From: Candidatus Fermentibacteraceae bacterium | Lineage (GTDB): Bacteria; Fermentibacterota; Fermentibacteria; Fermentibacterales; JCC-6 | Assembly: GCA_027067855.1 (NCBI GenBank) | Contig: JAMOUX010000013.1 | Location: 1-64,000 of the forward strand | Length of the DNA stretch: 64,000 bases | Direction of reading: 5' to 3' | Shown: piece after piece, positions 1 through 64,000 of the stretch | Numbering within the stretch: the stretch's first letter is position 1 | Layout: each line of letters begins with the position of its first letter | Translations under genes and position numbers: made by a program | The notes under the pieces: generated by a model | What the model was told of the DNA's origin: nothing | The model's database searches: none | Seen by the model: the letters and a program-made list of their open reading frames with translations, nothing else

Positions 1-28
1 CGCGCTGTAATGTGCTGGATCGGAACGG

Positions 29-64
29 GTTTCAGAGAATAGCGACACGGAAAAGCGTCCGGTT
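29..64 (+). CRISPR. Putative terminal CRISPR repeat (array continues left of the window)
   Basis: Seen: bases 29-41 read GTTTCAGAGAATA. They can pair with bases 4608-4622 (TATTACTCTGCAAGT) of the tracrRNA candidate through about 13 base pairs, including two G-U wobbles, with two single-base bulges. The pairing ends directly before the first tracrRNA hairpin, as expected for a repeat/anti-repeat duplex. A 36-base repeat, the usual type II-C length, would run 29-64. Bases 1-28 would then be the end of a spacer. The site lies just beyond the 3' end of cas2, where arrays normally sit. Only one copy is visible, so the repeat end at 64 is a guess and the copy may be degenerate. Confidence 0.45.
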
Positions 65-107
65 CAGGCTTTCGGCCGGAAGCTTTTGAACGTTTTTTCC
101 GGGGAAA

Positions 108-461
108 TCAGAACAGCATGAGCTGTTCCGGTTTTTTCTCCTCCGGTTTTCTTTCCTTGACCTGCCGCCGTCCCGAGAAGGTGAGCATATCTCCGAACTG
201 CTTGTCCGTCACCATGCATACCCGTACTTCCCCTTCCGGGGGCAGCGCGAGGGCTATGTTGTTAAGGACGGCTTTCGCCGCGTCCCGCGAGGGGCAGAAC
301 TTGGCGTACACCGAGTACTGGAGCATGGTGAACCCCCTGGAAAGCAGGTGTTTCCTGAAAGCGGCGGCCTTTTTCCTCTGGGACGGCTTCACCACGGGCA
401 GGTCGAACATCGCCATCAGCCACATTACCTTCATCCCCGAGATGCTTCTGTTGTAATCCAT
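108..461 (-). CDS. cas2: CRISPR-associated endoribonuclease/integrase subunit Cas2 (type II-C)
   Basis: Cas2 dimerises and bridges two Cas1 dimers in the complex that inserts new spacers. The 117-residue product has the Cas2 ferredoxin-like start, with the conserved Asp in WLMAMFDLPV, then KHLLSRGFTMLQYSVYAKF, a hallmark of type II Cas2. The C-terminus is a Lys/Glu-rich tail ending in EQLMLF. The start at 461 lies 8 bases after the cas1 stop. A second in-frame ATG at 434 (MKVMWLM) is equally possible and would give 108 residues. It is the last gene of a cas9-cas1-cas2 operon. The longer open frame reaching 812 is only antisense-like read-through across cas1 and was not used. Confidence 0.93.
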   Translation of the reverse strand: MDYNRSISGMKVMWLMAMFDLPVVKPSQRKKAAAFRKHLLSRGFTMLQYSVYAKFCPSRDAAKAVLNNIALALPPEGEVRVCMVTDKQFGDMLTFSGRRQVKERKPEEKKPEQLMLF

Positions 462-469
462 CCGGTCCG

Positions 470-1384
470 TTACCTGTCCAGAATCCTCTCCGCCACCAGC
501 TTCTCCGGAAGAGGCAGCGCCGCGTTTTCGCCGATGAACCTTTTCCTCAGCGCCACGCTGAGGGCGGACAGGGCGTCGAACACGGTTACGAGCATTCCGT
601 TCACGAGTATCCTCCTGGTGAAGACCGAGAGTAATTCGGCCTTTATTTTCCGGTCCAGGACGTGGTAAACAGGCTTGTGTTTTCCGCATATTTTCCACGC
701 CGTGTAGTCGACCAGGGGCCTGAACGGCTCCATCACGTCGCTCGCCAGGCAGAACGGGTTGTTCCTGTGGCGGTGGTTGATCCCGATGGTGGGATGCAGG
801 CCCGCTCCGCATACCGCCCTGGAAGCCATGGCGTGGAGTATGGAGTAACCGTAGTTCAGGAAGATGTTGGCGTCGTCGCCGTACCTGTCCCTCTTTCTTA
901 CCAGGCCAAGGCTGCTCCAGTATTTCTGGGCGGCGAATCCTTCCCTGTTCGTGGTGTCTCCGGAGCGCACGGCGGAGGCGACCGCGGCGAGGCCCGCGTC
1001 ATCTCCCCTTGTTTCCTTCAGTATCTCGGCCTGCCTCAGGATCTTGCATTTCACTATCTCTTTCCAGGCACGCTTGCGGACCGGCAGCGGCGCCAGGGCC
1101 TGCGCCCTGAAGAATTCCGTCTGCCTGGCGTTGCCGCTAAGGGGAAGGAACATTCCCGAGGGAAGGTGCCTGCCGTCGGTCACCACTACCGGAACGTTGC
1201 CCGCCGCAAGGGCGGAAAGCACGGGTTGGGTGACGGTTAGCCGGGCGTTGTCCAGGATGAGCACGGCCACGTCTTCCACGGGTATGGTTACGCCGTCAGT
1301 TCCTTCCAGGTCCAGCGCCACGAGGCCGTTCTCGTACCGTATCCTGCCCCCGGAGGAGGAAACGTCTATTATCCTGTCATGCAT
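470..1384 (-). CDS. cas1: CRISPR-associated endonuclease Cas1 (type II-C)
   Basis: Metal-dependent integrase of spacer acquisition. The 304-residue length is typical of type II Cas1. The expected acidic/His active site is readable: Glu148 in NREGFAAQKYW, His204 in GLHPTIGINHR and Asp216 in LASDVMEPFRP. The N-terminal beta-domain precedes an alpha-helical catalytic domain. The start overlaps the end of cas9 by 8 bases, so translation is coupled. No csn2 or cas4 accompanies it, which is what defines subtype II-C. Confidence 0.96.
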   Translation of the reverse strand: MHDRIIDVSSSGGRIRYENGLVALDLEGTDGVTIPVEDVAVLILDNARLTVTQPVLSALAAGNVPVVVTDGRHLPSGMFLPLSGNARQTEFFRAQALAPLPVRKRAWKEIVKCKILRQAEILKETRGDDAGLAAVASAVRSGDTTNREGFAAQKYWSSLGLVRKRDRYGDDANIFLNYGYSILHAMASRAVCGAGLHPTIGINHRHRNNPFCLASDVMEPFRPLVDYTAWKICGKHKPVYHVLDRKIKAELLSVFTRRILVNGMLVTVFDALSALSVALRKRFIGENAALPLPEKLVAERILDR

Positions 1385-4300
1385 TGGAATTCCTGAGTTC
1401 GCCGAGGGGGGTTATCGTGAACTTTTTCACGTTGGAAGTGCGCATGGAGTTTGGACGCTTGGTGAACCATTCTCCGGATGACTTTATTTCCTTTTTAAGC
1501 CTGGCGTCGTTCAGCCTTACGAACGACATCTGTTTTGTCTGGGGTACATCCCTGGTTATTACCAGTTCCCTTTTTCCCTTTATGTCCATCTCGAATACGT
1601 CGCCGCGTTGTACCGTCATAACGTACCTGGCGGTGGGGGTGTTCACCTTGTTCACCAGGGGTTCGCCGTTCATGAGGCGCCTTCGGGCTTCCAGGAGGGT
1701 GACGACTTCGCCGTCCCATTTTTTCACCTCGCCCCGTTTGTCCAGCACGGCGTAGATCATCATGTGGTGGTTGTTGCCGGGCACTACGTTGCGGGCGCGC
1801 CTGCCTTCTCCCACGCGTATCGTGTTCTGCTTGCGGATGATTTTCACCTTCTTTATGGGTATTCTTTTGGCGCCGTCCGCGCTCACTATTTCGGGAAGGT
1901 TTTCGCCGTTCCTGAACGCCCGCCTGGGATCGTCGATTCCGAGTTCGTCCAGCTTGCGGATAATCGCCTCGCGCACGCCCTTGTCCACCACTTTTGGAAT
2001 CTTGTTTTTTTCGAGGTTTTCAAGGGGTATCCTGACATGGCGGTACATGCCGGTTTTCCCGTTCACCTTGTGTTCGTATTCCTTCGAGTAGAAAGTCTCC
2101 TCGTGGAATGCTCCCCTGACTTTTCTCGGTATCTTGTGGGAGACCTTGATTTTGCCTATCACCCGCCTGACGTCCTCATCGAACGTATTCCATTTATCGG
2201 GCAGGATTCCCTTTCCCGTGCCGAAGCGGATGTAATCCCGGCGGTTTTCCAGTTCCTTGGCTATCTCGGTGAGTTTCTTCACCATTCCGGGGGAGGTCAT
2301 TCCAATCGCTATGGCGTCCACCGCGTGATGCCTGTGGTCGTTCCTGGTCTTTACGTCGCCGTCGTTAAGTATGCCGTTGAGGTTGTACGCGCTGCGTACC
2401 TTGTACGTCAGCCCTCCCGAAAGAACCTGGACGCGTTTCCTGCCGTCTATAGAAGTGACGGAGCCGCCGTACAGCATGCCGAGGTACGCGGCCGCTTCCT
2501 TCGCGGCGTACCTGGTGTCGTTCAGTTGCCTTTGCGTGAAATCGGCGAACCGGTCTTCGACTTCCTCGGGAGTCATCCTGAAGCGCCTGAGTTTTTCCTT
2601 GGCGAGCCGGCCGTTGAACTTTGCCACCCTGTCCAGTATCTCGTCGTACCGGGGGGTTCCGTGATAGGCTTCGTAAGGAGTGCGGTTACGCTTCACGTTG
2701 CGGTTTTCCTCGTGGTAGCACAGGGTCTTGTTCAGGAAGGAATCGTCGAGGGAACGGCTTCTGGGAATGATGTGCTCTATGTCGAACTGGGGATGCGGAC
2801 CGAAGAGTGTCCGGATCGAGATCGACCTTCCGGTGTACGGGCAGCGCCATCCGCATTCCTCGGCGAGAAGAACCTTCGTCGTATCGGTCCTGCCGGGAGT
2901 CATGCCGGGGAAGACGTCCCTTATTTTTTCGGCGGCTTTTTCCCTCTGTTTTTCCAGGTCCCTGTTCCTCTTTATTATTTCCTTCTTCCGGTTCGCCGAG
3001 AGCTTCATCTCCCTCGCCATCTCGAGGCGGATGATCCCGGGTTTGCCGTATTTCCTTATTACCGCGTTTACGACCCGCCTGAGTTCGGTGAGGCTGCGCT
3101 CCACCACCGGGTTCCGGAGATCGATGGACGACGTGTCGAGCCCGGGCAGCAATTCATGAACGATCCCGTCGGACTTGAAGGCTTCCGGGTATATTTCCTT
3201 TACCGCGCTACCGTATGACCATCCTTCCCGAAGCAGCGGAAGCAGCTTGCACAGGGCCTTGTAAGAAAGGTTGCAGTAATCTTCCGGGAGTTTGATATCC
3301 GCGAAGGCTTCGGCTTCTTCCTGTTCGAGGTTCCACTTTCTCATAGCCTTCCTCACCAGGGGTTCCCGCTTTTCGAAGGACCTGAGGTCGTGGAGGATAT
3401 CCTCCTTATCCCGGGGTGAGAATTCGTTCCACGAGTCACCGAAAACGGCGAGCAGGCTTGAAAGCGTCTTGTTGCCTTTCAGTGTTTTTTCTCCGCCGTC
3501 CTCTATGGTGAACTTGGACCCCTTCGGCAGGCCCAGGAGTTTCTTGGCCTTGGAAATTTTGATGTTGCCGTGCCTGTCGAGATCGCCGGTTTCGCCCATC
3601 ATCACCCGGTAGAGATTTTCCCACTCTTCGGCGCTGAGTTCCCTTAATTCCCCGTCCGGCTCTATTACCTTCAGGTTGGTAATGGTTTGCAGAATACGGA
3701 ATTCCTGGGCTTCGAACCTGTACCACGGGCATCGCCTCTTGTTCTTCTCCAGGGCGCAATGGCCGATGAGGCTTTTTACGCTCTTGAGTTTTCTCTGGAA
3801 GAATATCGCTTTTTCTATTGACTTTCTCAGGTCGGGAGTTACGAGATGCGGGTGATTGTTCATGATGAGATCGAATTCATGCCTGTACATGTCCCTGGAA
3901 GTCCATAATCCGCGTATCCTGTCGCGTGTAGGGTCCCTGTAGGCGAAGTATTCCCCCAGGGTTCGCGCCCCGGTTTCCTCCATCTTTCCGCGGAGTTCCG
4001 ATATGCCCTGCTTGACCTGTCCCAGTTCCTTTTCGTCCACCAGGGATTTCCTGTTGCTCCAGAACCCCCGTCTCTGGGCGAGGTGGTAAACGGCCCTGCC
4101 GAGGAGGTGGGGAGGAAGCTTTCCGTTTATGGCCAGCGCCCGCAGGAAGTATGGATACGTATGGGCGAGGACCTCCCTGGAGGGACGTTCCCCTTCGGGT
4201 ACGGCAAGGCAGAACTTCCGTACTTCGGCGTCCAGGTCCAGGATTATCTTCTCTATATCGTCACCTTCGGGAAGCAGACCCGCCCTCTGCAGGATGTGCT

Positions 4301-4559
4301 GGAGTTTCAGCATTCTTCTCCTGCGACGGTCGAGGTTTCGCCTGATGAGTCTCTTGGCCCGCCTTTCGGCGCACCTGGACGTGGCATTGCCCGTGGAGAT
4401 GTCCCCGTCCATGCCCGCCTCGAATATTCTTACCCCCGCGTCCGTTATTCCGGTGACTTCCCTGGAATCCGCATCGTATCCAAGGAGGGCCCAACCCACG
4501 GAGTTCGAACCGATGTCGATTCCAAGAATCATATCGTCTTTGAACACGTACCCCTCCAT
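1377..4559 (-). CDS. cas9: CRISPR-associated endonuclease Cas9, compact type II-C
   Basis: RNA-guided double-strand DNA nuclease. At 1060 residues it is in the compact II-C size range. RuvC-I is ILGIDIGSNSVGWAL with Asp15. An Arg-rich bridge helix follows (RCAERRAKRLIRRN, about residues 62-75). RuvC-II has Glu513 in IRLEMAREM. HNH has His596 in FDIEHIIPRSR, and RuvC-III has His745 and Asp748 in RHHAVDAIAIG. All catalytic positions are present, so the protein should cut. The second ATG (residue 10, MILGIDIG) is an alternative start, and neither start has a clear ribosome site. The gene heads the cas operon and diverges from the tracrRNA candidate across about 50 bases. The PAM-interacting C-terminal region (about 850-1060) cannot be assigned a PAM by eye. 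Confidence 0.97.
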   Translation of the reverse strand: MEGYVFKDDMILGIDIGSNSVGWALLGYDADSREVTGITDAGVRIFEAGMDGDISTGNATSRCAERRAKRLIRRNLDRRRRRMLKLQHILQRAGLLPEGDDIEKIILDLDAEVRKFCLAVPEGERPSREVLAHTYPYFLRALAINGKLPPHLLGRAVYHLAQRRGFWSNRKSLVDEKELGQVKQGISELRGKMEETGARTLGEYFAYRDPTRDRIRGLWTSRDMYRHEFDLIMNNHPHLVTPDLRKSIEKAIFFQRKLKSVKSLIGHCALEKNKRRCPWYRFEAQEFRILQTITNLKVIEPDGELRELSAEEWENLYRVMMGETGDLDRHGNIKISKAKKLLGLPKGSKFTIEDGGEKTLKGNKTLSSLLAVFGDSWNEFSPRDKEDILHDLRSFEKREPLVRKAMRKWNLEQEEAEAFADIKLPEDYCNLSYKALCKLLPLLREGWSYGSAVKEIYPEAFKSDGIVHELLPGLDTSSIDLRNPVVERSLTELRRVVNAVIRKYGKPGIIRLEMAREMKLSANRKKEIIKRNRDLEKQREKAAEKIRDVFPGMTPGRTDTTKVLLAEECGWRCPYTGRSISIRTLFGPHPQFDIEHIIPRSRSLDDSFLNKTLCYHEENRNVKRNRTPYEAYHGTPRYDEILDRVAKFNGRLAKEKLRRFRMTPEEVEDRFADFTQRQLNDTRYAAKEAAAYLGMLYGGSVTSIDGRKRVQVLSGGLTYKVRSAYNLNGILNDGDVKTRNDHRHHAVDAIAIGMTSPGMVKKLTEIAKELENRRDYIRFGTGKGILPDKWNTFDEDVRRVIGKIKVSHKIPRKVRGAFHEETFYSKEYEHKVNGKTGMYRHVRIPLENLEKNKIPKVVDKGVREAIIRKLDELGIDDPRRAFRNGENLPEIVSADGAKRIPIKKVKIIRKQNTIRVGEGRRARNVVPGNNHHMMIYAVLDKRGEVKKWDGEVVTLLEARRRLMNGEPLVNKVNTPTARYVMTVQRGDVFEMDIKGKRELVITRDVPQTKQMSFVRLNDARLKKEIKSSGEWFTKRPNSMRTSNVKKFTITPLGELRNSNA

Positions 4560-4577
4560 CCCGATTGAAGTAAAGAC

Positions 4578-4605
4578 TTGACATTGATGAGAACATGGAT
4601 AAAAA
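4578..4605 (+). promoter_or_regulatory. Candidate promoter of the tracrRNA
   Basis: TTGACA at 4578-4583 is a perfect -35 box. Sixteen bases further, 4600-4605 (TAAAAA) is a partial -10 box in an A/T-rich tract, and GATAAA at 4598-4603 is an alternative at a short spacing. Initiation near 4610-4612 would place the anti-repeat at the 5' end of the transcript. The region also has to hold the leftward cas9 promoter. Confidence 0.5.
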
Positions 4606-4607
4606 TA

Positions 4608-4698
4608 TATTACTCTGCAAGTCCTAGTAAGAACTTATTAGGTACGCAGGCAACGCCCCACGGGGTGACCATGGCCGTCTCAATGACGGCCTTTTTAT
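4608..4698 (+). ncRNA. Candidate tracrRNA with intrinsic terminator
   Basis: Guides Cas9 by pairing with crRNA repeats. Seen in order: an anti-repeat at 4608-4622; a hairpin with 8-bp stem CCTAGTAA/TTATTAGG (4623-4630 with 4635-4642, loop GAAC) in the nexus position; a short GC hairpin at 4654-4667; and a terminator GGCCGTC/GACGGCC (4673-4679 with 4685-4691) followed by TTTTT. This order of anti-repeat, nexus, hairpin and terminator is the standard tracrRNA layout. It lies divergently upstream of cas9 with no open frame across it. The exact 5' end is uncertain. Confidence 0.8.
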
Positions 4699-4747
4699 TT
4701 AACCGGAATAATCGTGCGCGGAGTCGGGAAACCCGGGAATATGAAAA

Positions 4748-4821
4748 TGGCTGGCGGGCAGGGATTCGAACCCCGATAAACGGATCCAGAGTCCGTTGTC
4801 CTACCGTTGGACGACCCGCCA
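4748..4821 (-). tRNA. tRNA-Gln (anticodon CTG)
   Basis: The minus strand folds as a cloverleaf. The acceptor stem is TGGCGGG/CCCGCCA, the discriminator is G, and CCA is encoded at 4750-4748. The anticodon stem ACGGA/TCCGT encloses the loop CTCTGGA with anticodon CTG, which reads the glutamine codon CAG. The T-arm contains GGTTCGAATCC. It has its own promoter just upstream. Confidence 0.95.
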
Positions 4822-4832
4822 GCGGAGCGATA

Positions 4833-4862
4833 ACTATAGAAAGCGGCCGGCGATAATGTCAA
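4833..4862 (-). promoter_or_regulatory. Promoter of tRNA-Gln
   Basis: On the minus strand TTGACA (4862-4857) and TATAGT (4838-4833) are separated by 18 bases. The -10 box ends about 11 bases before the first tRNA base, so the 5' leader would be only a few bases long. Confidence 0.75.
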
Positions 4863-4876
4863 GCCGGGTTCCGCCG

Positions 4877-5875
4877 TCAGGGCAGGGGAAGTATTTCGTA
4901 CTGCGCTTCCTTGAGATCCACGGTGGTGTCGGCCCTGGCGGGAACGTAGACGCTCTTCACCCAGGAACCCACCAGTTCTCCGTTCCGCTTGAAGTAGACC
5001 CTGAGCAGAAACTCACCGGAACCCAGTTCCAATTCGTTCACCCTGAACGGATTCAGAGTCACCGACGTAATGGGAACGGTATCCTCGCCGGAAGGTATGG
5101 CCAGTTCCGCCATCCAGCCGGGCACGGTGTTGACGATGGGCATCAGGACCAGGGTTCCGGTGTCGCGGTACTCCGCGGTAATGTTCTTCCTGGAAGGATA
5201 TTCGAAAGCCACCTTGACATATTTCACCGGCGGCATGCCCACTGTAACCGGCTGCCACTCTTCCCCGGTCCACACATCGATCCAGCGGTATAAGTTCTTC
5301 TCCACCCCGGGGAACCATCCCAGGACGGGCCTCGAGGGTATGCCCACGGCCCTGAAGGCCGCACACGTGAGTATCCACCTCTCCTCGGCGGAGGCTCTTC
5401 CCAGGGGAATTACCTGGGTGGGAGCCATGGGTTTTTCGCCGGTTTCATCGGTGAGGGCTATGTTGCTCCTGATTATGGCGGCTATTTCCCTGGCCGTTTC
5501 GTAGGGGGTGGGCTGCATAACCAGCCTTCTCTCCAGCCACGCGGAAAGGGGATACCGGTAAGCCGACAAGGGTTCGTCGGAGATTCTGTACTTCAGCAGG
5601 TATTCGTAGAAGACCTGCAGGGGGAGGTCGTCGTAGAAGTTGTTCCTGGTGGCCAGGGTGCCGAAGACGTGATCCTCCAGCACCGGGAACGTCATCTCGT
5701 CCCTGTCTTCGTCGGGAATGGTGAGAAACAGGTATTCGACGCACGAAAGAGTGTCACCCGAGTACTTGGTCAGGGCTTCACGCCAGAAACCGGCGTTCTC
5801 GGGGTACACTTTCAGAATGGAGTCCCGCTCGGAGGGCGACAAAAGCAATAACGCTGAAAGCACCAGTCCACTCAT
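4877..5875 (-). CDS. Exported transglutaminase-like protein, catalytic triad incomplete
   Basis: A 332-residue protein with a hydrophobic signal peptide (residues 1-14), so probably periplasmic or surface-exposed. Residues about 160-212 match the transglutaminase-like fold: Cys171 in WILTCAAFRAVGIPSRPV, then RWIDVWTGEEWQPV. In the family the second block is normally H-A-W followed by a P-V-D. Here Tyr196 or Arg197 stands in place of the His, and Thr211 in place of the Asp. The cysteine is kept while its two partners appear to be lost. This suggests a binding or scaffold role, or a rearranged active site. The gene is monocistronic and divergent from the next gene, and nothing nearby indicates a substrate. 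Confidence 0.7.
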   Translation of the reverse strand: MSGLVLSALLLLSPSERDSILKVYPENAGFWREALTKYSGDTLSCVEYLFLTIPDEDRDEMTFPVLEDHVFGTLATRNNFYDDLPLQVFYEYLLKYRISDEPLSAYRYPLSAWLERRLVMQPTPYETAREIAAIIRSNIALTDETGEKPMAPTQVIPLGRASAEERWILTCAAFRAVGIPSRPVLGWFPGVEKNLYRWIDVWTGEEWQPVTVGMPPVKYVKVAFEYPSRKNITAEYRDTGTLVLMPIVNTVPGWMAELAIPSGEDTVPITSVTLNPFRVNELELGSGEFLLRVYFKRNGELVGSWVKSVYVPARADTTVDLKEAQYEILPLP

Positions 5876-5930
5876 GGCATCCTTCCGTTCACTCGCTTAT
5901 ATAATAACTCATCAGGCGAGGGGAGAAAGG

Positions 5931-6281
5931 GTGAGAAAATTACTGCTGTCTTGGGCTGTGAACACGGTGGTATTACTCATCGTCTCGCTTCTGCTGGGGT
6001 CGAAGATGGAATACGAAGGGTTCCTGTCCCTGGCGGCGGCGGCTGCCGTCATCGGAGTCTCCAACAGAATTCTCGCTCCTGTCATCAACTTTTTCACCTG
6101 TCCCATCTACCTGCTGACGCTGGGTCTTTCCAGGTTCCTGGTCACCGGTCTTCTCATACTTCTAGCCGGCTGGCTCGTAAAAGGTTTCCAGGTCAGCGGC
6201 TACTTCTGGGCCGTGGTTGCCGCGGTACTGATATCGGTGACCACCGGCATACTGGAGGAACTGCTGAAGGGCGGCTCATAA
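5931..6281 (+). CDS. Small integral membrane protein, phage-holin-4_2/YvlD family
   Basis: A 116-residue protein with four predicted transmembrane helices (about 5-23, 30-50, 57-80, 88-108). The conserved segment NRILAPVINFFTCPIYLLTL is typical of the YvlD/holin-4 superfamily (PF04020). These proteins occur widely in bacterial chromosomes and their role is unknown; the phage-holin name is historical. The start is a GTG at 5931 with the purine-rich stretch GGGGAGAAAGG directly upstream. It is divergent from the transglutaminase-like gene, with a TATAAT at 5900-5905 between them. Confidence 0.82.
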   Translation: MRKLLLSWAVNTVVLLIVSLLLGSKMEYEGFLSLAAAAAVIGVSNRILAPVINFFTCPIYLLTLGLSRFLVTGLLILLAGWLVKGFQVSGYFWAVVAAVLISVTTGILEELLKGGS

Positions 6282-6285
6282 ACGG

Positions 6286-6981
6286 TCAACCGCCTTCCGC
6301 CGGCCTGATTATTCCCACGGGGGTTCTCGCGGTTCCCTGACCCAGGGGGTTGTCCCTGAGTATTTCCACCAGGAGATCCGTATCCAGGTTTTCAGGCCAT
6401 GTTCCCAGAACATTACCGCCCAGGTCGTTCACGTCCACCACCGCGGCGTTGCACCGGAACTTTTCAGCCAGGCCGCGGGCGACTCCCGCAGGGTCCAGGG
6501 GCGCCAGGCTGACCGCCCTGTCGAAGGGAGGGATGGTGCCCCTGGTGGGCCCGTCTATGGACCTCGCCAGGGGTCCTGCGATCCGGTAGAAGTCTCCCTT
6601 CCTTCCGAATAGTTTTCCCAGGGCGCCCACGATGGAGGCGAGGAGAATCCTGGGCGTTCCGCATTCGCGTAGGGCGCATTCCATCGTTTCGGGCATTCCA
6701 AGGCCGATACCCGCCGGTGTCTTCGTTACGAACCTGCTCAGCAGGCGGGCCAGGGGTCGGGGTTTCAGGACGCCCTCGTTGAGGAGGTAATATCTTCCCT
6801 GGCTTGCGCCCACCGCTTTTTCGCTGATGAAAAGGATATCGGCCGGGCGGGGGGATATCCCGGCCTCGCGCAACCCTTCTTCCACCGCTTCCGACAGGTC
6901 GTCGTCCCGGAGGATGAGACGGGTCTTCACCGGGATTCTTTCCCACTCGGACCCTCTTGCGGTGATGATTCTCTTCTTCAT
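6286..6981 (-). CDS. CofE-like coenzyme F420-0:L-glutamate ligase family protein
   Basis: A 231-residue protein of the CofE family (PF01996), which adds gamma-glutamate to coenzyme F420-0 using GTP in archaea and actinobacteria. The family motif is readable at 50-63 (LFISEKAVGASQGR), followed by GIGLGMPETMECALRECG. Many anaerobic bacteria carry CofE paralogs that are not tied to F420, so the substrate is open. The chosen ATG at 6981 begins MKKRIITARG; the reading frame extends further upstream but would run into the divergent gene. It ends 4 bases from the convergent membrane-protein gene. No other F420 gene is visible here. Confidence 0.75.
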   Translation of the reverse strand: MKKRIITARGSEWERIPVKTRLILRDDDLSEAVEEGLREAGISPRPADILFISEKAVGASQGRYYLLNEGVLKPRPLARLLSRFVTKTPAGIGLGMPETMECALRECGTPRILLASIVGALGKLFGRKGDFYRIAGPLARSIDGPTRGTIPPFDRAVSLAPLDPAGVARGLAEKFRCNAAVVDVNDLGGNVLGTWPENLDTDLLVEILRDNPLGQGTARTPVGIIRPAEGG

Positions 6982-7060
6982 AATAATAGAAATGCTTTCG
7001 CCGGGTTGAACATCGGGATGGAGTATGCTCAACCCGACCGGGCCGGGCAAGGGAGGAAAC

Positions 7061-7786
7061 ATGCAACTCGCCGAGGTCACCACGGAGGAAGTCGCGAAGT
7101 ACCTGGAGAAGAGGAAGCTGGTGCTGGTGCCCATGGGCTCCCTGGAGCAGCACTGGAAGGCGGCTCCCCTGGGCTGCGATACGATAATCCCGGTGAAGTT
7201 GTGCGCGGAGGTTGGTGACAGGACGGGTGCGGCGGTGGCCCCGGCCATCCCGTACGGGATGTCGGAACATCACATGGAATTCGCCGGTACGGTGAGCCTG
7301 GCTCCCGAAACCCTGGAACTCGTGGTGGCGGATGTCCTGGAATCGCTCTACGTCCACGGGTTTCGCAGGATGGTTCTGCTCAGCGGACACGGCGGCAACG
7401 GCCCTTCCGCGGAGAGGGCGATTCGGAGAGTATGTTCCCGCCGCGGCGGGCTGGATGCCAGGTATCTTCTTTACAGGAACCTGCCCGGCGCAGTTTCCAG
7501 GCAGAAAGAGCTGTTCTGTCCGGATCCCGGTTACCACGTCACCGTGACGGAGGTTTCCATGATATGGTACCTCCTGGACAGGGAAATTCCTGATTTTCCC
7601 AGGATAAAGTTTCCTCCGGAACCTTCCCGCGGCGAAGTTCGGGGCAGGCGTGAGTGGAAGCTGCGTTACCCGGACGGTGGAGCCGGGTCGGACCTGCGGT
7701 ACGTGTCGACGGAGAAGGGAGCCGAATTTTTCCGGTTCCTGGTGGAGAGTTTCTGCGATTACCTGGACGAAATGGAGGGAAACTGA
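7061..7786 (+). CDS. Creatininase-family metal-dependent amidohydrolase
   Basis: A 241-residue protein of the creatininase family (PF02633), which hydrolyses cyclic or formyl amides at a two-metal site. Visible metal ligands are Glu29 and His31 (GSLEQHWKAAP), Asp40, the GHGGN motif at 109-113, and a later His/Glu pair in GYHVTVTEVSM. The ATG at 7061 has a GGGAGG ribosome site 5 bases away; an ATG at 7025 is in frame but has none. The family includes creatininase, the mycofactocin protein MftE and archaeal ArfB of riboflavin/F420 synthesis, so the divergent CofE-like gene is suggestive. Its stop overlaps the start of the Fur-family gene. Confidence 0.82.
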   Translation: MQLAEVTTEEVAKYLEKRKLVLVPMGSLEQHWKAAPLGCDTIIPVKLCAEVGDRTGAAVAPAIPYGMSEHHMEFAGTVSLAPETLELVVADVLESLYVHGFRRMVLLSGHGGNGPSAERAIRRVCSRRGGLDARYLLYRNLPGAVSRQKELFCPDPGYHVTVTEVSMIWYLLDREIPDFPRIKFPPEPSRGEVRGRREWKLRYPDGGAGSDLRYVSTEKGAEFFRFLVESFCDYLDEMEGN

Positions 7787-8217
7787 TGCCGCACTGCCAT
7801 ACGTTCCTGGAGGAGTTGCGAAGAAGGGGGTACAGGATAACCCGCCAGAGGAAGGCCGTTGTGGAAGTGGTGGCCCACAGCGGACGCCATATGACCGCGG
7901 AAGAGGTGGCGTCGGAACTTTCCCGGAAACAGGAGAAGGCGGATCTCGCCACCGTGTACAGGTCCCTGGAACTCCTGGTGATGAACGGCCTGGCCAGCAA
8001 GCTGGACCTGGGCGACGGCAGGACGGCCTATGCCACGGGCAGGCACGGCCCGCATGCCCACCTGGTCTGCAGGCGGTGCGGAAAGATAACGGAGGTATCG
8101 GAAGAAGATATCTCGCGCATCGTATCGTTCCTTGAAGAAAAGTACGATTTCGACAGCCGGCCTTACCATTTCTCGCTGCACGGCCTTTGTTCTTCCTGCA
8201 GGACGGAGGCCGGTTGA
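7786..8217 (+). CDS. Fur-family metalloregulator, possibly nickel-responsive
   Basis: A 143-residue winged-helix repressor. It has an N-terminal DNA-binding domain (about 5-75, with DLATVYRSLELL as recognition region) and a dimerisation/metal domain with two CxxC structural-zinc pairs, Cys95/Cys98 and Cys135/Cys138. The sensing site is His-rich (His87, His90, His92 in GRHGPHAHLVC). It lacks the Asp that marks PerR, with Thr84 at that place. The H..H.H pattern and its position in front of a nickel/cobalt importer favour a Nur- or Zur-type sensor. It starts in a TGATG overlap with the creatininase gene, and the next operon's promoter begins inside its stop codon. Confidence 0.85.
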   Translation: MPHCHTFLEELRRRGYRITRQRKAVVEVVAHSGRHMTAEEVASELSRKQEKADLATVYRSLELLVMNGLASKLDLGDGRTAYATGRHGPHAHLVCRRCGKITEVSEEDISRIVSFLEEKYDFDSRPYHFSLHGLCSSCRTEAG

Positions 8218-8241
8218 CCCGTTCTTTTCAGATCGTATAAT
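8214..8241 (+). promoter_or_regulatory. Sigma-70-type promoter of the metal-uptake operon
   Basis: TTGACC at 8214-8219 and a perfect TATAAT at 8236-8241 are separated by 16 bases. The -35 box overlaps the stop codon of the Fur-family gene. Transcription would start near 8248, inside the palindrome that follows. Confidence 0.82.
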
Positions 8242-8242
8242 A

Positions 8243-8260
8243 ATTGCAAATATTTGCAAT
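8243..8260 (+). promoter_or_regulatory. Perfect 18-bp palindromic operator, probably bound by the adjacent Fur-family protein
   Basis: ATTGCAAATATTTGCAAT is identical to its own reverse complement over all 18 bases. It begins one base after the -10 box and covers the predicted transcription start, an ideal place for repression. It is of a size and A/T-rich type seen for Fur-family boxes but differs in core sequence from the classical Fur box. Confidence 0.82.
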
Positions 8261-8293
8261 AAGGATCCGATCATACCTTCGAAAGGAGAACGG

Positions 8294-9103
8294 GTGGATG
8301 CGGCAAGGCTTGCAGCCCGGGGGCTGATCGTATTTTTGTGGATTCTCGTTGCGGGTTGCGGCGGGGAAAACGATACGGCCGCCCTGGAAACGGGAACATT
8401 GCGCTTCGTGGCCGACGGTGAGGATTTCGTAAGGAACGGGTTTACCGCTTCCGACGGCTGGAGGCTCACCTTCAGGCATTTCTACGTGACCCTGGAGGAT
8501 GTGAAGGCGTACCGGACCGATCCCCCGTACGATCCCCGTTCCGGGAAGGAAATAGACGGAGACGCGGCGGCATCCCTGCCCGGGAGGCACACCGTCGATC
8601 TCGCCGTCGGCGAACAGCCGGTTACGGTGGGAGTGGTCGGGGGAGTGCCGACAGGGCACTACAACGCGATTTCCTGGAACATGGTCCCCGCTACGGAGGG
8701 GCCGTCGAAGGGTTATTCCATCTACATGGACGTGCTGGCGGAAAAGGACGGTGTGAGTTACGGGTTCGTTCTCGGTATCGAGGATTCCTACCGGTATTGC
8801 GGAGGGGAGTACGTGGGCGACCGACGTAAGGGCTTCGTGGAGCCGGATGTCCCCGGAGAACTGGAAATGACCTTCCACGTGGATCACCTTTTCGGTGACG
8901 GCGAGCAGCCGGAGGATTCCGAGATCAACCGGGCGGCGTTGGGATTCGGACCGTTCGCCGGGCTGGCGGCCGGGGGCGTGGAGCGGGGGGATCTGCTTTC
9001 CCTTGCGAACCGCCTGTCTCCCGATGATTACGGGAAGCTGTCGGATATACTGCCGACCCTGGGCCATACCGGGGAAGGGCACTGCCTGTGCGTTGTGCGC
9101 TAG
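8294..9103 (+). CDS. Lipoprotein heading the nickel/cobalt uptake operon, putative metal-binding
   Basis: A 269-residue protein starting with GTG at 8294 behind AAAGGAG. It has a type II signal peptide with lipobox LVAGC (Cys22), so it should be membrane-anchored outside the cytoplasm. I cannot name the family with certainty. The layout (beta-rich start, LTFRHFYVTLEDVKAY, then GVPTGHYNAISW) is reminiscent of MbnP-type metal-binding proteins. Candidate ligands are the histidines in FHVDHLFGD, Cys in RYCGGEY and the C-terminal GHTGEGHCLC. It is first in the operon controlled by the palindromic operator and overlaps the next gene, which supports a role in capturing metal before transport. Confidence 0.6.
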   Translation: MDAARLAARGLIVFLWILVAGCGGENDTAALETGTLRFVADGEDFVRNGFTASDGWRLTFRHFYVTLEDVKAYRTDPPYDPRSGKEIDGDAAASLPGRHTVDLAVGEQPVTVGVVGGVPTGHYNAISWNMVPATEGPSKGYSIYMDVLAEKDGVSYGFVLGIEDSYRYCGGEYVGDRRKGFVEPDVPGELEMTFHVDHLFGDGEQPEDSEINRAALGFGPFAGLAAGGVERGDLLSLANRLSPDDYGKLSDILPTLGHTGEGHCLCVVR

Positions 9104-9540
9104 CATCGCGCCTGTTCGTCCTGCTGGTTCCGGTGATGGTGGTATCAACGGCGCGGGCACACGGCGTCAGGGTGTTTTGGGAACTGAAAGGAGACTCGGT
9201 TTTCGTTCACGCATCGTTCGATGATGAGTCTCCCATGGCCGGCGCCCGGGTGGCGGTTTTTTCCGGGGCCGAACCTTCCGAACCCTGGATCACCGGTTAC
9301 ACCGACGATGAGGGCTGCTTCGTATTCGTCCCCGACAGGAGGGAATCGTCCCGGTGGGACGTACGGGTCAGGAAGGCCGGTCACGGCGACATAGTACATG
9401 TTTCTCTCGATGCCGGGGGAAACTGTTCCGGCGGGAGGAGCGGTTTCTCGATCCCGCAGATAATCATAATGTCTGCATGCGTGATATGGGGGTTCATCGG
9501 AACGGCCTTCTTCTTCTCGGCGCGGCGGAGGCACGGCTGA
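9088..9540 (+). CDS. NikL/CbiL-like accessory subunit of the nickel ECF transporter
   Basis: A 150-residue protein with a signal peptide (residues 1-24, cut after ...STARA, leaving mature N-terminal His-Gly), an extracytoplasmic beta-sandwich-like domain (RVAVF, GYTDDEGCFVF) and a single C-terminal transmembrane helix (about 124-144). This matches the NikL-type extra components encoded with NikMQO nickel transporters, which favours nickel over cobalt. It begins with GTG at 9088 inside the end of the lipoprotein gene and overlaps CbiM by one base (TGATG). Assignment rests on architecture and neighbours. Confidence 0.65.
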   Translation: MRCALASRLFVLLVPVMVVSTARAHGVRVFWELKGDSVFVHASFDDESPMAGARVAVFSGAEPSEPWITGYTDDEGCFVFVPDRRESSRWDVRVRKAGHGDIVHVSLDAGGNCSGGRSGFSIPQIIIMSACVIWGFIGTAFFFSARRRHG

Positions 9541-10181
9541 TGCATGTTTCCGACGGGATGCTTCCGCCCGGGTTCTGTGCGGGAGGATACGCGGGATCGG
9601 CCGCGCTGGCATGGCTGAGCGTAACCCGGGCGAAGAAAGTGTACGGAAACATCGAAAGGATGGTACCCAGGGCATCGGTGATGGCGGCCGCTTTCTTTGT
9701 GGTTTCCTGGATACACGTGCCCTTTCCGGTGGTTAGCGTGCATCCCCTCCTGGTTGGATTAATGGGTGCGTTGCTCGGATGGATGGCTTTCCCGGCCGTC
9801 ATGATCGCCCTGTTTTTCCAGGCCGTCATGTTCGGCCATGGAGGATTCACCACCCTGGGAGTCAATTCCGTGACCATGGGAGGGGCCGCGCTGGTTTCCA
9901 TGGCGGTGTACCGCGCCATCGGAAGAGGTTCCGGGGGGAAACGTGAATTCACGGCAGGCTTGGCCGCCGGTTTCACCGGCGTGGTGTCGGCCGCTGCGGC
10001 CACGACCGCGGTACTTCTTCTGGGCCTGCCTTCCTATGTTGATCCGGAGGCGGAACGGGCGGCCGTTTCGACCATGGTTCTCTGTCATGTGCCCCTTGCC
10101 GTGGTGGAGGGCCTGTTTACCGCGTCGGTGATGAAATTCCTCGCCGCGGTTTCTCCGGAGATGGTGGAGGGAAATGGCTGA
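9540..10181 (+). CDS. cbiM: Substrate-binding membrane (S) component CbiM/NikM of an ECF nickel/cobalt transporter
   Basis: A 213-residue polytopic membrane protein. Its N-terminus is MHVSDGMLPPG, the signature of CbiM/NikM, in which the amino group and His2 bind Co(II) or Ni(II). A second conserved block, FGHGGFTTLGVNSVTMG, is also present. The ATG at 9540 shares a base with the preceding stop; the correct start is fixed by the need for His at position 2. It works with CbiQ and CbiO, encoded immediately downstream. Confidence 0.93.
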   Translation: MHVSDGMLPPGFCAGGYAGSAALAWLSVTRAKKVYGNIERMVPRASVMAAAFFVVSWIHVPFPVVSVHPLLVGLMGALLGWMAFPAVMIALFFQAVMFGHGGFTTLGVNSVTMGGAALVSMAVYRAIGRGSGGKREFTAGLAAGFTGVVSAAAATTAVLLLGLPSYVDPEAERAAVSTMVLCHVPLAVVEGLFTASVMKFLAAVSPEMVEGNG

Positions 10182-10920
10182 AGGAATTTCCCGGAAGGGT
10201 CTGCTGGTGAAATGGGACGCAGCCTGGAAGGTGCCGTCCATCCTGCTGTTGATGATGTCCATGGCTTTTACGGGAAAACCGGAATATTTCGTTCTTTCCC
10301 CGTTCATCGCCGGAATTTTCACGGTGGTGGCGGGGGTGAATTATGCGAGACTCTTCAAAGTTCTCAAAGCGCCTCTTGCCCTGGCGGTCGCCATGGGGTG
10401 TTTCATGGTATTCTTTTCCGGCGGCGAGCCGTATTCCGCGGGTTTCCAGGCTGTTAGCGGGGATGGCGCGTTGCAGGCCGCGGGTATGGTGAGCAGGGTT
10501 TTCAGTGTTGTGACCATGGGATTCGTGATGGTGACGACCACGCCGGCGGCCGGGCTTCCCGCTTCCATGAGGCGACTCAGGGTACCGGATATCATGATTG
10601 ATATGGCGATGCTCACCGGACGGTACGTGATGGTTATCGGCGAGGATTACAGGAGGATGGAGGTCGCCCGCAGGCTGCGCGGAGGGAGACGCATCCTGTC
10701 GCCGGGGGCGTTCCTGGAAGTGATTCCACAAGTGGCCGCCGGTCTCCTGGTGAGGAGTTTCGAGAGGTCGGAGAACGTATTCAGGGTCATGAAACTGAGA
10801 GGTTACGGGGCTTCGAATGAAAGAGTGCGCGAGACCGTTGGCCCCCGCCGCGTCGACCTCATGCTCAGCGGTGTTGCGATATTGCTGTCCGCGGCGCTCG
10901 TGGTGCCGGAGTTGTTGTGA
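10174..10920 (+). CDS. cbiQ: Transmembrane (T) component CbiQ of the ECF nickel/cobalt transporter
   Basis: A 248-residue energy-coupling transmembrane protein. Several hydrophobic helices fill residues 20-130. The conserved cytoplasmic coupling motifs follow: RRLRVPDIMID and the Ala-Arg-Arg-x-Arg-Gly helix (MEVARRLRGG, about 167-176), with a second version near the end (FRVMKLRGYG). These helices dock into the grooves of the ATPase. It overlaps the end of cbiM by 8 bases. Confidence 0.9.
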   Translation: MAEGISRKGLLVKWDAAWKVPSILLLMMSMAFTGKPEYFVLSPFIAGIFTVVAGVNYARLFKVLKAPLALAVAMGCFMVFFSGGEPYSAGFQAVSGDGALQAAGMVSRVFSVVTMGFVMVTTTPAAGLPASMRRLRVPDIMIDMAMLTGRYVMVIGEDYRRMEVARRLRGGRRILSPGAFLEVIPQVAAGLLVRSFERSENVFRVMKLRGYGASNERVRETVGPRRVDLMLSGVAILLSAALVVPELL

Positions 10921-11681
10921 GAACCCGGGGATCGTCCGCGGTCGGAGTTCGGGAAATAATCTTTTCGTATCCCGGAAGGGAACCTCTGCTGCGCGGATTG
11001 GACCTGGAAATCGCACGGGGTGAAAAAGTCGGCCTGATAGGGCCCAACGGTTCCGGCAAGACCACCCTCATGCTGCTCATCGCGGGAGTGCTTGAACCCG
11101 GATCGGGAACGGTGCAGGTGGAGGGACGTTCCGTGGTTCCCGGCAGGTTCAACCCCGACCTGGGTTTCGTCTTCCAGAATCCCGACGACCAGCTCTTTTG
11201 TCCCACGGTGCTGGACGATCTCCTGTTCGGCCTGCTTAACAAGGGGATATCCCCTTCCCGAAGCAGGGCCATGGCGATGGAATACCTGGAGAAGACGGGT
11301 ATGCTCCACCTGGAAGGAATACCACCCCATCACCTGTCGGGGGGAGAGAAGAGAATGGTTTCCATTGCAGGAATCATGATCACCGATCCGTCGGTGGTGC
11401 TCATGGATGAACCCGAATCCAGCCTGGACTGCCGATGGAAGAGGAAGTTGATGGGATTCCTGTCCGAAACGGACAAGACGCTGCTCGTTGCGTCCCACGA
11501 CCTGGAATTCCTCCTGGAGACCTGCGGAAGGACGGTGATGCTCGACGGCGGAAAGATATGCGCCGACGGACCGTCGGCGGAGATCATGGGTGACGTGGAG
11601 CTGATGCGGGCCCACGGTTTCGAGAAGCCTTACTCCCTGGTCTCCCGCACGGAACCGCACGGAAAAGGTTTTCCGGTATAA
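10917..11681 (+). CDS. cbiO: ATPase (A) component CbiO of the ECF nickel/cobalt transporter
   Basis: A 254-residue ABC ATPase. Walker A is GPNGSGKTT (42-50), the Q-loop FVFQNPDDQLF is of the typical ECF type, the signature is LSGGEKR, Walker B is VVLMDEPES and the switch His is in VASHD. It starts with GTG at 10917, overlapping the cbiQ stop (GTGA). Only one ATPase is encoded, so it probably forms a homodimer. It is the last gene of the operon. Confidence 0.93.
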   Translation: MRTRGSSAVGVREIIFSYPGREPLLRGLDLEIARGEKVGLIGPNGSGKTTLMLLIAGVLEPGSGTVQVEGRSVVPGRFNPDLGFVFQNPDDQLFCPTVLDDLLFGLLNKGISPSRSRAMAMEYLEKTGMLHLEGIPPHHLSGGEKRMVSIAGIMITDPSVVLMDEPESSLDCRWKRKLMGFLSETDKTLLVASHDLEFLLETCGRTVMLDGGKICADGPSAEIMGDVELMRAHGFEKPYSLVSRTEPHGKGFPV

Positions 11682-11710
11682 AAAAGAACCCCGGCTTTCC
11701 GCCGGGGTTC
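11680..11710 (-). terminator. Intrinsic terminator after tRNA-fMet
   Basis: A perfect 10-bp stem, GAACCCCGGC/GCCGGGGTTC (11686-11695 with 11701-11710, loop of 5), is followed on the minus strand by six T residues (11685-11680). It lies 3 bases beyond the tRNA 3' end. The rightward cbiO transcript also meets this hairpin, but without a T-run. Confidence 0.92.
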
Positions 11711-11713
11711 CTG

Positions 11714-11790
<77 letters not shown>

Positions 11791-11803
11791 TCCGTAGTGG
11801 TGC

Positions 11804-11831
11804 ATTATAGGAAAGATGACCATGCTGTCAA
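11804..11831 (-). promoter_or_regulatory. Consensus promoter of tRNA-fMet
   Basis: On the minus strand a perfect TTGACA (11831-11826) and a perfect TATAAT (11809-11804) are separated by 16 bases. The -10 box ends 13 bases before the first tRNA base. It is the strongest-looking promoter in the window. Confidence 0.93.
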
Positions 11832-11832
11832 G

Positions 11833-11864
11833 CCCGGAAGCGCCATGGCGCGTCGGGTTCCGGG
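11833..11864 (-). terminator. Compound hairpin after mvhA, possible transcript end
   Basis: An outer stem CCCGGAA/TTCCGGG (11833-11839 with 11858-11864) encloses the self-complementary GCGCCATGGCGC. It begins directly after the mvhA stop codon. There is no T-run, so it may act as an RNA end-protecting or pausing structure rather than a simple terminator. Confidence 0.35.
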
Positions 11865-11865
11865 T

Positions 11866-13329
11866 TCAGTCCCTTGCGGCCGTGTACACCGGGTTTCCTT
11901 CGGTGTCGTACACTTTCACTATCAACGGCATGGTGCCGGGCAGGGAGTGAGTAGCGCATCCCAGGCAGGGATCGTAGGCCCTGAAACCCATTTCCACCAG
12001 GTTCAGCAGCCCTTCATCCACCTTGCCGTTTCTTATAACCGCCTGGGCGGCCTTTTTCAGGGACATGCAAATGGCTGCGTTATTGTTGGTGGTGCCCACT
12101 ATGAGATTGACTTTACGAATCAGGCCCTTTTCGTCGGTGACGTAGTGGTGGAACAGGGTTCCCCTCGGCGCCTCCACCTGTCCTACTCCCTCTGAGGGAA
12201 CGCCGGTGGGTATGGTTCTTATTTCGTCGGAGGTTATTTCCTCATCGGTCGCCAGTTCCAGCATCCTTTCCGCCGCGTACAGGAGTTCCACCAGCCTCGC
12301 CCAGTGCGTGGCCAGCGTGGCGTTGACCGGCTTGCCCCCCAGGGTGTCGTACATCCTCTCGTATTCCTCCTGCGCCAGGGGAGTGGCCATACCGTCGGCG
12401 GCGTTGCAGCGCGACAGGGGAGTAGCCTTGTAGACTCCGCTGTCCTCGCCGTCCACGAGGCCCTTCCATCCGACCTTTCTTAGGTATGGGAACTTGAGGT
12501 AGGTCCAGGGTTCCACCCTTTCCGCAATATGCTCGGTGTAGTCACCGGCATGGAACCTGGCGAATTCTTTTCCTGCCTGGTCGGTCACCCTGACCATGCC
12601 GTCGTAGAAGTTTATCCTGTTGTTTTCATCGACGGTGCCCATATTGTACGTTTCGTGCCTGTACCCGTCGCTCATTATCAGGTCGACGTATGCCCGGTTG
12701 GAAAGGACGATGTCCCCGAAAATCTTCAGAGTGAAGATGCCGAATTCCACGGCGTCGCGGGCTATCTCTTCTATCTCGGCCCTTTCCTCCTCGATCACCC
12801 CCTTGGATACCCCGCCCGGTATCGATGTGACCGGATGGATCGTTTTGCCTCCCAGGATCTTGATCACGTGATGACATTTGTGCCTGGTGTTTATTACCCG
12901 CAAGCCGACTTCCTTGCCGACCTTGCTCATGACACCCAGGATGTTCCGCACTTTCGGGTCGGCATTGGGGCCCACTATGAAATCGGGGCCTCCCAGTATA
13001 TAGAAATGCGTTGCGTGATCGGTTACGAAGAAAGCGCTGTAGAGCAGTTCCCGAAGTTTCCTGGCTGCCGGGGGAGGTTCCACTCCGTATACGGCGTCCG
13101 CCGCTTTTGCCGACGCCAAGTGGTGCGCCTCGGGGCATACGCCGCATATCCTGGTGGTTATCCTGGCCAACTCTTCCACCGGATGCCCCTCGCAGAAGGC
13201 CTCGAACCCCCTTAGTTCCGGTACCTGGAAATAGACGTTGTCCACGTTACCGGAGTCGTCGAGAAATATTTCTATTCTTCCGTGACCCTCCAGGCGGGTT
13301 ATCGGATCGATGCTAATCCTCGTAGCCAT
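11866..13329 (-). CDS. mvhA: [NiFe] hydrogenase large subunit, MvhA-type (group 3)
   Basis: Carries the Ni-Fe active site of a cytoplasmic hydrogenase that delivers electrons from H2 through MvhG and MvhD to HdrA. In 487 residues the two ligand motifs are complete: RICGVCPEAH (Cys62, Cys65) and DPCLGCATH (Cys455, Cys458, His461). A 26-residue tail follows His461, the segment normally removed by a maturation endopeptidase, and such a protease is encoded first in this operon. There is no signal peptide. The start overlaps mvhG by 17 bases, and this is the last gene of the operon. Confidence 0.94.
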   Translation of the reverse strand: MATRISIDPITRLEGHGRIEIFLDDSGNVDNVYFQVPELRGFEAFCEGHPVEELARITTRICGVCPEAHHLASAKAADAVYGVEPPPAARKLRELLYSAFFVTDHATHFYILGGPDFIVGPNADPKVRNILGVMSKVGKEVGLRVINTRHKCHHVIKILGGKTIHPVTSIPGGVSKGVIEEERAEIEEIARDAVEFGIFTLKIFGDIVLSNRAYVDLIMSDGYRHETYNMGTVDENNRINFYDGMVRVTDQAGKEFARFHAGDYTEHIAERVEPWTYLKFPYLRKVGWKGLVDGEDSGVYKATPLSRCNAADGMATPLAQEEYERMYDTLGGKPVNATLATHWARLVELLYAAERMLELATDEEITSDEIRTIPTGVPSEGVGQVEAPRGTLFHHYVTDEKGLIRKVNLIVGTTNNNAAICMSLKKAAQAVIRNGKVDEGLLNLVEMGFRAYDPCLGCATHSLPGTMPLIVKVYDTEGNPVYTAARD

Positions 13330-14284
13330 CCGTTATCTTCCTCCTGAGTATCGAGTGGGGCAGGCTGAAGCGGTAGAACAACCCGGCGGGACAGGGTATC
13401 CCGGACATGATCGCGTCTGTTTCATCCGGGTCCGTGGAATCGATGATCGAGCCCAGGGCGCTTACTATCTTGGCTCCCTGGTCGAATACTCCGGGCGGCG
13501 CCCCGTAGCATCCCCTGCAAGGCATTCCCACCGACGGGCAAAGGGCTCCGCAACCGGAGCGGGTACCTATTCCGGCGCAGTATACGCCCTGTTCCAGCAG
13601 GCACCTGTCCGGTTCCGGCTCCAGGAGGTGGGGACGTACGAAGCCGGATATCCCGGTTTCCTTCTTCTCCAGGGAGCATTCGTCGCAGACTATCTTGGAG
13701 CCCGCTCCCACCACGTTCCCCTTTCCGGGCAGGGTTCCGTCGAGAATCGCCTCTAACACCTCCCATGTCCGGTCGGCAACCGGGGGACATCCCGGAACGT
13801 AGTAATCCACGTCCACCACCTGGTCCAGGGTGTAAACGGTGTCGTATAGTTCAGGCAGTTCGAGTTCCCCTTCCGGAGTTTCCGTTTTTACTTCGGGAAG
13901 TACGTTCCCGGGATTTTCCACCGAGGGAGCGCTGATATAGCTGCGGTCCAGGATATCTTCTTCGGACACGAGATTGGCCAGGCCCGGAATACAACCTTCG
14001 TGGGCGCAGGAACCGTATGCCACGAGGATCTTGGATTTCTTTCTCAGGAGACCGGCCATCTCTTCGTTTTCGGAATTGCGGATGGCGCCGTTGAAAAGGC
14101 ACACGTCGATGAAGTCGTCTTCCATGGCCCTGAGGTCGTCATACTTCACATCCATGGCGCAGGGCCAGAAGATTATGTCCGCGGCTTCCGCCAGGACAGG
14201 CAACCTGTCGCCTATGTCCAGCACCGCTATCTCACAGCCTCCACAGCTTGCCGCCCAGTAGAAGGCGACCTTGGGCTTACCCAT
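13313..14284 (-). CDS. mvhG: [NiFe] hydrogenase small subunit, MvhG-type
   Basis: The iron-sulfur electron-transfer subunit paired with MvhA, 323 residues, with no Tat signal, consistent with a soluble cytoplasmic enzyme. The proximal-cluster motif SCGGCE (Cys14, Cys17) opens the protein. Further cysteines follow in GSCAHEGC and PGCPP. A Cys-rich second half (CDECSLEKK, CGALCPSVGMPCRGCYG) fits additional clusters. The ATG at 14284 has GGAAG 6 bases upstream; a GTG at 14305 overlapping the previous stop is possible but lacks a ribosome site. Confidence 0.92.
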   Translation of the reverse strand: MGKPKVAFYWAASCGGCEIAVLDIGDRLPVLAEAADIIFWPCAMDVKYDDLRAMEDDFIDVCLFNGAIRNSENEEMAGLLRKKSKILVAYGSCAHEGCIPGLANLVSEEDILDRSYISAPSVENPGNVLPEVKTETPEGELELPELYDTVYTLDQVVDVDYYVPGCPPVADRTWEVLEAILDGTLPGKGNVVGAGSKIVCDECSLEKKETGISGFVRPHLLEPEPDRCLLEQGVYCAGIGTRSGCGALCPSVGMPCRGCYGAPPGVFDQGAKIVSALGSIIDSTDPDETDAIMSGIPCPAGLFYRFSLPHSILRRKITDGYED

Positions 14285-14301
14285 GGGCACTTCCTTCCCC
14301 G

Positions 14302-15984
14302 TCACCAGGAGAGGGTTCCGAATTCTTTCCCGGTGAGCTGTTTCTTTTTAACCTCGGGATTCCTGTAGTCGGGGAGGAGCATCGGTGCGATCCTGTCTTC
14401 GCTGATCCCGGCTTCCTCGATTTCGTGATTGTATCGCTTCACGTGTTCCAGGGAAGGTTTGCCCGGTTCTCCGGCGGACCTTGCGTATTCGGCGGCGTTC
14501 GCGCCGGCTATTCTTCCGAAGACTATGACGTCCAGCAGGGAGTTTCCCATCAGGCGGTTCTCCCCGTGGACTCCTCCCGTGACCTCGCCCGCCGCATAAA
14601 GTCCCGGCACGCAGGTTTCGCACTTGTTGTTGATGTCCAGACCGCCGTTCTGGTAGTGGAGTGTGGGATGTACCAACATGGGATCCCTGGCTATGTCTAT
14701 CCCGAAACGCCTGAACAGTATGTGCTTCCCCGGGAATTCCTTCCTGACGGTTCCTTCCCCTTTCAGCATGTCGATCATGGGCGAATCCAGCCATACGCCG
14801 AACTTGCCGGTGGGAGTGGGAACCCCGTTGCCCCGTCCCGCAGGGCTGCATTCCCTTATGATGCAGGCGGCTTCCACGTCCCTGGGTTCGCGCTCGTACA
14901 CGAACTGACGGCCATGTACGTTGAGAATGTTGGCGCCGGCTCCCCGGAACTTCTCGGTTATGAGGATTCCCTCGGCCTGCTCGGGGAACACCACCCCGGT
15001 GGGATGGTACTGCACCGTGTGCAGGAAAGAAATGGGAACGCCGGCCCTGTAGGCCATGACTATGCCGTCGGCGGTGGCGCCGTAATGGTTGGTGGTCATG
15101 AAACCCTGGATATGAAGCCTGCCGCTGCCCCCGGTGGCTATGACCACGGCCCTGGATTTCACGAACATGTATTCGGCGGTCTCCAGGTTATAGAGTACCG
15201 CGCCGGTGCAGCGTCCGCCGTCGTCCAGGACCAGGTCCACCGCCGGGCAGAACTCTATCACCTCTATCATGTCCTCGTGGTTCCGGGCTTCGTCGCGTAT
15301 GGTCTTCATTATCTCGGCCCCGGTGATGTCCGCGGCGTAATGCATTCTTTTTCTGCACGTACCGCCGCCGTGCATCGTCTTCATGGTTCCATCCCGGAAT
15401 TTCGAGAAGGAGGTTCCCATGTTCTCGAGCCACTTTATGACGTCGGGAGCGTTGATGACCAGCGTGTAGACCAACTCGGGATCGTTCACGAAATGCCCGC
15501 CCCCCAGTATGTCCAGGTAGTGGTAGTAGGGAGAATCCTTACCCACCTTGTCCGCCGCCTGTATTCCACCTTCGGCCATCATGGTGTTGGCGTCGCCGTG
15601 GCGGAGCTTGGTGGCAACGATGACCTCTGCCCCGTTCTCAGCAGCCAGTATGGCCGCGGCCGTCCCCGCGCCGCCGGCTCCTATGACCAGTACCTCCGTC
15701 TCGAAATCGGGCTTCGAAAGATCTACGGCATCGGGGTTCATCCTGCTTTTGGCTTCCAGCAGGTCGACTATTTCGTTACTCACACTGTAGTTCTTGCTGG
15801 GTCCTACCTTTATCTTCCTCTTGGTTCCATCAATGAAATCGGGATGGAACGCCTTGAGCACCGGTTCCCTTTCTTCGAGTTTCAGGGCCGGAAACTCCTC
15901 GCCCCTCTTTTTCCTCTCTACCCTTTCGGGACGGGTGGCTTCGACTTTTTCGATGAACTTTCTCAGTGATTCAGGATACGGCAT
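14302..15984 (-). CDS. frdA: Fumarate reductase/succinate dehydrogenase-type flavoprotein subunit with N-terminal extension
   Basis: FAD-binding subunit expected to interconvert fumarate and succinate or a similar enoate. The dinucleotide motif VLVIGAGGAGTAAA lies near residue 98-110, so about 90 residues precede it that are absent from ordinary FrdA/SdhA. Family motifs follow: GGSGRL, VQYHPTGVVFPEQAEG, ILITEKFRGAGANI and HGENRLMGNSLLD. The ATG at 15984 has GGAGG 8 bases upstream; an ATG at 16002 is possible. It sits between the iron-sulfur subunit gene and mvhG, within one operon with Hdr and Mvh genes. The closest known arrangement is methanogen thiol:fumarate reductase TfrA, but the substrate is inferred. 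Confidence 0.85.
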   Translation of the reverse strand: MPYPESLRKFIEKVEATRPERVERKKRGEEFPALKLEEREPVLKAFHPDFIDGTKRKIKVGPSKNYSVSNEIVDLLEAKSRMNPDAVDLSKPDFETEVLVIGAGGAGTAAAILAAENGAEVIVATKLRHGDANTMMAEGGIQAADKVGKDSPYYHYLDILGGGHFVNDPELVYTLVINAPDVIKWLENMGTSFSKFRDGTMKTMHGGGTCRKRMHYAADITGAEIMKTIRDEARNHEDMIEVIEFCPAVDLVLDDGGRCTGAVLYNLETAEYMFVKSRAVVIATGGSGRLHIQGFMTTNHYGATADGIVMAYRAGVPISFLHTVQYHPTGVVFPEQAEGILITEKFRGAGANILNVHGRQFVYEREPRDVEAACIIRECSPAGRGNGVPTPTGKFGVWLDSPMIDMLKGEGTVRKEFPGKHILFRRFGIDIARDPMLVHPTLHYQNGGLDINNKCETCVPGLYAAGEVTGGVHGENRLMGNSLLDVIVFGRIAGANAAEYARSAGEPGKPSLEHVKRYNHEIEEAGISEDRIAPMLLPDYRNPEVKKKQLTGKEFGTLSW

Positions 15985-16014
15985 GGCCGACCTCCAGTCC
16001 AATTGTCGATTCCA

Positions 16015-16758
16015 TCAGACGTACCTCGTGTCCCGGGGCGTCCAGTCCTCGCCGGCCATCTGCGGCTCGATCTCCCGTTCCTCGTAGAGTTTCTTCAGCT
16101 TCTCCACGGGCATGGACATGAGTTCCCTGAGCGGTTCTTCGAATTCGCCGTTCTCGATCTGTTTCACCCGTTTTTCAAGATGGGCCGCCTTGGGTACCAA
16201 GTACTTGGCGTTGAGCCGTCTCGCCAGTATGGCGACGTTGAACTGGACCTCCTCCGCCGGGCATCTGGATGCGCACAGTCCGCACATTATGCAGTCGAAC
16301 GAGGTTTCGGCGACACCGGCGATGTCTCCCCTGATGGCCTGGGCCATGTAGTGCATGACATCGATATCCATGGGACACGCCATGGTACAGGCGTTGCACC
16401 CGATACACTTGAATATTTCGGGATAGAGCCTCGCCGGATCATCTCCGCTTCCGCTCAGTTCCTCGATGTCGAAGCAGGCCCTGTTGCCCGGATAGTATGG
16501 AAGGATCATCAGGTGCATCTCCGGCCGGACCACCGTCTGGCATGCGAGCCCCACCTGTAACCTGTAGCTGTCCGGCAGCCTGTAGACGGTACCGCATGCG
16601 CCGCAAACCCCCCCTCTGCATCCGCATCCGCGGATGTGTCGGTAACCGGCGTATTCCAGGGCTTTCTGAATCGTCAGGCTGGACGGGACTTCGTACCTCT
16701 TCCCCATGAAGAAGATGGGGACAAGTTCGTCCACCGGTTTATCGGACGTTTTCGTCAT
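16015..16758 (-). CDS. frdB: Fumarate reductase-type iron-sulfur subunit (FrdB/TfrB N-terminal-like)
   Basis: Electron-transfer partner of the flavoprotein, 247 residues. The N-terminal [2Fe-2S] domain has Cys47, Cys52, Cys55 and Cys73 (CRGGVCGACG and LACQ), as in FrdB. The C-terminal half has two [4Fe-4S] motifs, CIGCNACTMACP (118-128) and CIMCGLCASRCP (156-166). Methanogen TfrB carries an extra HdrB-like domain, which is missing here; HdrB is a separate gene in the same operon. The start overlaps the mvhD stop (ATGA). There is no membrane anchor gene in the cluster. Confidence 0.86.
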   Translation of the reverse strand: MTKTSDKPVDELVPIFFMGKRYEVPSSLTIQKALEYAGYRHIRGCGCRGGVCGACGTVYRLPDSYRLQVGLACQTVVRPEMHLMILPYYPGNRACFDIEELSGSGDDPARLYPEIFKCIGCNACTMACPMDIDVMHYMAQAIRGDIAGVAETSFDCIMCGLCASRCPAEEVQFNVAILARRLNAKYLVPKAAHLEKRVKQIENGEFEEPLRELMSMPVEKLKKLYEEREIEPQMAGEDWTPRDTRYV

Positions 16759-17177
16759 CTTGCCATCTCCCTTGTCGCTGGTTTCATGGGCCCCAGGGAG
16801 CGGAGCTTCTCAGTGAAGTCGTTCATGACGGAGGCGAACTTCGCTCCCTCGGCCGCGGATATCCACTCGAGCCTGAGCCTGGCCCGGTTTATTCCGAAGT
16901 CGTCCAGCAAACGGCTCAACAGCGCAACCCTCGCCATGGTTTTGTAGTTGCCGTCCATGTAGTGGCAGTCGCCGGGATGGCAACCGCCTATGAGTACGCC
17001 GTCGGCCCCCTTTCCGAACGCCCACAGGACGTGCTCCGGGTCGATCCTGCCGGAACACATGAACCTTATGTTGACCCCGTTCGGCGTATACTCCAGCCTG
17101 GAAGTGCCGGCGAGATCGGCTCCGGCTCCGGCGCACCACGTGCACAGGAAACAGATTATCCTGGGTTCGAACATCAT
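16755..17177 (-). CDS. mvhD: MvhD-type [2Fe-2S] subunit linking hydrogenase to HdrA
   Basis: A 140-residue protein of the MvhD/FlpD family. Cysteines are in PRIICFLCTWCAGAGAD, IRFMCSGRID and GGCHPGDCHY, the full family pattern, ahead of the conserved LEWISAAEG segment. It binds a [2Fe-2S] cluster and hands electrons from MvhAG to the HdrA flavin. A GGGAGG ribosome site precedes two adjacent ATG codons (17177, 17174). The start overlaps the hdrA stop. Confidence 0.93.
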   Translation of the reverse strand: MMFEPRIICFLCTWCAGAGADLAGTSRLEYTPNGVNIRFMCSGRIDPEHVLWAFGKGADGVLIGGCHPGDCHYMDGNYKTMARVALLSRLLDDFGINRARLRLEWISAAEGAKFASVMNDFTEKLRSLGPMKPATREMAR

Positions 17178-19129
17178 TTACCTCCCAGGCTTGCGGTGAT
17201 CATGTTCTTTATCTGGACATCGGTAAGGTTTTTCTGCTGGGTAGCTCCGCAGGCGCACGCCGCCACGCACGAACCGCATCCTTCGCACAGGGCCTCGTTC
17301 ACCACGGCTATACCCTTTTCCTCGTCGAACTTCCTGGCATCGTAGGGACAAACGGAAATACAGATCCTGCACCCTCCGCATAGATCCTCGTCCACCCAGG
17401 CCACTGCGGGATCCTGCTCCAGGCGATTCCTGGAGAAGAGGGATATCACCTTGCACGCGGCCCCGCCGGCCTGCGCCACCGATTCGGGTATGTCCTTGGG
17501 CCCCTGGGCGGCCCCGGCGAGATAAAAGCCGCTGTTTATGCTTTCCACCGGGCGCAGCTTGGGATGGGCCTCGGCCAGGAAACCGTTGGGTCCGGCCTGG
17601 ATGTGCAGCTTCCGAACCAGCCTCGCCGTGGATTTCCTGGGTATTACCGCCGTGGCCAGCACCACCAGGTCGGCTCTTATCTCCACGTTCTTCCCGGTGA
17701 GCGTATCGGTACCCCACACCACGGTTTCGGCTCCGTCCCGGAATATCTTGGCCACCTTGCCGCGGAGGTAGATTATGCCCTCGTCCTCTTCCGCCCGGTG
17801 GTAGAATTCCTCGTATCCCTTCCCCCCGGTGCGGATGTCGATGTAGAAGATGTAGGGTTGCCCGTCATGGACCCTGTGCCTGTAGAGAAGAGCGTGTTTC
17901 GTAGTGTACATGCAGCATATTTTGGAACAGTAAGGCTTGTGCCTTTCAGGATCCCTGGAACCGGCGCACTGCACGAACACCACCTCTTTCGGGACCTTTC
18001 CGTCGGAAGGCCGCCTTATCTCCCCGTTGGTGGGCCCCGAGGCCGACAGGAGCCTTTCGAAGGCCAACCCGTCGATCACGTCGGGCACCCGTCCCGCTCC
18101 GTATTCCTTCAGTTCGGAGAGAGGCAGGGTATCGTAGCCGGCCGCCACCACCACGGCGCCCACTTCGCGCCGGAACACCTGGTCTTCCTGGTCGAACCTG
18201 ATGGCCCCTATTTCGCAGGTCTTTTCGCAGAGCCCGCACTTTCCGGTTTTGAAATGGATACAGTGTTCCCTGTCTATCACCGGCTTGTTGGGGACCGCCT
18301 GGGGAAACGGTACGTAGACCGCGCCGTGAGTAGAGAAGTTCCTGTCGAATGACGACGGAACCTTGGCCGGGCAGACTTCCGTGCATTGCCCGCACCCGGT
18401 GCAGATCGACCAGTCCACGTACGCGGCCTTCCTCCTTATTTTGACGGTGAAATTGCCCACGTACCCGGATATTTCCTCCACCGTGGAATAGGTCATGAGT
18501 TCTATGTTCCCGTGCTTGCCGACCGCGACCATCTTGGGAGTCAGGATGCACTGCGAACAGTCCAGGGTGGGGAAAGTTTCGGAAAGCTGAGCCATGTGGC
18601 CGCCTATGGAAGGTTCTTTCTCCACGAGGATGACTTCGTAACCGGCGTCCGCTATGTCCAGGGCGGCCTGGATTCCCGCGATTCCCCCCCCTATGACCAG
18701 TGCCTTCCTGGTAATGGGTACGGATATCGGATCCAGAGACTCGTTGAGCCTGGTTTTTTCCACCATGGCTTTTACTATCCTGATGGCCTTTTCGGTAGCC
18801 TTTTCCCTATCGGAATGGACCCAGCTGCATTGCTCCCTGATGTTCGCTATCTCCAGTTGCCAAGGGTTGAGTCCCGCTTCCCCCGCGGCGGTCCTGAAAG
18901 TGGATTCATGAAGGTTCGGCGAACAAGCCGCTACTATGACGGCGTCCAGGTTTTCCTCACGTATCTTCTCCCTGACCAGCGCCTGCCCCGGGTCCGAGCA
19001 CATGTAGATGTAATCGGTGGCGAAGACGACACCGGGCATTTTCCCCACCTCTTCGGCCACTTTTTGCACATCCACGGTGGAAGCTATGTTGATGCCGCAG
19101 TGGCAGACGAAAACGCCTATACGTTTCAT
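17174..19129 (-). CDS. hdrA: Heterodisulfide reductase-type flavoprotein HdrA (electron-bifurcating core)
   Basis: A 651-residue HdrA. The N-terminal domain is IGVFVCHCGINIAST, with conserved Cys in YMCSDPGQ and AACSPNLHE. The FAD motif is VIGGGIAGIQAALDIADAG. Four ferredoxin-type clusters follow: CTGCGQCTEVCP, a CIHFKTGKCGLCEKTCE block, CGGCRICISVCP (from Cys584) and CEGCGSCVAACACG (from Cys615). In methanogens this flavin splits H2-derived electrons between ferredoxin and heterodisulfide. Bacterial homologs use other acceptors. The ATG overlaps the hdrB stop. Confidence 0.94.
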   Translation of the reverse strand: MKRIGVFVCHCGINIASTVDVQKVAEEVGKMPGVVFATDYIYMCSDPGQALVREKIREENLDAVIVAACSPNLHESTFRTAAGEAGLNPWQLEIANIREQCSWVHSDREKATEKAIRIVKAMVEKTRLNESLDPISVPITRKALVIGGGIAGIQAALDIADAGYEVILVEKEPSIGGHMAQLSETFPTLDCSQCILTPKMVAVGKHGNIELMTYSTVEEISGYVGNFTVKIRRKAAYVDWSICTGCGQCTEVCPAKVPSSFDRNFSTHGAVYVPFPQAVPNKPVIDREHCIHFKTGKCGLCEKTCEIGAIRFDQEDQVFRREVGAVVVAAGYDTLPLSELKEYGAGRVPDVIDGLAFERLLSASGPTNGEIRRPSDGKVPKEVVFVQCAGSRDPERHKPYCSKICCMYTTKHALLYRHRVHDGQPYIFYIDIRTGGKGYEEFYHRAEEDEGIIYLRGKVAKIFRDGAETVVWGTDTLTGKNVEIRADLVVLATAVIPRKSTARLVRKLHIQAGPNGFLAEAHPKLRPVESINSGFYLAGAAQGPKDIPESVAQAGGAACKVISLFSRNRLEQDPAVAWVDEDLCGGCRICISVCPYDARKFDEEKGIAVVNEALCEGCGSCVAACACGATQQKNLTDVQIKNMITASLGGK

Positions 19130-20061
19130 TGCCGCTCCTTTTCCGCGAATATGGAATCCACCACCCCGGAAACGTCTACGTGGTGCCTGGAAAACCCCTG
19201 CCTGTCACGGTCGCCCCCCATGGCCAGGGAAAGGAGTTGCGTGAAATAGAACACGGGAATCGGTTTGAACCCCGGAAACACCCGGGATATCGCCTCCTGC
19301 CTGGAATCGAGATTGTGGAAGCACAAGGGGCAGCTCAGGATCACGGCATCCGCTCCCTTGCCGGCCGCCGAGGAAAGTATTTTGTACGACAGCCTGGTGG
19401 AAACATCGGGGTCGGATACCGAGAGGTATGATCCGCAGCATTCGGTCCTGTACGGATAATTTACCACCCGGGCCCCCAGGGCTTCGATGAATCCCTCGAT
19501 TATGGACGGGTCCTCCGGGTCATCGAGACCTATCTCGTTTTCGGGCCGCAGCATTACACAACCGTAATATGGAGCCAATTTCAGCCCTTCCAGGGGCCTG
19601 GAAAGCCTTTTTCTCATCTCGTCGTATCCTGTCACGTCCCGGAGATACTCCATCAGGTGCATGACCCTTACTTCTCCGGCGTAATCCGTCCATGGAGAAG
19701 CGGTCTCTTCGATATAGTCCCTCTCGGGCTTCTCCTGTGCCAGGTAGGTGTTTATCCTCCGTCTCGTTATCTCGTCTTTCCGTATCCGGTGATTTGTTCT
19801 CTTGAGGGTGTTGTAGCAGAAATCGCATATCGTGACCAGGAGATCCCTTCCCGAGTCCCGTGTGTTTTTGAGGATCCTGGACGAAGCTACGAGGTTCATC
19901 ACCCTTTCCCTGGAGACCGGCGGAACGGCGCCGCAACAGGTCCAGCTCTCCAGTTCATCCAATTGGAAACCCAGTCTTTCCGCAGCGTCCCTGGCCGAGG
20001 CGTCCAGGTGGGAGGATCTGTCTTTGAGGGCGCAACCGGGATAGTAAGCGACCTTGACCAT
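19126..20061 (-). CDS. hdrB: Heterodisulfide reductase-type subunit HdrB with two CCG domains
   Basis: A 311-residue HdrB. Both cysteine-rich CCG domains are complete. The first has YYPGCALKD, SWTCCGA and TICDFCYNTLK; the second has YYGCVMLRP, ECCGSYL and LSCPLCFHNLD. In methanogen HdrB these bind the non-cubane [4Fe-4S] clusters that cleave the CoM-CoB disulfide. All ligands appear kept, so disulfide-type chemistry remains possible even though this bacterium is unlikely to use those coenzymes. It begins 12 bases after hdrC. Confidence 0.93.
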   Translation of the reverse strand: MVKVAYYPGCALKDRSSHLDASARDAAERLGFQLDELESWTCCGAVPPVSRERVMNLVASSRILKNTRDSGRDLLVTICDFCYNTLKRTNHRIRKDEITRRRINTYLAQEKPERDYIEETASPWTDYAGEVRVMHLMEYLRDVTGYDEMRKRLSRPLEGLKLAPYYGCVMLRPENEIGLDDPEDPSIIEGFIEALGARVVNYPYRTECCGSYLSVSDPDVSTRLSYKILSSAAGKGADAVILSCPLCFHNLDSRQEAISRVFPGFKPIPVFYFTQLLSLAMGGDRDRQGFSRHHVDVSGVVDSIFAEKERQ

Positions 20062-20073
20062 GATTCCTCCAGT

Positions 20074-20514
20074 CTATGTTGACAGCTTCCTGTACAACGA
20101 TACCAGCCCCGGTTGCGGTACGGTCGCGGCCTGTTCCGGGGTGACCTGGTCCGGCCCGAAGTGGTCTGTGCCCAGGTCCAGGGCTATCTGCCTGAGTGCG
20201 TCCATGACGCTCTGTATATCTATGCCCCTGGGACACCGTACCGTACACTGAAAGCAGCTGGCGCATATCCAGATGGTTCCGCTTTCCAGGACCGTTTCTT
20301 CCTGGCCGAGCTGGACCAGCCTCATCATACGGCTGGGGAGTATGTTCATCTCGCAGGCCAGGGGACAGCCGGATGAACAGTTGCCGCATTGGTAACACGA
20401 GTCCGGGTTTTGCCCGCTGAGTTCGGCGACCCGTTTCTTGAATCCTTCCGAGACCGTATCGCGGGTCAGACGCATGGGAAGGTTCTCCGGGGGAGGCAGG
20501 CTAGTCTTGCTCAT
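20074..20514 (-). CDS. hdrC: Heterodisulfide reductase-type ferredoxin subunit HdrC
   Basis: A 146-residue protein with two [4Fe-4S] motifs, CYQCGNCSSGCP and CASCFQCTVRCPRGID, separated by a helix (LPSRMMRLVQLGQEETVL), the HdrC hallmark. It relays electrons from HdrA to HdrB. The start overlaps the maturation protease gene by 14 bases. Confidence 0.92.
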   Translation of the reverse strand: MSKTSLPPPENLPMRLTRDTVSEGFKKRVAELSGQNPDSCYQCGNCSSGCPLACEMNILPSRMMRLVQLGQEETVLESGTIWICASCFQCTVRCPRGIDIQSVMDALRQIALDLGTDHFGPDQVTPEQAATVPQPGLVSLYRKLST

Positions 20515-21031
20515 GCCGCAGGTTCTCCTCTCGGTGAATTTTCCCGGGGTTTTCCCCGAATTCCGCTGCCATGAGTTCCTCCGCTATCAACGGAAACCTG
20601 GCCCGGATGGCCGGAGAGAGTTCGGTCCCGTATTCCCCGGGTGGATTTATCTCGATACCGTAAATTCTAATGGTCCGGGGACAGGGCAGACCCAGTGCCC
20701 GGGTCAGCCCGGGTATCGATCTCATGGAGAAATGATGCTGTGATGGGGGGAGAACGTCTGCATGTCCGATGTCCACTTCCAGAAGCGTTCCGGGTTCGAA
20801 CCTGCCGGTGGTTATCGAGTCCACCGCCACCAGGCGGTCAAATCCCGATATGGTGTCCGGGAGTCTTACCGGTGACACCGAGGCCGTGACGGTGACTACG
20901 TCCTTCCTGTGCTCCAGCATTCCCGACAAGAGTTCAACCACTGCCCAGCCCACCCCGTCGTCTCCCAGGATGGGATTGCCCAAACCCAGCAGCAGTGTCC
21001 TCCCGGGTATCTCGCCGTAACCCGATTCCAC
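20501..21031 (-). CDS. Hydrogenase maturation endopeptidase (HycI/HyaD/FrcD family)
   Basis: A 176-residue nickel-dependent protease that removes the C-terminal tail of a [NiFe] hydrogenase large subunit after metal insertion. The family opening LLLGLGNPILGDDGVG is present, with the nickel-ligand candidates Asp in GDDG, Asp in LVAVDSI and His in PSQHHFSM. The likely substrate is MvhA at the other end of the same operon. The start is a GTG at 21031 with a poor ribosome site. It lies 27 bases behind the upstream lipoprotein gene. Confidence 0.9.
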   Translation of the reverse strand: MESGYGEIPGRTLLLGLGNPILGDDGVGWAVVELLSGMLEHRKDVVTVTASVSPVRLPDTISGFDRLVAVDSITTGRFEPGTLLEVDIGHADVLPPSQHHFSMRSIPGLTRALGLPCPRTIRIYGIEINPPGEYGTELSPAIRARFPLIAEELMAAEFGENPGKIHREENLRHEQD

Positions 21032-21058
21032 CCCGGCGGGTGCCGTGGCCGCCCCCTT

Positions 21059-21409
21059 TCAGGGTCCCCTTACGGAACCTGTTTTTATGGCATAATCAAA
21101 GTAATACCAGAAATAATAGACCGTTTCTTCGTCTGAAAAGGTATCTATCAGCTCGGCGTGCATTATGGAATCCATCCTTGCCGCGAATTCGGGCGACCGC
21201 CTTCCGGCTTCACCTATCATCGCTCCCACGGCCGCACAGTCTTCCCTGTCGTTCACGGCGTCGAAGGCTTCCCGGATGGAGTCGGGAAGGCAAGTGCGAA
21301 ATGTTTCCAGGCGTCTTTGCCTGCTTTCGACCCTGGTCTCTCGGTGGCACGCGGAAAAGAGCAGGAGGAAAGGCGCCGTGACGAGCAGGATCGAAAGAGA
21401 ACGGTTCAC
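21059..21409 (-). CDS. Small lipoprotein of unknown function
   Basis: A 116-residue protein beginning with GTG at 21409, which overlaps the stop of the upstream PorV-like gene (GTGA). It has a type II signal peptide with lipobox LLFSAC. The mature part is short, charged and helical (RVESRQRRLETFR..., MDSIMHAELIDTF, YYFWYYFDYAIKTG). No family recognised. Coupling to the PorV-like gene suggests an outer-membrane partner. Confidence 0.65.
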   Translation of the reverse strand: MNRSLSILLVTAPFLLLFSACHRETRVESRQRRLETFRTCLPDSIREAFDAVNDREDCAAVGAMIGEAGRRSPEFAARMDSIMHAELIDTFSDEETVYYFWYYFDYAIKTGSVRGP

Positions 21410-22314
21410 AGGTCTATGGCGATGCTGAACCTGTGAATGTCGCCCAGGTCCCCCATGGGCTTGAAGGCGTAATCCAGGGTGAACCTGTTCCAGAATGTTC
21501 CGGCTCCGAAGGCCAGTGCATCGAGAAAGTTGCCCCCCGCGTTGTCCGACGCGTCCAGGTCCCTGAGATTGCCCCCGGCCCGTAATGCCAGTGCTTCCAG
21601 TGGTTTGTATTCGCATCCCAGGGCCGTGTTGAAATCACCCTGGAAGGGATATGAAAGGTCCAGGGCCAGGAGCAGCCTGTCTTCCAGGAGAGAGATTGAT
21701 GCTCCGGCCGCGGCCTCCGTGGGAACGGGATCGTTCTCCTGGTAGAAGGCTTTCGTCTGGAGCCCCGCGTTTTTCACGGCGAGCCCCAGGGATATCGCCG
21801 ACGGCTTGTACAATGCTCCAAGGTCCACCAGGAAGGCGTTACCGGTATAACTGTATATTTTGGAGTAGACGAACTTGGCGGTGGTTCCCACGGAGAGTTC
21901 GGGAGTCAGGCGATGAACGTAGGTGCCGCCGAGAGCGATGCTGTTCGTACTGAATTCCTCGCCGGTTCCCGTGGGATTCGTCATGGTGGTCCGCATGAAA
22001 CTGCCGCCGTAGAAGTAATTCACCGATACGCCCACCATGTCGTTCCCGGAAGGATTGACCCAGCCGGCGAAACCGGCCTGCATGTCCATGAGGTAGCCGG
22101 TATAGGTGGAGGTAAAGGCCTGCCCGCCCAGTCCCGAGAGCGAGGCGGGATTCCAGTAGAGACCCATGGGATCACCGGGAACCGCGGTGAATGCGCCTCC
22201 CATCGCCACGGCCCTGGCGCCGGTGGGCACCAGCAGGAATGCAAACCCGCCGGTACCGGCCAGGCCGGCGCTCGCCCATAGGAAAAGCAGGGCCGCTGCA
22301 GTTATGCTTTTCAT
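21406..22314 (-). CDS. PorV/PorQ-family outer-membrane beta-barrel protein
   Basis: A 302-residue exported barrel. The signal peptide occupies residues 1-19. The family start follows: GARAVAMGGAFTAVPGDPMG and LYWNPASLSG. Then come amphipathic strands typical of FadL-like barrels and a terminal aromatic-rich strand (RFSIAIDL). In Bacteroidota, PorV shuttles type IX secretion cargo; FCB-group relatives are often scattered singly. The three proteins here with FlgD-like C-terminal domains are candidate clients. Confidence 0.8.
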   Translation of the reverse strand: MKSITAAALLFLWASAGLAGTGGFAFLLVPTGARAVAMGGAFTAVPGDPMGLYWNPASLSGLGGQAFTSTYTGYLMDMQAGFAGWVNPSGNDMVGVSVNYFYGGSFMRTTMTNPTGTGEEFSTNSIALGGTYVHRLTPELSVGTTAKFVYSKIYSYTGNAFLVDLGALYKPSAISLGLAVKNAGLQTKAFYQENDPVPTEAAAGASISLLEDRLLLALDLSYPFQGDFNTALGCEYKPLEALALRAGGNLRDLDASDNAGGNFLDALAFGAGTFWNRFTLDYAFKPMGDLGDIHRFSIAIDL

Positions 22315-22362
22315 GTCATATCTCCATTCCGAATTCTTATCAATATCATAAGACTATTCTCA

Positions 22363-22791
22363 TCACTGCCGCCGGTCAACCGTTTTCAGCGCCCACAGGA
22401 CCACGGCGCTGTCGGTCGAGGCACCCCTTAACATGTCTCGGGCGCAGACCACGAGGAAAGAGGCGTCGGATATCCTTGACGAGTCCACTTTCAGAACGGG
22501 CATATCGTCCGGAAAAGTATCTTCGACCAACCACCCGTCACCCTCCAGTTTCAGGTGGAGATCCAGGATGTCGGTTCCACCCATCGCGGCGAACACACCG
22601 GCGACGGCCAGGCTCTCCGGAAGGAAAAGCCGCAGCGTACAGGGTTCCAGCAGGTGGAGTTCCAATTCCTGGATCGCCTGTGCGGTGTATCCCCGGGAGC
22701 GCAACCTGTCCAGGAAACTCATGGCTTCCGTATGCAACCCCGACCATGCCGGCATAGTCAGGATGAACGTCAGAACCGCCGTCAATTTCAT
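22363..22791 (-). CDS. Exported protein of unknown function
   Basis: A 142-residue product with a signal peptide (MKLTAVLTFILTMPAWSG). The remainder is mixed alpha/beta, with no motif I can assign: AQAIQELELHLLEP, DGWLVEDTFPDD, ISDASFLVVCARDMLRG. I chose the ATG at 22791; an in-frame ATG at 22854 would overlap the upstream gene and spoil the signal peptide. It lies 40 bases downstream of the HhH/metallo-beta-lactamase gene. Confidence 0.6.
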   Translation of the reverse strand: MKLTAVLTFILTMPAWSGLHTEAMSFLDRLRSRGYTAQAIQELELHLLEPCTLRLFLPESLAVAGVFAAMGGTDILDLHLKLEGDGWLVEDTFPDDMPVLKVDSSRISDASFLVVCARDMLRGASTDSAVVLWALKTVDRRQ

Positions 22792-22831
22792 CCCGATTCT
22801 TGTTTCCGTGCGGCGGAAAACGAACCGGCGC

Positions 22832-23932
22832 TTATTCTTCAAGGGAATCCCCAAACTCGCTTGATGCCGCTGTGGCGGAAATACTTAAAGCTTCTCCATC
22901 CGACCGGATAACAATAGTTCCGAGGATATCCGTCCGCAAGATGATACTTCCCATCTCCCGATATGTTTCCACCACGCCGGGGTTGGGATGACCGAAAGGG
23001 TTTTTCCTGCCCACGGAGAACACGGCAACCTGGGGAGCCAGTTTCCTGAGATAGGGAGGAAAAACGGAGGATGCGCTGCCGTGATGGGGAACCTTCAGTA
23101 CCGTTACCGGTGCGGTGCCGGGGGTAAGCAGCATTTCCGTGTTCTTTTCTATGTCGCCGGTGAGGAGTACCGAGAAAGTTCCGCATTCCACCCTTAGCAG
23201 TGCGCAGTTTTCATTCAGGTCCGGGTTGCCGCCGGCGAGGCCGACTCCCTCCACGGTGGCGGTCACCCGGGAGGAGAGGCGCACGGTCATTCCCGGTTCC
23301 AGGAAACCGTAATCGCAACCGGTTTCCATCGCGGTTTCGAGAAGGTGCTCGTAGATCCAGGAAGAATGCGCCATCCCCGGATCCAGCACCTCCATGACCG
23401 TGAAGTTCTCGAGCACTGCCGGGAGGCCGCCTATATGATCCGCGTGGGGATGGGAGAAGGCCACAACATGTAACGTGTCCACCCCTATCTCGCGCAGCCT
23501 GAAGATCACGTCCGGTTCCAGGGCCCCTCCTTCGTCCGGACCACCGTCGAAGAGCAATGATCGGCCCTCGGCGGCGCGTACCAGGATGGCGTCTCCCTGG
23601 CCGACGTCAAGAAAGAATACTTCGACCAGTGGTTCCAGCGAGTCGACTACCGGAATCCGGTGGGAAGTGTCCGTGGAAGGGAAAGTGGAAGGATCTATAC
23701 GAGCATGTGTCGAGATAGTCCCGATAATTCCGGCGCCTACCCCCGGTACGTACTTCAACTCGTCCATACCGGCGAAGGGACCGTAGAGGTTTCTGAACTC
23801 CACGATGGCCGCCGCCTTCGAAAGACCTATACCCGGAATGGTCATGAGAAGCCTTTCATCGGCAGTGTTCAGCTCTACTAAGTCATTAGATAATAATCGC
23901 AGAAACAATAAAATTAAGAAAATTACCTGCAT
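22832..23932 (-). CDS. HhH (ComEA-like)/ComEC-type metallo-beta-lactamase fusion protein
   Basis: A 366-residue protein joining two competence-associated modules. After a hydrophobic N-terminus (residues 1-14), residues about 20-75 form a helix-hairpin-helix pair, as in ComEA (LNTADERLLMTIPGIGLSKA, YVPGVGAGIIG). From about 105 on is the ComEC C-terminal metallo-beta-lactamase domain: VFFLDVGQGDAILVR, SHPHADHIGG, LLTGDIEKNTE and LKVPHHGSA. The ComEC transmembrane channel is absent. It may act as an exported nuclease or phosphodiesterase that grips DNA through the HhH part. The N-terminal segment is either a signal peptide or an anchor. Confidence 0.82.
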   Translation of the reverse strand: MQVIFLILLFLRLLSNDLVELNTADERLLMTIPGIGLSKAAAIVEFRNLYGPFAGMDELKYVPGVGAGIIGTISTHARIDPSTFPSTDTSHRIPVVDSLEPLVEVFFLDVGQGDAILVRAAEGRSLLFDGGPDEGGALEPDVIFRLREIGVDTLHVVAFSHPHADHIGGLPAVLENFTVMEVLDPGMAHSSWIYEHLLETAMETGCDYGFLEPGMTVRLSSRVTATVEGVGLAGGNPDLNENCALLRVECGTFSVLLTGDIEKNTEMLLTPGTAPVTVLKVPHHGSASSVFPPYLRKLAPQVAVFSVGRKNPFGHPNPGVVETYREMGSIILRTDILGTIVIRSDGEALSISATAASSEFGDSLEE

Positions 23933-23992
23933 TACTTGACAATCCTCCGATTCCCCTTCAACGTACCCATTACAACCGGAAAGGAGGTTCTG

Positions 23993-24424
23993 ATGAAGAA
24001 CCTGCTTGTTGCATCAGTCCTGACCATGGTGTGTGCGGTTGCAGCCGGTGATATAAGGCTGGAAGATTGCAGTTTCAACACCGTGGGCTACATAAGGGAC
24101 GACGGACGGGTGGAAGACGCTTCCTTCAGGGTGATAGGATTCATCAGGGAAGACGGCAGGATAGAGAACGATACCTTCGGAACGCTGGGATATGTCGATG
24201 AAGACGGCAACATGCAAGATGCCGGGTACAATTATCTTTACAGGCTCGATGAAAACGGCAGGCTTACGGCACCCGATTTCAGGAAGGTGGCCGAGGTAAG
24301 AAGGGACGGTACCGTGGAGAACGCCCGGTTTCAAGTGCTTCTCTACGCCGACGGCTCCCATCCGGACATGGTGAAAAGAATAGCGACATTCCTGGTTTTC
24401 TTCAGCAATCTCCTGGAAGAATAA
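23993..24424 (+). CDS. Exported protein made of 17-residue tandem repeats
   Basis: A 143-residue protein with a signal peptide (1-19) and an excellent ribosome site, AAAGGAGG, before the ATG at 23993. Residues 24 to about 122 are six tandem units of exactly 17 residues, for example EDASFRVIGFIREDGRI. The pattern is acidic-x-x-(S/T)-F, hydrophobic-G-(Y/F), x-x-D-G-(R/N). A beta-hairpin per unit, closing into a small propeller or flower-like barrel, is likely. The family resembles the short beta-flower proteins of Bacteroidota. No ligand can be inferred. Confidence 0.7.
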   Translation: MKNLLVASVLTMVCAVAAGDIRLEDCSFNTVGYIRDDGRVEDASFRVIGFIREDGRIENDTFGTLGYVDEDGNMQDAGYNYLYRLDENGRLTAPDFRKVAEVRRDGTVENARFQVLLYADGSHPDMVKRIATFLVFFSNLLEE

Positions 24425-24485
24425 CGGAAACAGCCCACGGCGATGACCACGGGCGGTGTTCTCCGGTAGGGGTACGCCGCCTATT

Positions 24486-25901
24486 TCAATCTCCCTTGCC
24501 TCCCAGGCCGCGAACCACCTTGAAAGCTTTCTTCGCCGCCGTACCGGGATCTTCGAGGAGTTCGCCGACCCATTCCCTGACGTTGTCGTAACTGGTGAGC
24601 TTTCTCCAGCTTCGATACCTTTCTATCTTGCGTTTCCAGCTTATTACGTCTTCCAGGGTCAGGAAGGGAAGTCTCATGTTCATTACCTCGTGGGCCCTGT
24701 TCCTGGCCGGATCGAGAAGTTCCGGGTTGGTGTCGTTGGCGAGATAACCGTTTTCCATGGCCCAATCGTGGATGTACCTGCCTGGAATGGCGGTGGAGAA
24801 GTAGACGATGATATCGTCGGGTTTGATCCTTTTCAGGTGTTCATAGGTGGCCCTGAGGTCTTCTTCCGTTTCCATGGGGAACCCTATCATGAGGTTGGCG
24901 GTGGCCTCTATGCCGTACTTGTGGCACCAGCCGAAGGATTTTTCAGCCTGTTCGGGAGTGGTGCCCTTGCGGTAGAAATCCAGGATCTTCTGACTGCCGC
25001 TCTCCACCCCGAAGGAAATGCATTTACATCCGCTCTCGGCCATCGTCCGGACCTTCTCTTCGGTGAGAGTGTCCACCCTGCTGTTGCAGTGCCATTCCAG
25101 TTCCAGGCCCAGATCGGCCAGAAGGTCCCTGAATTTCCGGAACCAGGGCGTGGGATGCATCGTGATGGTATCATCCTTGAAAAAGATGGGAATCCGCTCC
25201 CTGGGTGAGTATTTTTTTAATTCCTTTATTTCCTCCACTACGTTTTCGGCGGTTCTGTATCGTATGTTGCCCCCGAAGATGAGGTCCGTGCTGGGTTTGC
25301 AGTATATGCACCGGAAAGGACAGCCCCTGGTGGTCACCATTCCGAATTCCGACATTCCCTCCCTGAAGTAGGAATCGTAGTCCACCAGGTCGCGGGCCGG
25401 GAACGGCAGAGCGTCGAGATCGGTGGGTACGGGTCTTCTCGGGTTCCGCACCACGTTTTCGCGGTCGCGGTACACCAGGTTTCTTATCCCGGTTATATCG
25501 GCTCCGGAGGAAAGTGCATCCGCAAGCTCGACTATCGAATCTTCGGCTTCACCGGTCAGAAGCAGGTCGAAAGGAATGCTCTCCATGGTCTTTTCCGGGA
25601 AGATACTGGGATAGGCGCCGCCGGCCAGAAACACAGCATCCGGGACGACCTTCTTAAGATGCGCAACCACTATTCCGGCTCGGCTGAGCTTGGCCGCCGC
25701 CGATACCGCGACTCCCACCAACTCGGCGCCCCGGGCCTTTTCGTCCAGTTCGTCGAGGTTCCTGCAGAAGGAATAGTCCAGGTACTCGACCTGGTGCCCG
25801 GCGTTCCTGAGCGCCGAAGCCACCTGCAACAGGCCGACCGGTTCCGCAAGGCCGTTGTATTCTATCCAGTTCCAACGGGGATAGACCAAGGCTATCTTCA
25901 A
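24486..25901 (-). CDS. B12-binding-domain radical SAM protein
   Basis: A 471-residue protein with an N-terminal cobalamin-binding Rossmann domain (residues 1 to about 140: EPVGLLQVASALRNAGH, SIFPEKTMESIPFDLLLTGEAE) and a radical SAM domain with the cluster motif RGCPFRCIYC near residue 195. FGVESGSQKILDFY and LMIGFPMETEEDLRATYEHL follow. Such enzymes methylate or rearrange unactivated carbons, often in lipid, hopanoid or natural-product assembly. The substrate cannot be told. A glycosyltransferase gene lies 60 bases upstream in the same direction. Confidence 0.85.
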   Translation of the reverse strand: MKIALVYPRWNWIEYNGLAEPVGLLQVASALRNAGHQVEYLDYSFCRNLDELDEKARGAELVGVAVSAAAKLSRAGIVVAHLKKVVPDAVFLAGGAYPSIFPEKTMESIPFDLLLTGEAEDSIVELADALSSGADITGIRNLVYRDRENVVRNPRRPVPTDLDALPFPARDLVDYDSYFREGMSEFGMVTTRGCPFRCIYCKPSTDLIFGGNIRYRTAENVVEEIKELKKYSPRERIPIFFKDDTITMHPTPWFRKFRDLLADLGLELEWHCNSRVDTLTEEKVRTMAESGCKCISFGVESGSQKILDFYRKGTTPEQAEKSFGWCHKYGIEATANLMIGFPMETEEDLRATYEHLKRIKPDDIIVYFSTAIPGRYIHDWAMENGYLANDTNPELLDPARNRAHEVMNMRLPFLTLEDVISWKRKIERYRSWRKLTSYDNVREWVGELLEDPGTAAKKAFKVVRGLGGKGD

Positions 25902-25961
25902 GACTTCTCCTTTCGGGGACTGTCGAAAAATATATAAAAACAGTGGTTTGCCCGGGATTCC

Positions 25962-27065
25962 TTACCCGCGGCAGGGTTGATGCAGCCTGTTTTTGATGGC
26001 CGATACCACTTTTCCCGTGGTCTCTTCCCAGGAAGGGAACTCTCCGGCGGTTTCCAACGCGCTTTCCGCCAGCATCTTCCTGAGAGAGGTATTGCCGAAA
26101 AGCCTCTCAAGAGCTTCGGCGGCCCTCCTCCAGTCTCCCGGAGGGACCAGGATACCGTTGACGCCGTTCACCACCAGGTCCGGTATTGCGCCTGCAGCGG
26201 TGGATATGACCGGGAGACCGATGGACATCGCTTCCGCTATGGCCATGCCGTAACCCTCCCAGCGGGAAAGGAGCATAAAGACGTCGGCGCTTTCGTAGAG
26301 GTTCCGGATTCCTTCGGCGGACAGTCTGCCCGCCAGGGTGATCCGGGAGGACATTCCCAGGGTTTCGATGAGCCGCCGTACCTTTAGGGTATAGCCGGAT
26401 CCTTCCCTGGTGTCTCCCGCCAGGGTGAAACGCACGTCGGGCAGCGCCGCGGCATGAAACGCCCTCACCATGTCGGTGATGCCTTTCCTGGGTTCCACCG
26501 TGCACACGCTCACCAAGTGTGACGGCTTCGTTCTGAAAGTCGGGCGGGAAGCGGGTTGTACGTTCAGTCCCGGAGGGGCCAGCACGATGTCCCCGGGAGA
26601 TCTGCCCATGGATTCCAGTTTTGAAGCCGTATGGCGGCTGTTGGAAACCAGGAGGTCCGCCCCCGCTACCACCTTTCGTTCCGTGTAACGGTACATGAAT
26701 TTCTTGAGGAAGGAATGCTCGATTCCCGCTCTGAAATGATGGCATACGAGAACGGTCAGGCGGCCCCTGCGCCCGGCTTCATCCTGGAATCCCGCAGTCA
26801 GGGCGCTGTTACCGAGATCGGTGACGAGGACGTCGAAATCGCCACCGGCATCGGCCAGCCTGGCGGCGGCGGGAAATTTCACGGATTTCACCCACCGGGG
26901 CATTGAATCCAGGTCGAAACACTTCACGGAGAATCCCCCGGCACGGAGCCCGAGAGCCACGTTCCTATCGTAAAGGATACCACCGGTCAGATTGCGCAGT
27001 TCTTTTTCTCCGTCGATGTCGAAATAACCGGGCATAAAAACCCGTGGGGGCGTATCCGTATCCAT
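25962..27065 (-). CDS. Glycosyltransferase, family 4 (GT-B fold)
   Basis: A 367-residue retaining glycosyltransferase. The C-terminal nucleotide-sugar domain is clear: LVSVCTVEPRKGITDMVRAF, ITLAGRLSAEGIRNLYESAD and SRWEGYGMAIAEAMSIGLPV, with the catalytic E-x7-E motif, then STAAGAIPDLV. The N-terminal acceptor domain begins MPGYFDIDGEKELRNLTGG. The acceptor and sugar are unknown. Probably cotranscribed with the radical SAM gene downstream. Confidence 0.87.
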   Translation of the reverse strand: MDTDTPPRVFMPGYFDIDGEKELRNLTGGILYDRNVALGLRAGGFSVKCFDLDSMPRWVKSVKFPAAARLADAGGDFDVLVTDLGNSALTAGFQDEAGRRGRLTVLVCHHFRAGIEHSFLKKFMYRYTERKVVAGADLLVSNSRHTASKLESMGRSPGDIVLAPPGLNVQPASRPTFRTKPSHLVSVCTVEPRKGITDMVRAFHAAALPDVRFTLAGDTREGSGYTLKVRRLIETLGMSSRITLAGRLSAEGIRNLYESADVFMLLSRWEGYGMAIAEAMSIGLPVISTAAGAIPDLVVNGVNGILVPPGDWRRAAEALERLFGNTSLRKMLAESALETAGEFPSWEETTGKVVSAIKNRLHQPCRG

Positions 27066-27268
27066 GAACTCCTCCGTGCAGGGGCCGTTTCGCCCGCAAT
27101 ATACTTCAAGGCGATAACGTCCGGATGTATTTCCTGTCCTCCGACGGGAATCGTTGCTGCGTGAGTTCCCGTACCCGCAGAGGGAAACGCCTGATGTCCA
27201 TGTTCCGGGCGGCTAAGATATGAGCATTCCGGACAAGGAGAGGCTCATGCTCGGAACACCGGAATGGA
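27066..27268. other. Intergenic region without a recognised gene
   Basis: These 203 bases lie between the divergently placed 5' end of the glycosyltransferase gene and the 3' end of the HAD gene. I see an inverted repeat ATGAGC/GCTCAT near 27216-27246 but no T-run, no RNA gene and no convincing small protein. The leftward promoter of the glycosyltransferase operon should lie here. Confidence 0.5.
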
Positions 27269-27940
27269 TTACCGGGTTATCCCCAGCAGCGTTATCACCG
27301 TTCGGGGTATCTCGCCCGGATTTTCCACCAAGGCGTCCGCAGCCGTGAGTTCCTCCGAAGAACCATAGCCGTACAGGCAACCGATGGAGGGTATTCCATT
27401 TTCCTTCGCCGCCTGGAAATCGTGGTACCTGTCACCTACCATTACGGCGGATTCCGCCCGGGTATCGCGGATTATTCTTCCCACCCTGCCGGTCTTGGAG
27501 ATATTTCCGTCTCTTCCTGCAATGACCGGGAAGAAGCGGGCTATTCCCAGGGTCTCGGTGACCAGACGGATATAGTCGGTACCCGCGTTTGAGCAGATGG
27601 CCGGAACGAACCCCGCGGCGGTGAGTTCTTCCAGCATCTTTTTAGTTCCGGGGTAGAGGGCTCCCTGTCTTGGAATGGTCCCGGCCTGGTGTTTCCTGAG
27701 GGCGGATCGGAATTCTTTCACCAGTCCGGCATCGCCCGTCAGGGTACGGCAGAATATCTCCAGAGGTTCGCCGTAGAGGGCGTTTATAACTTCGGGCATC
27801 GCGGGAGTGAATCCAAGGTCGGCCATGGCGGACCTGATCGCCGGAACCAGAGCTTTTTCGGTGTGGTGAAGAGTTCCGTCCAGGTCGAAAATCACCGTTC
27901 CCTTCGAACCCTTTCCGCCGATGCGGCGGCTCTCTATCAT
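27269..27940 (-). CDS. HAD-family phosphatase, phosphoglycolate phosphatase-like
   Basis: A 223-residue HAD hydrolase. Motif I is VIFDLDGTLHHTE with the nucleophile Asp; a helical cap follows (FTPAMPEVINALYGEPLEIF). Motif II is AICSNAG, a Lys in SKTGRV serves motif III and motif IV is AVMVGDRYHDFQAAKENGIPSIG. The arrangement matches the Gph/PGMB subfamily. The ATG at 27940 has AAAGGAG 6 bases upstream. It is divergent from a second, different HAD gene. Confidence 0.84.
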   Translation of the reverse strand: MIESRRIGGKGSKGTVIFDLDGTLHHTEKALVPAIRSAMADLGFTPAMPEVINALYGEPLEIFCRTLTGDAGLVKEFRSALRKHQAGTIPRQGALYPGTKKMLEELTAAGFVPAICSNAGTDYIRLVTETLGIARFFPVIAGRDGNISKTGRVGRIIRDTRAESAVMVGDRYHDFQAAKENGIPSIGCLYGYGSSEELTAADALVENPGEIPRTVITLLGITR

Positions 27941-28065
27941 GATTCTCCTTTCCCCGACGGATCCGGGAAACACGAACATAACCACCGGATGGGCGGAGTG
28001 CACGCGGTTGCGGACCGCACGGCGAAGGTTAAGATTACGTTGAAATCCACCGACGGGAGGTCTGC

Positions 28066-29001
28066 GTGCATCCGGAAAACGGGAAGAAGATGCTCTTCGC
28101 CACGGATCTGGACGGAACGTTGCTGTACGGGGGAGACGATATGGGGCGGGAGGACACGCGTGCCCTGGAAGCCCTGGAAAATATGGGGGTGATCAGGGTT
28201 ATAGCAACCGGCCGATCCCTCTTCTCCATAAGGAAAGCACTGGAAGGAGCCGTCCTGCCGGCGGATTACATGGTACTCTCCAGCGGAGCCGGTATAATCG
28301 ACTGCTCCACGGGCGACTATGTTAAGACGAATAACCTGGACAAATTCATGACTTCCAGGCTGGTGGAACTCCTTTTCCGCCTGAACCTGGATTTTTGCGT
28401 CCAATCTCCGGTACCGGATAACCATTTCTTCACTTACCGTTATTCTTCGGGTCGCAATTCCGACATGGAGAGGAGAATCCGTCTCTACCGGGGTTTCTGT
28501 TCGCCCCTGGAGCCGCGGGAAGGCCTCGGGGCTTCCGCCCAGGTGATTGTTATCGAACCTCCCGGGCCGGGTATCGGGATACTTCACGGGAGGCTTGAGG
28601 AAATACTGGGAGGGGAATATACCGTTATAAGGACCACTTCACCCCTGGACGGCGAATCCCTGTGGATAGAAATATTTCCCGACGGAGTCTCGAAGAGCGA
28701 CGGAGTCCGCTGGATCGCCGGGGAGCACGGTATATGCCAAGATGATACGGCGGCGGTGGGAAACGATTACAATGACATGGATCTACTGGAGTGGGCCGGG
28801 ATTCCTTTCGTGGTGAACAGTGCCCCGGATGTTCTGATCGAGAAATTCAAAAGAGTGGTGCCGGCCGGAGAAGGGGCCGTGGCTCGCGCAGCCAGGTACT
28901 GGCTGATCGAAAGGGGTATTCTGGATCCGGTGTCGGTTTGGCCCCGGGAGGAGGGGCCGGCCGGGCCGGCCCCCGAACCTCCGGGTCGTTTGTCAGTGTA
29001 G
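28066..29001 (+). CDS. HAD-family phosphatase, Cof-type (subclass IIB)
   Basis: A 311-residue Cof-like sugar-phosphate or cofactor phosphatase. Motif I is LFATDLDGTLLY, motif II VIATGRSLFSI, motif III a Lys in DGVSKSDGVRWI, and motif IV AAVGNDYNDMDLLEWAG. A C2-type cap lies between II and III. It starts with GTG at 28066 behind GGGAGG. A Pro/Gly-rich 20-residue tail (EEGPAGPAPEPPGRLSV) ends the protein. It overlaps the convergent peptidase gene by 9 bases. Confidence 0.86.
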   Translation: MHPENGKKMLFATDLDGTLLYGGDDMGREDTRALEALENMGVIRVIATGRSLFSIRKALEGAVLPADYMVLSSGAGIIDCSTGDYVKTNNLDKFMTSRLVELLFRLNLDFCVQSPVPDNHFFTYRYSSGRNSDMERRIRLYRGFCSPLEPREGLGASAQVIVIEPPGPGIGILHGRLEEILGGEYTVIRTTSPLDGESLWIEIFPDGVSKSDGVRWIAGEHGICQDDTAAVGNDYNDMDLLEWAGIPFVVNSAPDVLIEKFKRVVPAGEGAVARAARYWLIERGILDPVSVWPREEGPAGPAPEPPGRLSV

Positions 29002-31272
29002 CACAGAGAAAAGTCTGGATACGGTTCCGTATCCAGGTACTTCGAGCTTCATTACGTACACTCCGTCCGGAACCGGTGCTCCGTCTCCATCGGTTCCGTT
29101 CCACGATATCGTGCGGACACCGGCCTCAAGTTCGCCGGGCTGCAACACGGCCACCGACCTGCCGGAGATATCGTAAACACGGATGGTTACCGTGGACGCA
29201 GCGGGAACTCCGAAGGTTATGGATGCGGACGTGAAAACGGGGTTGGGCTTGGGAGCATCCAGGAACAGTTCCGTAATGGGCTGCATGGTCGTCTCTTCGA
29301 TGCCCACGGTAGGGTTGGCGTAAGTAAAGGCGGGTGACATGTTGTGTGCCGTGGAAGTTATGGTGACCTGCTTTGATCCCGGTATGGAGGGGATGTTCAG
29401 TTTCACCGTTCCCGTGGAGTCGGTGTAGCCGGAATCGAGAAGTTTATCGGTGTCGGAGTAGTACGCGGCGACCAAAGCGCCTTTTACCGGGGATTTGGAA
29501 CTGCTGTCGGTTACGGTAACGGAGAAATCGCCCGAACTGATGGTGGATGAATGTGAGTTATGAAGTACCGGTATGGGTGCGGTATCGTGGTATGTCGAGG
29601 TTTCCGGGTCCCCGAAGAGGGTGGCCATCATGATCATGTCCTTGCCCTTCGAGCCGAAGTACTCATCACACTTGGTTTTACCCCAGGTGTGAGCTGCGCC
29701 GAGATGGTACAGTTTCTCGGTGAAGTAACCTCTGAAAGTATGTATCTGCAGGGTGTCTCCGGGGCCTACCGGGGTATAGGTGGAAGAGCCCATGATGACC
29801 AGGGCGCCCTTGGGGCTCGAAACGCTTCCCTCGGATAAGAACGCTTCGCAGAAGCAGTAATTTCCGTCGAATTCACCGTTCTGGCAACCTATGGTGTAGA
29901 CCCAGGGCAGCTTTCTCCCGTTGGTGAGATTAGCGATGTGAGAGATTCTGAAGTCCGAGGTGACCCATTTTGTTATGTCGCCGTGGCCTATGTAGGAAAT
30001 GACGGATCTGCCTTCATTTATGTCCGAGATTACTTGGTCACGGCTCGGTGTCGTACCACCCAGCTTCTTGCAATAGAAGTCCGAATCTATGGCGTGGGCC
30101 TCGAAGAATTCGTGAAGAAGCAGCGCCTCTTCCGGGGCTTTGAAGTCGGTGCAAGCCATGCTGAAACCCCGAAGGAACCAATTGATGGAATCGGGCTGGT
30201 AGGGGCTCGCTTCGTGTTGGGTCGTCTTCCAGGCGATGTAGGACAGGTCATTGATGTGGTCGCCGGAGAATCTGCCTATATGCATGGAAGGGAGGGTTCC
30301 GTCGCCCACCACCGCATACAGGTTATCCGCGGCATGGGTCCTGTCACCGCTGTACTGGGGCGAGGGCACCACGTCGTGATCGCCCACGAGCAATACGTAT
30401 TCCGGAGGATTGTCCCAGTTGTTATAGGCGTCTTCCAGCCAGGCGTCGATATCCGAAACACTGGTTCCGATATCCGAAAGCAGACCGGTCTCCACCTGGT
30501 AGCCTTTCTGGGATTTCCATTTGATAAGATCCTCGACCTTTCCTATGGATTCACTGGTACCGATAAAAACGTAGCTGCCGTCTATGATGTCGGTTTCATT
30601 TATCGGGTCCATGCCCAGTACCTGGTCGTACATTTTCACGAAACTTCTGGTGTATCCCCGGGCGTGCCTTCTGAGTTCGTTGACCCCGGGTTCATCGCCG
30701 CAGCTCACTCGCACCGTCGCCGATGTGACCAGATCGACATCGCCCGTGGAAGGATTCACCCGTACGGGGCAGTAAGTGATCCACGCCACGCGGATGTCAC
30801 CGAATATTTCCACGGATTCCAGCGTCACCGGAGAAGCCGGGAAGGAAGAAGCGCCGTCGTAGATCGCCCGGTCTATGCTGAACGCCGGTGCGGGACCGGA
30901 CCATGTGGGCGGTTCCTGGAAAGGAACGACGTCGTAGCGGCCGCCCAGCGATGAAGTTTCGGTGTCGAGTACCTCGAGTCGGACCTTCCCCGTTTCGGGA
31001 ACGCGTACCATCCTGCGGATCACCGGCAGGTCCGGGGCTCCTACCTTGGCCATGAAACCGCCTCCGGGCATCCTGAACGCGGTCCCCGTTCCGAAGCCCG
31101 GCATCATTACGTCCAGGGCCTTCAGTGCGACAAGTCCGAACCTGACCGTAGTGGCGCCGTCGTATTGCTCCACCACCTCCACGTTTTCCACCGGAGAAGG
31201 CGATCTGTAGACCGTCGTTCCGGCGACCGTCCATGCTACGAAGAGCAGGAGTATAGTCGATAAATATTTCAT
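28993..31272 (-). CDS. Gingipain-like C25 cysteine peptidase with FlgD-like C-terminal sorting domain
   Basis: A 759-residue secreted protease. The signal peptide is residues 1-18. A pro-domain follows to about 210. The caspase-like catalytic domain carries the dyad His430 (SYIGHGDITKW) and Cys463 (YTIGCQNGEFDG). An Ig-like domain (about 590-670) precedes a C-terminal domain with VTIRVYDISGRSVAVL and WNGTDGDGAPVPDGVYVMKL, the FlgD/T9SS-type sorting signature. It should be exported through the outer membrane and processed. AAAGGA precedes the ATG. The C-terminus overlaps the Cof-type phosphatase gene by 9 bases. Confidence 0.9.
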   Translation of the reverse strand: MKYLSTILLLFVAWTVAGTTVYRSPSPVENVEVVEQYDGATTVRFGLVALKALDVMMPGFGTGTAFRMPGGGFMAKVGAPDLPVIRRMVRVPETGKVRLEVLDTETSSLGGRYDVVPFQEPPTWSGPAPAFSIDRAIYDGASSFPASPVTLESVEIFGDIRVAWITYCPVRVNPSTGDVDLVTSATVRVSCGDEPGVNELRRHARGYTRSFVKMYDQVLGMDPINETDIIDGSYVFIGTSESIGKVEDLIKWKSQKGYQVETGLLSDIGTSVSDIDAWLEDAYNNWDNPPEYVLLVGDHDVVPSPQYSGDRTHAADNLYAVVGDGTLPSMHIGRFSGDHINDLSYIAWKTTQHEASPYQPDSINWFLRGFSMACTDFKAPEEALLLHEFFEAHAIDSDFYCKKLGGTTPSRDQVISDINEGRSVISYIGHGDITKWVTSDFRISHIANLTNGRKLPWVYTIGCQNGEFDGNYCFCEAFLSEGSVSSPKGALVIMGSSTYTPVGPGDTLQIHTFRGYFTEKLYHLGAAHTWGKTKCDEYFGSKGKDMIMMATLFGDPETSTYHDTAPIPVLHNSHSSTISSGDFSVTVTDSSSKSPVKGALVAAYYSDTDKLLDSGYTDSTGTVKLNIPSIPGSKQVTITSTAHNMSPAFTYANPTVGIEETTMQPITELFLDAPKPNPVFTSASITFGVPAASTVTIRVYDISGRSVAVLQPGELEAGVRTISWNGTDGDGAPVPDGVYVMKLEVPGYGTVSRLFSVLH

Positions 31273-31429
31273 GATTATCCTTTCATCGCTTTTTCCTTGT
31301 TAGGGTATGGAACATGCGCCCATCCCTCAAAAACAAAATATCTTCCGAAGGTGGAGTCGAGTCAAGGTAAAAAAGCGCTTCCGGGAGAGGAATGTTATAA
31401 TTCATTTTCACCAGCCCGGAGGTCCGTCC

Positions 31430-32140
31430 TTGAGAATATTCGCATTGGGAGATCTTCACCTGTCCTTCTCGTCCGGTAAGCCCATGGACGTGTTCGGGGA
31501 GCACTGGAAAGATCACCACGAGATCGTGGAAAGACACTGGAGGGCCCTGGTGTCCGGTGAAGACGTAGTATTGGTTCCCGGTGACGTTTCCTGGGCGATG
31601 ACCATGGAGGATGCCCGTCCCGATCTGGAGTGGCTGGCCGCCTTGCCCGGCAGGAAGATTCTCGTCAAGGGCAACCACGATTATTGGTGGAGTTCCATGA
31701 CCCGTTTGGTCAGGTTTCTTCCCCCGGGAATCATTCCCCTGCAATATTCCGCCGTGAAGGTGGGTAACCTGGTGGTGGCTGGAACCAGGGGTTGGCTGTC
31801 GCCGCTGTCGGAAGAATACCGGGAGGAGAGAGACGGCAGGATCTATCGCAGGGAACTGCTGAGATTGGAGATGGCCCTGGATGCCGCGGCCGGGTTGGCC
31901 GGAGAAGACGACGATCTCCTGGTAATGATGCATTTTCCGCCTGTCGTATCCGGCAGGCCCACGGATTTTTTCCCACTCATGGTGGAGAGGGGGGTGCGGA
32001 CATGCGTCTACGGCCACCTGCACGGGCAGAAGTGGGACCGTCGCGTGGACGGTGAAATGGAAGGTTTGAGGTACGTGCTGGTATCCGCGGACAGGTTGGG
32101 CTTCAGACCGCTGGAGATCGGGGAGGCGCGATGCTGCTGA
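31430..32140 (+). CDS. Calcineurin-like metallophosphoesterase
   Basis: A 236-residue two-metal phosphoesterase with all five family motifs: GDLHLSF, VLVPGDVSWAM, VKGNHDYWW, VMMHFPPV and VYGHLHGQ. It belongs to the short bacterial branch in which D-x-H, G-D, G-N-H-D and G-H-x-H are kept without extra domains. The start is a TTG at 31430, 7 bases after GGAGG; a TATAAT stands at 31396-31401. Its end overlaps the ABC-F gene by 10 bases, so the two are cotranscribed. Confidence 0.86.
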   Translation: MRIFALGDLHLSFSSGKPMDVFGEHWKDHHEIVERHWRALVSGEDVVLVPGDVSWAMTMEDARPDLEWLAALPGRKILVKGNHDYWWSSMTRLVRFLPPGIIPLQYSAVKVGNLVVAGTRGWLSPLSEEYREERDGRIYRRELLRLEMALDAAAGLAGEDDDLLVMMHFPPVVSGRPTDFFPLMVERGVRTCVYGHLHGQKWDRRVDGEMEGLRYVLVSADRLGFRPLEIGEARCC

Positions 32141-34068
32141 AAGCGTCGAACCTGGGCATGGATTTCGGAGGGGCTCCCATTTTCGAGAACCTGGGTTTCG
32201 AGGTTCACAGGGGAGACAGGACGGCCCTGGTGGGAGTGAACGGTTCGGGGAAGACGACATTGCTCAGGCTTATGGCCGGGAAGTCGGAACCGACGGAAGG
32301 GAAGATCCATGTGTCGCCGGGAACCAGGGTGGCATACCTTCCCCAGGTAATGGAGGATTTTCCCGGAGGTCCCCTCCAGGCCGCCGTGTGCAGGGCGGCG
32401 GGGAAGGCCGACGAGGCGTTGAGGCTTATGGAGGATATTCACGCCGAGTTGGAGAAAACCGTTGAAGAAGGGGCCAGGAAACACCTGTTGGAAAAACTTT
32501 CCGGGGCGCAGGACCTTGCCGATGCCACGGATGCCTTCAGGTTGCATACCAATTCGTTACGGGTGCTGGAAGGACTTGGCTTCTCCCGGGAGGAGATGTC
32601 GAAACCTCTCGAGGAATTCTCGGGGGGGTGGAGAATGAGGGCGATGCTGGCGTCGCTGTTGCTTTCGGATCCGGACCTGCTCCTGCTGGACGAGCCCACG
32701 AACCACCTGGACCTGGATGCCAGGATATGGCTGGTGGAATATCTGTCCGGTTTTCCCGGCGCCCTGTGGGTGGTTTCCCACGATCCCGCTTTTATGGACG
32801 GAGTGGTGAGGAGAGTGTACGAACTGGAACTGGGAACCATGAACAGTTACCGTGGGAATTACGGGGCTTATGTCGAGGCTAAGAGGAAGGAACTGGAAGC
32901 CAGGGAGAAGCGAGCCAGGCTCCGGGCGGCCGAGGTGGAAAAGCTGGAGAAGTTCATCAGGAAGTTCAGGGCCACCGAAAGCAAGAGGTTCCAGGTAAGG
33001 AGCAGGGAGAAGATGCTGGAACGGATGCAGGCCGTTGATGCTTACAGGTCCCCGGGACGCATGAAGATGAAGTTTCCTCCCGCACCCGGGAGCGGCAGGA
33101 TGGTGGTGAGGTTGGAAGGGGTCTCCAAGTATTACGACGGACCGGTGTTACGTAACATTGATCTGGAAGTGGAGAGAGGATCTAAGATCGGCCTCGTGGG
33201 AAGGAACGGGGAAGGGAAGTCCACCCTTTCCAGGATCCTGGCCGGCATGGAAAAGCCTACTGCCGGAACCGTTACGACGGGAACCGGAGTGGTGGTGGGT
33301 TTCTTTTCCCAGGACGTGGGCGGCGAACTGGATGCCGATCTCGACCTCCTGGAGCAACTCCGCCTGGCGGATCCCGGTTGCAGCGAGAAGAAGGCCAGGA
33401 CCCTTCTGGGCAACTTCCTGTTCACCGGTGATGATGTATATAAGCCTACCGGAGTGCTGTCCGGCGGCGAAAAGAATCGACTGGCGCTGGCGCGTCTTCT
33501 TCTCAGTCCCGTGAACTTCCTGGTGCTGGACGAGCCCACGAACCACCTTGACGTTTTTTCCAGGGAAGTATTGGTCGACGCGTTGGCCGGGTTCGACGGC
33601 ACGCTGGTCCTGGCCAGTCATGACGAGGGATTGCTTTCCGCCGTGGTGAACAGCGTCTGGGAGGTGGGAGGGGGAACCGTGAAACCCTTCGACGGATCCT
33701 TCGGATCCTACGTGGAAAAATGCAGGAAGGCCGTGAGGGACAAGCTCGGCGGAACCGGAAGGGTGCCGGACCGTCGCGGAGGTTCTCCCAGGGAGTTGGA
33801 ACGGGAGAGGAAACGCCGCGAGGCGGCCCTGCGCACGGAGAAGTACCTGAGACGCAAAGCTTTCATGGACGAAATGAAAAAGGTGGAAGAGGAATTGTTG
33901 CCCCTGGAGGAGAGAAAGGACGAAGTGGAACGCCTGCTCCAGGATCCGGAAGTGATATCGGACACCGCAAGGTTGGTGGAATTGCAGAAGGAATACGGAC
34001 GCATGAGCCGAGAGATAGAGAAACTGGTCGGTCAGTGGGACGAACTGGCCCGTCGCCTGGACGACTGA
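32131..34068 (+). CDS. ABC-F family ATPase, Uup-like
   Basis: A 645-residue soluble protein with two ABC domains and no membrane segment. Domain 1 has Walker A GVNGSGKTT, signature EFSGGWRMRA and Walker B LLLLDEPTNHLDLD. Domain 2 has GRNGEGKST, LSGGEKNRLALARLL and LVLDEPTNHLDV. The inter-domain linker (EAKRKELEAREKRARL) is charged and helical. A C-terminal coiled coil (about 565-640) resembles Uup. ABC-F proteins act on ribosomes or DNA structures. Confidence 0.92.
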   Translation: MLLKASNLGMDFGGAPIFENLGFEVHRGDRTALVGVNGSGKTTLLRLMAGKSEPTEGKIHVSPGTRVAYLPQVMEDFPGGPLQAAVCRAAGKADEALRLMEDIHAELEKTVEEGARKHLLEKLSGAQDLADATDAFRLHTNSLRVLEGLGFSREEMSKPLEEFSGGWRMRAMLASLLLSDPDLLLLDEPTNHLDLDARIWLVEYLSGFPGALWVVSHDPAFMDGVVRRVYELELGTMNSYRGNYGAYVEAKRKELEAREKRARLRAAEVEKLEKFIRKFRATESKRFQVRSREKMLERMQAVDAYRSPGRMKMKFPPAPGSGRMVVRLEGVSKYYDGPVLRNIDLEVERGSKIGLVGRNGEGKSTLSRILAGMEKPTAGTVTTGTGVVVGFFSQDVGGELDADLDLLEQLRLADPGCSEKKARTLLGNFLFTGDDVYKPTGVLSGGEKNRLALARLLLSPVNFLVLDEPTNHLDVFSREVLVDALAGFDGTLVLASHDEGLLSAVVNSVWEVGGGTVKPFDGSFGSYVEKCRKAVRDKLGGTGRVPDRRGGSPRELERERKRREAALRTEKYLRRKAFMDEMKKVEEELLPLEERKDEVERLLQDPEVISDTARLVELQKEYGRMSREIEKLVGQWDELARRLDD

Positions 34069-34086
34069 CGCGGATGCCGCCGGGGT

Positions 34087-35352
34087 TTATTCGTCCCGAA
34101 GCAGGTTCAGAAGTTCCATGGACACCTCCGGTATTCCGGGAGGCTCCAGGGGACGACCTTCCAGGAATGATGCCCTGGTACTCGCGTTTTTTATGAGCGT
34201 AGTCCCCGGTGGTACCAGCAGGGATTTTCGAAGGAGTTCCAGCAACCGGGAATCGGGTGTCGTTGCCCGGCCGCCGCCGCCGCCGTCGTCCAGTATCCAG
34301 ACGCGTCCCCGGCCGTCTTCCCCTATCTCCACGTCGAAGAAAGGTATCCTTTCCGACATCGAGGCGAATTCCAGGATCAGGTGCCTTTCCAGGATATTCT
34401 CGATCACCGGCGCCGTTTCCCGGGAAGAGACCGTTCCCGGTAGGGCGACCTCCCGGATGCCCGGCAGTTTCCCGGCGAAGGAAACACCCATGGAATACTC
34501 TCCCGACGGTTCCGACCGCGGTGACACGATGCACGGCGAGTATGGTGACGGCAGGGGTGAAGATGCGTTGCGCCAAGGTTTTCCCGTTCCGGTTCCTCTT
34601 ATCCACAGGAGATGGCCGTCGTCGTCGGTCTCGGGAAACAGGTGAGCCACCAGCGAGTCCGCGGCTGCGAAGGCCGGTCTCCACGTGTTCGCGAACACGG
34701 TATCCATGGGGTGAGGTTGCAGCGTAACGTAATGAAGATTCGAAGGGACGCTTCCGTGTCCGTAAGAAAACGCCAGGCGCACGGAACCTTCATTCACCGG
34801 AACCATTTCGGTTCCCACCCCTCTCCATGCCGCCGGAGAAAGATCCGTGTCGTCGGGATGGCCGGTCCAGAAGAACGCACTTCCCAGGTCATCGGAAACC
34901 AGGATCGTCGTATCGGATTCTCCGCCAAGCCAGGCGCTGCGTTTCAGGGGCAGTACCGGCGGGGGAGGATCACAGCCGCCCGGGGCGAAAAGTATTACCG
35001 TGGAGGGACAGTCGGAGGTCGGGGTCAGCCCCAGGCCGGTGCTGAGGATAGATGTATCGGGTTCCACCGCTGCGGAGGCCAGTTTCATCGCGACGTCCAG
35101 CAGGAGGGTGCCGGTACCGGGAGGACAGAGGATCACGTACCCTGACCACGCGGCCCGCTGGACCATCATGCCGTGGCATGCGAAGGTCCAGAATTCTTCC
35201 CTCGTTTCGGGAATCAGCTCCGCCCAGGGTTCTCCGGGCAGCAATCCGTCCTCCATCATTATGATAATTATATCTTCGCCGGCGGAAACCGGAGGCATGT
35301 GGTAGACGGGTACTCCCACGGCGAGGGAAAGCAGAAGATGCGGGAGAACCAA
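34087..35352 (-). CDS. Exported protein of unknown function
   Basis: A 421-residue protein with an N-terminal hydrophobic stretch (MVLPHLLLSLAVG). I recognise no family. The opening VPVYHMPPVSAGEDIIIIMMEDG and a DGGGGG run near the end faintly recall the beta-rich frame of M16 peptidases, but no HxxEH zinc motif is present. It follows hydF and a small lipoprotein in one leftward unit; its start is 2 bases past the lipoprotein stop. It converges on the ABC-F gene with an 18-base gap. Confidence 0.6.
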   Translation of the reverse strand: MVLPHLLLSLAVGVPVYHMPPVSAGEDIIIIMMEDGLLPGEPWAELIPETREEFWTFACHGMMVQRAAWSGYVILCPPGTGTLLLDVAMKLASAAVEPDTSILSTGLGLTPTSDCPSTVILFAPGGCDPPPPVLPLKRSAWLGGESDTTILVSDDLGSAFFWTGHPDDTDLSPAAWRGVGTEMVPVNEGSVRLAFSYGHGSVPSNLHYVTLQPHPMDTVFANTWRPAFAAADSLVAHLFPETDDDGHLLWIRGTGTGKPWRNASSPLPSPYSPCIVSPRSEPSGEYSMGVSFAGKLPGIREVALPGTVSSRETAPVIENILERHLILEFASMSERIPFFDVEIGEDGRGRVWILDDGGGGGRATTPDSRLLELLRKSLLVPPGTTLIKNASTRASFLEGRPLEPPGIPEVSMELLNLLRDE

Positions 35353-35354
35353 AC

Positions 35355-35639
35355 CTACTGTCCTTTCATGGTTTGCTGCAATTCCTCGATGTGTCTGTCG
35401 GCGTCCTCGGCTACGGACCTGGCTTCGTCCATGAGCCCGATGGCTCCTGAAGAAGCCCGGTTCGGAGCCGGTATGTCTTCCGCGGCGGACCTGAGGGTGT
35501 CTTCTCCATCATACGGGGAGTCCGGGGATGCATCGCCCGTCGAGGTGGAATCGGTCGGGAATTCTCCGGGCGCTTCCTCTCCCCCGCAGGAGACAGCGAG
35601 GACAGCGAATACGAGCATGGCCGATATTCTTGCGGTCAT
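35355..35639 (-). CDS. Small lipoprotein, acidic and low-complexity
   Basis: A 94-residue protein with type II signal peptide and lipobox LAVSC, followed by a Ser/Thr/Asp/Glu/Pro-rich linker (GEFPTDSTSTGDASPDSPYD) and a short C-terminal helix (EARSVAEDADRHIEELQQ). The start overlaps the hydF stop (ATGA). No function can be assigned; it could be a spacer-type lipoprotein. Confidence 0.65.
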   Translation of the reverse strand: MTARISAMLVFAVLAVSCGGEEAPGEFPTDSTSTGDASPDSPYDGEDTLRSAAEDIPAPNRASSGAIGLMDEARSVAEDADRHIEELQQTMKGQ

Positions 35640-36952
35640 AGGAGTTCCTTCCAGGGTTCCAACACTCTTTTCAATGTGTCCGGGCTTTCCAGCCACGCGA
35701 GCACCATGCCGTAATTTGTGACGGGAACTCCGGCCTCGGCAAGCCTTGCCACCCTCGCCGAGAGTTTCTGAAGGCTTATCATGCAACCGCCGCAGTGTAT
35801 CACCAGGGAGAAACGGGCGAGTTCCTCCGGAGGAGGGAACTCCCTGCCGAACGCGTGTTCCACCGAGATGCCCGGGATCGCGGCACGAAGCTTGTCCGGA
35901 ATCTGGACGGTGCCTATGTCCTCCGCTATCCGGTCGTGGTTGCAAGCCTCGGCGATGAGAATCCTGTCTCCGGCGGAAAGGCCGTTCAGAGTTTCGGCGC
36001 CTTTCGCGAACAATCCGAGGTTCCCGCCGGAGGTCTGGTGTATCATCATTATCGAGAAAGTGGTAAGGGGTATCCTTTCCGGTACCCACGGGTCCATTAT
36101 GTCCACAGCCTGAGAGTCGGTGAGGACCAGCCGTACTCCCCCGCAGCGATCCAGTGAGTTCATGAAATCCTCGAATCTCGTTTTCTCCGCGTCGGCGAGA
36201 TGGGCCGCTCCGCTCCTGGCGAGTTTCAGGTCGGTCCTGTACAGGCCGACGGGTACCTGCAGCCGGAGCAGATACTCCATGGCCATCTCCTGGGGACGCA
36301 GCAGGCGGCCGGTGGGCGATTCTTCGTCCAGCGGAATATGAAGAAGGACCGGTCTGCGGTCGTTCACGAAGGGGAGAAGAGGAGGGGGAACCTTTTCCCT
36401 GGGTCTGGAATCCTTGATGAAGCGTACCAGCGCCGGGGCCTCGGATTTCCTGGAGAGGTCCAGGAGCGCGTAGGGTATGCCGGACATGTCCAGAAGCGAC
36501 GACCTGCAGAATTCCACCACTTCGTCCAGCGTGGCTCCTTCGGAGGACAGGGATGCCGCCGTGTCCTTCCTCACGTTGAAGACGACGCAGATGTTTTTCC
36601 CCAGACGCCGGCAAGTCGAGGCTACGAAAGATTCCACGTCCATCCCGTCCGACAGGAAGGCGGTGACGGGATCCACCACGAGGATGCACAAGTCCGCTTC
36701 CTCCAGTGCCTCCAGCGTTTTTCTGCGCTTTTTCTTTCCCAGTTCCATGCCTTCGTCGAGCCCGGCGGTGTCCAGTATCCGAACGGGACCCAGCCCATGA
36801 ATTTCCATGACGGCGCTCTTGATATCGGCGGTTGTGCCCGGCGTGGGGTCCACTATGGAGGTATCCTGGCCGGTGAGCAGGTTCATCAGGGTGCTCTTGC
36901 CGGCGTTAGTCCTGCCGAAGATGCCTATGACTAACCTGTGTACTCTTGGCAT
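35636..36952 (-). CDS. hydF: [FeFe] hydrogenase H-cluster maturation GTPase HydF
   Basis: Scaffold GTPase on which HydE and HydG build the 2Fe subcluster of [FeFe] hydrogenase. In 438 residues, an N-terminal Era-like GTPase has P-loop GRTNAGKS (13-20), a PTPGTTAD switch and LDTAGLDEG. A dimerisation domain follows. The C-terminal cluster-binding domain has C-x-H (Cys337, His339) and HCGGC (Cys387, Cys390), the HydF signature. The ATG at 36952 has AAAGGAG 6 bases upstream. No hydE, hydG or hydrogenase gene of that type is in the window, so they must lie elsewhere. Confidence 0.94.
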   Translation of the reverse strand: MPRVHRLVIGIFGRTNAGKSTLMNLLTGQDTSIVDPTPGTTADIKSAVMEIHGLGPVRILDTAGLDEGMELGKKKRRKTLEALEEADLCILVVDPVTAFLSDGMDVESFVASTCRRLGKNICVVFNVRKDTAASLSSEGATLDEVVEFCRSSLLDMSGIPYALLDLSRKSEAPALVRFIKDSRPREKVPPPLLPFVNDRRPVLLHIPLDEESPTGRLLRPQEMAMEYLLRLQVPVGLYRTDLKLARSGAAHLADAEKTRFEDFMNSLDRCGGVRLVLTDSQAVDIMDPWVPERIPLTTFSIMMIHQTSGGNLGLFAKGAETLNGLSAGDRILIAEACNHDRIAEDIGTVQIPDKLRAAIPGISVEHAFGREFPPPEELARFSLVIHCGGCMISLQKLSARVARLAEAGVPVTNYGMVLAWLESPDTLKRVLEPWKELL

Positions 36953-37015
36953 GAATACTCCTTTCTCGATGAATGGCGGAACAATACTCAAAAGGTTCCG
37001 GTCCGGGAATGCTCC

Positions 37016-37044
37016 TTGACCGGAACCCCTTCCTTTGCAATAAT
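37016..37044 (+). promoter_or_regulatory. Promoter of tRNA-Ser
   Basis: TTGACC at 37016-37021 and AATAAT at 37039-37044 are separated by 17 bases. The tRNA begins 18 bases after the -10 box. Confidence 0.7.
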
Positions 37045-37062
37045 TCCCAACCGTCCCGGCGC

Positions 37063-37157
<95 letters not shown>

Positions 37158-37345
37158 GTTCACCATGAACCATTTCCGCCAAGTTTTTTTCGATGAATCA
37201 ATCGCCGGCCGCGTATCACAGGGTTTCCGGTCCGTCACTGCAGACCGCCGTTCGGAAAGTTTCGCTCGGGTGTTTTCCCCGGGACGGATTGTATATTCGT
37301 TCGGGCGGTTTCTCGGAGTATTCAAGGGTCGCTGGGAGGAAATCC

Positions 37346-38776
37346 TTGAGAGTTACTCTGGTGTATCCTTTCTATGGTACCGGCAGGAGGTCGAGGTACT
37401 TTCCTTTCGGCCTGGCCTATGTGGCGGCGTCCCTGGTAAAAGTCGGCGTGGATGTCTCGGTGGTGGACATGGAGGGGGACGATCTCACGGTGGAATCCGC
37501 CGTGGATCGCGTAGTGGCGTCTTCTCCCGACATCGTGGGTTTCGGGGGAATGGTTACCAGGTACAGGATAGTACGGGACATGGCGAGGCGTTTGAGGGAA
37601 CTGCTCCCCGGAGTCTTCATCGTGGCCGGAAACAGTGGCGCCACCACTCTCCCGGAACTTTATCTCAAGCGGTGCAATCTGGATGCCGTGGTCTCCGGAG
37701 AAGGAGAAGCCACTGCGGTGGAACTGGTGGCGGCCCTTGACTCGCGCCGGGAATGGAGGGAAGTGCCGGGATTGGCGTTCCTGGACGGCGGCGAGCTTGC
37801 GTATTCGGCCCCCAGAAAGCCCATAGCCGATCTGGATTCGCTCCCTTTTCCCGAATGGGACCTCTTCCCGGTGGAGAACTACATAAGGAGTATGGATCAC
37901 CGGCAGAAGACAAGGCCTCACATGGAGGTGGTGGCAAGCAGGGGCTGTCCGTACGGTTGTGTCTATTGCTACAGGATATTCGGCAGAAGAGTGAGACGGC
38001 GATCCCCGGCTTCCATCGTGGGGGAGATAAAGACTCTGGCGGACAGATACGGAATCGAGTACACCGGTTTTCCGGACGATCTTTTCACCAGCGACAGGGA
38101 TTTCGTCCTCGAAGTCTGCTCCCTCATGAGGAAATTCGTTCCGAACATGAAGTGGAGCTGCATAGGAAGGGTGAACCTCGTAGATCCGGAGATGTTGCGG
38201 GAGATGAGAAGGGCGGGTTGCGACTGGATCTCGTACGGGATCGAATCCGGCAGCGACGAAATGTTGAAGAGGATGAAAAGAATGGTGACCTCGGAAGATT
38301 GTCTTAGGGGCATAAGGATGACCCGGGAGGCGGGAATTCACGCCGAGGGATCTTTCATAGTGGGAATGTTCGGGGAGACGGATAAGACGGTCGCGGAAAC
38401 GGTGGAGTTCTGCAGGAAGGCGGATATCACGGCCCCGATGCTGTATGTCACCCCGTACCCAGGCACGGAGATTTTCCGGGAGGCGCTGGAGATGGGACTG
38501 ATAGACGATGTTGAGAAATTGCTTGAGAGTATGGACGCCGCGGATCGTCTCCTGGTGAATCTTACGGATATGCCGGACGATGAACTGATCAGGTTGAAGG
38601 AATGGGCCCAGGGAGTCATAGGCAGGAATTACCTCATGAGGAGACCATTGTCCAGGATTCCGGCTCTTCTCTGGAAACACTACCGTTTGAAAGGCATGGC
38701 GGGACTCCTGAAAGATGCGAAAGAGATTGCGGCTGGATTACCGGACGGTGGGAAACGCCGTACCGTCACCTCTTGA
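37346..38776 (+). CDS. B12-binding-domain radical SAM protein
   Basis: A 476-residue protein with the same architecture as the gene at 24486-25901. The N-terminal cobalamin domain (RVTLVYPFYGTGRR..., AGNSGATTLPELYLKR) is followed by the radical SAM cluster motif RGCPYGCVYC near residue 195, FPDDLFTSDRDF, YGIESGSDEMLKRM and FIVGMFGETDKTVAETVEF. The start is a TTG at 37346 with GGGAGGA 6 bases upstream. The preceding 189 bases after tRNA-Ser hold no other gene. The substrate is unknown. Confidence 0.85.
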   Translation: MRVTLVYPFYGTGRRSRYFPFGLAYVAASLVKVGVDVSVVDMEGDDLTVESAVDRVVASSPDIVGFGGMVTRYRIVRDMARRLRELLPGVFIVAGNSGATTLPELYLKRCNLDAVVSGEGEATAVELVAALDSRREWREVPGLAFLDGGELAYSAPRKPIADLDSLPFPEWDLFPVENYIRSMDHRQKTRPHMEVVASRGCPYGCVYCYRIFGRRVRRRSPASIVGEIKTLADRYGIEYTGFPDDLFTSDRDFVLEVCSLMRKFVPNMKWSCIGRVNLVDPEMLREMRRAGCDWISYGIESGSDEMLKRMKRMVTSEDCLRGIRMTREAGIHAEGSFIVGMFGETDKTVAETVEFCRKADITAPMLYVTPYPGTEIFREALEMGLIDDVEKLLESMDAADRLLVNLTDMPDDELIRLKEWAQGVIGRNYLMRRPLSRIPALLWKHYRLKGMAGLLKDAKEIAAGLPDGGKRRTVTS

Positions 38777-38800
38777 CCGGTTGTCCGTATTTAATATATT
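38773..38800 (+). promoter_or_regulatory. Promoter of the PerR oxidative-stress operon
   Basis: TTGACC at 38773-38778 and TATATT at 38795-38800 are separated by 16 bases. The -10 box overlaps the operator that follows. Confidence 0.75.
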
Positions 38801-38817
38801 AGGAATAGTTCCTATTA
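38797..38817 (+). promoter_or_regulatory. PerR-type operator, 21-bp inverted repeat
   Basis: TATTAGGAA-TAG-TTCCTATTA is an inverted repeat with 8 of 9 positions matching in each arm, overlapping the -10 box. Its size and A/T-rich arms fit a Fur/PerR box. It indicates that PerR represses its own operon until peroxide oxidises it. Confidence 0.78.
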
Positions 38818-38831
38818 CTGATAGAGGAGAA

Positions 38832-39239
38832 ATGCTTAAGAGCAACGGCAGAAGAAACACGAAACAAAGGCAGGCGGTTCTGGCGGCCGTTCGGGAACTG
38901 GGAAACCATCCGACCGCGGAGCAGGTTTACGAGGTGGTGAGGAAACAATTGCCCGGTACCAGTATCAGTACCGTCTACAGGAACCTTGGAATACTTTCGG
39001 AGCAGGGAATGCTCAGGACGGTCACCGGGTTGGGCAGGGAAGTCCATTACGATCACAATACCGGGGTACACTCTCATGTAAAGTGTTCTTCCTGCGGCAG
39101 GATATGCGACGTTATGCTCCGGCGGGAAGATATGCCGAGGTTGACGGAAGAGTGGCTGTGCGGTTACATCTTGGAGGGAATAAGCATCAACTTCATAGGA
39201 AAATGTCCGGAATGTGCCGAAAGGGAGGAGATACGATGA
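38832..39239 (+). CDS. perR: Peroxide-responsive Fur-family repressor PerR
   Basis: A 135-residue Fur-family regulator. All five Bacillus PerR sensing ligands have counterparts at a constant offset of 11: His26 (H37), Asp74 (D85), His80 (H91), His82 (H93) and Asp93 (D104). The Asp at 74 is the residue that separates PerR from Fur and Zur. Two CxxC pairs (Cys85/Cys88 and GKCPECAE) bind structural zinc. The ATG at 38832 follows GAGGAGA. It is first in an operon of eight genes ending at 43629. Confidence 0.9.
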
Positions 39240-39808
39240 GCATAAAGGGAACCAGGACCGAGAAGAACATCCTGAAAGCATTCGCCGGTGAATCGCAGGC
39301 GAGGAACAGGTACACCTATTTCGCTTCCCAGGCCAGGAAGGAAGGTTACGTCCAGATATCGATGATCTTCCGGGAGACCGCGGACCAGGAGAAGGAACAT
39401 GCCAAGCGCCTGTTCAAGTTTCTCGAGGGTGGCATGGTCGAGATAGCCGATGTCTACCCCGCCGGAACCATAGGTACCACCGCCGAGAATCTGAAAGCGG
39501 CCGCCGCCGGCGAGAATTACGAGCACACGGAAATGTATCCCGGATTCGCCGAGGTGGCCCGTGAAGAGGGATTCAATACGGTGGCGGCGGTTTTCGATGC
39601 CATAGCCGTGGCGGAGAAACAGCACGAGAAGAGGTATTTGGGACTGCTGAATAACCTGGATGAAGGCAAGGTTTTCGAGAAGGACGAGGTTGTTACCTGG
39701 CGCTGCCTCAACTGCGGTTACATCCACACCGGCAAGGAGGCGCCCGCCGTGTGTCCCGCCTGTGCCCACCCCCGGGCTCATTTCGAACTCCTGGCCGAAA
39801 ATTGGTAG
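39236..39808 (+). CDS. rbr: Rubrerythrin
   Basis: Peroxide reductase of anaerobes, 190 residues. The N-terminal four-helix diiron domain has its Glu ligands in [41 protein letters not shown] and [11 protein letters not shown]. The C-terminal rubredoxin-like centre has [10 protein letters not shown] and CPACAHP. It reduces H2O2 with electrons from rubredoxin. The start overlaps perR (ATGA) behind AGGGAGGAG. Confidence 0.95.
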
Positions 39809-39817
39809 GTGATAAGA

Positions 39818-40273
39818 ATGAAAAAATTCGAATCGACGGAAGAAATACTGGACTTCGCCATAGGCGAGGAACAGTCGGCGGCCGATTTTTACACCAATCT
39901 CGCCGCCCAGGTGAAAAATCCCGCCATCAGCAGGATGTTCATGGAGTTCAGCGAAGAAGAGCTGCAACACAAGAACAAGCTGGAGAACCTCAAAATGGGT
40001 ATCACCGAGTACCTGCCCGACGAGGAGGCCGTGAACCTGGGTTTGGAAGAAGTGCTGGTGGATGCCGCTCCGACCGATCACATGGATTACCAGGATGCCC
40101 TGATTCTGGCCATGAAGAAGGAGAAAGCGGCCTACATGATGTATATGAAATTGGCTTCCGCTGCGAAGGATCCGTCGTTGAAACGACTTCTCGAGTCGCT
40201 GGCGCGACAGGAAGCCAACCACAAGCTGAGATTTGAAATGGAATACGACGAGCACGTGCTTACCGAAGACTAG
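39818..40273 (+). CDS. Rubrerythrin-family ferritin-like protein without rubredoxin domain
   Basis: A 151-residue four-helix bundle with paired E...E-x-x-H motifs: DFAIGEEQSAADFY, SEEELQHKNKLE, ILAMKKEKAAYMMY and ARQEANHKLRFE. It lacks the rubredoxin-like FeS4 centre, so electrons must come from another carrier. Family members reduce peroxide or handle iron. The ATG at 39818 is preferred over GTG at 39809 because AGGTGAT precedes it. Confidence 0.85.
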   Translation: MKKFESTEEILDFAIGEEQSAADFYTNLAAQVKNPAISRMFMEFSEEELQHKNKLENLKMGITEYLPDEEAVNLGLEEVLVDAAPTDHMDYQDALILAMKKEKAAYMMYMKLASAAKDPSLKRLLESLARQEANHKLRFEMEYDEHVLTED

Positions 40274-40285
40274 GGAGGGATCATC

Positions 40286-40675
40286 ATGCCCAAGAGAATG
40301 GAAGTCTACAAGTGCGAAATCTGCGGTAATATAGTGGAAGTCACGCACGGCGGAGCCGGGCAACTGGTTTGTTGCGGGAAGCCGATGGTCGCGATGGAGG
40401 AGAAAACGGCGGACAAAACTACGGAGAAGCACGTTCCCGTGATAGAAAAGGTCACGGGAGGGTACCGGGTTACCGTGGGTTCGACCCTTCATCCCATGGT
40501 CCCGGAACATTACATCGAGTGGATAGAACTCATCAGCGACGACAACGTTTTCAGGAAATACCTGCAACCCGGAGACGATCCTGTGGTGGTATTCCAGTCG
40601 GGGTACTTCGACCGGGTGGAAGCCCGGGAGTACTGCAGCGTGCATGGGCTGTGGAAGGGAGCCGAAGATGCTTAG
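40286..40675 (+). CDS. dfx: Desulfoferrodoxin (two-iron superoxide reductase)
   Basis: Reduces superoxide to peroxide without releasing oxygen. The 129-residue protein has both centres. The N-terminal desulforedoxin FeS4 site uses Cys10, Cys13, Cys29 and Cys30. The catalytic Fe(His)4Cys site is formed by His49, His69, His75, Cys117 and His120, with the conserved Glu47 and a Lys near it ([10 protein letters not shown]). The peroxide formed would be taken by the rubrerythrins of the same operon. Confidence 0.96.
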
Positions 40676-41189
40676 CGAACGAATGCGGAAGGCGATGAAC
40701 GAACAGGTTAACGCCGAACTCTACTCGTCCTACCTTTACGTGTCCATGTCCATGTACTTCGAATCCATAGATATGAGGGGCGCGGCCAACTGGATGATGG
40801 AGCAGGCGAAAGAGGAACTGATCCATGCCCGGAAACTCATGGACTACGTGAACGAGAGGGGCGGCAGGGTATGGCTGGACGCCATCGAAAAACCGCCCCA
40901 GGAGTGGGAATCCATACTTGATGTCTTTCAGGCGGCCCTGGCCCACGAGGAAAAGGTATCTTCCCTCATAAACGGGCTGGTTACTCTCGCCAGGGAAGAG
41001 AACGACCACATGACCGACAACTTCCTGCAATGGTTCGTCGCCGAACAGGTCGAAGAGGAGGCCTCCGCCGCGGAAGTGGTCCGCAAAATAAAGCTGGTGG
41101 GTGATTCCGGCGGTGGTATGTTCATGATAGACAAAGAATTGGAGCAGAGAGGATCCGTTTCCGCTTCCCAGAGCGAAGGGGAGGAATAA
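40668..41189 (+). CDS. ftnA: Ferritin (non-heme iron storage)
   Basis: A 173-residue ferritin that stores iron as mineral inside a 24-mer shell and keeps it from Fenton chemistry. Ferroxidase-site residues are in [27 protein letters not shown] and [23 protein letters not shown]. It lacks the heme ligand of bacterioferritin. The ATG overlaps the desulfoferrodoxin gene by 8 bases. Confidence 0.93.
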
Positions 41190-41190
41190 C

Positions 41191-41682
41191 GTGGGCGGGC
41201 AGTTCACCGCGGGTGAAGTCCTCGATATGGCCGTCAGGATAGAACGTAACGGTCGCGAGTTCTACAAGAAGGCCGCCGGGATGGTGGCGGATACCGAGAC
41301 TTCCGCTCTTCTCGAGAGGCTTGCGGAATGGGAAGGCGGCCACGAGGAGCGTTTCACCGCGATGAAGGCGGAACTCTCGGAGATGGAGACCGTTCCCACA
41401 GCGATAGATCCGTACGGCGAATCGGCGTTGTACCTTGAGGCCATGGCCGATGACCATGTCTTCCTGGCCGGAAGGACGGAACCCGGAGAAGAGGTCGCGG
41501 GCAAGGATGACCTGGAAATACTGGATATGGCGCTGGATTTCGAAAAAGCGTCGATACTGTTCTTCACGGGCCTTGTCCGCCTGGTTTCTCCCGGCATGGG
41601 TAAAGATAAGGTATACCAGGTGATAGACGAAGAGGTGGGTCACATCGCCTACCTGGAAGACAGGAAGAGGAAATTGTCGTGA
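41191..41682 (+). CDS. Rubrerythrin-family ferritin-like protein
   Basis: A 163-residue diiron four-helix protein starting with GTG at 41191. Helices bear the E...E-x-x-H pattern (VRIERNGREFYKK, LAEWEGGHEERF, LDFEKASILFF, DEEVGHIAYLE). It is distinct in sequence from the two other rubrerythrin-like genes of the operon and has no rubredoxin centre. The role is probably peroxide reduction or iron handling. Confidence 0.82.
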   Translation: MGGQFTAGEVLDMAVRIERNGREFYKKAAGMVADTETSALLERLAEWEGGHEERFTAMKAELSEMETVPTAIDPYGESALYLEAMADDHVFLAGRTEPGEEVAGKDDLEILDMALDFEKASILFFTGLVRLVSPGMGKDKVYQVIDEEVGHIAYLEDRKRKLS

Positions 41683-41722
41683 GGCGGAACATCCCCGAAG
41701 CATTTACATGGAGGCTACCGTC

Positions 41723-42925
41723 ATGAAACCGTTCCAGGCGGTAAGGGTTTCGGAGAGAGTCTACTGGGTGGGAGCCGTGGACTGGCGGGTGAGGGACTTC
41801 CACGGTTACAGCACGAGCCGGGGCAGCACGTACAACGCGTTTCTGGTAGAGGCGGACAGGCTGACCCTGGTGGATACGGTGAAGGCTCCCTTCCTGGACG
41901 AGATGATGCAGAGAATCTCGTCGGTTTGCGATCCCTCGAAAATAGACGTGATAGTGAGCAACCATTCCGAGATGGATCACACGGGGGCTCTGCCCGATAC
42001 CGTGGAGATGGTAAAGCCCTCGGAAGTGTACGCCTCGAAGATGGGGGTCGATGCCTTGGCCGCTCATTTTCATTGGGATCGGGAAGTCAAGGCGGTTTCC
42101 TCGGGAGACCGGCTGGATCTTGGCGGCGCCGTCCTGCATTTCATCGAGACCAGGATGCTTCACTGGCCCGACAGTATGGTCGCCTATCTCCCGGAGGACA
42201 GGTTGCTGTTCAGCCAGGATGGTTTCGGGATGCATCTGGCATCCACTGAACGGTTCGATGACCTCCTGCCCATGGCCCTGCTGGAGGAGGAAGCCAGGAA
42301 ATACTACGCCAACATCCTTATGCCTTTTTCCGGCCTGGTCGAAAAGCTGGTGAGAGACATCGCGGGGATGGAACTGGAAATAGACGTGCTCTGTCCCGAT
42401 CATGGTCCCGTATGGAGGAAAAACGTTCAGTGGATCATCGACAAGTGGAACACCTGGGCATCTAAGCCCAAGATTCCCAGGGGGCTGGTGATCTACGACA
42501 CCATGTGGGGCAGTACGGGGAAGATGGCCCGTGCGGTGGCCGAGGGTATGCTGCATAAGGGTGTCGAATCGAAGGTGTTTCCCCTGAGGGCTACCCACAT
42601 AAGTGACGTGGCCTCGGAGTTGTTGGAGGCATCGGCGTTGGTGGTGGGCAGCCCCACGTTAAACGGACGCATTTTCCCCTCCGTCGCGGAATGCCTCAAC
42701 TACCTGGGCGGCCTGAAACCGAAGGGACTGGTTGGAGCCGCATTCGGTTCCTACGGATGGAGCGGCGAATCCGTAAAGGAACTCAACGGTATCCTGGAGA
42801 AGATGAAAGTGCACCTGGTGAGCGGGGGTTTCTCGGTGAAGTACGTTCCGAAGGATGATGACCTGGAAAAGTGTTTCGAACTCGGCGCGGCGGTTGCCGG
42901 AGAGCTTCTCCGGGAGAGCGGATAA
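41723..42925 (+). CDS. fprA: A-type flavodiiron protein (FprA), O2 or NO reductase
   Basis: Reduces O2 to water or NO to N2O in anaerobes. The 400-residue protein has an N-terminal metallo-beta-lactamase diiron domain ([22 protein letters not shown] and CPDHGPVW carry the ligands). The C-terminal flavodoxin domain binds FMN ([44 protein letters not shown]). The ATG at 41723 is chosen because GGAGG sits 8 bases upstream; the ATG at 41708 would include that site. Its electron donor is likely the flavin reductase-rubredoxin protein encoded next. Confidence 0.95.
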
Positions 42926-43629
42926 TGGATATGGCCCCGCTCCTCACGGTTTCCTACGGGTTGTACATCGTAGGCGCCGGGAGGGGGGAGAAACTGAACG
43001 GCCAGGTATCCAACACGGTCTTTCAGGTCACCTCCGAGCCTCCGCAGATTGCGGTGTCCGTAAACAAGGTGGAATTGACTCACGAAATCATCACTGAGAC
43101 CCGGAGGTGCGGCGTGGGCGTCCTGAGCCGTGACGCCGACCTGGATTTCATAGGAAAATTCGGTTTCAGGAGCGGCCGTGATGTCGACAAGTTCGCCGAT
43201 GTTCCATATTTCATCACCCCGGGGGGGTGTCCCCTGCCCGAGAAGAACGTGTTATCCTACATCGACCTGCAAGTAACGGGTTCGCACGATGCCGGTACCC
43301 ACACGGTATTCTTCGGGATCGTGACCGATTGTGGTATAATCGGGGAGGGCAGACCCATGACCTACGAATACTACCGGGAAGTCCTGTGCGGGAAGAGTCC
43401 TCCCACGGCGCCGTCCTATGTGGCCGGCGTGTCGGGCGGAACGATTTCCGGAGAAGGAAAGGAAACGAAGATGAAGAAGTACGTATGCAACATTTGCGGA
43501 TATGTCTACGATCCCCAGGTAGGTGATCCCGACGGTGGTGTGGAACCGGGAACCCCGTTCGAGGATATACCTGATGACTGGGTGTGTCCGGTGTGCGGCG
43601 TAGGCAAGGACCAGTTCACCCAGGCCTGA
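42925..43629 (+). CDS. hrb: Flavin reductase-rubredoxin fusion (high-molecular-weight rubredoxin)
   Basis: A 234-residue fusion. Residues 1 to about 165 form an FMN-binding flavin-reductase-like domain ([39 protein letters not shown]). Residues 183-234 are a complete rubredoxin with Cys188, Cys191, Cys221 and Cys224. Moorella Hrb has this architecture and feeds NADH electrons to FprA, here the adjacent gene with TAATG overlap. A possible internal start, ATG at 43471 behind GAAAGGAAACG, would give free rubredoxin from the same gene. Last gene of the PerR operon; only 4 bases separate it from a convergent gene. Confidence 0.93.
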
Positions 43630-43633
43630 CGGA

Positions 43634-44920
43634 TCAAGCTTCGGGGTCCCATTCCGGGATGAAGTCCTTCCCCCTCCAGGACGACCCGGGGTGGGGCCCC
43701 CCTCCGCCTTCCAGGAATTCTTCCTCCACTTGTTCCAGGTAATTCATGCATCGTCTGACGTACTCCCTTTTTTCGCGATAATCTCCGGGGAAGAAACTTC
43801 TTTTGAAACCGTAAACGATAATGTTTCTGAGATCATCCGGATCGAGACCGAAGGCGTTGACGGCCTTGAGCAGTTCGTCGGTTACCGAGGTGTTGGAGAC
43901 GGTCCTGTTGTCGGTGCATATGGTCAGGGAGAGCTTCCTCTTCATCATTTCGCCGAAAGGATGATCTTCCATCCTCCGCAGTGAAGGCCTCGTCTGCATG
44001 TTGGAAGTGAGGCAGATCTCCAGGGTGACCCTGCGGTCTGCGACGTAGCCCGAAAGGGTGTCCACGTACATTTTCGGGTCCTCTATCCGTTCCGAAGTCA
44101 CCGCGTCGGGATTCAGCAGGGTGAAACCGTGTCCTATCCTGTCGGCGTAGAGTTCCGTTATGGCCTGGTAGATGCTTTCCGGACCGTAAGCCTCTCCGGC
44201 GTGCACGGTTTTGCGCAGGAAGTGTCGCTGGGCCTGCCTGAATGTTTCCGCGTGGTTCATGGCCGGCCACCCTTCTTCCGATCCGGCAAGGTCTATGCCT
44301 ACGACCGGCAGCCCTTCCTTCCACCTGGCCCCTGCCGCGGCGGATTCCAGTTCCATGGACGCCAGGGCGAAGATTCTTTCGCGGTCGGAATACCTGTGCA
44401 TCTCGAAGAAACGGCGGTACCATTCCGAAAAGGAAGGGGTGAAGAACCGGATGGCGCAGGCTATGATGCCGTACCTGAAAGGCGGTTCCTTTCCCGAGAC
44501 GACTTCCGGACGGGAATTGAACTGACTTTCCGCCCGGGCCAGGCCGTCGTTCACCGCTCTGATGCAGTCCACCAGGTCCATTTCCCCGGAAGCATGGAGT
44601 TGCGGAGCGAAACGTACTTCCACGTAACGCACTCCTTCATTCTGATTATCCAGGGCCAGTTCGTAGGCGACCCTTTCCAGGCGTTTCCGGGAATTCATCA
44701 GTGTCGCCGTGTAGCTGAATCCGGTGAGGTAGTCGTCCAGATCCCGGTAATGATCCTTGAAGACCGTTTCCCGCAGTCCCTGTTCCGTATACGATGGGAG
44801 ATTCATGCCCGATTCCCTCGCGAATTCCAGGAACGTGTCAATCCTTATGCTGCCGTCGAGGTGTACGTGGAGGTCGGTCTTGGGGATTTTCTCCAGGAAG
44901 GTCCTGTTCAAGGCCGACAT
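43634..44920 (-). CDS. add: Adenosine deaminase
   Basis: A 428-residue purine-salvage enzyme converting adenosine to inosine. Zinc and catalytic motifs are TDLHVHLDGSI near the N-terminus, KTVHAGEAYGPES, DRIGHGFTL and SLTICTDNRTVSNTS. The D-N pair in the last motif, rather than D-D, is also found in actinobacterial-type Add proteins. The protein is longer than average, with a 60-residue C-terminal extension (PGDYREKREYVRRCMNYLEQ... GGGGPHPG). It lies 2 bases from the barrel gene upstream, so the two may be cotranscribed. Confidence 0.9.
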   Translation of the reverse strand: MSALNRTFLEKIPKTDLHVHLDGSIRIDTFLEFARESGMNLPSYTEQGLRETVFKDHYRDLDDYLTGFSYTATLMNSRKRLERVAYELALDNQNEGVRYVEVRFAPQLHASGEMDLVDCIRAVNDGLARAESQFNSRPEVVSGKEPPFRYGIIACAIRFFTPSFSEWYRRFFEMHRYSDRERIFALASMELESAAAGARWKEGLPVVGIDLAGSEEGWPAMNHAETFRQAQRHFLRKTVHAGEAYGPESIYQAITELYADRIGHGFTLLNPDAVTSERIEDPKMYVDTLSGYVADRRVTLEICLTSNMQTRPSLRRMEDHPFGEMMKRKLSLTICTDNRTVSNTSVTDELLKAVNAFGLDPDDLRNIIVYGFKRSFFPGDYREKREYVRRCMNYLEQVEEEFLEGGGGPHPGSSWRGKDFIPEWDPEA

Positions 44921-44922
44921 TT

Positions 44923-45957
44923 TCAGAAAAGTTCTCCCAGGGCCATCTGTATGCCCAATCCCTCGGGGGACATGGCAAAATCGGCCCTGAGCGTTCCGCC
45001 GCCCGGAAGATGTACCCTGGCGCCGATTCCACCGTCCAGGTGGAATCCGTTCATGGTAAGATCCCCGGGTTCGTCGGCTACCCGTCCGGCGTCACCGAAG
45101 AGGACCAGGGCGAAAGACAGCCTCTCTTTTTCGCTTACGGGAATGGAGAAGATGCCCTGCCTGAGTTCCAGGTTCGTCAGGATGTTCCAGTTCCCGGTGA
45201 AGCGGGCATCGTCGTATCCGCGAAGTCCCGAGGAACCGCCCAGGGAAGGGAGGAAGGGAAAAGGCGTGGAGGATGTTCCATCGTGGACTCCCAATTTCAC
45301 CCTCAGGCACGGTAGCGTGGAAACTCCCGCAGGAATGAAAACCGCGGCCGAGACGGATGCCCGGGAATAGGACGGCCCATTCCCGGCCTGGTGGGAGAAT
45401 TCACCCAGGAGATAACCGGAGGGAAACCGGCTGTGATTCCACTTGCAGCGGAGTGTTGGGCCGGCCGTCCAGGTGGAGGGGTACTCGTCCGAAGGGGAGG
45501 AAGCCCAGAGGGTATCCGGCTCCCTGTCGTAAACCGTTGAATGAAGAACGGTTCCACCGGCTTCAATGGTGAGATCGTCCATGGGTTCGAAAGTGAAACT
45601 TCCGGATATTTCCGCCGTTTCCGATGTGTATTCCGCATAGGTTTCGTCGGAACCGTCGTTGCCCCAACCGAAGAATTTCTCGCCTTTGTGGGTGGAGTAG
45701 CCCGCCCCGAGATTCAGTATTCCCCGTTTCCACGGGACCATGAATCGTGGTTCCAGACTCATGCTTCCGTTCATGCAGACGTAGCTCAGGGTGCTGAAAG
45801 CGAAAGGTTCGTACGGAGGAACGGTGTTGTGATTGATAACCACCCCTGCAAGCAGCCCCGAACCGGAACCGTAGCTGAGCAGGGGAACAAAATTCCAAGC
45901 GGCCGAAGTGAACGGTATCGCCATGAGAGCAATCGCTGCGATAGTCGAAGATTTCAT
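44923..45957 (-). CDS. Outer-membrane barrel protein with Omp85/BamA-like C-terminal barrel
   Basis: A 344-residue protein with a signal peptide (1-19) and beta-barrel strands throughout. The Omp85 lid-lock motif GGSSGLRGYDD near residue 255 and a C-terminal strand (GIQMALGELF) ending in Phe place it in the surface-antigen (PF01103) group. No POTRA domain is present, so it is a barrel-only member. GGAAGGTGAG precedes the ATG at 45957. Substrate or lipid cargo is unknown. Confidence 0.78.
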   Translation of the reverse strand: MKSSTIAAIALMAIPFTSAAWNFVPLLSYGSGSGLLAGVVINHNTVPPYEPFAFSTLSYVCMNGSMSLEPRFMVPWKRGILNLGAGYSTHKGEKFFGWGNDGSDETYAEYTSETAEISGSFTFEPMDDLTIEAGGTVLHSTVYDREPDTLWASSPSDEYPSTWTAGPTLRCKWNHSRFPSGYLLGEFSHQAGNGPSYSRASVSAAVFIPAGVSTLPCLRVKLGVHDGTSSTPFPFLPSLGGSSGLRGYDDARFTGNWNILTNLELRQGIFSIPVSEKERLSFALVLFGDAGRVADEPGDLTMNGFHLDGGIGARVHLPGGGTLRADFAMSPEGLGIQMALGELF

Positions 45958-46098
45958 CTCACCTTCCTTGCGTCGGCGCCAACGTTTCACGACGAATATA
46001 TCCGCAGGTTCGCTCCGGGGGTATCGGGTAACGTGGTGTTCCCATTGCGTCGCTGAAAAGTATATTTGTCCCGATAAACATGAAAGGCTGGATATCCG

Positions 46099-46806
46099 TT
46101 GAAGAAACCCCTGATAGTGGTACCCACCTACAACGAGGTGGACAACATAAGGAAGCTGTTGCCGGTTCTGCTGAACCTTCCCCTGGGAGCGGACGTGCTG
46201 GTGGTCGATGACAGCAGTCCCGACGGTACCGGAGACGTGGTGCGGAAATTCACCTCCGGGGGGAGGGTGCACCTTCTTCAGCGTCCGGGAAAGGCAGGAT
46301 TGGGCCAGGCTTACATAGCCGGTTTCGGATGGGCCCTGGAACGGGAGGAGTACGATCCGATAATACAAATGGATGCGGATTTTTCTCACTCTCCCGGCAA
46401 GATCGTTAAATTGGTGGATGCATTGAAGGACTACGACCTGGCAATCGGCTCCCGTTACTGCAGCGGCGTCAACGTGGTGAACTGGCCTCTTTCCAGGCTG
46501 CTGTTGTCATGGTTCGCCAACCGTTACACGAAACTGGTCACCGGGTTGCCGATCGAGGATGCCACCGGCGGATTCAAGGCGTTCAGAAGGGAAACCCTGG
46601 AAAAGCTGGATCTTTCCTCGATCAAGTCGGACGGCTACTCGTTCCAGATAGAGGTGACCTACAAACTGTACAAGGCCGGCTGTTCCATTGCCGAGGTTCC
46701 CATAGTGTTCGTCGACAGGCACTCGGGCACTTCTAAGATGACGAAAAGCATAGTCTGGGAAGCGGTCCGGATGGTTTGGCACCTTCGTTTTCCCAAGCTG
46801 TTCTAG
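46099..46806 (+). CDS. Polyprenol-phosphate mannosyl/glucosyltransferase (GT2, DPM1-like)
   Basis: A 235-residue cytoplasmic GT2 enzyme transferring a sugar to a polyprenyl phosphate. Family motifs are IVVPTYNEVDNIRKL, VLVVDDSSPDGTG, IIQMDADFSHSPGKI (the D-x-D metal site), GSRYCSGVNVVNWP and IPIVFVDRHSGTSKMT-like text near the end. It has no C-terminal membrane domain. The start is a TTG at 46099 (AAAGG lies 12 bases upstream). It may feed the polytopic transferase encoded at 50028. Confidence 0.88.
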   Translation: MKKPLIVVPTYNEVDNIRKLLPVLLNLPLGADVLVVDDSSPDGTGDVVRKFTSGGRVHLLQRPGKAGLGQAYIAGFGWALEREEYDPIIQMDADFSHSPGKIVKLVDALKDYDLAIGSRYCSGVNVVNWPLSRLLLSWFANRYTKLVTGLPIEDATGGFKAFRRETLEKLDLSSIKSDGYSFQIEVTYKLYKAGCSIAEVPIVFVDRHSGTSKMTKSIVWEAVRMVWHLRFPKLF

Positions 46807-46818
46807 GAGGATCGAGAC

Positions 46819-49062
46819 ATGTGGTCCGTAGCGCTGGTACTGTCCATGGTCGTCGGGTACTGGTTCCAATTGGGGTTCACTACGTCGCAATCATACGTGA
46901 CTTCCATCGTGGAGGACACGGATGGTTCCATCTGGTGCGGAACGTCGGGCGGTATAGTGCATTATCATCCTTCCCACGGATGGCTCGAACCAATGCTTTA
47001 CCCGGATGGGCTTCCATGGGTCGGGGTCAACGACATCCTGTTGCAGGATTCCCTGCTGTGGGTCGCTACTTCCGGGGGAGGGCTGGTGCTGGTGGACGGC
47101 GGGTCGCCGAAAGTCTTTTCGAGCTACGAGGGAGTGCCCGGTTCGGGAGAGGTGTACGATGTGCACCAGGCGAAGGGATTTATCTGGGTTGGAACGGACG
47201 GCGGCCTTGCCAGGGGGAACTCCGACGGTTTCACGGTGATCGACGCACAGGTCACAGGCGGGGCGTTCGATGCCGATAAGGTGACCGGCATGGATCACAT
47301 GGGAGACGTAATGTACTTTGCCACGGACCGCGGTGTTTATTCCCTGGACCTTTCCGGTTCCGTGTTCGAAGCCTCGTCGTGGACGGACCACGGGGATTCG
47401 ACGTCTGTTCTCGGGATTCGCAAATTCCTGATCCATTCTCGGGACTCGATATTCGGTTACGGGCCGGGAGGCGTTTCCATGAGCGATGGAAACGGCAGGT
47501 GGATGAGGTTGCTGGATTACTCCTCTCACCTGGATTCCACTATAAACGGATTACTGGTTACCGGTGACGGCCTACTGGCTGCCGGAAGGGTGGTGATCAG
47601 GTACGACGGGGATAAGTGGGAGCATTACGGAAACGGATATCCCCCGGAAAGTTACTGTTCCTGCCTGGCCCGGGCGTCTGGCAGGATATGGTGCGGCTAC
47701 GGCGTCATCGACGGTGTTTCCCGGGACGCCGGAAGAGGGTTGGGATACCTGGAAGACGGGACGTGGCGGCATCTGCCCGTACCCGGAATGGGAGGCGGCA
47801 GCTGTTACCAGGCGGCCTTCGGGTACGGACGTATGTACGTAGGCAGCCACAGGTCGGGATTGATGGCGTACTACCCGGATTACGGATGGGTGCAGTTCAC
47901 GAAACGGACCGCCGCCATGCCCACCGATCTCAGGTGTTACTCCGCCGCCGTCACCGATTCCCTGGGAGCGTGGACCGCGGCATATCACTGGGGGCTTACC
48001 TGGATAGGTGACATGGGCACTCCCTCTTTCGAGGACGATACCGTGATAACCTTTGTGTCCGATTCGCTCCAGGGGGTTCCCCCGGGTGCGGTCCAGGTGA
48101 TTTCACCCTTGCTCAACAACCAGGTGGTAATGCTGGCTGCCCAGGGGGGAGCGTTGTGGATAGCTCAGGAGGCGTACTGGCAGACTCCCGATGAACCCAG
48201 CGGCCTGGTGGTTCTCTCGGGAAATCCGTTGAAGGACGACCTGACATGGACCGTGAGAACCGAGGAGGACGGATTGGCGGCAAAGAACCTGCAGAAGATA
48301 TATCCGTGCGGGGATGACAGTCTATGGATAGCCTTCACGTCGGAAGGAGGCTGCCAGCTGCTGGTTCACGGGAGCGATCCCGCCGACAAGTCCGGAGACC
48401 GGTGGTATCCGGCTCCGGGGAAGGCCTACGATACTTCGTGGGGTCTTCCTTCGGGACAGGTTTTCTGTTTTGCCGGAGACGCGGACGGGACGATGCTCCT
48501 GGGAACCGGAAACGGGATCTGCCGCTGGAACGGCTCCGGTTTCGTACAGGTTCCCGGAATACAGGGCATGGTCAAGGCTATGGGATCCGACGGGAGCACG
48601 GGAACGTGGTGTATGACGCAGGATGCCCTGTGGTTCGTGGACGGCGATCGGGTCTCGGCGTACACTCCTTCAAATTCGATATACATACCGACCTCGAGAA
48701 TGGAGAACGAATTCGCTTCCTTCGACGCAGTGTCCGGAATCCTGTACTTCTCCTCTTCCCTGGGACTCTGGTCCGTTTCACCGGGAACCGACGGAAGCGG
48801 GGGCGATGCGCCTGTCTTCTACCCGCAACCCTACCTCCCCTCCGCCGGGGAAATGAAGATGTCCTGGAACGGTGACGAACAGGTTTCGGTGAAGTTCTTC
48901 TCCCTGGATGGAGAGTACCTGGGAGAAGTCGGAGCCGCTTCCTGGAATTCCTGGTCTTGGAACGGGGTCCTTGGAGGTGAGACGCTGAGTTCCGGGGTGT
49001 ACGTTCTGTTGGTGGAATCCGGCGGGAAGACCGTCAGCTGCAAGATGGCGATAGTAAGATAA
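46819..49062 (+). CDS. Large exported beta-propeller protein with FlgD-like sorting domain
   Basis: A 747-residue surface protein with a hydrophobic signal (1-14), then repeated propeller blades of the two-component-regulator type (DTDGSIWCGTSGGIVHY, LLWVATSGGGLVLV, FIWVGTDGGLARG, SLWIAFTSEGG). A C-terminal domain (about 655-747: KFFSLDGEYLGEV, SSGVYVLLVESGGKTVSC) has the FlgD/T9SS sorting form. Unlike the usual propeller sensors, it has no kinase domain. GGAGG precedes the ATG. It is a paralog of the protein at 56596-58770 and begins the overlapping polysaccharide gene set. Confidence 0.82.
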   Translation: MWSVALVLSMVVGYWFQLGFTTSQSYVTSIVEDTDGSIWCGTSGGIVHYHPSHGWLEPMLYPDGLPWVGVNDILLQDSLLWVATSGGGLVLVDGGSPKVFSSYEGVPGSGEVYDVHQAKGFIWVGTDGGLARGNSDGFTVIDAQVTGGAFDADKVTGMDHMGDVMYFATDRGVYSLDLSGSVFEASSWTDHGDSTSVLGIRKFLIHSRDSIFGYGPGGVSMSDGNGRWMRLLDYSSHLDSTINGLLVTGDGLLAAGRVVIRYDGDKWEHYGNGYPPESYCSCLARASGRIWCGYGVIDGVSRDAGRGLGYLEDGTWRHLPVPGMGGGSCYQAAFGYGRMYVGSHRSGLMAYYPDYGWVQFTKRTAAMPTDLRCYSAAVTDSLGAWTAAYHWGLTWIGDMGTPSFEDDTVITFVSDSLQGVPPGAVQVISPLLNNQVVMLAAQGGALWIAQEAYWQTPDEPSGLVVLSGNPLKDDLTWTVRTEEDGLAAKNLQKIYPCGDDSLWIAFTSEGGCQLLVHGSDPADKSGDRWYPAPGKAYDTSWGLPSGQVFCFAGDADGTMLLGTGNGICRWNGSGFVQVPGIQGMVKAMGSDGSTGTWCMTQDALWFVDGDRVSAYTPSNSIYIPTSRMENEFASFDAVSGILYFSSSLGLWSVSPGTDGSGGDAPVFYPQPYLPSAGEMKMSWNGDEQVSVKFFSLDGEYLGEVGAASWNSWSWNGVLGGETLSSGVYVLLVESGGKTVSCKMAIVR

Positions 49063-50027
49063 TGGTAGTAAGGCCCGCGGAGGAAAGAGACAGGAAACGC
49101 TGGACGGATTTCGTAAGGATGTCCAATAACGGCACGATCTTCCACTTGCCGGTCTTTCTCGACTACCATCCGCCGGGGCGGTTCGACAATCATCACCTGC
49201 TGGTGGAGCACGGAAGTGAAATCGTGTCGGTGATCCCGGGGGCCCTGTCCATCCGGGCGGACGGCACCTGGTTCAGATCCTATCCCGGCGCCTCCTTCGG
49301 GGGACCGGTGCTTCCGGATTCCATGGGTCTCAGGAAGACGGAGGAAATCGTGGATGCCCTGCTTTCCTACTGCAGGGAAAATGGCTGGAACGGTCTGGAG
49401 ACCACCGTTCCTCCGACTGTATACTACCGCAGGCCCCACGCGTACCTGGAGTTCGCACTGGTTCGCAGGGGTTTCGTTTACAGTAAAAGGGAACTCACGG
49501 CGGTGGTGGACCTTGGAAGGTTGGGTGAGGAACTGGACCTCGCATTTCGACCTTCCGCCGTGAGAGGAGCAAGAAAAGCCCGCAAGAACGGGGTGAGAAT
49601 AGAGGAGAATCCCGATTTCGCGGCGTTTTATCCGGTCCTGGAAGACAACCTCCAGCAGCGCCACGGTGTCAGACCGACCCACACACTGGAAGAATTGAAG
49701 AAACTAAGGAGTCTCCTGGGCGAGGACGCCGTCAGACAGTTTGTCGCGGTACTGGACGGTAAGATCCTGGCCGGCATGGTGATGTTCCACTGCAATCCCA
49801 GGGTTACCCTGGCTTTCTACATTTCCCACGACCGGGAATACCAGGCCCTGAGGCCGGTGAACCTGCTGTACATGGAGGTCATAAGGTGGGCCGGGAAGAT
49901 GGGATACCGCTACCTCGACCTGGGTACTTTCACCCTGAACATGGAGGTCAACTACGGCTTGTGCAGGTTCAAGGAATCCTTTTCCGCCCGGGGAATGTTC
50001 AGGAACACGTTGTACGGAACAGTCTGA
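49062..50027 (+). CDS. GNAT/FemAB-like acyltransferase (BioF2/CelD-type fold)
   Basis: A 321-residue cytoplasmic protein with two GNAT-like halves. The C-terminal half has the conserved sequence FVAVLDGKILAGMVMFHCN, YQALRPVNLLYMEVIRWAG and GYRYLDLGTFTLNMEVNYGL, typical of FemAB-related acetyltransferases found in polysaccharide and peptidoglycan loci. It may acylate or aminoacylate a lipid-linked sugar. The start overlaps the propeller gene (TAATG). Confidence 0.78.
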   Translation: MVVRPAEERDRKRWTDFVRMSNNGTIFHLPVFLDYHPPGRFDNHHLLVEHGSEIVSVIPGALSIRADGTWFRSYPGASFGGPVLPDSMGLRKTEEIVDALLSYCRENGWNGLETTVPPTVYYRRPHAYLEFALVRRGFVYSKRELTAVVDLGRLGEELDLAFRPSAVRGARKARKNGVRIEENPDFAAFYPVLEDNLQQRHGVRPTHTLEELKKLRSLLGEDAVRQFVAVLDGKILAGMVMFHCNPRVTLAFYISHDREYQALRPVNLLYMEVIRWAGKMGYRYLDLGTFTLNMEVNYGLCRFKESFSARGMFRNTLYGTV

Positions 50028-51317
50028 GTGAGCCGGTTGACTGGTAGGACAGCAGCGGTCCTGTTACTGTGGGCCGGGATCACGGCGATGTTCTTCAGTG
50101 GCAGGATGTACACCACCGACGTGCTGGCACAGCTGGAGGCGGCCGGTTCCCTGGTGGGTATGCGTCCGTTCCTCACCGTATCGGGAGATTACGGCTGGAT
50201 CGTCGAGGGAGTGCGGGAAGGATTCTTCATCCCTCATGGTCCGGGATTCTCCATCCTGCTGATACCCGCCGCGCTGGTAACCGAAGTCTTGGGGCCCCTG
50301 GCGGGGAAGATCACGGTCGCGTTCTCGAATTACCTCTTGGGCCTGGTGCTCGTGGGCTTTTGGTTTGCGGCCGCGTCCCTCCGGTACTCCAGGGTCGGGG
50401 TGTATCGTTTCCTGCTGGTGGCCGTCGGGAGCATGGCGCCGGTGTATTGCAAGATGACTTTCGACGTGACCGCCGCCGCCGCCGCCCTGATGGCGGCCTA
50501 TTATTTCCATCTGGACGGGAAACCCGCCCTCGCAGGCGCTTGTTTCGGAATGGCGTTGCTGGTGAGGCTGGACAGTTTGCTGTTTATACCTCTCTTCCTG
50601 GGAGACCGGCGGGAGATGGCGGTGTTCGCAGCGGCGGTACTGCCCTTCCTGGCGGCGATACTCGGAGCTAACGGTTACAGGTTCGGCAACCCGTTGGAGG
50701 ACGGTCATTCCCAGGACCCGGCCATGGCCGTTGAACCTTTCGGTGGCGGATTGTACGGACTTATTGCCAGTCCGGGTAAGGGGCTTCTGTTTTACGCCCC
50801 CCTATCCGTGGTTGCACTGTTCATTCGTGGGGAATGGAAACTCAAGGTACCATTTGTTTTATCACTCTTCCTGCACGGGTCGCTTCACGATTGGACCGGG
50901 GGGACGGGCTGGGGGCCCAGGTTCCTGTTCACATCTCTGCCGTTCCTGTTGATGCCCCTGTGCAGGAGAGGAGCCGGCGGAAAAATTTTCCCCCTGGCGG
51001 CGACCGCCGGGGTCATCGCCGTGCTGCCCGCCCTGTGGACCAACGCCAGTGCGGTGGAGCAGGCTGCGGGGCCGGATCTTTTTGATCTTCCCGGAAGACA
51101 GGCCGTGGTATGGAGTTTCGGGGCTTCGCCCATGGTGCTTTCCATGGACAGGCTGTTCAGGGAAGTTCCCGACGTACTGGGCGCCCATGTGGCGGCGTCA
51201 GCGGGCCTGTCGCCGTGGATCGGCGTCTTCCTCCAGTTCGCGGCGGGGGCCGTCCTTGTCGTTATGGGTGTACGCCGGGCGGCGATGGAACGGTTGAAGG
51301 AGGCTTCTCCCGGGTGA
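50028..51317 (+). CDS. Polytopic membrane protein, GT39/GT-C-like glycosyltransferase candidate
   Basis: A 429-residue membrane protein with about ten hydrophobic helices. The first loop (MYTTDVLAQLEAAGSLVGMRPFLTVS...) has the acidic residue position expected for GT-C enzymes that take sugars from polyprenyl phosphates. The segment ...LHDWTGGTGWGPRFLFTSLPFL matches a motif I associate with such bacterial dolichyl-P-mannose transferase-like proteins. It starts with GTG at 50028, directly after the preceding stop. A Wzy-type polymerase role is the alternative. Confidence 0.7.
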   Translation: MSRLTGRTAAVLLLWAGITAMFFSGRMYTTDVLAQLEAAGSLVGMRPFLTVSGDYGWIVEGVREGFFIPHGPGFSILLIPAALVTEVLGPLAGKITVAFSNYLLGLVLVGFWFAAASLRYSRVGVYRFLLVAVGSMAPVYCKMTFDVTAAAAALMAAYYFHLDGKPALAGACFGMALLVRLDSLLFIPLFLGDRREMAVFAAAVLPFLAAILGANGYRFGNPLEDGHSQDPAMAVEPFGGGLYGLIASPGKGLLFYAPLSVVALFIRGEWKLKVPFVLSLFLHGSLHDWTGGTGWGPRFLFTSLPFLLMPLCRRGAGGKIFPLAATAGVIAVLPALWTNASAVEQAAGPDLFDLPGRQAVVWSFGASPMVLSMDRLFREVPDVLGAHVAASAGLSPWIGVFLQFAAGAVLVVMGVRRAAMERLKEASPG

Positions 51318-52393
51318 AGATACTCCATCTGGCGCCCCAGGATTACACCGGGACCATAAGGTTGTTCGTAAGGGGACACCGGGAACTGGGTCACGAAAGC
51401 AGACTGGTAACTTTCTATAGGGCTCCCAACAGGTACGAAGAAGACGTATGCCTGCACCTGCCCTTCGTGGGACCTCAGAAGTGGTTGCTGATCCTGAAGA
51501 AGCTGATCGGGGCCGGAAGCCTGCGGGTTCCGTACACCGGAACCCGGGAACGGATTTTCTGGAGTCCCGGTCCCTTGGAAAGGGTACTTCTGGGTATCAG
51601 GGATCTTGCGTGGAAACCGATGGTGAACAAGGCTGCACGCGAGTACGGCCTCTGGGATTATGATATCTACCACCTGGAGGGAGGGATGAGTTTTTATCGC
51701 GACGGGAGGGATATGCTGGAGCTGAAGAGGGCCGGCAAAAAGATAGTTTCATACTATCACGGCCTGGGGCTCCGCATGAGGGGTGCCATACGGCCGATCT
51801 GGGAAATGACGGACCTGAATCTCACGTGCGAGTTCGACCTTTACCTCAGGTACCCGGAACTGGATTACCTGTTCCTGCCCTTCGACGCTTCTTCCATGCC
51901 TCCCAGGGTTTCCGACGACGACGACGTGAAGGTGAGAATATGCCATGCTCCCAGGATAAGGTCGGTGAAAGGTACCGAGTTGATCCTGGAAGCGGTTGAG
52001 TCGCTTTCCAGGGACTTGCCGGTGGAAATGGTCCTCATAGAGAACAAGACCAACGCCGAAGCGCTGCGATTGAAAGCGACTTGTCACATCACCGTGGACC
52101 AGGTTGTCGACGGGAACATGGGTTACGGAGTGAATTCACTGGAGAGTCTTTCCATGGGTATAGCCACTGTGACCAATCTTTCACCGGAATACAGGAATTT
52201 CATTCCCGACCACCCCTTCCACCTTACTTCTCCCGAGACGTTGAAGCGGGATCTCAGGGAACTGGTCGTAGATCGCCAGTTGCGAAAAAGCCTGGCCGCC
52301 GCCGGCTCTCCCTGGGTCCGCAGAAGGCATCACTGGTTGTCCGTGGCCCGCGAGATGCATTCCATCTACAGGAGGATGGGATGGGAAAAGTAG
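51314..52393 (+). CDS. Glycosyltransferase, family 4-like (GT-B fold)
   Basis: A 359-residue cytoplasmic transferase. It opens with VKILHLAPQDYTGTIRLFVR. The C-terminal donor-binding half has VRICHAPRIRSVKGTELILEA, VEMVLIENKTNAEALRLKATC and GVNSLESLSMGIATVTNLSPEY, a GT-B pattern in which the usual E-x7-E is modified. It starts with GTG in a GTGA overlap with the previous gene. The sugar is unknown. Confidence 0.8.
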   Translation: MKILHLAPQDYTGTIRLFVRGHRELGHESRLVTFYRAPNRYEEDVCLHLPFVGPQKWLLILKKLIGAGSLRVPYTGTRERIFWSPGPLERVLLGIRDLAWKPMVNKAAREYGLWDYDIYHLEGGMSFYRDGRDMLELKRAGKKIVSYYHGLGLRMRGAIRPIWEMTDLNLTCEFDLYLRYPELDYLFLPFDASSMPPRVSDDDDVKVRICHAPRIRSVKGTELILEAVESLSRDLPVEMVLIENKTNAEALRLKATCHITVDQVVDGNMGYGVNSLESLSMGIATVTNLSPEYRNFIPDHPFHLTSPETLKRDLRELVVDRQLRKSLAAAGSPWVRRRHHWLSVAREMHSIYRRMGWEK

Positions 52394-53814
52394 AGACCGG
52401 ATCGACGACGCACGGCAGGGACCTTTCCAGGGAAACTCTTTTTTATGCTTCCGCCATGATCTTCAGCGGGTTGGTTCAGGTCGCTTTCCTTCCGTTCATC
52501 TCGAAATACCTGGAGGCGGACGAAGCCGGAGAACTGGGAATTCTTCGCATGATCGCCGAGGCGATAGCCGGAGTCGTCGTGCTGGGACTTCCCACCGCCC
52601 TGGTAAGGGCGTGGCAGAGAACCGACGTTCCCAGGGCGGTGCTGGCCCGGGGGTTGCTGTTCCCGGTGGTTCCCTCCGTGCTTGCGGCGCTTGTGGTGGT
52701 TCTGTCGAGGAATGTTCTGGCCGAAATCTTCAGCCTGCAGAATGCCGATTACCTGTTTCACGCCGTGTTGCTGGGTGTCGGCATAGCGTATGTACAGATA
52801 GCCCTCGCTTTGCCCAGGGCGGAAGGTCTGGCGGGCAGGTACCTGCTTATGCAGCTGGCCAGGGGTCTGCTTTCCCTTGGATTGCTCGCGGTCTTTCTCA
52901 CCGGGACCGCGTTGCCGCCGATACCTTCCTTCATGGTTTCCAGGTGGCTGCCGTCCGTATTACTTGCCGTTTTCGCATCCGTCATGATGTGGCGCAGGAC
53001 GTCCGATTCGCCCCGGGATTTCTCCGGAGGGAATGTTACCGGCGAATTGCTGAGGTTCAGCCTTCCCCTGGTGCCCGCGACCCTTTCCATGATAGTGCTC
53101 TCGTCCGCGGATATGTTCATGCTCAGGAGTATTCATCCGGACCTTTCGGAGAGCGGTTACTACGAGTGGGCCAGCAGGGCGGGGATGGTGCTGATGCCGC
53201 TGATAATAGGATTTAACATGGCGTGGAAGAGATTCATATTCCGCAAGAGGGATACGGGCGGTACTCTGGGCGAACTGGGCAGGGCGGGTATGATCTTCAT
53301 GGTCATGGTGAACTGGGCGGCGCTGATGCTGGCGATGTCCGCTTCGTGGTTGGTGCCCCTGGTGGGCGGTGCGGATTACCTTCCGGCGGCGCGGGTTCTT
53401 CCCACTCTTGCGGGAGCCACGGCCATGTACGGATTGTTCCTCGTCTCCCAGACCGGATGCCTGCTTACGGGACAGACGGGTTTCATAGCGTGGATGACCT
53501 TGTTCGGAGCGATTTTGAACATAGGCTTCAACTTGCGGCTGATTCCGGTGGCCGGAGCATTGGGTGCGGCGTTCGCCACTATGGCTACCAATCTGTTTAT
53601 GGCCCTCAGCCTGTTCTGGATAGGCAGGAAGATTTTCCCGGTCGATTTCCTGGTGGTGACGGCGATGGTGCTGCCTCCGGTGGTTTTCGGCTTCCTCGCG
53701 GAGTTGGGTATGGAATGGAGAATGACCCTGGTGCTGGCAGGTACTTTGGTGACGGTTATGGTGCTCCTTCGCATGCGCGTGTCGGAAAAATACGACAGGA
53801 AGGCTGAGGCGTGA
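52381..53814 (+). CDS. Polysaccharide flippase, Wzx/MATE-like (MOP superfamily)
   Basis: A 477-residue protein with 12 to 14 hydrophobic helices. It should flip undecaprenyl-linked glycan units across the inner membrane. Family traits are the N-terminal ...LSRETLFYASAMIFSGLVQVAFLPFISKYL helix, with the acceptor-like text ADEAGELGILRMIAEA, and GLFLVSQTGCLLTGQTGFIAWMTLFGAILNIGFNL in the second half. The ATG at 52381 follows AGGAGG by 4 bases and lies inside the end of the previous gene. Confidence 0.87.
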   Translation: MGKVETGSTTHGRDLSRETLFYASAMIFSGLVQVAFLPFISKYLEADEAGELGILRMIAEAIAGVVVLGLPTALVRAWQRTDVPRAVLARGLLFPVVPSVLAALVVVLSRNVLAEIFSLQNADYLFHAVLLGVGIAYVQIALALPRAEGLAGRYLLMQLARGLLSLGLLAVFLTGTALPPIPSFMVSRWLPSVLLAVFASVMMWRRTSDSPRDFSGGNVTGELLRFSLPLVPATLSMIVLSSADMFMLRSIHPDLSESGYYEWASRAGMVLMPLIIGFNMAWKRFIFRKRDTGGTLGELGRAGMIFMVMVNWAALMLAMSASWLVPLVGGADYLPAARVLPTLAGATAMYGLFLVSQTGCLLTGQTGFIAWMTLFGAILNIGFNLRLIPVAGALGAAFATMATNLFMALSLFWIGRKIFPVDFLVVTAMVLPPVVFGFLAELGMEWRMTLVLAGTLVTVMVLLRMRVSEKYDRKAEA

Positions 53815-54752
53815 ATCCCCTGATATCCGTTCAGATACCGGTAAGGAACGGTGGTCGGAATTTCCGGCGCTGTCTCGACAGCCTGATCGCGCAGGATACC
53901 GGCGGAGCGCCGTGGGAACTGGTGATAGTGGACGATGGAAGCGATGTGCCGGTGGTGGAAACGTATTCCCTGGAATTCCCGGAGAACGTGGACGTAAAGG
54001 TCCTGAGACGGGAAGGTCCGGGCAACAGGCCCGAGGCCAGGAACGAGGCCTGGCGGAATGCCGCGGCTCCGCTGTCCCTGCTTTCCGACGGCGACATACT
54101 CTTTTCCGAAGATACCCTCAAACGGCATCTCGAGAGGCATTCCCGGGGAGGAATCGACGTCCTCATGGGGGCGAGGGTGGACGCGTGGAGGAAGAATGCC
54201 ACCCCCTGGCAGAGATGGTTCGACGGCAGGGGCATGGGAGACGGGCCCCCGGGGATTTTCCCGGGAAGGTACCTGGTAACCGGCAATCTCAGCATGAAGA
54301 CAAACCTGCTCAGGGATACCGGTGGATTCGATCCCGCGATAGACAAGTACGGCGGAGAGGATACGGAGTTCGGAATAAGATTGCAGCAAATGGGAATTTC
54401 CATGTATTGGGATCCGGCCGTCAAGGTGTATCACCTTGACGATGTCACCGTTCGGAAGTACTGCAGTAAAATGATGGAGTTCGGCGGTTCCGGGTTGAAA
54501 TACATTCTCCGTAAGCACCCCGCGGCGGCCGGAATGCTGGGTAGCGATTGGATCCGTCCCGTTTTCTCCACTCCCGCCCGGCCCTCCGCCGTCCTCATGC
54601 GCCTGCTGTGCAGGCTCGCCCTGTGGCCGCCTTTTTACGGGATGATCCTGAGATGGATGGAAATTTTCGGCAGGCCGTCATTCCTCTTTACCTACCTTTC
54701 GGTGGGTGCGTGTCTCATCGGATTGAAGAGCGGAAATTTCGAAGATGAATAA
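53811..54752 (+). CDS. Glycosyltransferase, family 2, with C-terminal membrane-associated region
   Basis: A 313-residue GT-A enzyme. The donor site is ISVQIPVRNGGRNFRRCLDSL, LVIVDDGSD and SLLSDGDILF (D-x-D). The acceptor-side motif is GGFDPAIDKYGGEDTEFGIRL, with the E-D base. Residues 240-305 are hydrophobic and basic (LMRLLCRLALWPPFYGMIL) and probably lie on the membrane. It starts with GTG overlapping the flippase stop. Confidence 0.86.
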   Translation: MNPLISVQIPVRNGGRNFRRCLDSLIAQDTGGAPWELVIVDDGSDVPVVETYSLEFPENVDVKVLRREGPGNRPEARNEAWRNAAAPLSLLSDGDILFSEDTLKRHLERHSRGGIDVLMGARVDAWRKNATPWQRWFDGRGMGDGPPGIFPGRYLVTGNLSMKTNLLRDTGGFDPAIDKYGGEDTEFGIRLQQMGISMYWDPAVKVYHLDDVTVRKYCSKMMEFGGSGLKYILRKHPAAAGMLGSDWIRPVFSTPARPSAVLMRLLCRLALWPPFYGMILRWMEIFGRPSFLFTYLSVGACLIGLKSGNFEDE

Positions 54753-55680
54753 GGAAATCCGGAGACTTTTCCGGGAAAAGTTTCCCGGGGCCGTATTCAT
54801 AATAGAACTGAGTGATTTCACTACCTGGAAGATAGGAGGTGCGGCCGTCTCAGTGACCGCCTCTTCCCCGGGGATGCTTGCGGATGTCATCGGGGTGGCC
54901 GGTGAGGCCGGTGTTCCATGGTTCATCCTGGGCCGGGGCTCGAACGTCTTGGCCCCCGACGGGGAATGCGGTTCGCTCCTGATCAGGCTGGGCGGATCCA
55001 TGGCCGGCCGGTCATGGGAATGCGTTCCGGAGGGTTGGCTTCTCTCCTGCGGTGCGGCTGCGCGTCTTCCTTCCCTCGCCGGGGCGTCTTGCAGCCGCGG
55101 TGCGGCGGGACTGGAGTTCGCGGTGGGTATACCGGGAAGCGTGGGCGGCGCCGTGTTCATGAATGCCGGGGCATACGGTTCCGCCTTTTCCGATCTGGTG
55201 GATTCCGTCGAGGTGTTGGATTCCATGGGGGCCAGGCGTATTTTTTCGGTTGAGAATTGCGGATTCGGATACAGGTCCAGCAAGTTCATGGATGGTGATG
55301 TCGTCATAGTGGAGGCGAAGTTGCGATTGTCCCGGGGTGACCCGATGGAACTTCGCCGCCGGGCTGCGGAAATCCTGGATGAGCGCCGGCGGAAGTTTCC
55401 ACTGGAATACCCCAATGCGGGAAGTGTGTTCGAAAAACCGGATGGAGGCGTACCTCCGGGCAGGCTCATCGAGGAAGCCGGGCTCAAGGGCAGGACGGTC
55501 GGAGGAGCCATGGTTTCGAGGAAGCACGCCAATTTCATAGTCAACATGGGTGGCGCACGATCGTCGCACGTGCGGGAACTCGTCGAGATCGTAAAGGAGA
55601 AAGTGCTGGAACACGGTGGTGTGATGCTTCGCGAAGAAATACGGTACATCGACGGAAAGCGGATCCGTCATGACGTCTGA
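54745..55680 (+). CDS. murB: UDP-N-acetylenolpyruvoylglucosamine reductase MurB
   Basis: FAD- and NADPH-dependent enzyme making UDP-N-acetylmuramate for peptidoglycan. The 311-residue protein has the type II MurB pattern: TTWKIGGAA, FILGRGSNVLAPD, EFAVGIPGSVGGAVFMNAGAYG, FGYRSSKF, NAGSVFEKPDGG, PPGRLIEEAGLKG and VSRKHANFIVN. The catalytic Ser and the C-terminal Glu (LREEIRYIDG) are present. Finding this core gene inside a surface-glycan operon is unusual. It overlaps both neighbours by 8 to 11 bases. Confidence 0.95.
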   Translation: MNKEIRRLFREKFPGAVFIIELSDFTTWKIGGAAVSVTASSPGMLADVIGVAGEAGVPWFILGRGSNVLAPDGECGSLLIRLGGSMAGRSWECVPEGWLLSCGAAARLPSLAGASCSRGAAGLEFAVGIPGSVGGAVFMNAGAYGSAFSDLVDSVEVLDSMGARRIFSVENCGFGYRSSKFMDGDVVIVEAKLRLSRGDPMELRRRAAEILDERRRKFPLEYPNAGSVFEKPDGGVPPGRLIEEAGLKGRTVGGAMVSRKHANFIVNMGGARSSHVRELVEIVKEKVLEHGGVMLREEIRYIDGKRIRHDV

Positions 55681-56599
55681 ACGTAGCCTGGACGGGCCGG
55701 TGCTGGTGACGGGAGCCGGGGGATTCGTCGGACGGTACCTTATGAAAGAACTGGAATTGGGTCGCGGAGACTACGCGACGGATGTGGATGATTCCTTCGA
55801 TGCGCCGGAAGATGTGAAAAAAATAGCCTGGAAACTTCCGTGCGAGGCTCCTCCGGAGATGGGGGAAGTGAAATACGTGGTTCACCTGGCCGCGGTGAGT
55901 TCCGTGTCCGCTGCGGAGCGGAACGTCGAAACCGCTTATCGTGTGAACCTGGAGGGGACCTTGTCGGTGTTGGAGTACGTGGCGAAGCGTTCTCCCGGGG
56001 CCCGGTTCCTCCTGGTCAGCTCTTCCGAGGTTTACGCTCCGGCTCCGGAACCCCTGAATGAGGAAGCGGCGGTCGCGCCGGCCCGCGTTTACGGTCGCAC
56101 CAAGGCCGCGGCCGAATCGGTCGCATTCACGTTCGCCGGAGTGCTGGGCCTCGACCTGGTGGTGGCGAGACCTTTTCCCCATTTCGGTCCCGGACAGTCG
56201 GAGCATTTTGCATTGCCCTCCTTCTGCAGAAGGATACTGGAGGCCAGGCGAAGCGGGAAAAAAGTCATCAAGGTGGGCAACATCGCTCCGGTCAGGGATT
56301 ACACCTACGTGACGGACGTGGTGAAAGCCTACCGCATGATATTGATGAAGGGGGTTCCGGGAACCGTATATAACGTTTGCACGGGAAAGGGAACCAGCAT
56401 GGAGGAAATGGTGGGTATCCTGGGCAGGGTTGCGGATATCGATTTGAAGCTGGAGGTTGATCCCGAACTGTATCGGGACGCTGACGTAGAATTCCAGGTG
56501 GGCGATCCTTCCAGGATGCTGACACTGGGATGGAAACCGGAGATCGACGTGGAGGAGGGTTTGAAAATGCTCTTCTCGTGGAAGGAAGCCAGGACATGA
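55670..56599 (+). CDS. NAD-dependent nucleotide-sugar epimerase/reductase, GDP-6-deoxymannose reductase-like
   Basis: A 309-residue extended SDR enzyme. The NAD motif is VLVTGAGGFVGRYLM; the active site is SSSEVYAPA with YGRTK (Y-x3-K). The region ARPFPHFGPGQSEHFALPSF resembles GDP-4-keto-6-deoxymannose reductase (Rmd), which makes GDP-rhamnose. The exact substrate is not decided by sequence alone. It starts inside the end of murB. Confidence 0.85.
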   Translation: MTSERSLDGPVLVTGAGGFVGRYLMKELELGRGDYATDVDDSFDAPEDVKKIAWKLPCEAPPEMGEVKYVVHLAAVSSVSAAERNVETAYRVNLEGTLSVLEYVAKRSPGARFLLVSSSEVYAPAPEPLNEEAAVAPARVYGRTKAAAESVAFTFAGVLGLDLVVARPFPHFGPGQSEHFALPSFCRRILEARRSGKKVIKVGNIAPVRDYTYVTDVVKAYRMILMKGVPGTVYNVCTGKGTSMEEMVGILGRVADIDLKLEVDPELYRDADVEFQVGDPSRMLTLGWKPEIDVEEGLKMLFSWKEART

Positions 56600-58770
56600 T
56601 TCTGTTTATGTTGCTCGTCGTCTCGTTCACGGGGGCGGTTTCCCAGTGGGACCATTTCACCCATTTCGGCGGTGTGAATGCCATCCTGCTGCGGAACGAC
56701 GTACTGACGGCGGCTACCACGGGCGGGATGGCATTCGGGCATGTGCACCAGGGGGTGTTGTACTGGGATTCGACCTGGGTGAGCCCCGGCGAACTCTCGA
56801 TCAGTGACGCAAGATGCATGGCGGTGGACCGGAAAGACAACCTGTGGATCGGGACGAAAGGGGGAGGTATCGACGTCGCCCTGGCGTCCGGAGGTTTCCG
56901 ACACTACGGGCAGCTCGAAGGATTACCCGTTTCGTTACAGATCAATTGTATACTGGCTGATTCGGTGATATGGGCCGGAACCACCGAAGGGCTCTGCATC
57001 AAGGAGCTGGGATATTTCGAAAACTGGAACACCCTCTCCACCGGCGGCGGCTTGCCGTCGAACGTGGTGAATTGTGTTGCAATGGTGGATTCCGGACTGT
57101 TTGTCGGAACCACGTCGGGCCTTGTGATGCTCCGGGCTGGAGCTTCCCCGAAAGATCCGGCCTCCTGGGTTACTTACCGCGAGTTGAAGAATTCCATCGT
57201 TCAGGATGTGCTGGTGCACGGGGATACGGTCTGGGCGGCCACGACGGCGGGAATCTACATGATGATCGGCGATTCCACCTGGACCATGGACGAGGAGTAT
57301 CCTTACAACTCCCCGATGTCCCTGGCATGGGGATGGGGCAAGCTGGCGGCGGGAGACCGGGGCAGGGTTTCCGTACTGGACGGGGGAACCTGGATACCGG
57401 GTTCGGAGGACCTGGGCGCCCAGGTGGTGGAGGACATATGCTGGTTATCGGAAGACGTCCTGCTCATTGCACAGTACAACGATTACGCCGTGGACAGGGC
57501 ATCCGGTAACGGCGTAGGGATCGGATACCTTGATTCCTGGGTGTCATCCCGCCATCCGGGGGCTCCTTCGAACGACTTGCGCTCGGTGACCGTGGACACC
57601 CGGGGGGATGTATGGGTTACTTCCAACATGAGAGGAGCATCGGTTCTTAGCGACGGTTCATGGCACGATTTCCTGGGACAGCTTCAGAACGTCGCCCAGG
57701 TGTTCGCATGCTCCGCCGACGATTCGGGCGGGGTTTTCATCGCTCCCTATCATCACGGCATCACCTGGGTTAACTGGAAGGGGACACCCGGTGCCGATGA
57801 CGATGAGATCATACATTTCGATGCTTCTAACAGCGGGTTGCTCAACGACCAGGTGATGGAGATATCCGTGTCACCTTCGGGCGAGGTCTGGTTCGCCCAC
57901 GAGCCTTACTGGGAGACTCCCTCCGAACCCAGCGGAGTGAGCGTACTGTCATGGGTTTCGGGAGAGGAGGACACGGCGGTCTGGCGGAATTTCCAGCCTT
58001 CCGACGGATTGCCTTCGGGGATCGTTAAGTCGGTGGAACCGTCAGGTGAGGTATACGCGGCCTGGATGGGTACCCAGGGCGGATTGGCGCTCGGAGACGT
58101 TCGTTCCGGCGAGGTACGGCGCCTGTTCACGAGTTCCTCGGGATTACCTGCGGACGAGATACTTTCCCTGGCCATGTCCAGGGACGGTAAATTGTACGTG
58201 GGCACTGCGGCGGGTCTGGCGGTTTTCGATACGGTCACCGGCAGCCTGGATGAAGTGGAGCAGGTGACGGGAAACGTGACCATGTTGTGTTTCGACAACC
58301 TGTCGACTCTTTGGTCAGCCGGCGGAAACGGGTTGTTCAGGATATTTTCCGACGGGGATATTGAAACGTATAACACGACGAATTCACCTCTTCAGTCCCT
58401 GGACGTGAAGTACGCTGCCTGTGATCCCGGGGAGGGTTACCTCTACCTCGCAACCGATCACGGCCTGTGGCGGCTTCACCTGGAACAGGGTATCGGAGGT
58501 GAGACGAAGACGGCGGTGGTTTACCCCAATCCGTTCGTTCCCGGGATTCATCGTGTTCTGGGAGTGGCCGGGATACCGGATACTCCCTTCGACTTCAGCC
58601 TGTTTGACCTGGCGGGTTCCCTTGTATATGAGTCGCATTCCCGGAACAGGGATGACTTCGCCTGGGACGGCATGGACATGAATGGTAAGCCGGTGCCCTC
58701 GGGTACCTACATAGTGAGAATAACCCAGGACGGAACCCTGCGGCTGGTGAAACTGGCCCTGGTGAGATGA
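56596..58770 (+). CDS. Large exported beta-propeller protein with FlgD-like sorting domain (paralog)
   Basis: A 724-residue paralog of the protein at 46819-49062, sharing blade text (NLWIGTKGGGIDVAL, VIWAGTTEGLCI, VWAATTAGIYMM) and the unusual stretch ...HHGITWVNWKGTPGADDDEIIHF with its counterpart. The signal peptide is MILFMLLVVSFTGAVS. The C-terminal sorting domain has FSLFDLAGSLVYESHS and WDGMDMNGKPVPSGTYIVRI. The ATG overlaps the epimerase stop (ATGA). Its place among glycan genes suggests a surface-bound or glycan-decorated protein. Confidence 0.82.
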   Translation: MILFMLLVVSFTGAVSQWDHFTHFGGVNAILLRNDVLTAATTGGMAFGHVHQGVLYWDSTWVSPGELSISDARCMAVDRKDNLWIGTKGGGIDVALASGGFRHYGQLEGLPVSLQINCILADSVIWAGTTEGLCIKELGYFENWNTLSTGGGLPSNVVNCVAMVDSGLFVGTTSGLVMLRAGASPKDPASWVTYRELKNSIVQDVLVHGDTVWAATTAGIYMMIGDSTWTMDEEYPYNSPMSLAWGWGKLAAGDRGRVSVLDGGTWIPGSEDLGAQVVEDICWLSEDVLLIAQYNDYAVDRASGNGVGIGYLDSWVSSRHPGAPSNDLRSVTVDTRGDVWVTSNMRGASVLSDGSWHDFLGQLQNVAQVFACSADDSGGVFIAPYHHGITWVNWKGTPGADDDEIIHFDASNSGLLNDQVMEISVSPSGEVWFAHEPYWETPSEPSGVSVLSWVSGEEDTAVWRNFQPSDGLPSGIVKSVEPSGEVYAAWMGTQGGLALGDVRSGEVRRLFTSSSGLPADEILSLAMSRDGKLYVGTAAGLAVFDTVTGSLDEVEQVTGNVTMLCFDNLSTLWSAGGNGLFRIFSDGDIETYNTTNSPLQSLDVKYAACDPGEGYLYLATDHGLWRLHLEQGIGGETKTAVVYPNPFVPGIHRVLGVAGIPDTPFDFSLFDLAGSLVYESHSRNRDDFAWDGMDMNGKPVPSGTYIVRITQDGTLRLVKLALVR

Positions 58771-58795
58771 GATTTATTCGACGAAAGAGAGTGAG

Positions 58796-59530
58796 ATGAA
58801 AGGAGTGGTTCTTGCAGGTGGCCTGGGAACGAGGTTGAGGCCTCTCACTAGCATAACCAACAAGCATCTTCTTCCGGTTTATGATCAGCCCATGATTTTT
58901 TATCCGTTGCAGAAGTTGGCCGACGCCGGGATACGGGAAGTAATGCTGGTCACGGGAGGGAACAGCGCCGGTGATTTCCTTAGGTTGCTGGGAGACGGCT
59001 CCGATTTCGGTTTCCGGACCCTGAACTACGCCTACCAGGTTAAAGAAGGAGGAATCGCGGAAGCCATAGGCCTCACGAGAACCTTCGTGGGTGGCGACAG
59101 GTTCGTGGTGATTCTCGGGGACAATATTTTCGAGAGTTCCCTGGCGGGAACCGTTAAGGCCTTCGAACGACAGCCCGGAGGTGCCAGGATCCTGCTGAAG
59201 GAAGTAGACAACCCCGGTGATTACGGGGTGGCCGAATTACGGGGAGACAGGGTGGTTTCCATCGAGGAGAAGCCGAAGAATCCCAAGAGCAACTATGCCG
59301 TTATAGGCGTGTACATGTACGATAGTACCGTCTTCAACATTATAAACGACCTCGAGCCGTCGGCCAGGGGTGAACTGGAAGTTACCGATATAAATAACGC
59401 TTATCTCCGTGCCGCGACCCTGCATGCCGATATCCTGGAGGGATGGTGGGCCGACTCCGGCTGCAGCATCGACGGGTTGCTCCAGGCGGGGATAATGGCG
59501 AAGAAGCTCAGGATGGACGGTTCCCGATGA
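58796..59530 (+). CDS. rmlA: Glucose-1-phosphate thymidylyltransferase RmlA
   Basis: Makes dTDP-glucose from dTTP and glucose-1-phosphate. The 244-residue protein has the nucleotidyltransferase motif MKGVVLAGGLGTRLRPLT, LLPVYDQPMIFYPLQKL, VILGDNIFES, the PGDYGVAEL signature, VSIEEKPKNPKSNYAVIGVYMYD and the terminal WWADSGCSIDGLLQAG. It belongs to the short (about 240-residue) archaeal/Gram-positive-like form. First of three nucleotide-sugar genes. Confidence 0.93.
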   Translation: MKGVVLAGGLGTRLRPLTSITNKHLLPVYDQPMIFYPLQKLADAGIREVMLVTGGNSAGDFLRLLGDGSDFGFRTLNYAYQVKEGGIAEAIGLTRTFVGGDRFVVILGDNIFESSLAGTVKAFERQPGGARILLKEVDNPGDYGVAELRGDRVVSIEEKPKNPKSNYAVIGVYMYDSTVFNIINDLEPSARGELEVTDINNAYLRAATLHADILEGWWADSGCSIDGLLQAGIMAKKLRMDGSR

Positions 59531-60552
59531 GACTCCTGGTGACCGGGGGAGCCGGGTTCATAGGAAGCAACTTCGTCCGGGGAGTATACCGGTGGAAACC
59601 AGGCTGGACCGTCACGGTGCTGGACAAACTCACGTATGCCGGAAGGCTTGAGAATCTGGACGACGTAAAGACCGAAGAAGGATTCAGATTCCTGAAGGGA
59701 GACATCTGCGATCCTTTCTCCGTGGCGGAGGCCATGGAAGGTTGCGACGCGGTGGTGAACTTCGCGGCCGAGACCCACGTGGACAGATCCATAGAAGATG
59801 CGGCCTCTTTCGTACGCACCGATGTGGAAGGCGTAAGGGTGTTGATGGAGGAATTCCGCAGGAAAGACAGGGCGCTCTTCCTTCAGGTTTCCACCGACGA
59901 GGTTTACGGTAGCGTGGAGCACGGAAGTTCCAAAGAAATCCATAAACTGGACCCCAGGAGTCCGTATGCTGCGTCCAAGGCCGGGGGGGAACTGCTTGCC
60001 ATGAGTTACTGGACGACTTACGGCGTGCCGGTGGTGGTAACCAGGGCTTCGAACAACTACGGTCCCTTCCAGTACCCGGAAAAGCTCATCCCCCTCTTCA
60101 TAACCAATGCTATGGACGGAGAGCCGCTCCCCCTTTACGGAGACGGTATGAACGTGAGGGATTGGCTCTACGTGGATGATCACTGCAAGGCGCTCTTGAG
60201 AATACTCGAGAAATCCGGGCCGGGAAGAATTTACAACGTGGGTGCCGGCCAGCTTTTCACGAACCGCGAGGTTACTTCGGCTATACTGGAGGCCACCGGC
60301 GCTCCCCGAAACCTCGTCAGGTACGTTGATGACAGGCCGGGACACGACCGAAGGTATTGCCTGGACGTGACTCTCATGGAGGAGGAACTGGGATGGAAGG
60401 CGGAAACGCCGTTTCGTGAAGGGCTTGCCATGACTGTGGAATGGTACCGCAGGAACAGGAACTGGTGGGAGGTCATCAAGTCCGGGGAGTTCCGGGAATA
60501 CTACAAGACCATGTATTCCGGGCGCCTGGAACGTTCGGGAGGATACCGGTGA
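59527..60552 (+). CDS. rmlB: dTDP-glucose 4,6-dehydratase RmlB
   Basis: Converts dTDP-glucose to dTDP-4-keto-6-deoxyglucose. The 341-residue SDR enzyme has [16 protein letters not shown], the substrate loop [22 protein letters not shown] (Asp-Glu catalytic pair), [45 protein letters not shown] and [11 protein letters not shown]. Every family hallmark is present. It overlaps rmlA (ATGA). RmlC and RmlD are not in the window, so the final sugar is not fixed. Confidence 0.96.
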
Positions 60553-61481
60553 AGATACTGGTGACGGGTGGAGCCGGATTCATAGGCAGCCATTTATGTG
60601 ACAGGTTGCTGGATGACGGTCACGAGGTGATGGCCATGGACAACCTTATAACCGGTTCCGTCGACAACATCGCCCACCTGGCCGGAAGAAGCGGGTTTTC
60701 TTTTATTCGGCACGACGTTACCGACTATATTTTCGTGGCCGGGGAGCTTGATTTCGTGTTTCACCTGGCTTCGCCGGCGAGTCCCGCGGACTACATGGCC
60801 TATCCCATTCAGACCCTGAAGGTGGGTTCCCTGGGTACGCACAAGGCCCTGGGCTTGGCCCTTGCGAAGGGAGCGGGATTTTTGCTGGCGTCCACCAGCG
60901 AAGTGTACGGTGATCCCCTGGTTCATCCTCAGCCTGAGGGTTACTGGGGAAACGTGAACCCGGTGGGTCCCCGGGGAGTGTACGACGAGGCGAAGAGGTT
61001 CGCAGAGGCGATGACTTTCGCATACAGGCGGTACCACGAGCTTGATGCCAGGATAGCAAGAATCTTCAACACCTACGGACCGAGAATGAGGTCCGACGAC
61101 GGAAGAGTCGTTCCCACGTTCATAGGACAGGCCCTTGCCGGGGAGAATTTGACCGTTTTCGGCGACGGAAGCCAGACCAGGAGTTTCTGTTACGTAGCCG
61201 ATACCGTCGACGGTCTCGTGAAACTCATGGAATCCGATTTCGCCGGGCCGGTCAACATAGGTAATCCAAGGGAGATGACCGTTGCGGAGTTTGCAAGGTT
61301 CGTCCTGGATACTGTAGATTCCAGCAGCTCGATTGCGTACAAGCCCCTTCCGGTGGACGACCCCAAGGTCAGGAGGCCGGACATATCCCTCGCGAGGGAG
61401 AAACTGGGGTGGTTACCCAAGATTTCTCTTGAGGAGGGAATGGCACATACCGTGGAATATTTCAGGAACAGGCGGAAGTAG
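60549..61481 (+). CDS. UDP-glucuronate decarboxylase (UDP-xylose synthase-like)
   Basis: A 310-residue SDR enzyme that turns UDP-glucuronate into UDP-xylose. UXS hallmarks are [86 protein letters not shown] and [23 protein letters not shown]. It starts with GTG in a GTGA overlap with rmlB. It supplies a pentose for the surface glycan. Confidence 0.92.
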
Positions 61482-62642
61482 ATGTTCATCCTGCTGTTGG
61501 CGCTGATGGCGCAGGAAATGCCCTTGCAGCAATCCGACGTTCCCGAGCTGGTGACGAGGGCATCCATATATCCCGATGAGACCGTACTGGAACTGGCGGA
61601 CAGGGATACTTACCTGATGGGACCCGGCGACATGGTTACGGTGGTCATCGCAGGGGGGACCAGCCAATACATGATGGGTGCCGGTTTTTCTCCGTGGGCC
61701 GAGTACACGGTCGGGGGAGACGGTTGCCTTTCCGTCGCCGGCATCGGCTCGATTCCGGTGAGCGGGCTCACCATCGAGGAGGCGCAGAAGGAACTGCAGG
61801 CCATGGCCGCCAGGTATTACCCGTCCGTTTCGGTGACCCTTTCTCTCGAGAAACCGAGGTTTCTGAAAGTCAACGTGGGAGGAATGGTAAGCCAGCCCGG
61901 CACCTACGTGCTCTCGGCGTTGGACAGGGTTTCGGACGCGCTGCTTCTTGCCGGAGGCATTTCCTCGTTCGGCTCTCGGCACGGGGTGATGTACACCGCG
62001 GACGGCGACTCGATACCGGTGAACCTCGAGATGATCCCGGGAACCGCGACCCACGTGTCGGATCCTTTCCTGCTCAATAACGCCGACATCATCATGGAAG
62101 TGTGCAGAAACCCCGTATTCATACTTTCCTCGGCGTCCGGCATGGAGTCTATGGAGCCGAAATCCGGGGAAGATCTCCGCTCGCTTCTCTCCAGGATGGG
62201 AGGGGTGGGAGGCGACGTGGACCTTTCCCGAAGTATGATACTGAGGGATGGAGAAAGGTTCGGGGCCTGGTCCGATTCCCTGGGATTCAACACCATGTCG
62301 CTCAGACCGGGAGACACTCTTCTGTTCGTTTCCCTCAGGGATTCGGTAACGGTGGGTGGCGCCGTGAAGCATCCGGGCCTGGTGCCCTACGATCCCGGAA
62401 ACACCGTGGAAGATTACGTGGTGTACGCCGGGGGTAGACTGCATACATCGGGAAGCGGCATCTCCGTACGGAGGAACGGCAGGGACGTGGATTTCGAAGG
62501 CGATCCCCGAACCGCCCGTCTGATGCCCGGCGACGTGGTGGAAGTGGGTTACGACTGGTTCGCCAGGAACGGTACCATGGTCAAGGTCCTGGTATCGGTG
62601 GTGTCGCTGGGCATCACCATTTACAATGTTGCGACGAGGTGA
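61482..62642 (+). CDS. Polysaccharide export outer-membrane protein (Wza-like, SLBB domains)
   Basis: A 386-residue exported protein. After a short hydrophobic start it has the poly-export domain (YLMGPGDMVTVVI, YTVGGDGCLSVAGIGSIPVSGLTIEEAQKEL), then SLBB-type domains (LKVNVGGMVSQPGTYVLSALDRVSDALLLAGG and VTVGGAVKHPGLVPYDPGNTVEDYVVYAGG), and a C-terminal hydrophobic helix (about 362-383). No lipobox Cys is visible at the start. It probably works with the downstream Wzz-like protein. Its ATG directly abuts the previous stop. Confidence 0.87.
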   Translation: MFILLLALMAQEMPLQQSDVPELVTRASIYPDETVLELADRDTYLMGPGDMVTVVIAGGTSQYMMGAGFSPWAEYTVGGDGCLSVAGIGSIPVSGLTIEEAQKELQAMAARYYPSVSVTLSLEKPRFLKVNVGGMVSQPGTYVLSALDRVSDALLLAGGISSFGSRHGVMYTADGDSIPVNLEMIPGTATHVSDPFLLNNADIIMEVCRNPVFILSSASGMESMEPKSGEDLRSLLSRMGGVGGDVDLSRSMILRDGERFGAWSDSLGFNTMSLRPGDTLLFVSLRDSVTVGGAVKHPGLVPYDPGNTVEDYVVYAGGRLHTSGSGISVRRNGRDVDFEGDPRTARLMPGDVVEVGYDWFARNGTMVKVLVSVVSLGITIYNVATR

Positions 62643-63904
62643 TCCAGGTGAACGAAAAGAAACTTCCGGAGACTTTCGCCGGCAGATGGATACGGGCCGT
62701 GGCCGGAAACCTGAGGAAACTGGTGCTGTTCTGCTTCCTGGTGGCTGTCGTTACTGCAGTCTTCGCTCTCACCAGGAAACAGCAGTGGACCGCTTACTCC
62801 GTGGTATCCGTACCCGGCGGCAACCAGTCGCCCGCCATGGGTCTGGGCGCCCTGGGAGACATAGCCGGCAACCTCCTTGGGGGAGGGGTTTCCTCATTGC
62901 CGGGAATGATGAACATGAACGGCGGGGAGACGCAGGACCTCGACATGGTATTCCAGGTGCTTACTTCGAGAGCGGTTTCCGAGCGGGTGATATTCAAGTA
63001 CGGCATGCTGGCGGAATTCAACGCTCCAAGCATGGACGTGGCCCTCAACAAGTTCAGCGAGCGGGCATCCGTGGTTCTGACCCCCGAGGGGTTCTTCGTT
63101 ATTTCAATGAAGGCGGACAGCAGGGAGAAATCTGCGGCCATAGTCAACGACATGATAGAATTCGCGAACCGGGAACTCTTCACCATCGTAACCAGCAGGG
63201 CCAGAAGAAGCAGGCTGGAGGCGGAGAAACTCCTGGAGGCCGCCGGAGAATCGCTGGAGATCGCCCAGGGGAATATGGAGAAGTTCCGTGAGAAAACGGG
63301 ACTTCTGTTTCCGGAGGAACAGGGGATTTCCACCGTGCAACTCATGGCCGATCTCGAGACCGAGTTGATACTCGCGGAATCTCGACTTGCCGGTGTGAGC
63401 GGTACCATTTCCTCCTCGAGTCCGGCCTACGTAGAAGTTGCGAGAACCGTTCGATACCTGCGGAAAGCTATGGAGGACAAGACTTACGGCGCTGACAGCC
63501 TGGGCGGGTTCTTCCCGAACCTGGACACCATGCCGGCACTCCTGAGAGAATACGAAAACCTTGTCCTGGACCTGGAGACCAGGCGGGCCCTGTACCTGCT
63601 GTTGCGCCAGGAACTCGAATCACTCAGGCTGGAAGAGGCCCGGGAGAGCCCTACCCTGGAGGTCGTGGTGCCCGCAGTGCCTGCGGCCCTTCGTTCCTAC
63701 CCGAAGAGAGCTAAGATGGTATTGAGCTATACCGCCGTGGCCTTGTTGCTGGCGCTGCTGTGGATCGCCGTGGTTACATATGCCAGGGGACTTCTTGAAA
63801 ACGAGGATACGGGTTCCTTCTGGAAGGAGATCATATCTACGGCGACCCGCCAGCTGTACCGCGGGAAACCCGGACCCGGGAATCGTTCCGGCATCGCCGG
63901 ATAG
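62639..63904 (+). CDS. Wzz-type chain-length determinant/polysaccharide co-polymerase
   Basis: A 421-residue inner-membrane protein with a transmembrane helix at about 29-47 (LVLFCFLVAVVTAVFAL) and another at about 361-381. Between them lies a periplasmic coiled-coil domain (EAEKLLEAAGESLEIAQGNMEKFREK) characteristic of Wzz/GNVR proteins. No tyrosine-kinase domain is fused. A Gly/Met/Leu-rich insertion lies at about 63-98. It starts with GTG at 62639 overlapping the previous stop; a second GTG at 62648, preceded by AGGTGAT, is a fair alternative. Confidence 0.85.
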   Translation: MIQVNEKKLPETFAGRWIRAVAGNLRKLVLFCFLVAVVTAVFALTRKQQWTAYSVVSVPGGNQSPAMGLGALGDIAGNLLGGGVSSLPGMMNMNGGETQDLDMVFQVLTSRAVSERVIFKYGMLAEFNAPSMDVALNKFSERASVVLTPEGFFVISMKADSREKSAAIVNDMIEFANRELFTIVTSRARRSRLEAEKLLEAAGESLEIAQGNMEKFREKTGLLFPEEQGISTVQLMADLETELILAESRLAGVSGTISSSSPAYVEVARTVRYLRKAMEDKTYGADSLGGFFPNLDTMPALLREYENLVLDLETRRALYLLLRQELESLRLEEARESPTLEVVVPAVPAALRSYPKRAKMVLSYTAVALLLALLWIAVVTYARGLLENEDTGSFWKEIISTATRQLYRGKPGPGNRSGIAG

Positions 63905-64000
63905 GCGCATGTATATCGGGTTCGTCGGCGGATGTTCGTCAGTAAGAATCGTCGTCCCGGACGGAAACCGTTTCCTGGGATGACGTCTCCTTCACGTTAC
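63905..64000. other. Window end without a complete gene
   Basis: The last 96 bases contain only a 24-codon open frame from an ATG at 63909 to a stop ending at 63983. I see no ribosome site or motif, so nothing is called. A further gene of the polysaccharide operon may start beyond the window. Confidence 0.5.

Follow-up and report, generated by a model that had tools for sequence, protein, structure and literature searches.

A predicted operator of a Nur-like Fur-family regulator at nickel-importer operons of Fermentibacterota and Chloroflexota

The review PMC7055735 names a single nickel sensor of the Fur family, Nur. In Streptomyces coelicolor, it represses nikABCDE and sodF (PMC7055735) and its box reads tTGCaa-N5-ttGCAA (PMC3919588). 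A Ni-site of three histidines has been assigned to this protein, together with a warning about a crystal artefact (PMC7055735). NikR, a ribbon-helix-helix nickel repressor of nikMNQO-type operons, does the job that we predict for the regulator described here, but has an unrelated fold and an unrelated, widely spaced operator, which in deltaproteobacteria is GTGTTAC-N13/14-GTAACAC (PMC545781). More than half of the organisms that encode NikABCDE have no NikR (PMC2667541), which leaves the control of nickel unassigned in a large part of the bacteria. Among the transporter components, NikN, NikK and NikL are Ni-specific and CbiN is Co-specific (PMC2667541). For Desulfovibrio Zur, a Fur-family protein, the predicted site is ATGCAACnnnGTTGCAT (PMC545781).

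We analyzed a 64-kb stretch of Fermentibacterota DNA, here called the window. A preliminary description had placed a TTGACC-N16-TATAAT promoter, followed by a perfect 18-bp palindrome, between a Fur-family gene and a lipoprotein-NikL-M-Q-O operon. Inspection of the sequence at 8214-8260 and domain searches of the neighboring genes (PF01475, CbiM, CbiQ, ABC ATPase and, below threshold, NikL) bore out this layout (Table 1). The promoter-like site at 8214-8241 matches 11 of 12 consensus bases, with 0.2 such sites expected from shuffles. Its TTGACC (8214-8219) overlaps the TGA stop (8215-8217) of the Fur-family gene, and the palindrome begins one base past the TATAAT -10 hexamer. The regulator ATG (7786) in turn overlaps the stop codon of a creatininase-family gene, and the regulator gene of the window's genome has no upstream box of its own in our box search. 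The transporter encoded by 9540-11681 consists of a NikMQO core (PF01891, PF02361, PF00005) with a sub-threshold NikL-type extra component, which matches NF058648 at 51.6 bits against a curated cut-off of 100 bits. Past NikO, the opposite strand carries a tRNA and a VhuA/VhuG-like [NiFe] hydrogenase.

Table 1. Features of the regulator-transporter locus (window coordinates).
Feature	Coordinates	Strand	Evidence or remark
Fur-family regulator, 143 aa	7786..8217	+	PF01475 1.4e-26; best PDB match Nur 3EYY; AF2 Fur fold
-35 element TTGACC	8214..8219	+	Sequence; 11/12 promoter-like match; TTGACN kept in relatives
Spacer, 16 nt	8220-8235		Between TTGACC and TATAAT
-10 element TATAAT	8236..8241	+	Sequence; 11/12 promoter-like match
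Predicted operator, perfect 18-bp palindrome ATTGCAAATATTTGCAAT	8243..8260	.	Predicted to cover transcription start
Lipoprotein, first gene of controlled operon, GTG start	8294..9103	+	No Pfam/NCBIfam family; weak MbnP-like fold
NikL-like ECF transporter subunit	9088..9540	+	NCBIfam NF058648 1.1e-13, below curated cut-off
NikM/CbiM substrate-binding membrane subunit	9540..10181	+	PF01891 4.3e-49
NikQ/CbiQ transmembrane subunit	10174..10920	+	PF02361 1.1e-23
NikO/CbiO ATPase	10917..11681	+	PF00005 1e-26; TIGR04520 3.6e-49, below cut-off

On the evidence of sequence comparison, the palindrome very probably serves as operator for the Fur-family protein encoded next to it, and this protein would act as a Nur-like, nickel co-repressed regulator of the nickel importer. 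At up to three mismatches, ATTGCAAATATTTGCAAT has this single match in the window (chance expectation 0.01), and a search of the full genome (1.86 Mb, 98.9% complete) likewise gave no other. When we scanned relatives for the palindrome, as the preliminary description had proposed, almost every orthologous promoter in two phyla proved to carry it rather than to lack it, which agrees with its earlier reading as an operator tied to the adjacent Fur gene and the transporter operon. The scan of GTDB genomes and the subsequent alignment yielded 40 loci; those outside the clade defined below encode ordinary Fur proteins. The conserved core obtained from the comparison, TTGCRA-N4-TYGCAA, is common to Fermentibacterota and Chloroflexota, and the A of TTGCAAAT in the window's palindrome is one of its permitted variants. 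In G006, the promoter palindrome of the orthologous operon reads ATTGCGAATATTCGCAAT; both halves have changed together and perfect symmetry is kept. With up to two mismatches allowed, TTGCRAANNTTYGCAA occurs in the 100 bp before the regulator at 28 of the 32 clade loci, compared to a mean of 0.085 and a maximum of 1 in dinucleotide shuffles, and it is absent upstream of the control genes, namely eight other Fur genes and 18 Fur paralogues of the relatives (0/8 and 0/18). Four loci fall below the threshold: L072 and L078 have their box solely at the promoter of the downstream operon, and at L079 and L080 a box with three mismatches precedes the regulator.

The half-sites are separated by four bases in 29/32 loci and in all 10 downstream operon promoters, whereas the N5 spacing of Nur occurs in one locus of 32. 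The preliminary description had called the palindrome unlike the usual Fur box and possibly a new motif. The spacer is indeed one base shorter, but the half-site equals that of the Nur box (PMC3919588), and we therefore regard the motif as a variant that is not wholly new and the protein as a putative Nur-like nickel repressor outside Actinobacteria.

The number and place of the boxes differ among the relatives. Operon promoters of Fermentibacterota often carry a second, overlapping copy at a 16-bp offset, and the L108 genome has a similar pair. In relatives, the same box also precedes the regulator gene, again often with an overlapping second copy 16 bp away. Aegiribacteria-type loci have one box at the regulator and another at the transporter promoter, and the Chloroflexota regulator gene heads an operon of its own. 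TTGACN is kept about 30-35 bp before the box; in most Chloroflexota orthologues, the box is preceded by TTGACA at a distance of 35 bp and by TATAAT at 13 bp, counted from start to start.

The 7786-8217 protein matches PF01475 at 93.4 bits (gathering score 23.1). Its top PDB match is Nur (3EYY), with 85.5 bits for the single sequence and 146.8 bits by profile, compared to 132.6 bits for the next structure. The AF2 model of the 143-aa protein matches Fur/PerR/Nur structures, and this fold comparison does not discriminate between Nur and other Fur proteins. In a tree with few reference rows and some long branches, the regulator group is united with Nur, L105 and L099 at 97/96 support. A Fur protein with 55-64% identity is encoded in 10 of the 39 other genomes (relatives). 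The start MPHCHT is invariant in eleven aligned Fermentibacterota orthologues, and the clade, made up of Fermentibacterota and Chloroflexota (mostly Anaerolineales), begins with M[P/S/T]HCHT.

Alignment of 30 group members shows which potential metal ligands are retained. The structural zinc site with its two CxxC pairs (C95/C98 and C135/C138) is found in all 30, and H35, H87, H90, H92 and H128 are invariant. Of the 27 rows that cover these N-terminal positions, 26 have H3 and 25 have C4; H5 is found in 23/29 and H31 in 26/30 rows. We take the M-site of Nur to be formed by four histidines, H33, H86, H88 and H90 (numbers matched to the 3EYY alignment), and its Ni-site by the three histidines H70, H72 and H126. 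The four-histidine M-site is incomplete in the group: H35, H90 and H92 occur in 30/30 members, but glycine (G88) replaces H86 in 30/30, and the neighboring invariant H87 is a possible substitute for it. Similarly, one of the three Ni-site histidines is kept (H128, 30/30), while the other two positions are occupied by K72 or R72 in 29/30 and by D74 in 25/30. Because H70 and H72 of the Ni-site and H86 of the M-site are replaced, the nickel-sensing site is probably arranged differently from that of Nur, and the metal specificity is not readable from the Ni-site.

The regulator thus resembles Nur, its best solved relative and a member of the same tree clade, in the Fur fold, the HxH-C-C pattern, the TTGCAA half-site and the linkage to nickel uptake. 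It differs in the shorter spacer of its box, in the lysine or arginine, the frequent aspartate and the glycine at Ni- and M-site positions, in its own N-terminal HCH motif and invariant H87, in its predicted target, which is an ECF NikMQO importer and not NikABCDE or superoxide dismutases, and in its hosts, which are Fermentibacterota and Chloroflexota outside Actinobacteria. In view of the box spacing, Ni-site and M-site, we do not file the protein as Nur.

Which metal is sensed is suggested by the neighborhood. The preliminary description had proposed nickel, and this is still the most likely metal; in particular, we favor nickel over cobalt from the gene content. The operon contains a NikL-like component and no CbiN was found in it, and in Chloroflexota the PDGLE (NikN) domain is fused to the M subunit in all five proteins tested. 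CbiC, a marker of corrin synthesis, is absent from the window's genome and from 29 same-order relatives, and no B12 riboswitch was found in the window, so neither CbiN nor the corrin-synthesis setting of a CbiMNQO cobalt transporter accompanies the locus. A [NiFe] hydrogenase is encoded next door, and such hydrogenases occur in most relatives, including relatives without the regulator-nik locus. Furthermore, in G025, a same-order genome with NikM but without the regulator, a NikR gene lies at the equivalent place, directly before nikM (PF08753, 1.4e-25). Together with Nur as the best solved relative and a member of the same clade, these components, absences and hydrogenases and the NikR gene of G025 are the basis for our assignment to nickel.

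There is a small chance that the operator and the regulator are correctly paired but that cobalt, zinc or iron is sensed and a cobalt or mixed importer is controlled. Sequence is not a reliable guide to metal specificity in the Fur family, the group has not kept the Ni-site specific to Nur, and the NCBIfam label of the M subunit is 'cobalt transporter CbiM'; the lack of CbiC and of a B12 riboswitch, the NikL/PDGLE components in place of CbiN, the NikR gene of G025 and the closeness to Nur all speak against it. With respect to zinc, the Desulfovibrio Zur site is likewise predicted for a Fur-family protein, has half-sites of the TGCAA type and lies next to an operon for metal uptake, but it is 17 bp long, has the arms ATGCAAC/GTTGCAT and is linked to znuABC, whereas the neighbor in nearly all our loci with adequate flanks is NikM(N)QO and not a zinc transporter.

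Nickel import and the regulator are closely linked. Where the flanks of the clade loci are long enough, NikM, NikQ or NikO adjoins the regulator in nearly all loci of the two phyla. Among 30 same-order genomes, the window's own included, 11 have both the regulator and NikM, three have NikM only, none has the regulator only and 16 have neither (Fisher p 6.7e-6, with relatedness ignored). The three genomes with NikM only are G025, G013, where a contig end interrupts the operon, and G002. No genome that carries a regulator orthologue encodes NikR, and PF08753 (the NikR_C domain) is absent from the window's genome, the regulator being a PF01475 protein. G002 has lost the regulator gene, and the promoter that precedes this gene in relatives (GTTGACCGGTCAG...ATAGATATTCCCT) now stands in front of the lipoprotein gene instead. 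Its -35 and -10 elements are retained but the box has decayed, with 6 mismatches at 14 constrained positions, a case that comes from one draft genome (86% complete, 7% contamination). That the box is kept only where the regulator is kept provides the strongest sequence evidence that the 7786-8217 protein would read it.

This decay also bears on the notion that the palindrome is the site of a different transcription factor, such as a global regulator, and that the Fur gene lies nearby by chance. We consider this highly unlikely. The box is palindromic like many operators, and direct binding by the 7786-8217 protein is something that we infer; however, the box stands beside this particular Fur clade in two phyla, is missing before other Fur genes and has decayed in the genome from which the regulator gene was deleted. 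In addition, a search of 17 Chloroflexota genomes for the 18-mer gave eight zero-mismatch sites, and place and sequence assign every one of them to the regulator-nik locus.

That the inverted repeat instead forms an RNA hairpin in read-through transcripts from the Fur gene (a terminator, an attenuator or a Shine-Dalgarno-masking switch) is scarcely credible: the 8218-8300 RNA does fold better than shuffles (z -3.3) and, according to the fold model, the ribosome site before the lipoprotein gene is paired with CCCGUUCU, but most of the relatives that we folded lack this Shine-Dalgarno pairing (e.g., L070 and L073), box positions 6/13 are A-C in 12 of 30 sites, which is unpairable in RNA and fits an R/Y-tolerant protein half-site, no U-tract follows the palindrome, the sole terminator-like match of the scan lies at 8313-8326, and the Chloroflexota box comes directly after the -10 box. 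The modeled fold over the lipoprotein ribosome site may be peculiar to the window's genome.

We propose that the Fur-family protein and the palindrome form a nickel-dependent off-switch. When nickel is sufficient, a metal-loaded dimer of the 7786-8217 protein would bind TTGCRA-N4-TYGCAA, cover the transcription start and block RNA polymerase, and the lipoprotein-NikL-M-Q-O operon would be off. When nickel is short, the protein would be released and the importer made, which would supply the [NiFe] hydrogenase. The site of the block follows from the position of the box, which starts 1-7 bases past the end of the -10 hexamer, so that a bound dimer would hinder RNA polymerase at the start site. 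In relatives with a box before the regulator gene, autoregulation is expected, and the Chloroflexota regulator would control itself. That the protein binds the box directly, that it represses and does not activate, and that nickel is its co-repressor are presumed; the metal would act as a co-repressor by analogy to Nur and NikR (PMC7055735).

The predicted regulon is narrow and consists of the transporter only, plus the regulator gene in relatives. The window's genome contains one strong box. Its 12 further sites with two mismatches are not in excess over the 17 sites of a reversed-pattern control and were rejected as regulon members; likewise, the two-mismatch site at window position 31430 lies inside ORF 31307-32140. 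One-mismatch sites elsewhere in relatives are, where checked, mostly within coding frames. Those at G004:C263, G009:C15, G014:C46 and G016:C86 were treated as chance matches on this ground, and the sites of G004, G014 and G016 fall in the same orthologous protein. The [NiFe] hydrogenase operon has no box. The preliminary description had taken the adjacent hydrogenase operon as a cue to a nickel response, and this tie was overstated: with box-free hydrogenase genes and one strong genomic site, the proximity is physiological context and not regulon membership.

In L118, L115 and L037, a TonB-dependent-receptor-like gene (PF00593; L118:2644-5181, L115:106-2739 and L037:5153-7759) lies just upstream of the regulator and is a candidate outer-membrane nickel receptor. 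No box was found before it in L118, nor upstream at the TonB-receptor promoter of G002.

Operator, regulator and importer travel together in two phyla for which no such system appears to have been described. In the open-licence literature, we found no earlier description of the motif, of Nur outside Actinobacteria or of nickel in Fermentibacter. A bolder reading, for and against which we see about equal weight, is that in Fermentibacterota and Chloroflexota these proteins are nickel sensors and constitute a separate Fur-family clade, the sister group of Nur. This clade would have its own operator RTTGCRANTATTYGCAAT (N4, often occupied by two dimers at a 16-bp distance). Its nickel site would consist of the near-invariant N-terminal H3-C4-(H5) plus H31, H87 and H128 in place of H70/H72, and the clade would replace NikR there as the controller of the nickel importer. 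The locus would represent a second Fur-family solution to nickel control, with a predicted operator, candidate metal ligands and a natural loss case in two mostly uncultured groups. It makes testable how Fur-fold proteins switched from iron or zinc to nickel, and whether this happened once or several times.

PerR belongs to the same superfamily as the regulator but to a separate clade, in which the PerR references group with the other Fur-family protein of the window. The gene for this second protein (38820-39239) is PerR-like by best PDB match and tree, and lies beside rubrerythrin-, ferritin- and desulfoferrodoxin-like ORFs. Such PerR-like paralogues differ from the regulator in having stress-protein neighbors and no regulator-type box upstream. 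In several relatives, paralogues of this clade (L022, L025, L028 and L030) have another palindrome nearby, ATCGGAACTATTCCGAAT, which is perhaps their operator. A third, very divergent Fur-family protein is encoded in the window's genome at G000:C2:45383-45769, with an end branch of 5.2 in the tree. At the start of the window, the minus strand of 108-4559 carries what looks by sequence like a CRISPR-type gene set, with a large Cas9-like ORF (1377-4559) followed by Cas1-like (470-1384) and Cas2-like ORFs.

The family of the operon's first protein, the lipoprotein, has no Pfam or NCBIfam entry and stands beside the regulator in Fermentibacterota only. Counting the codon at 8297 as residue 1, its conserved residues are H61, H194-x-D-H197, H257 and H262-C263-x-C265. 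The AF2 model (pLDDT 86.5) weakly matches the methanobactin-operon protein MbnP (Foldseek E 9.4e-5, TM 0.37, 11% identity). The lipoprotein is possibly an extracytoplasmic nickel-binding protein that takes the place of NikK.
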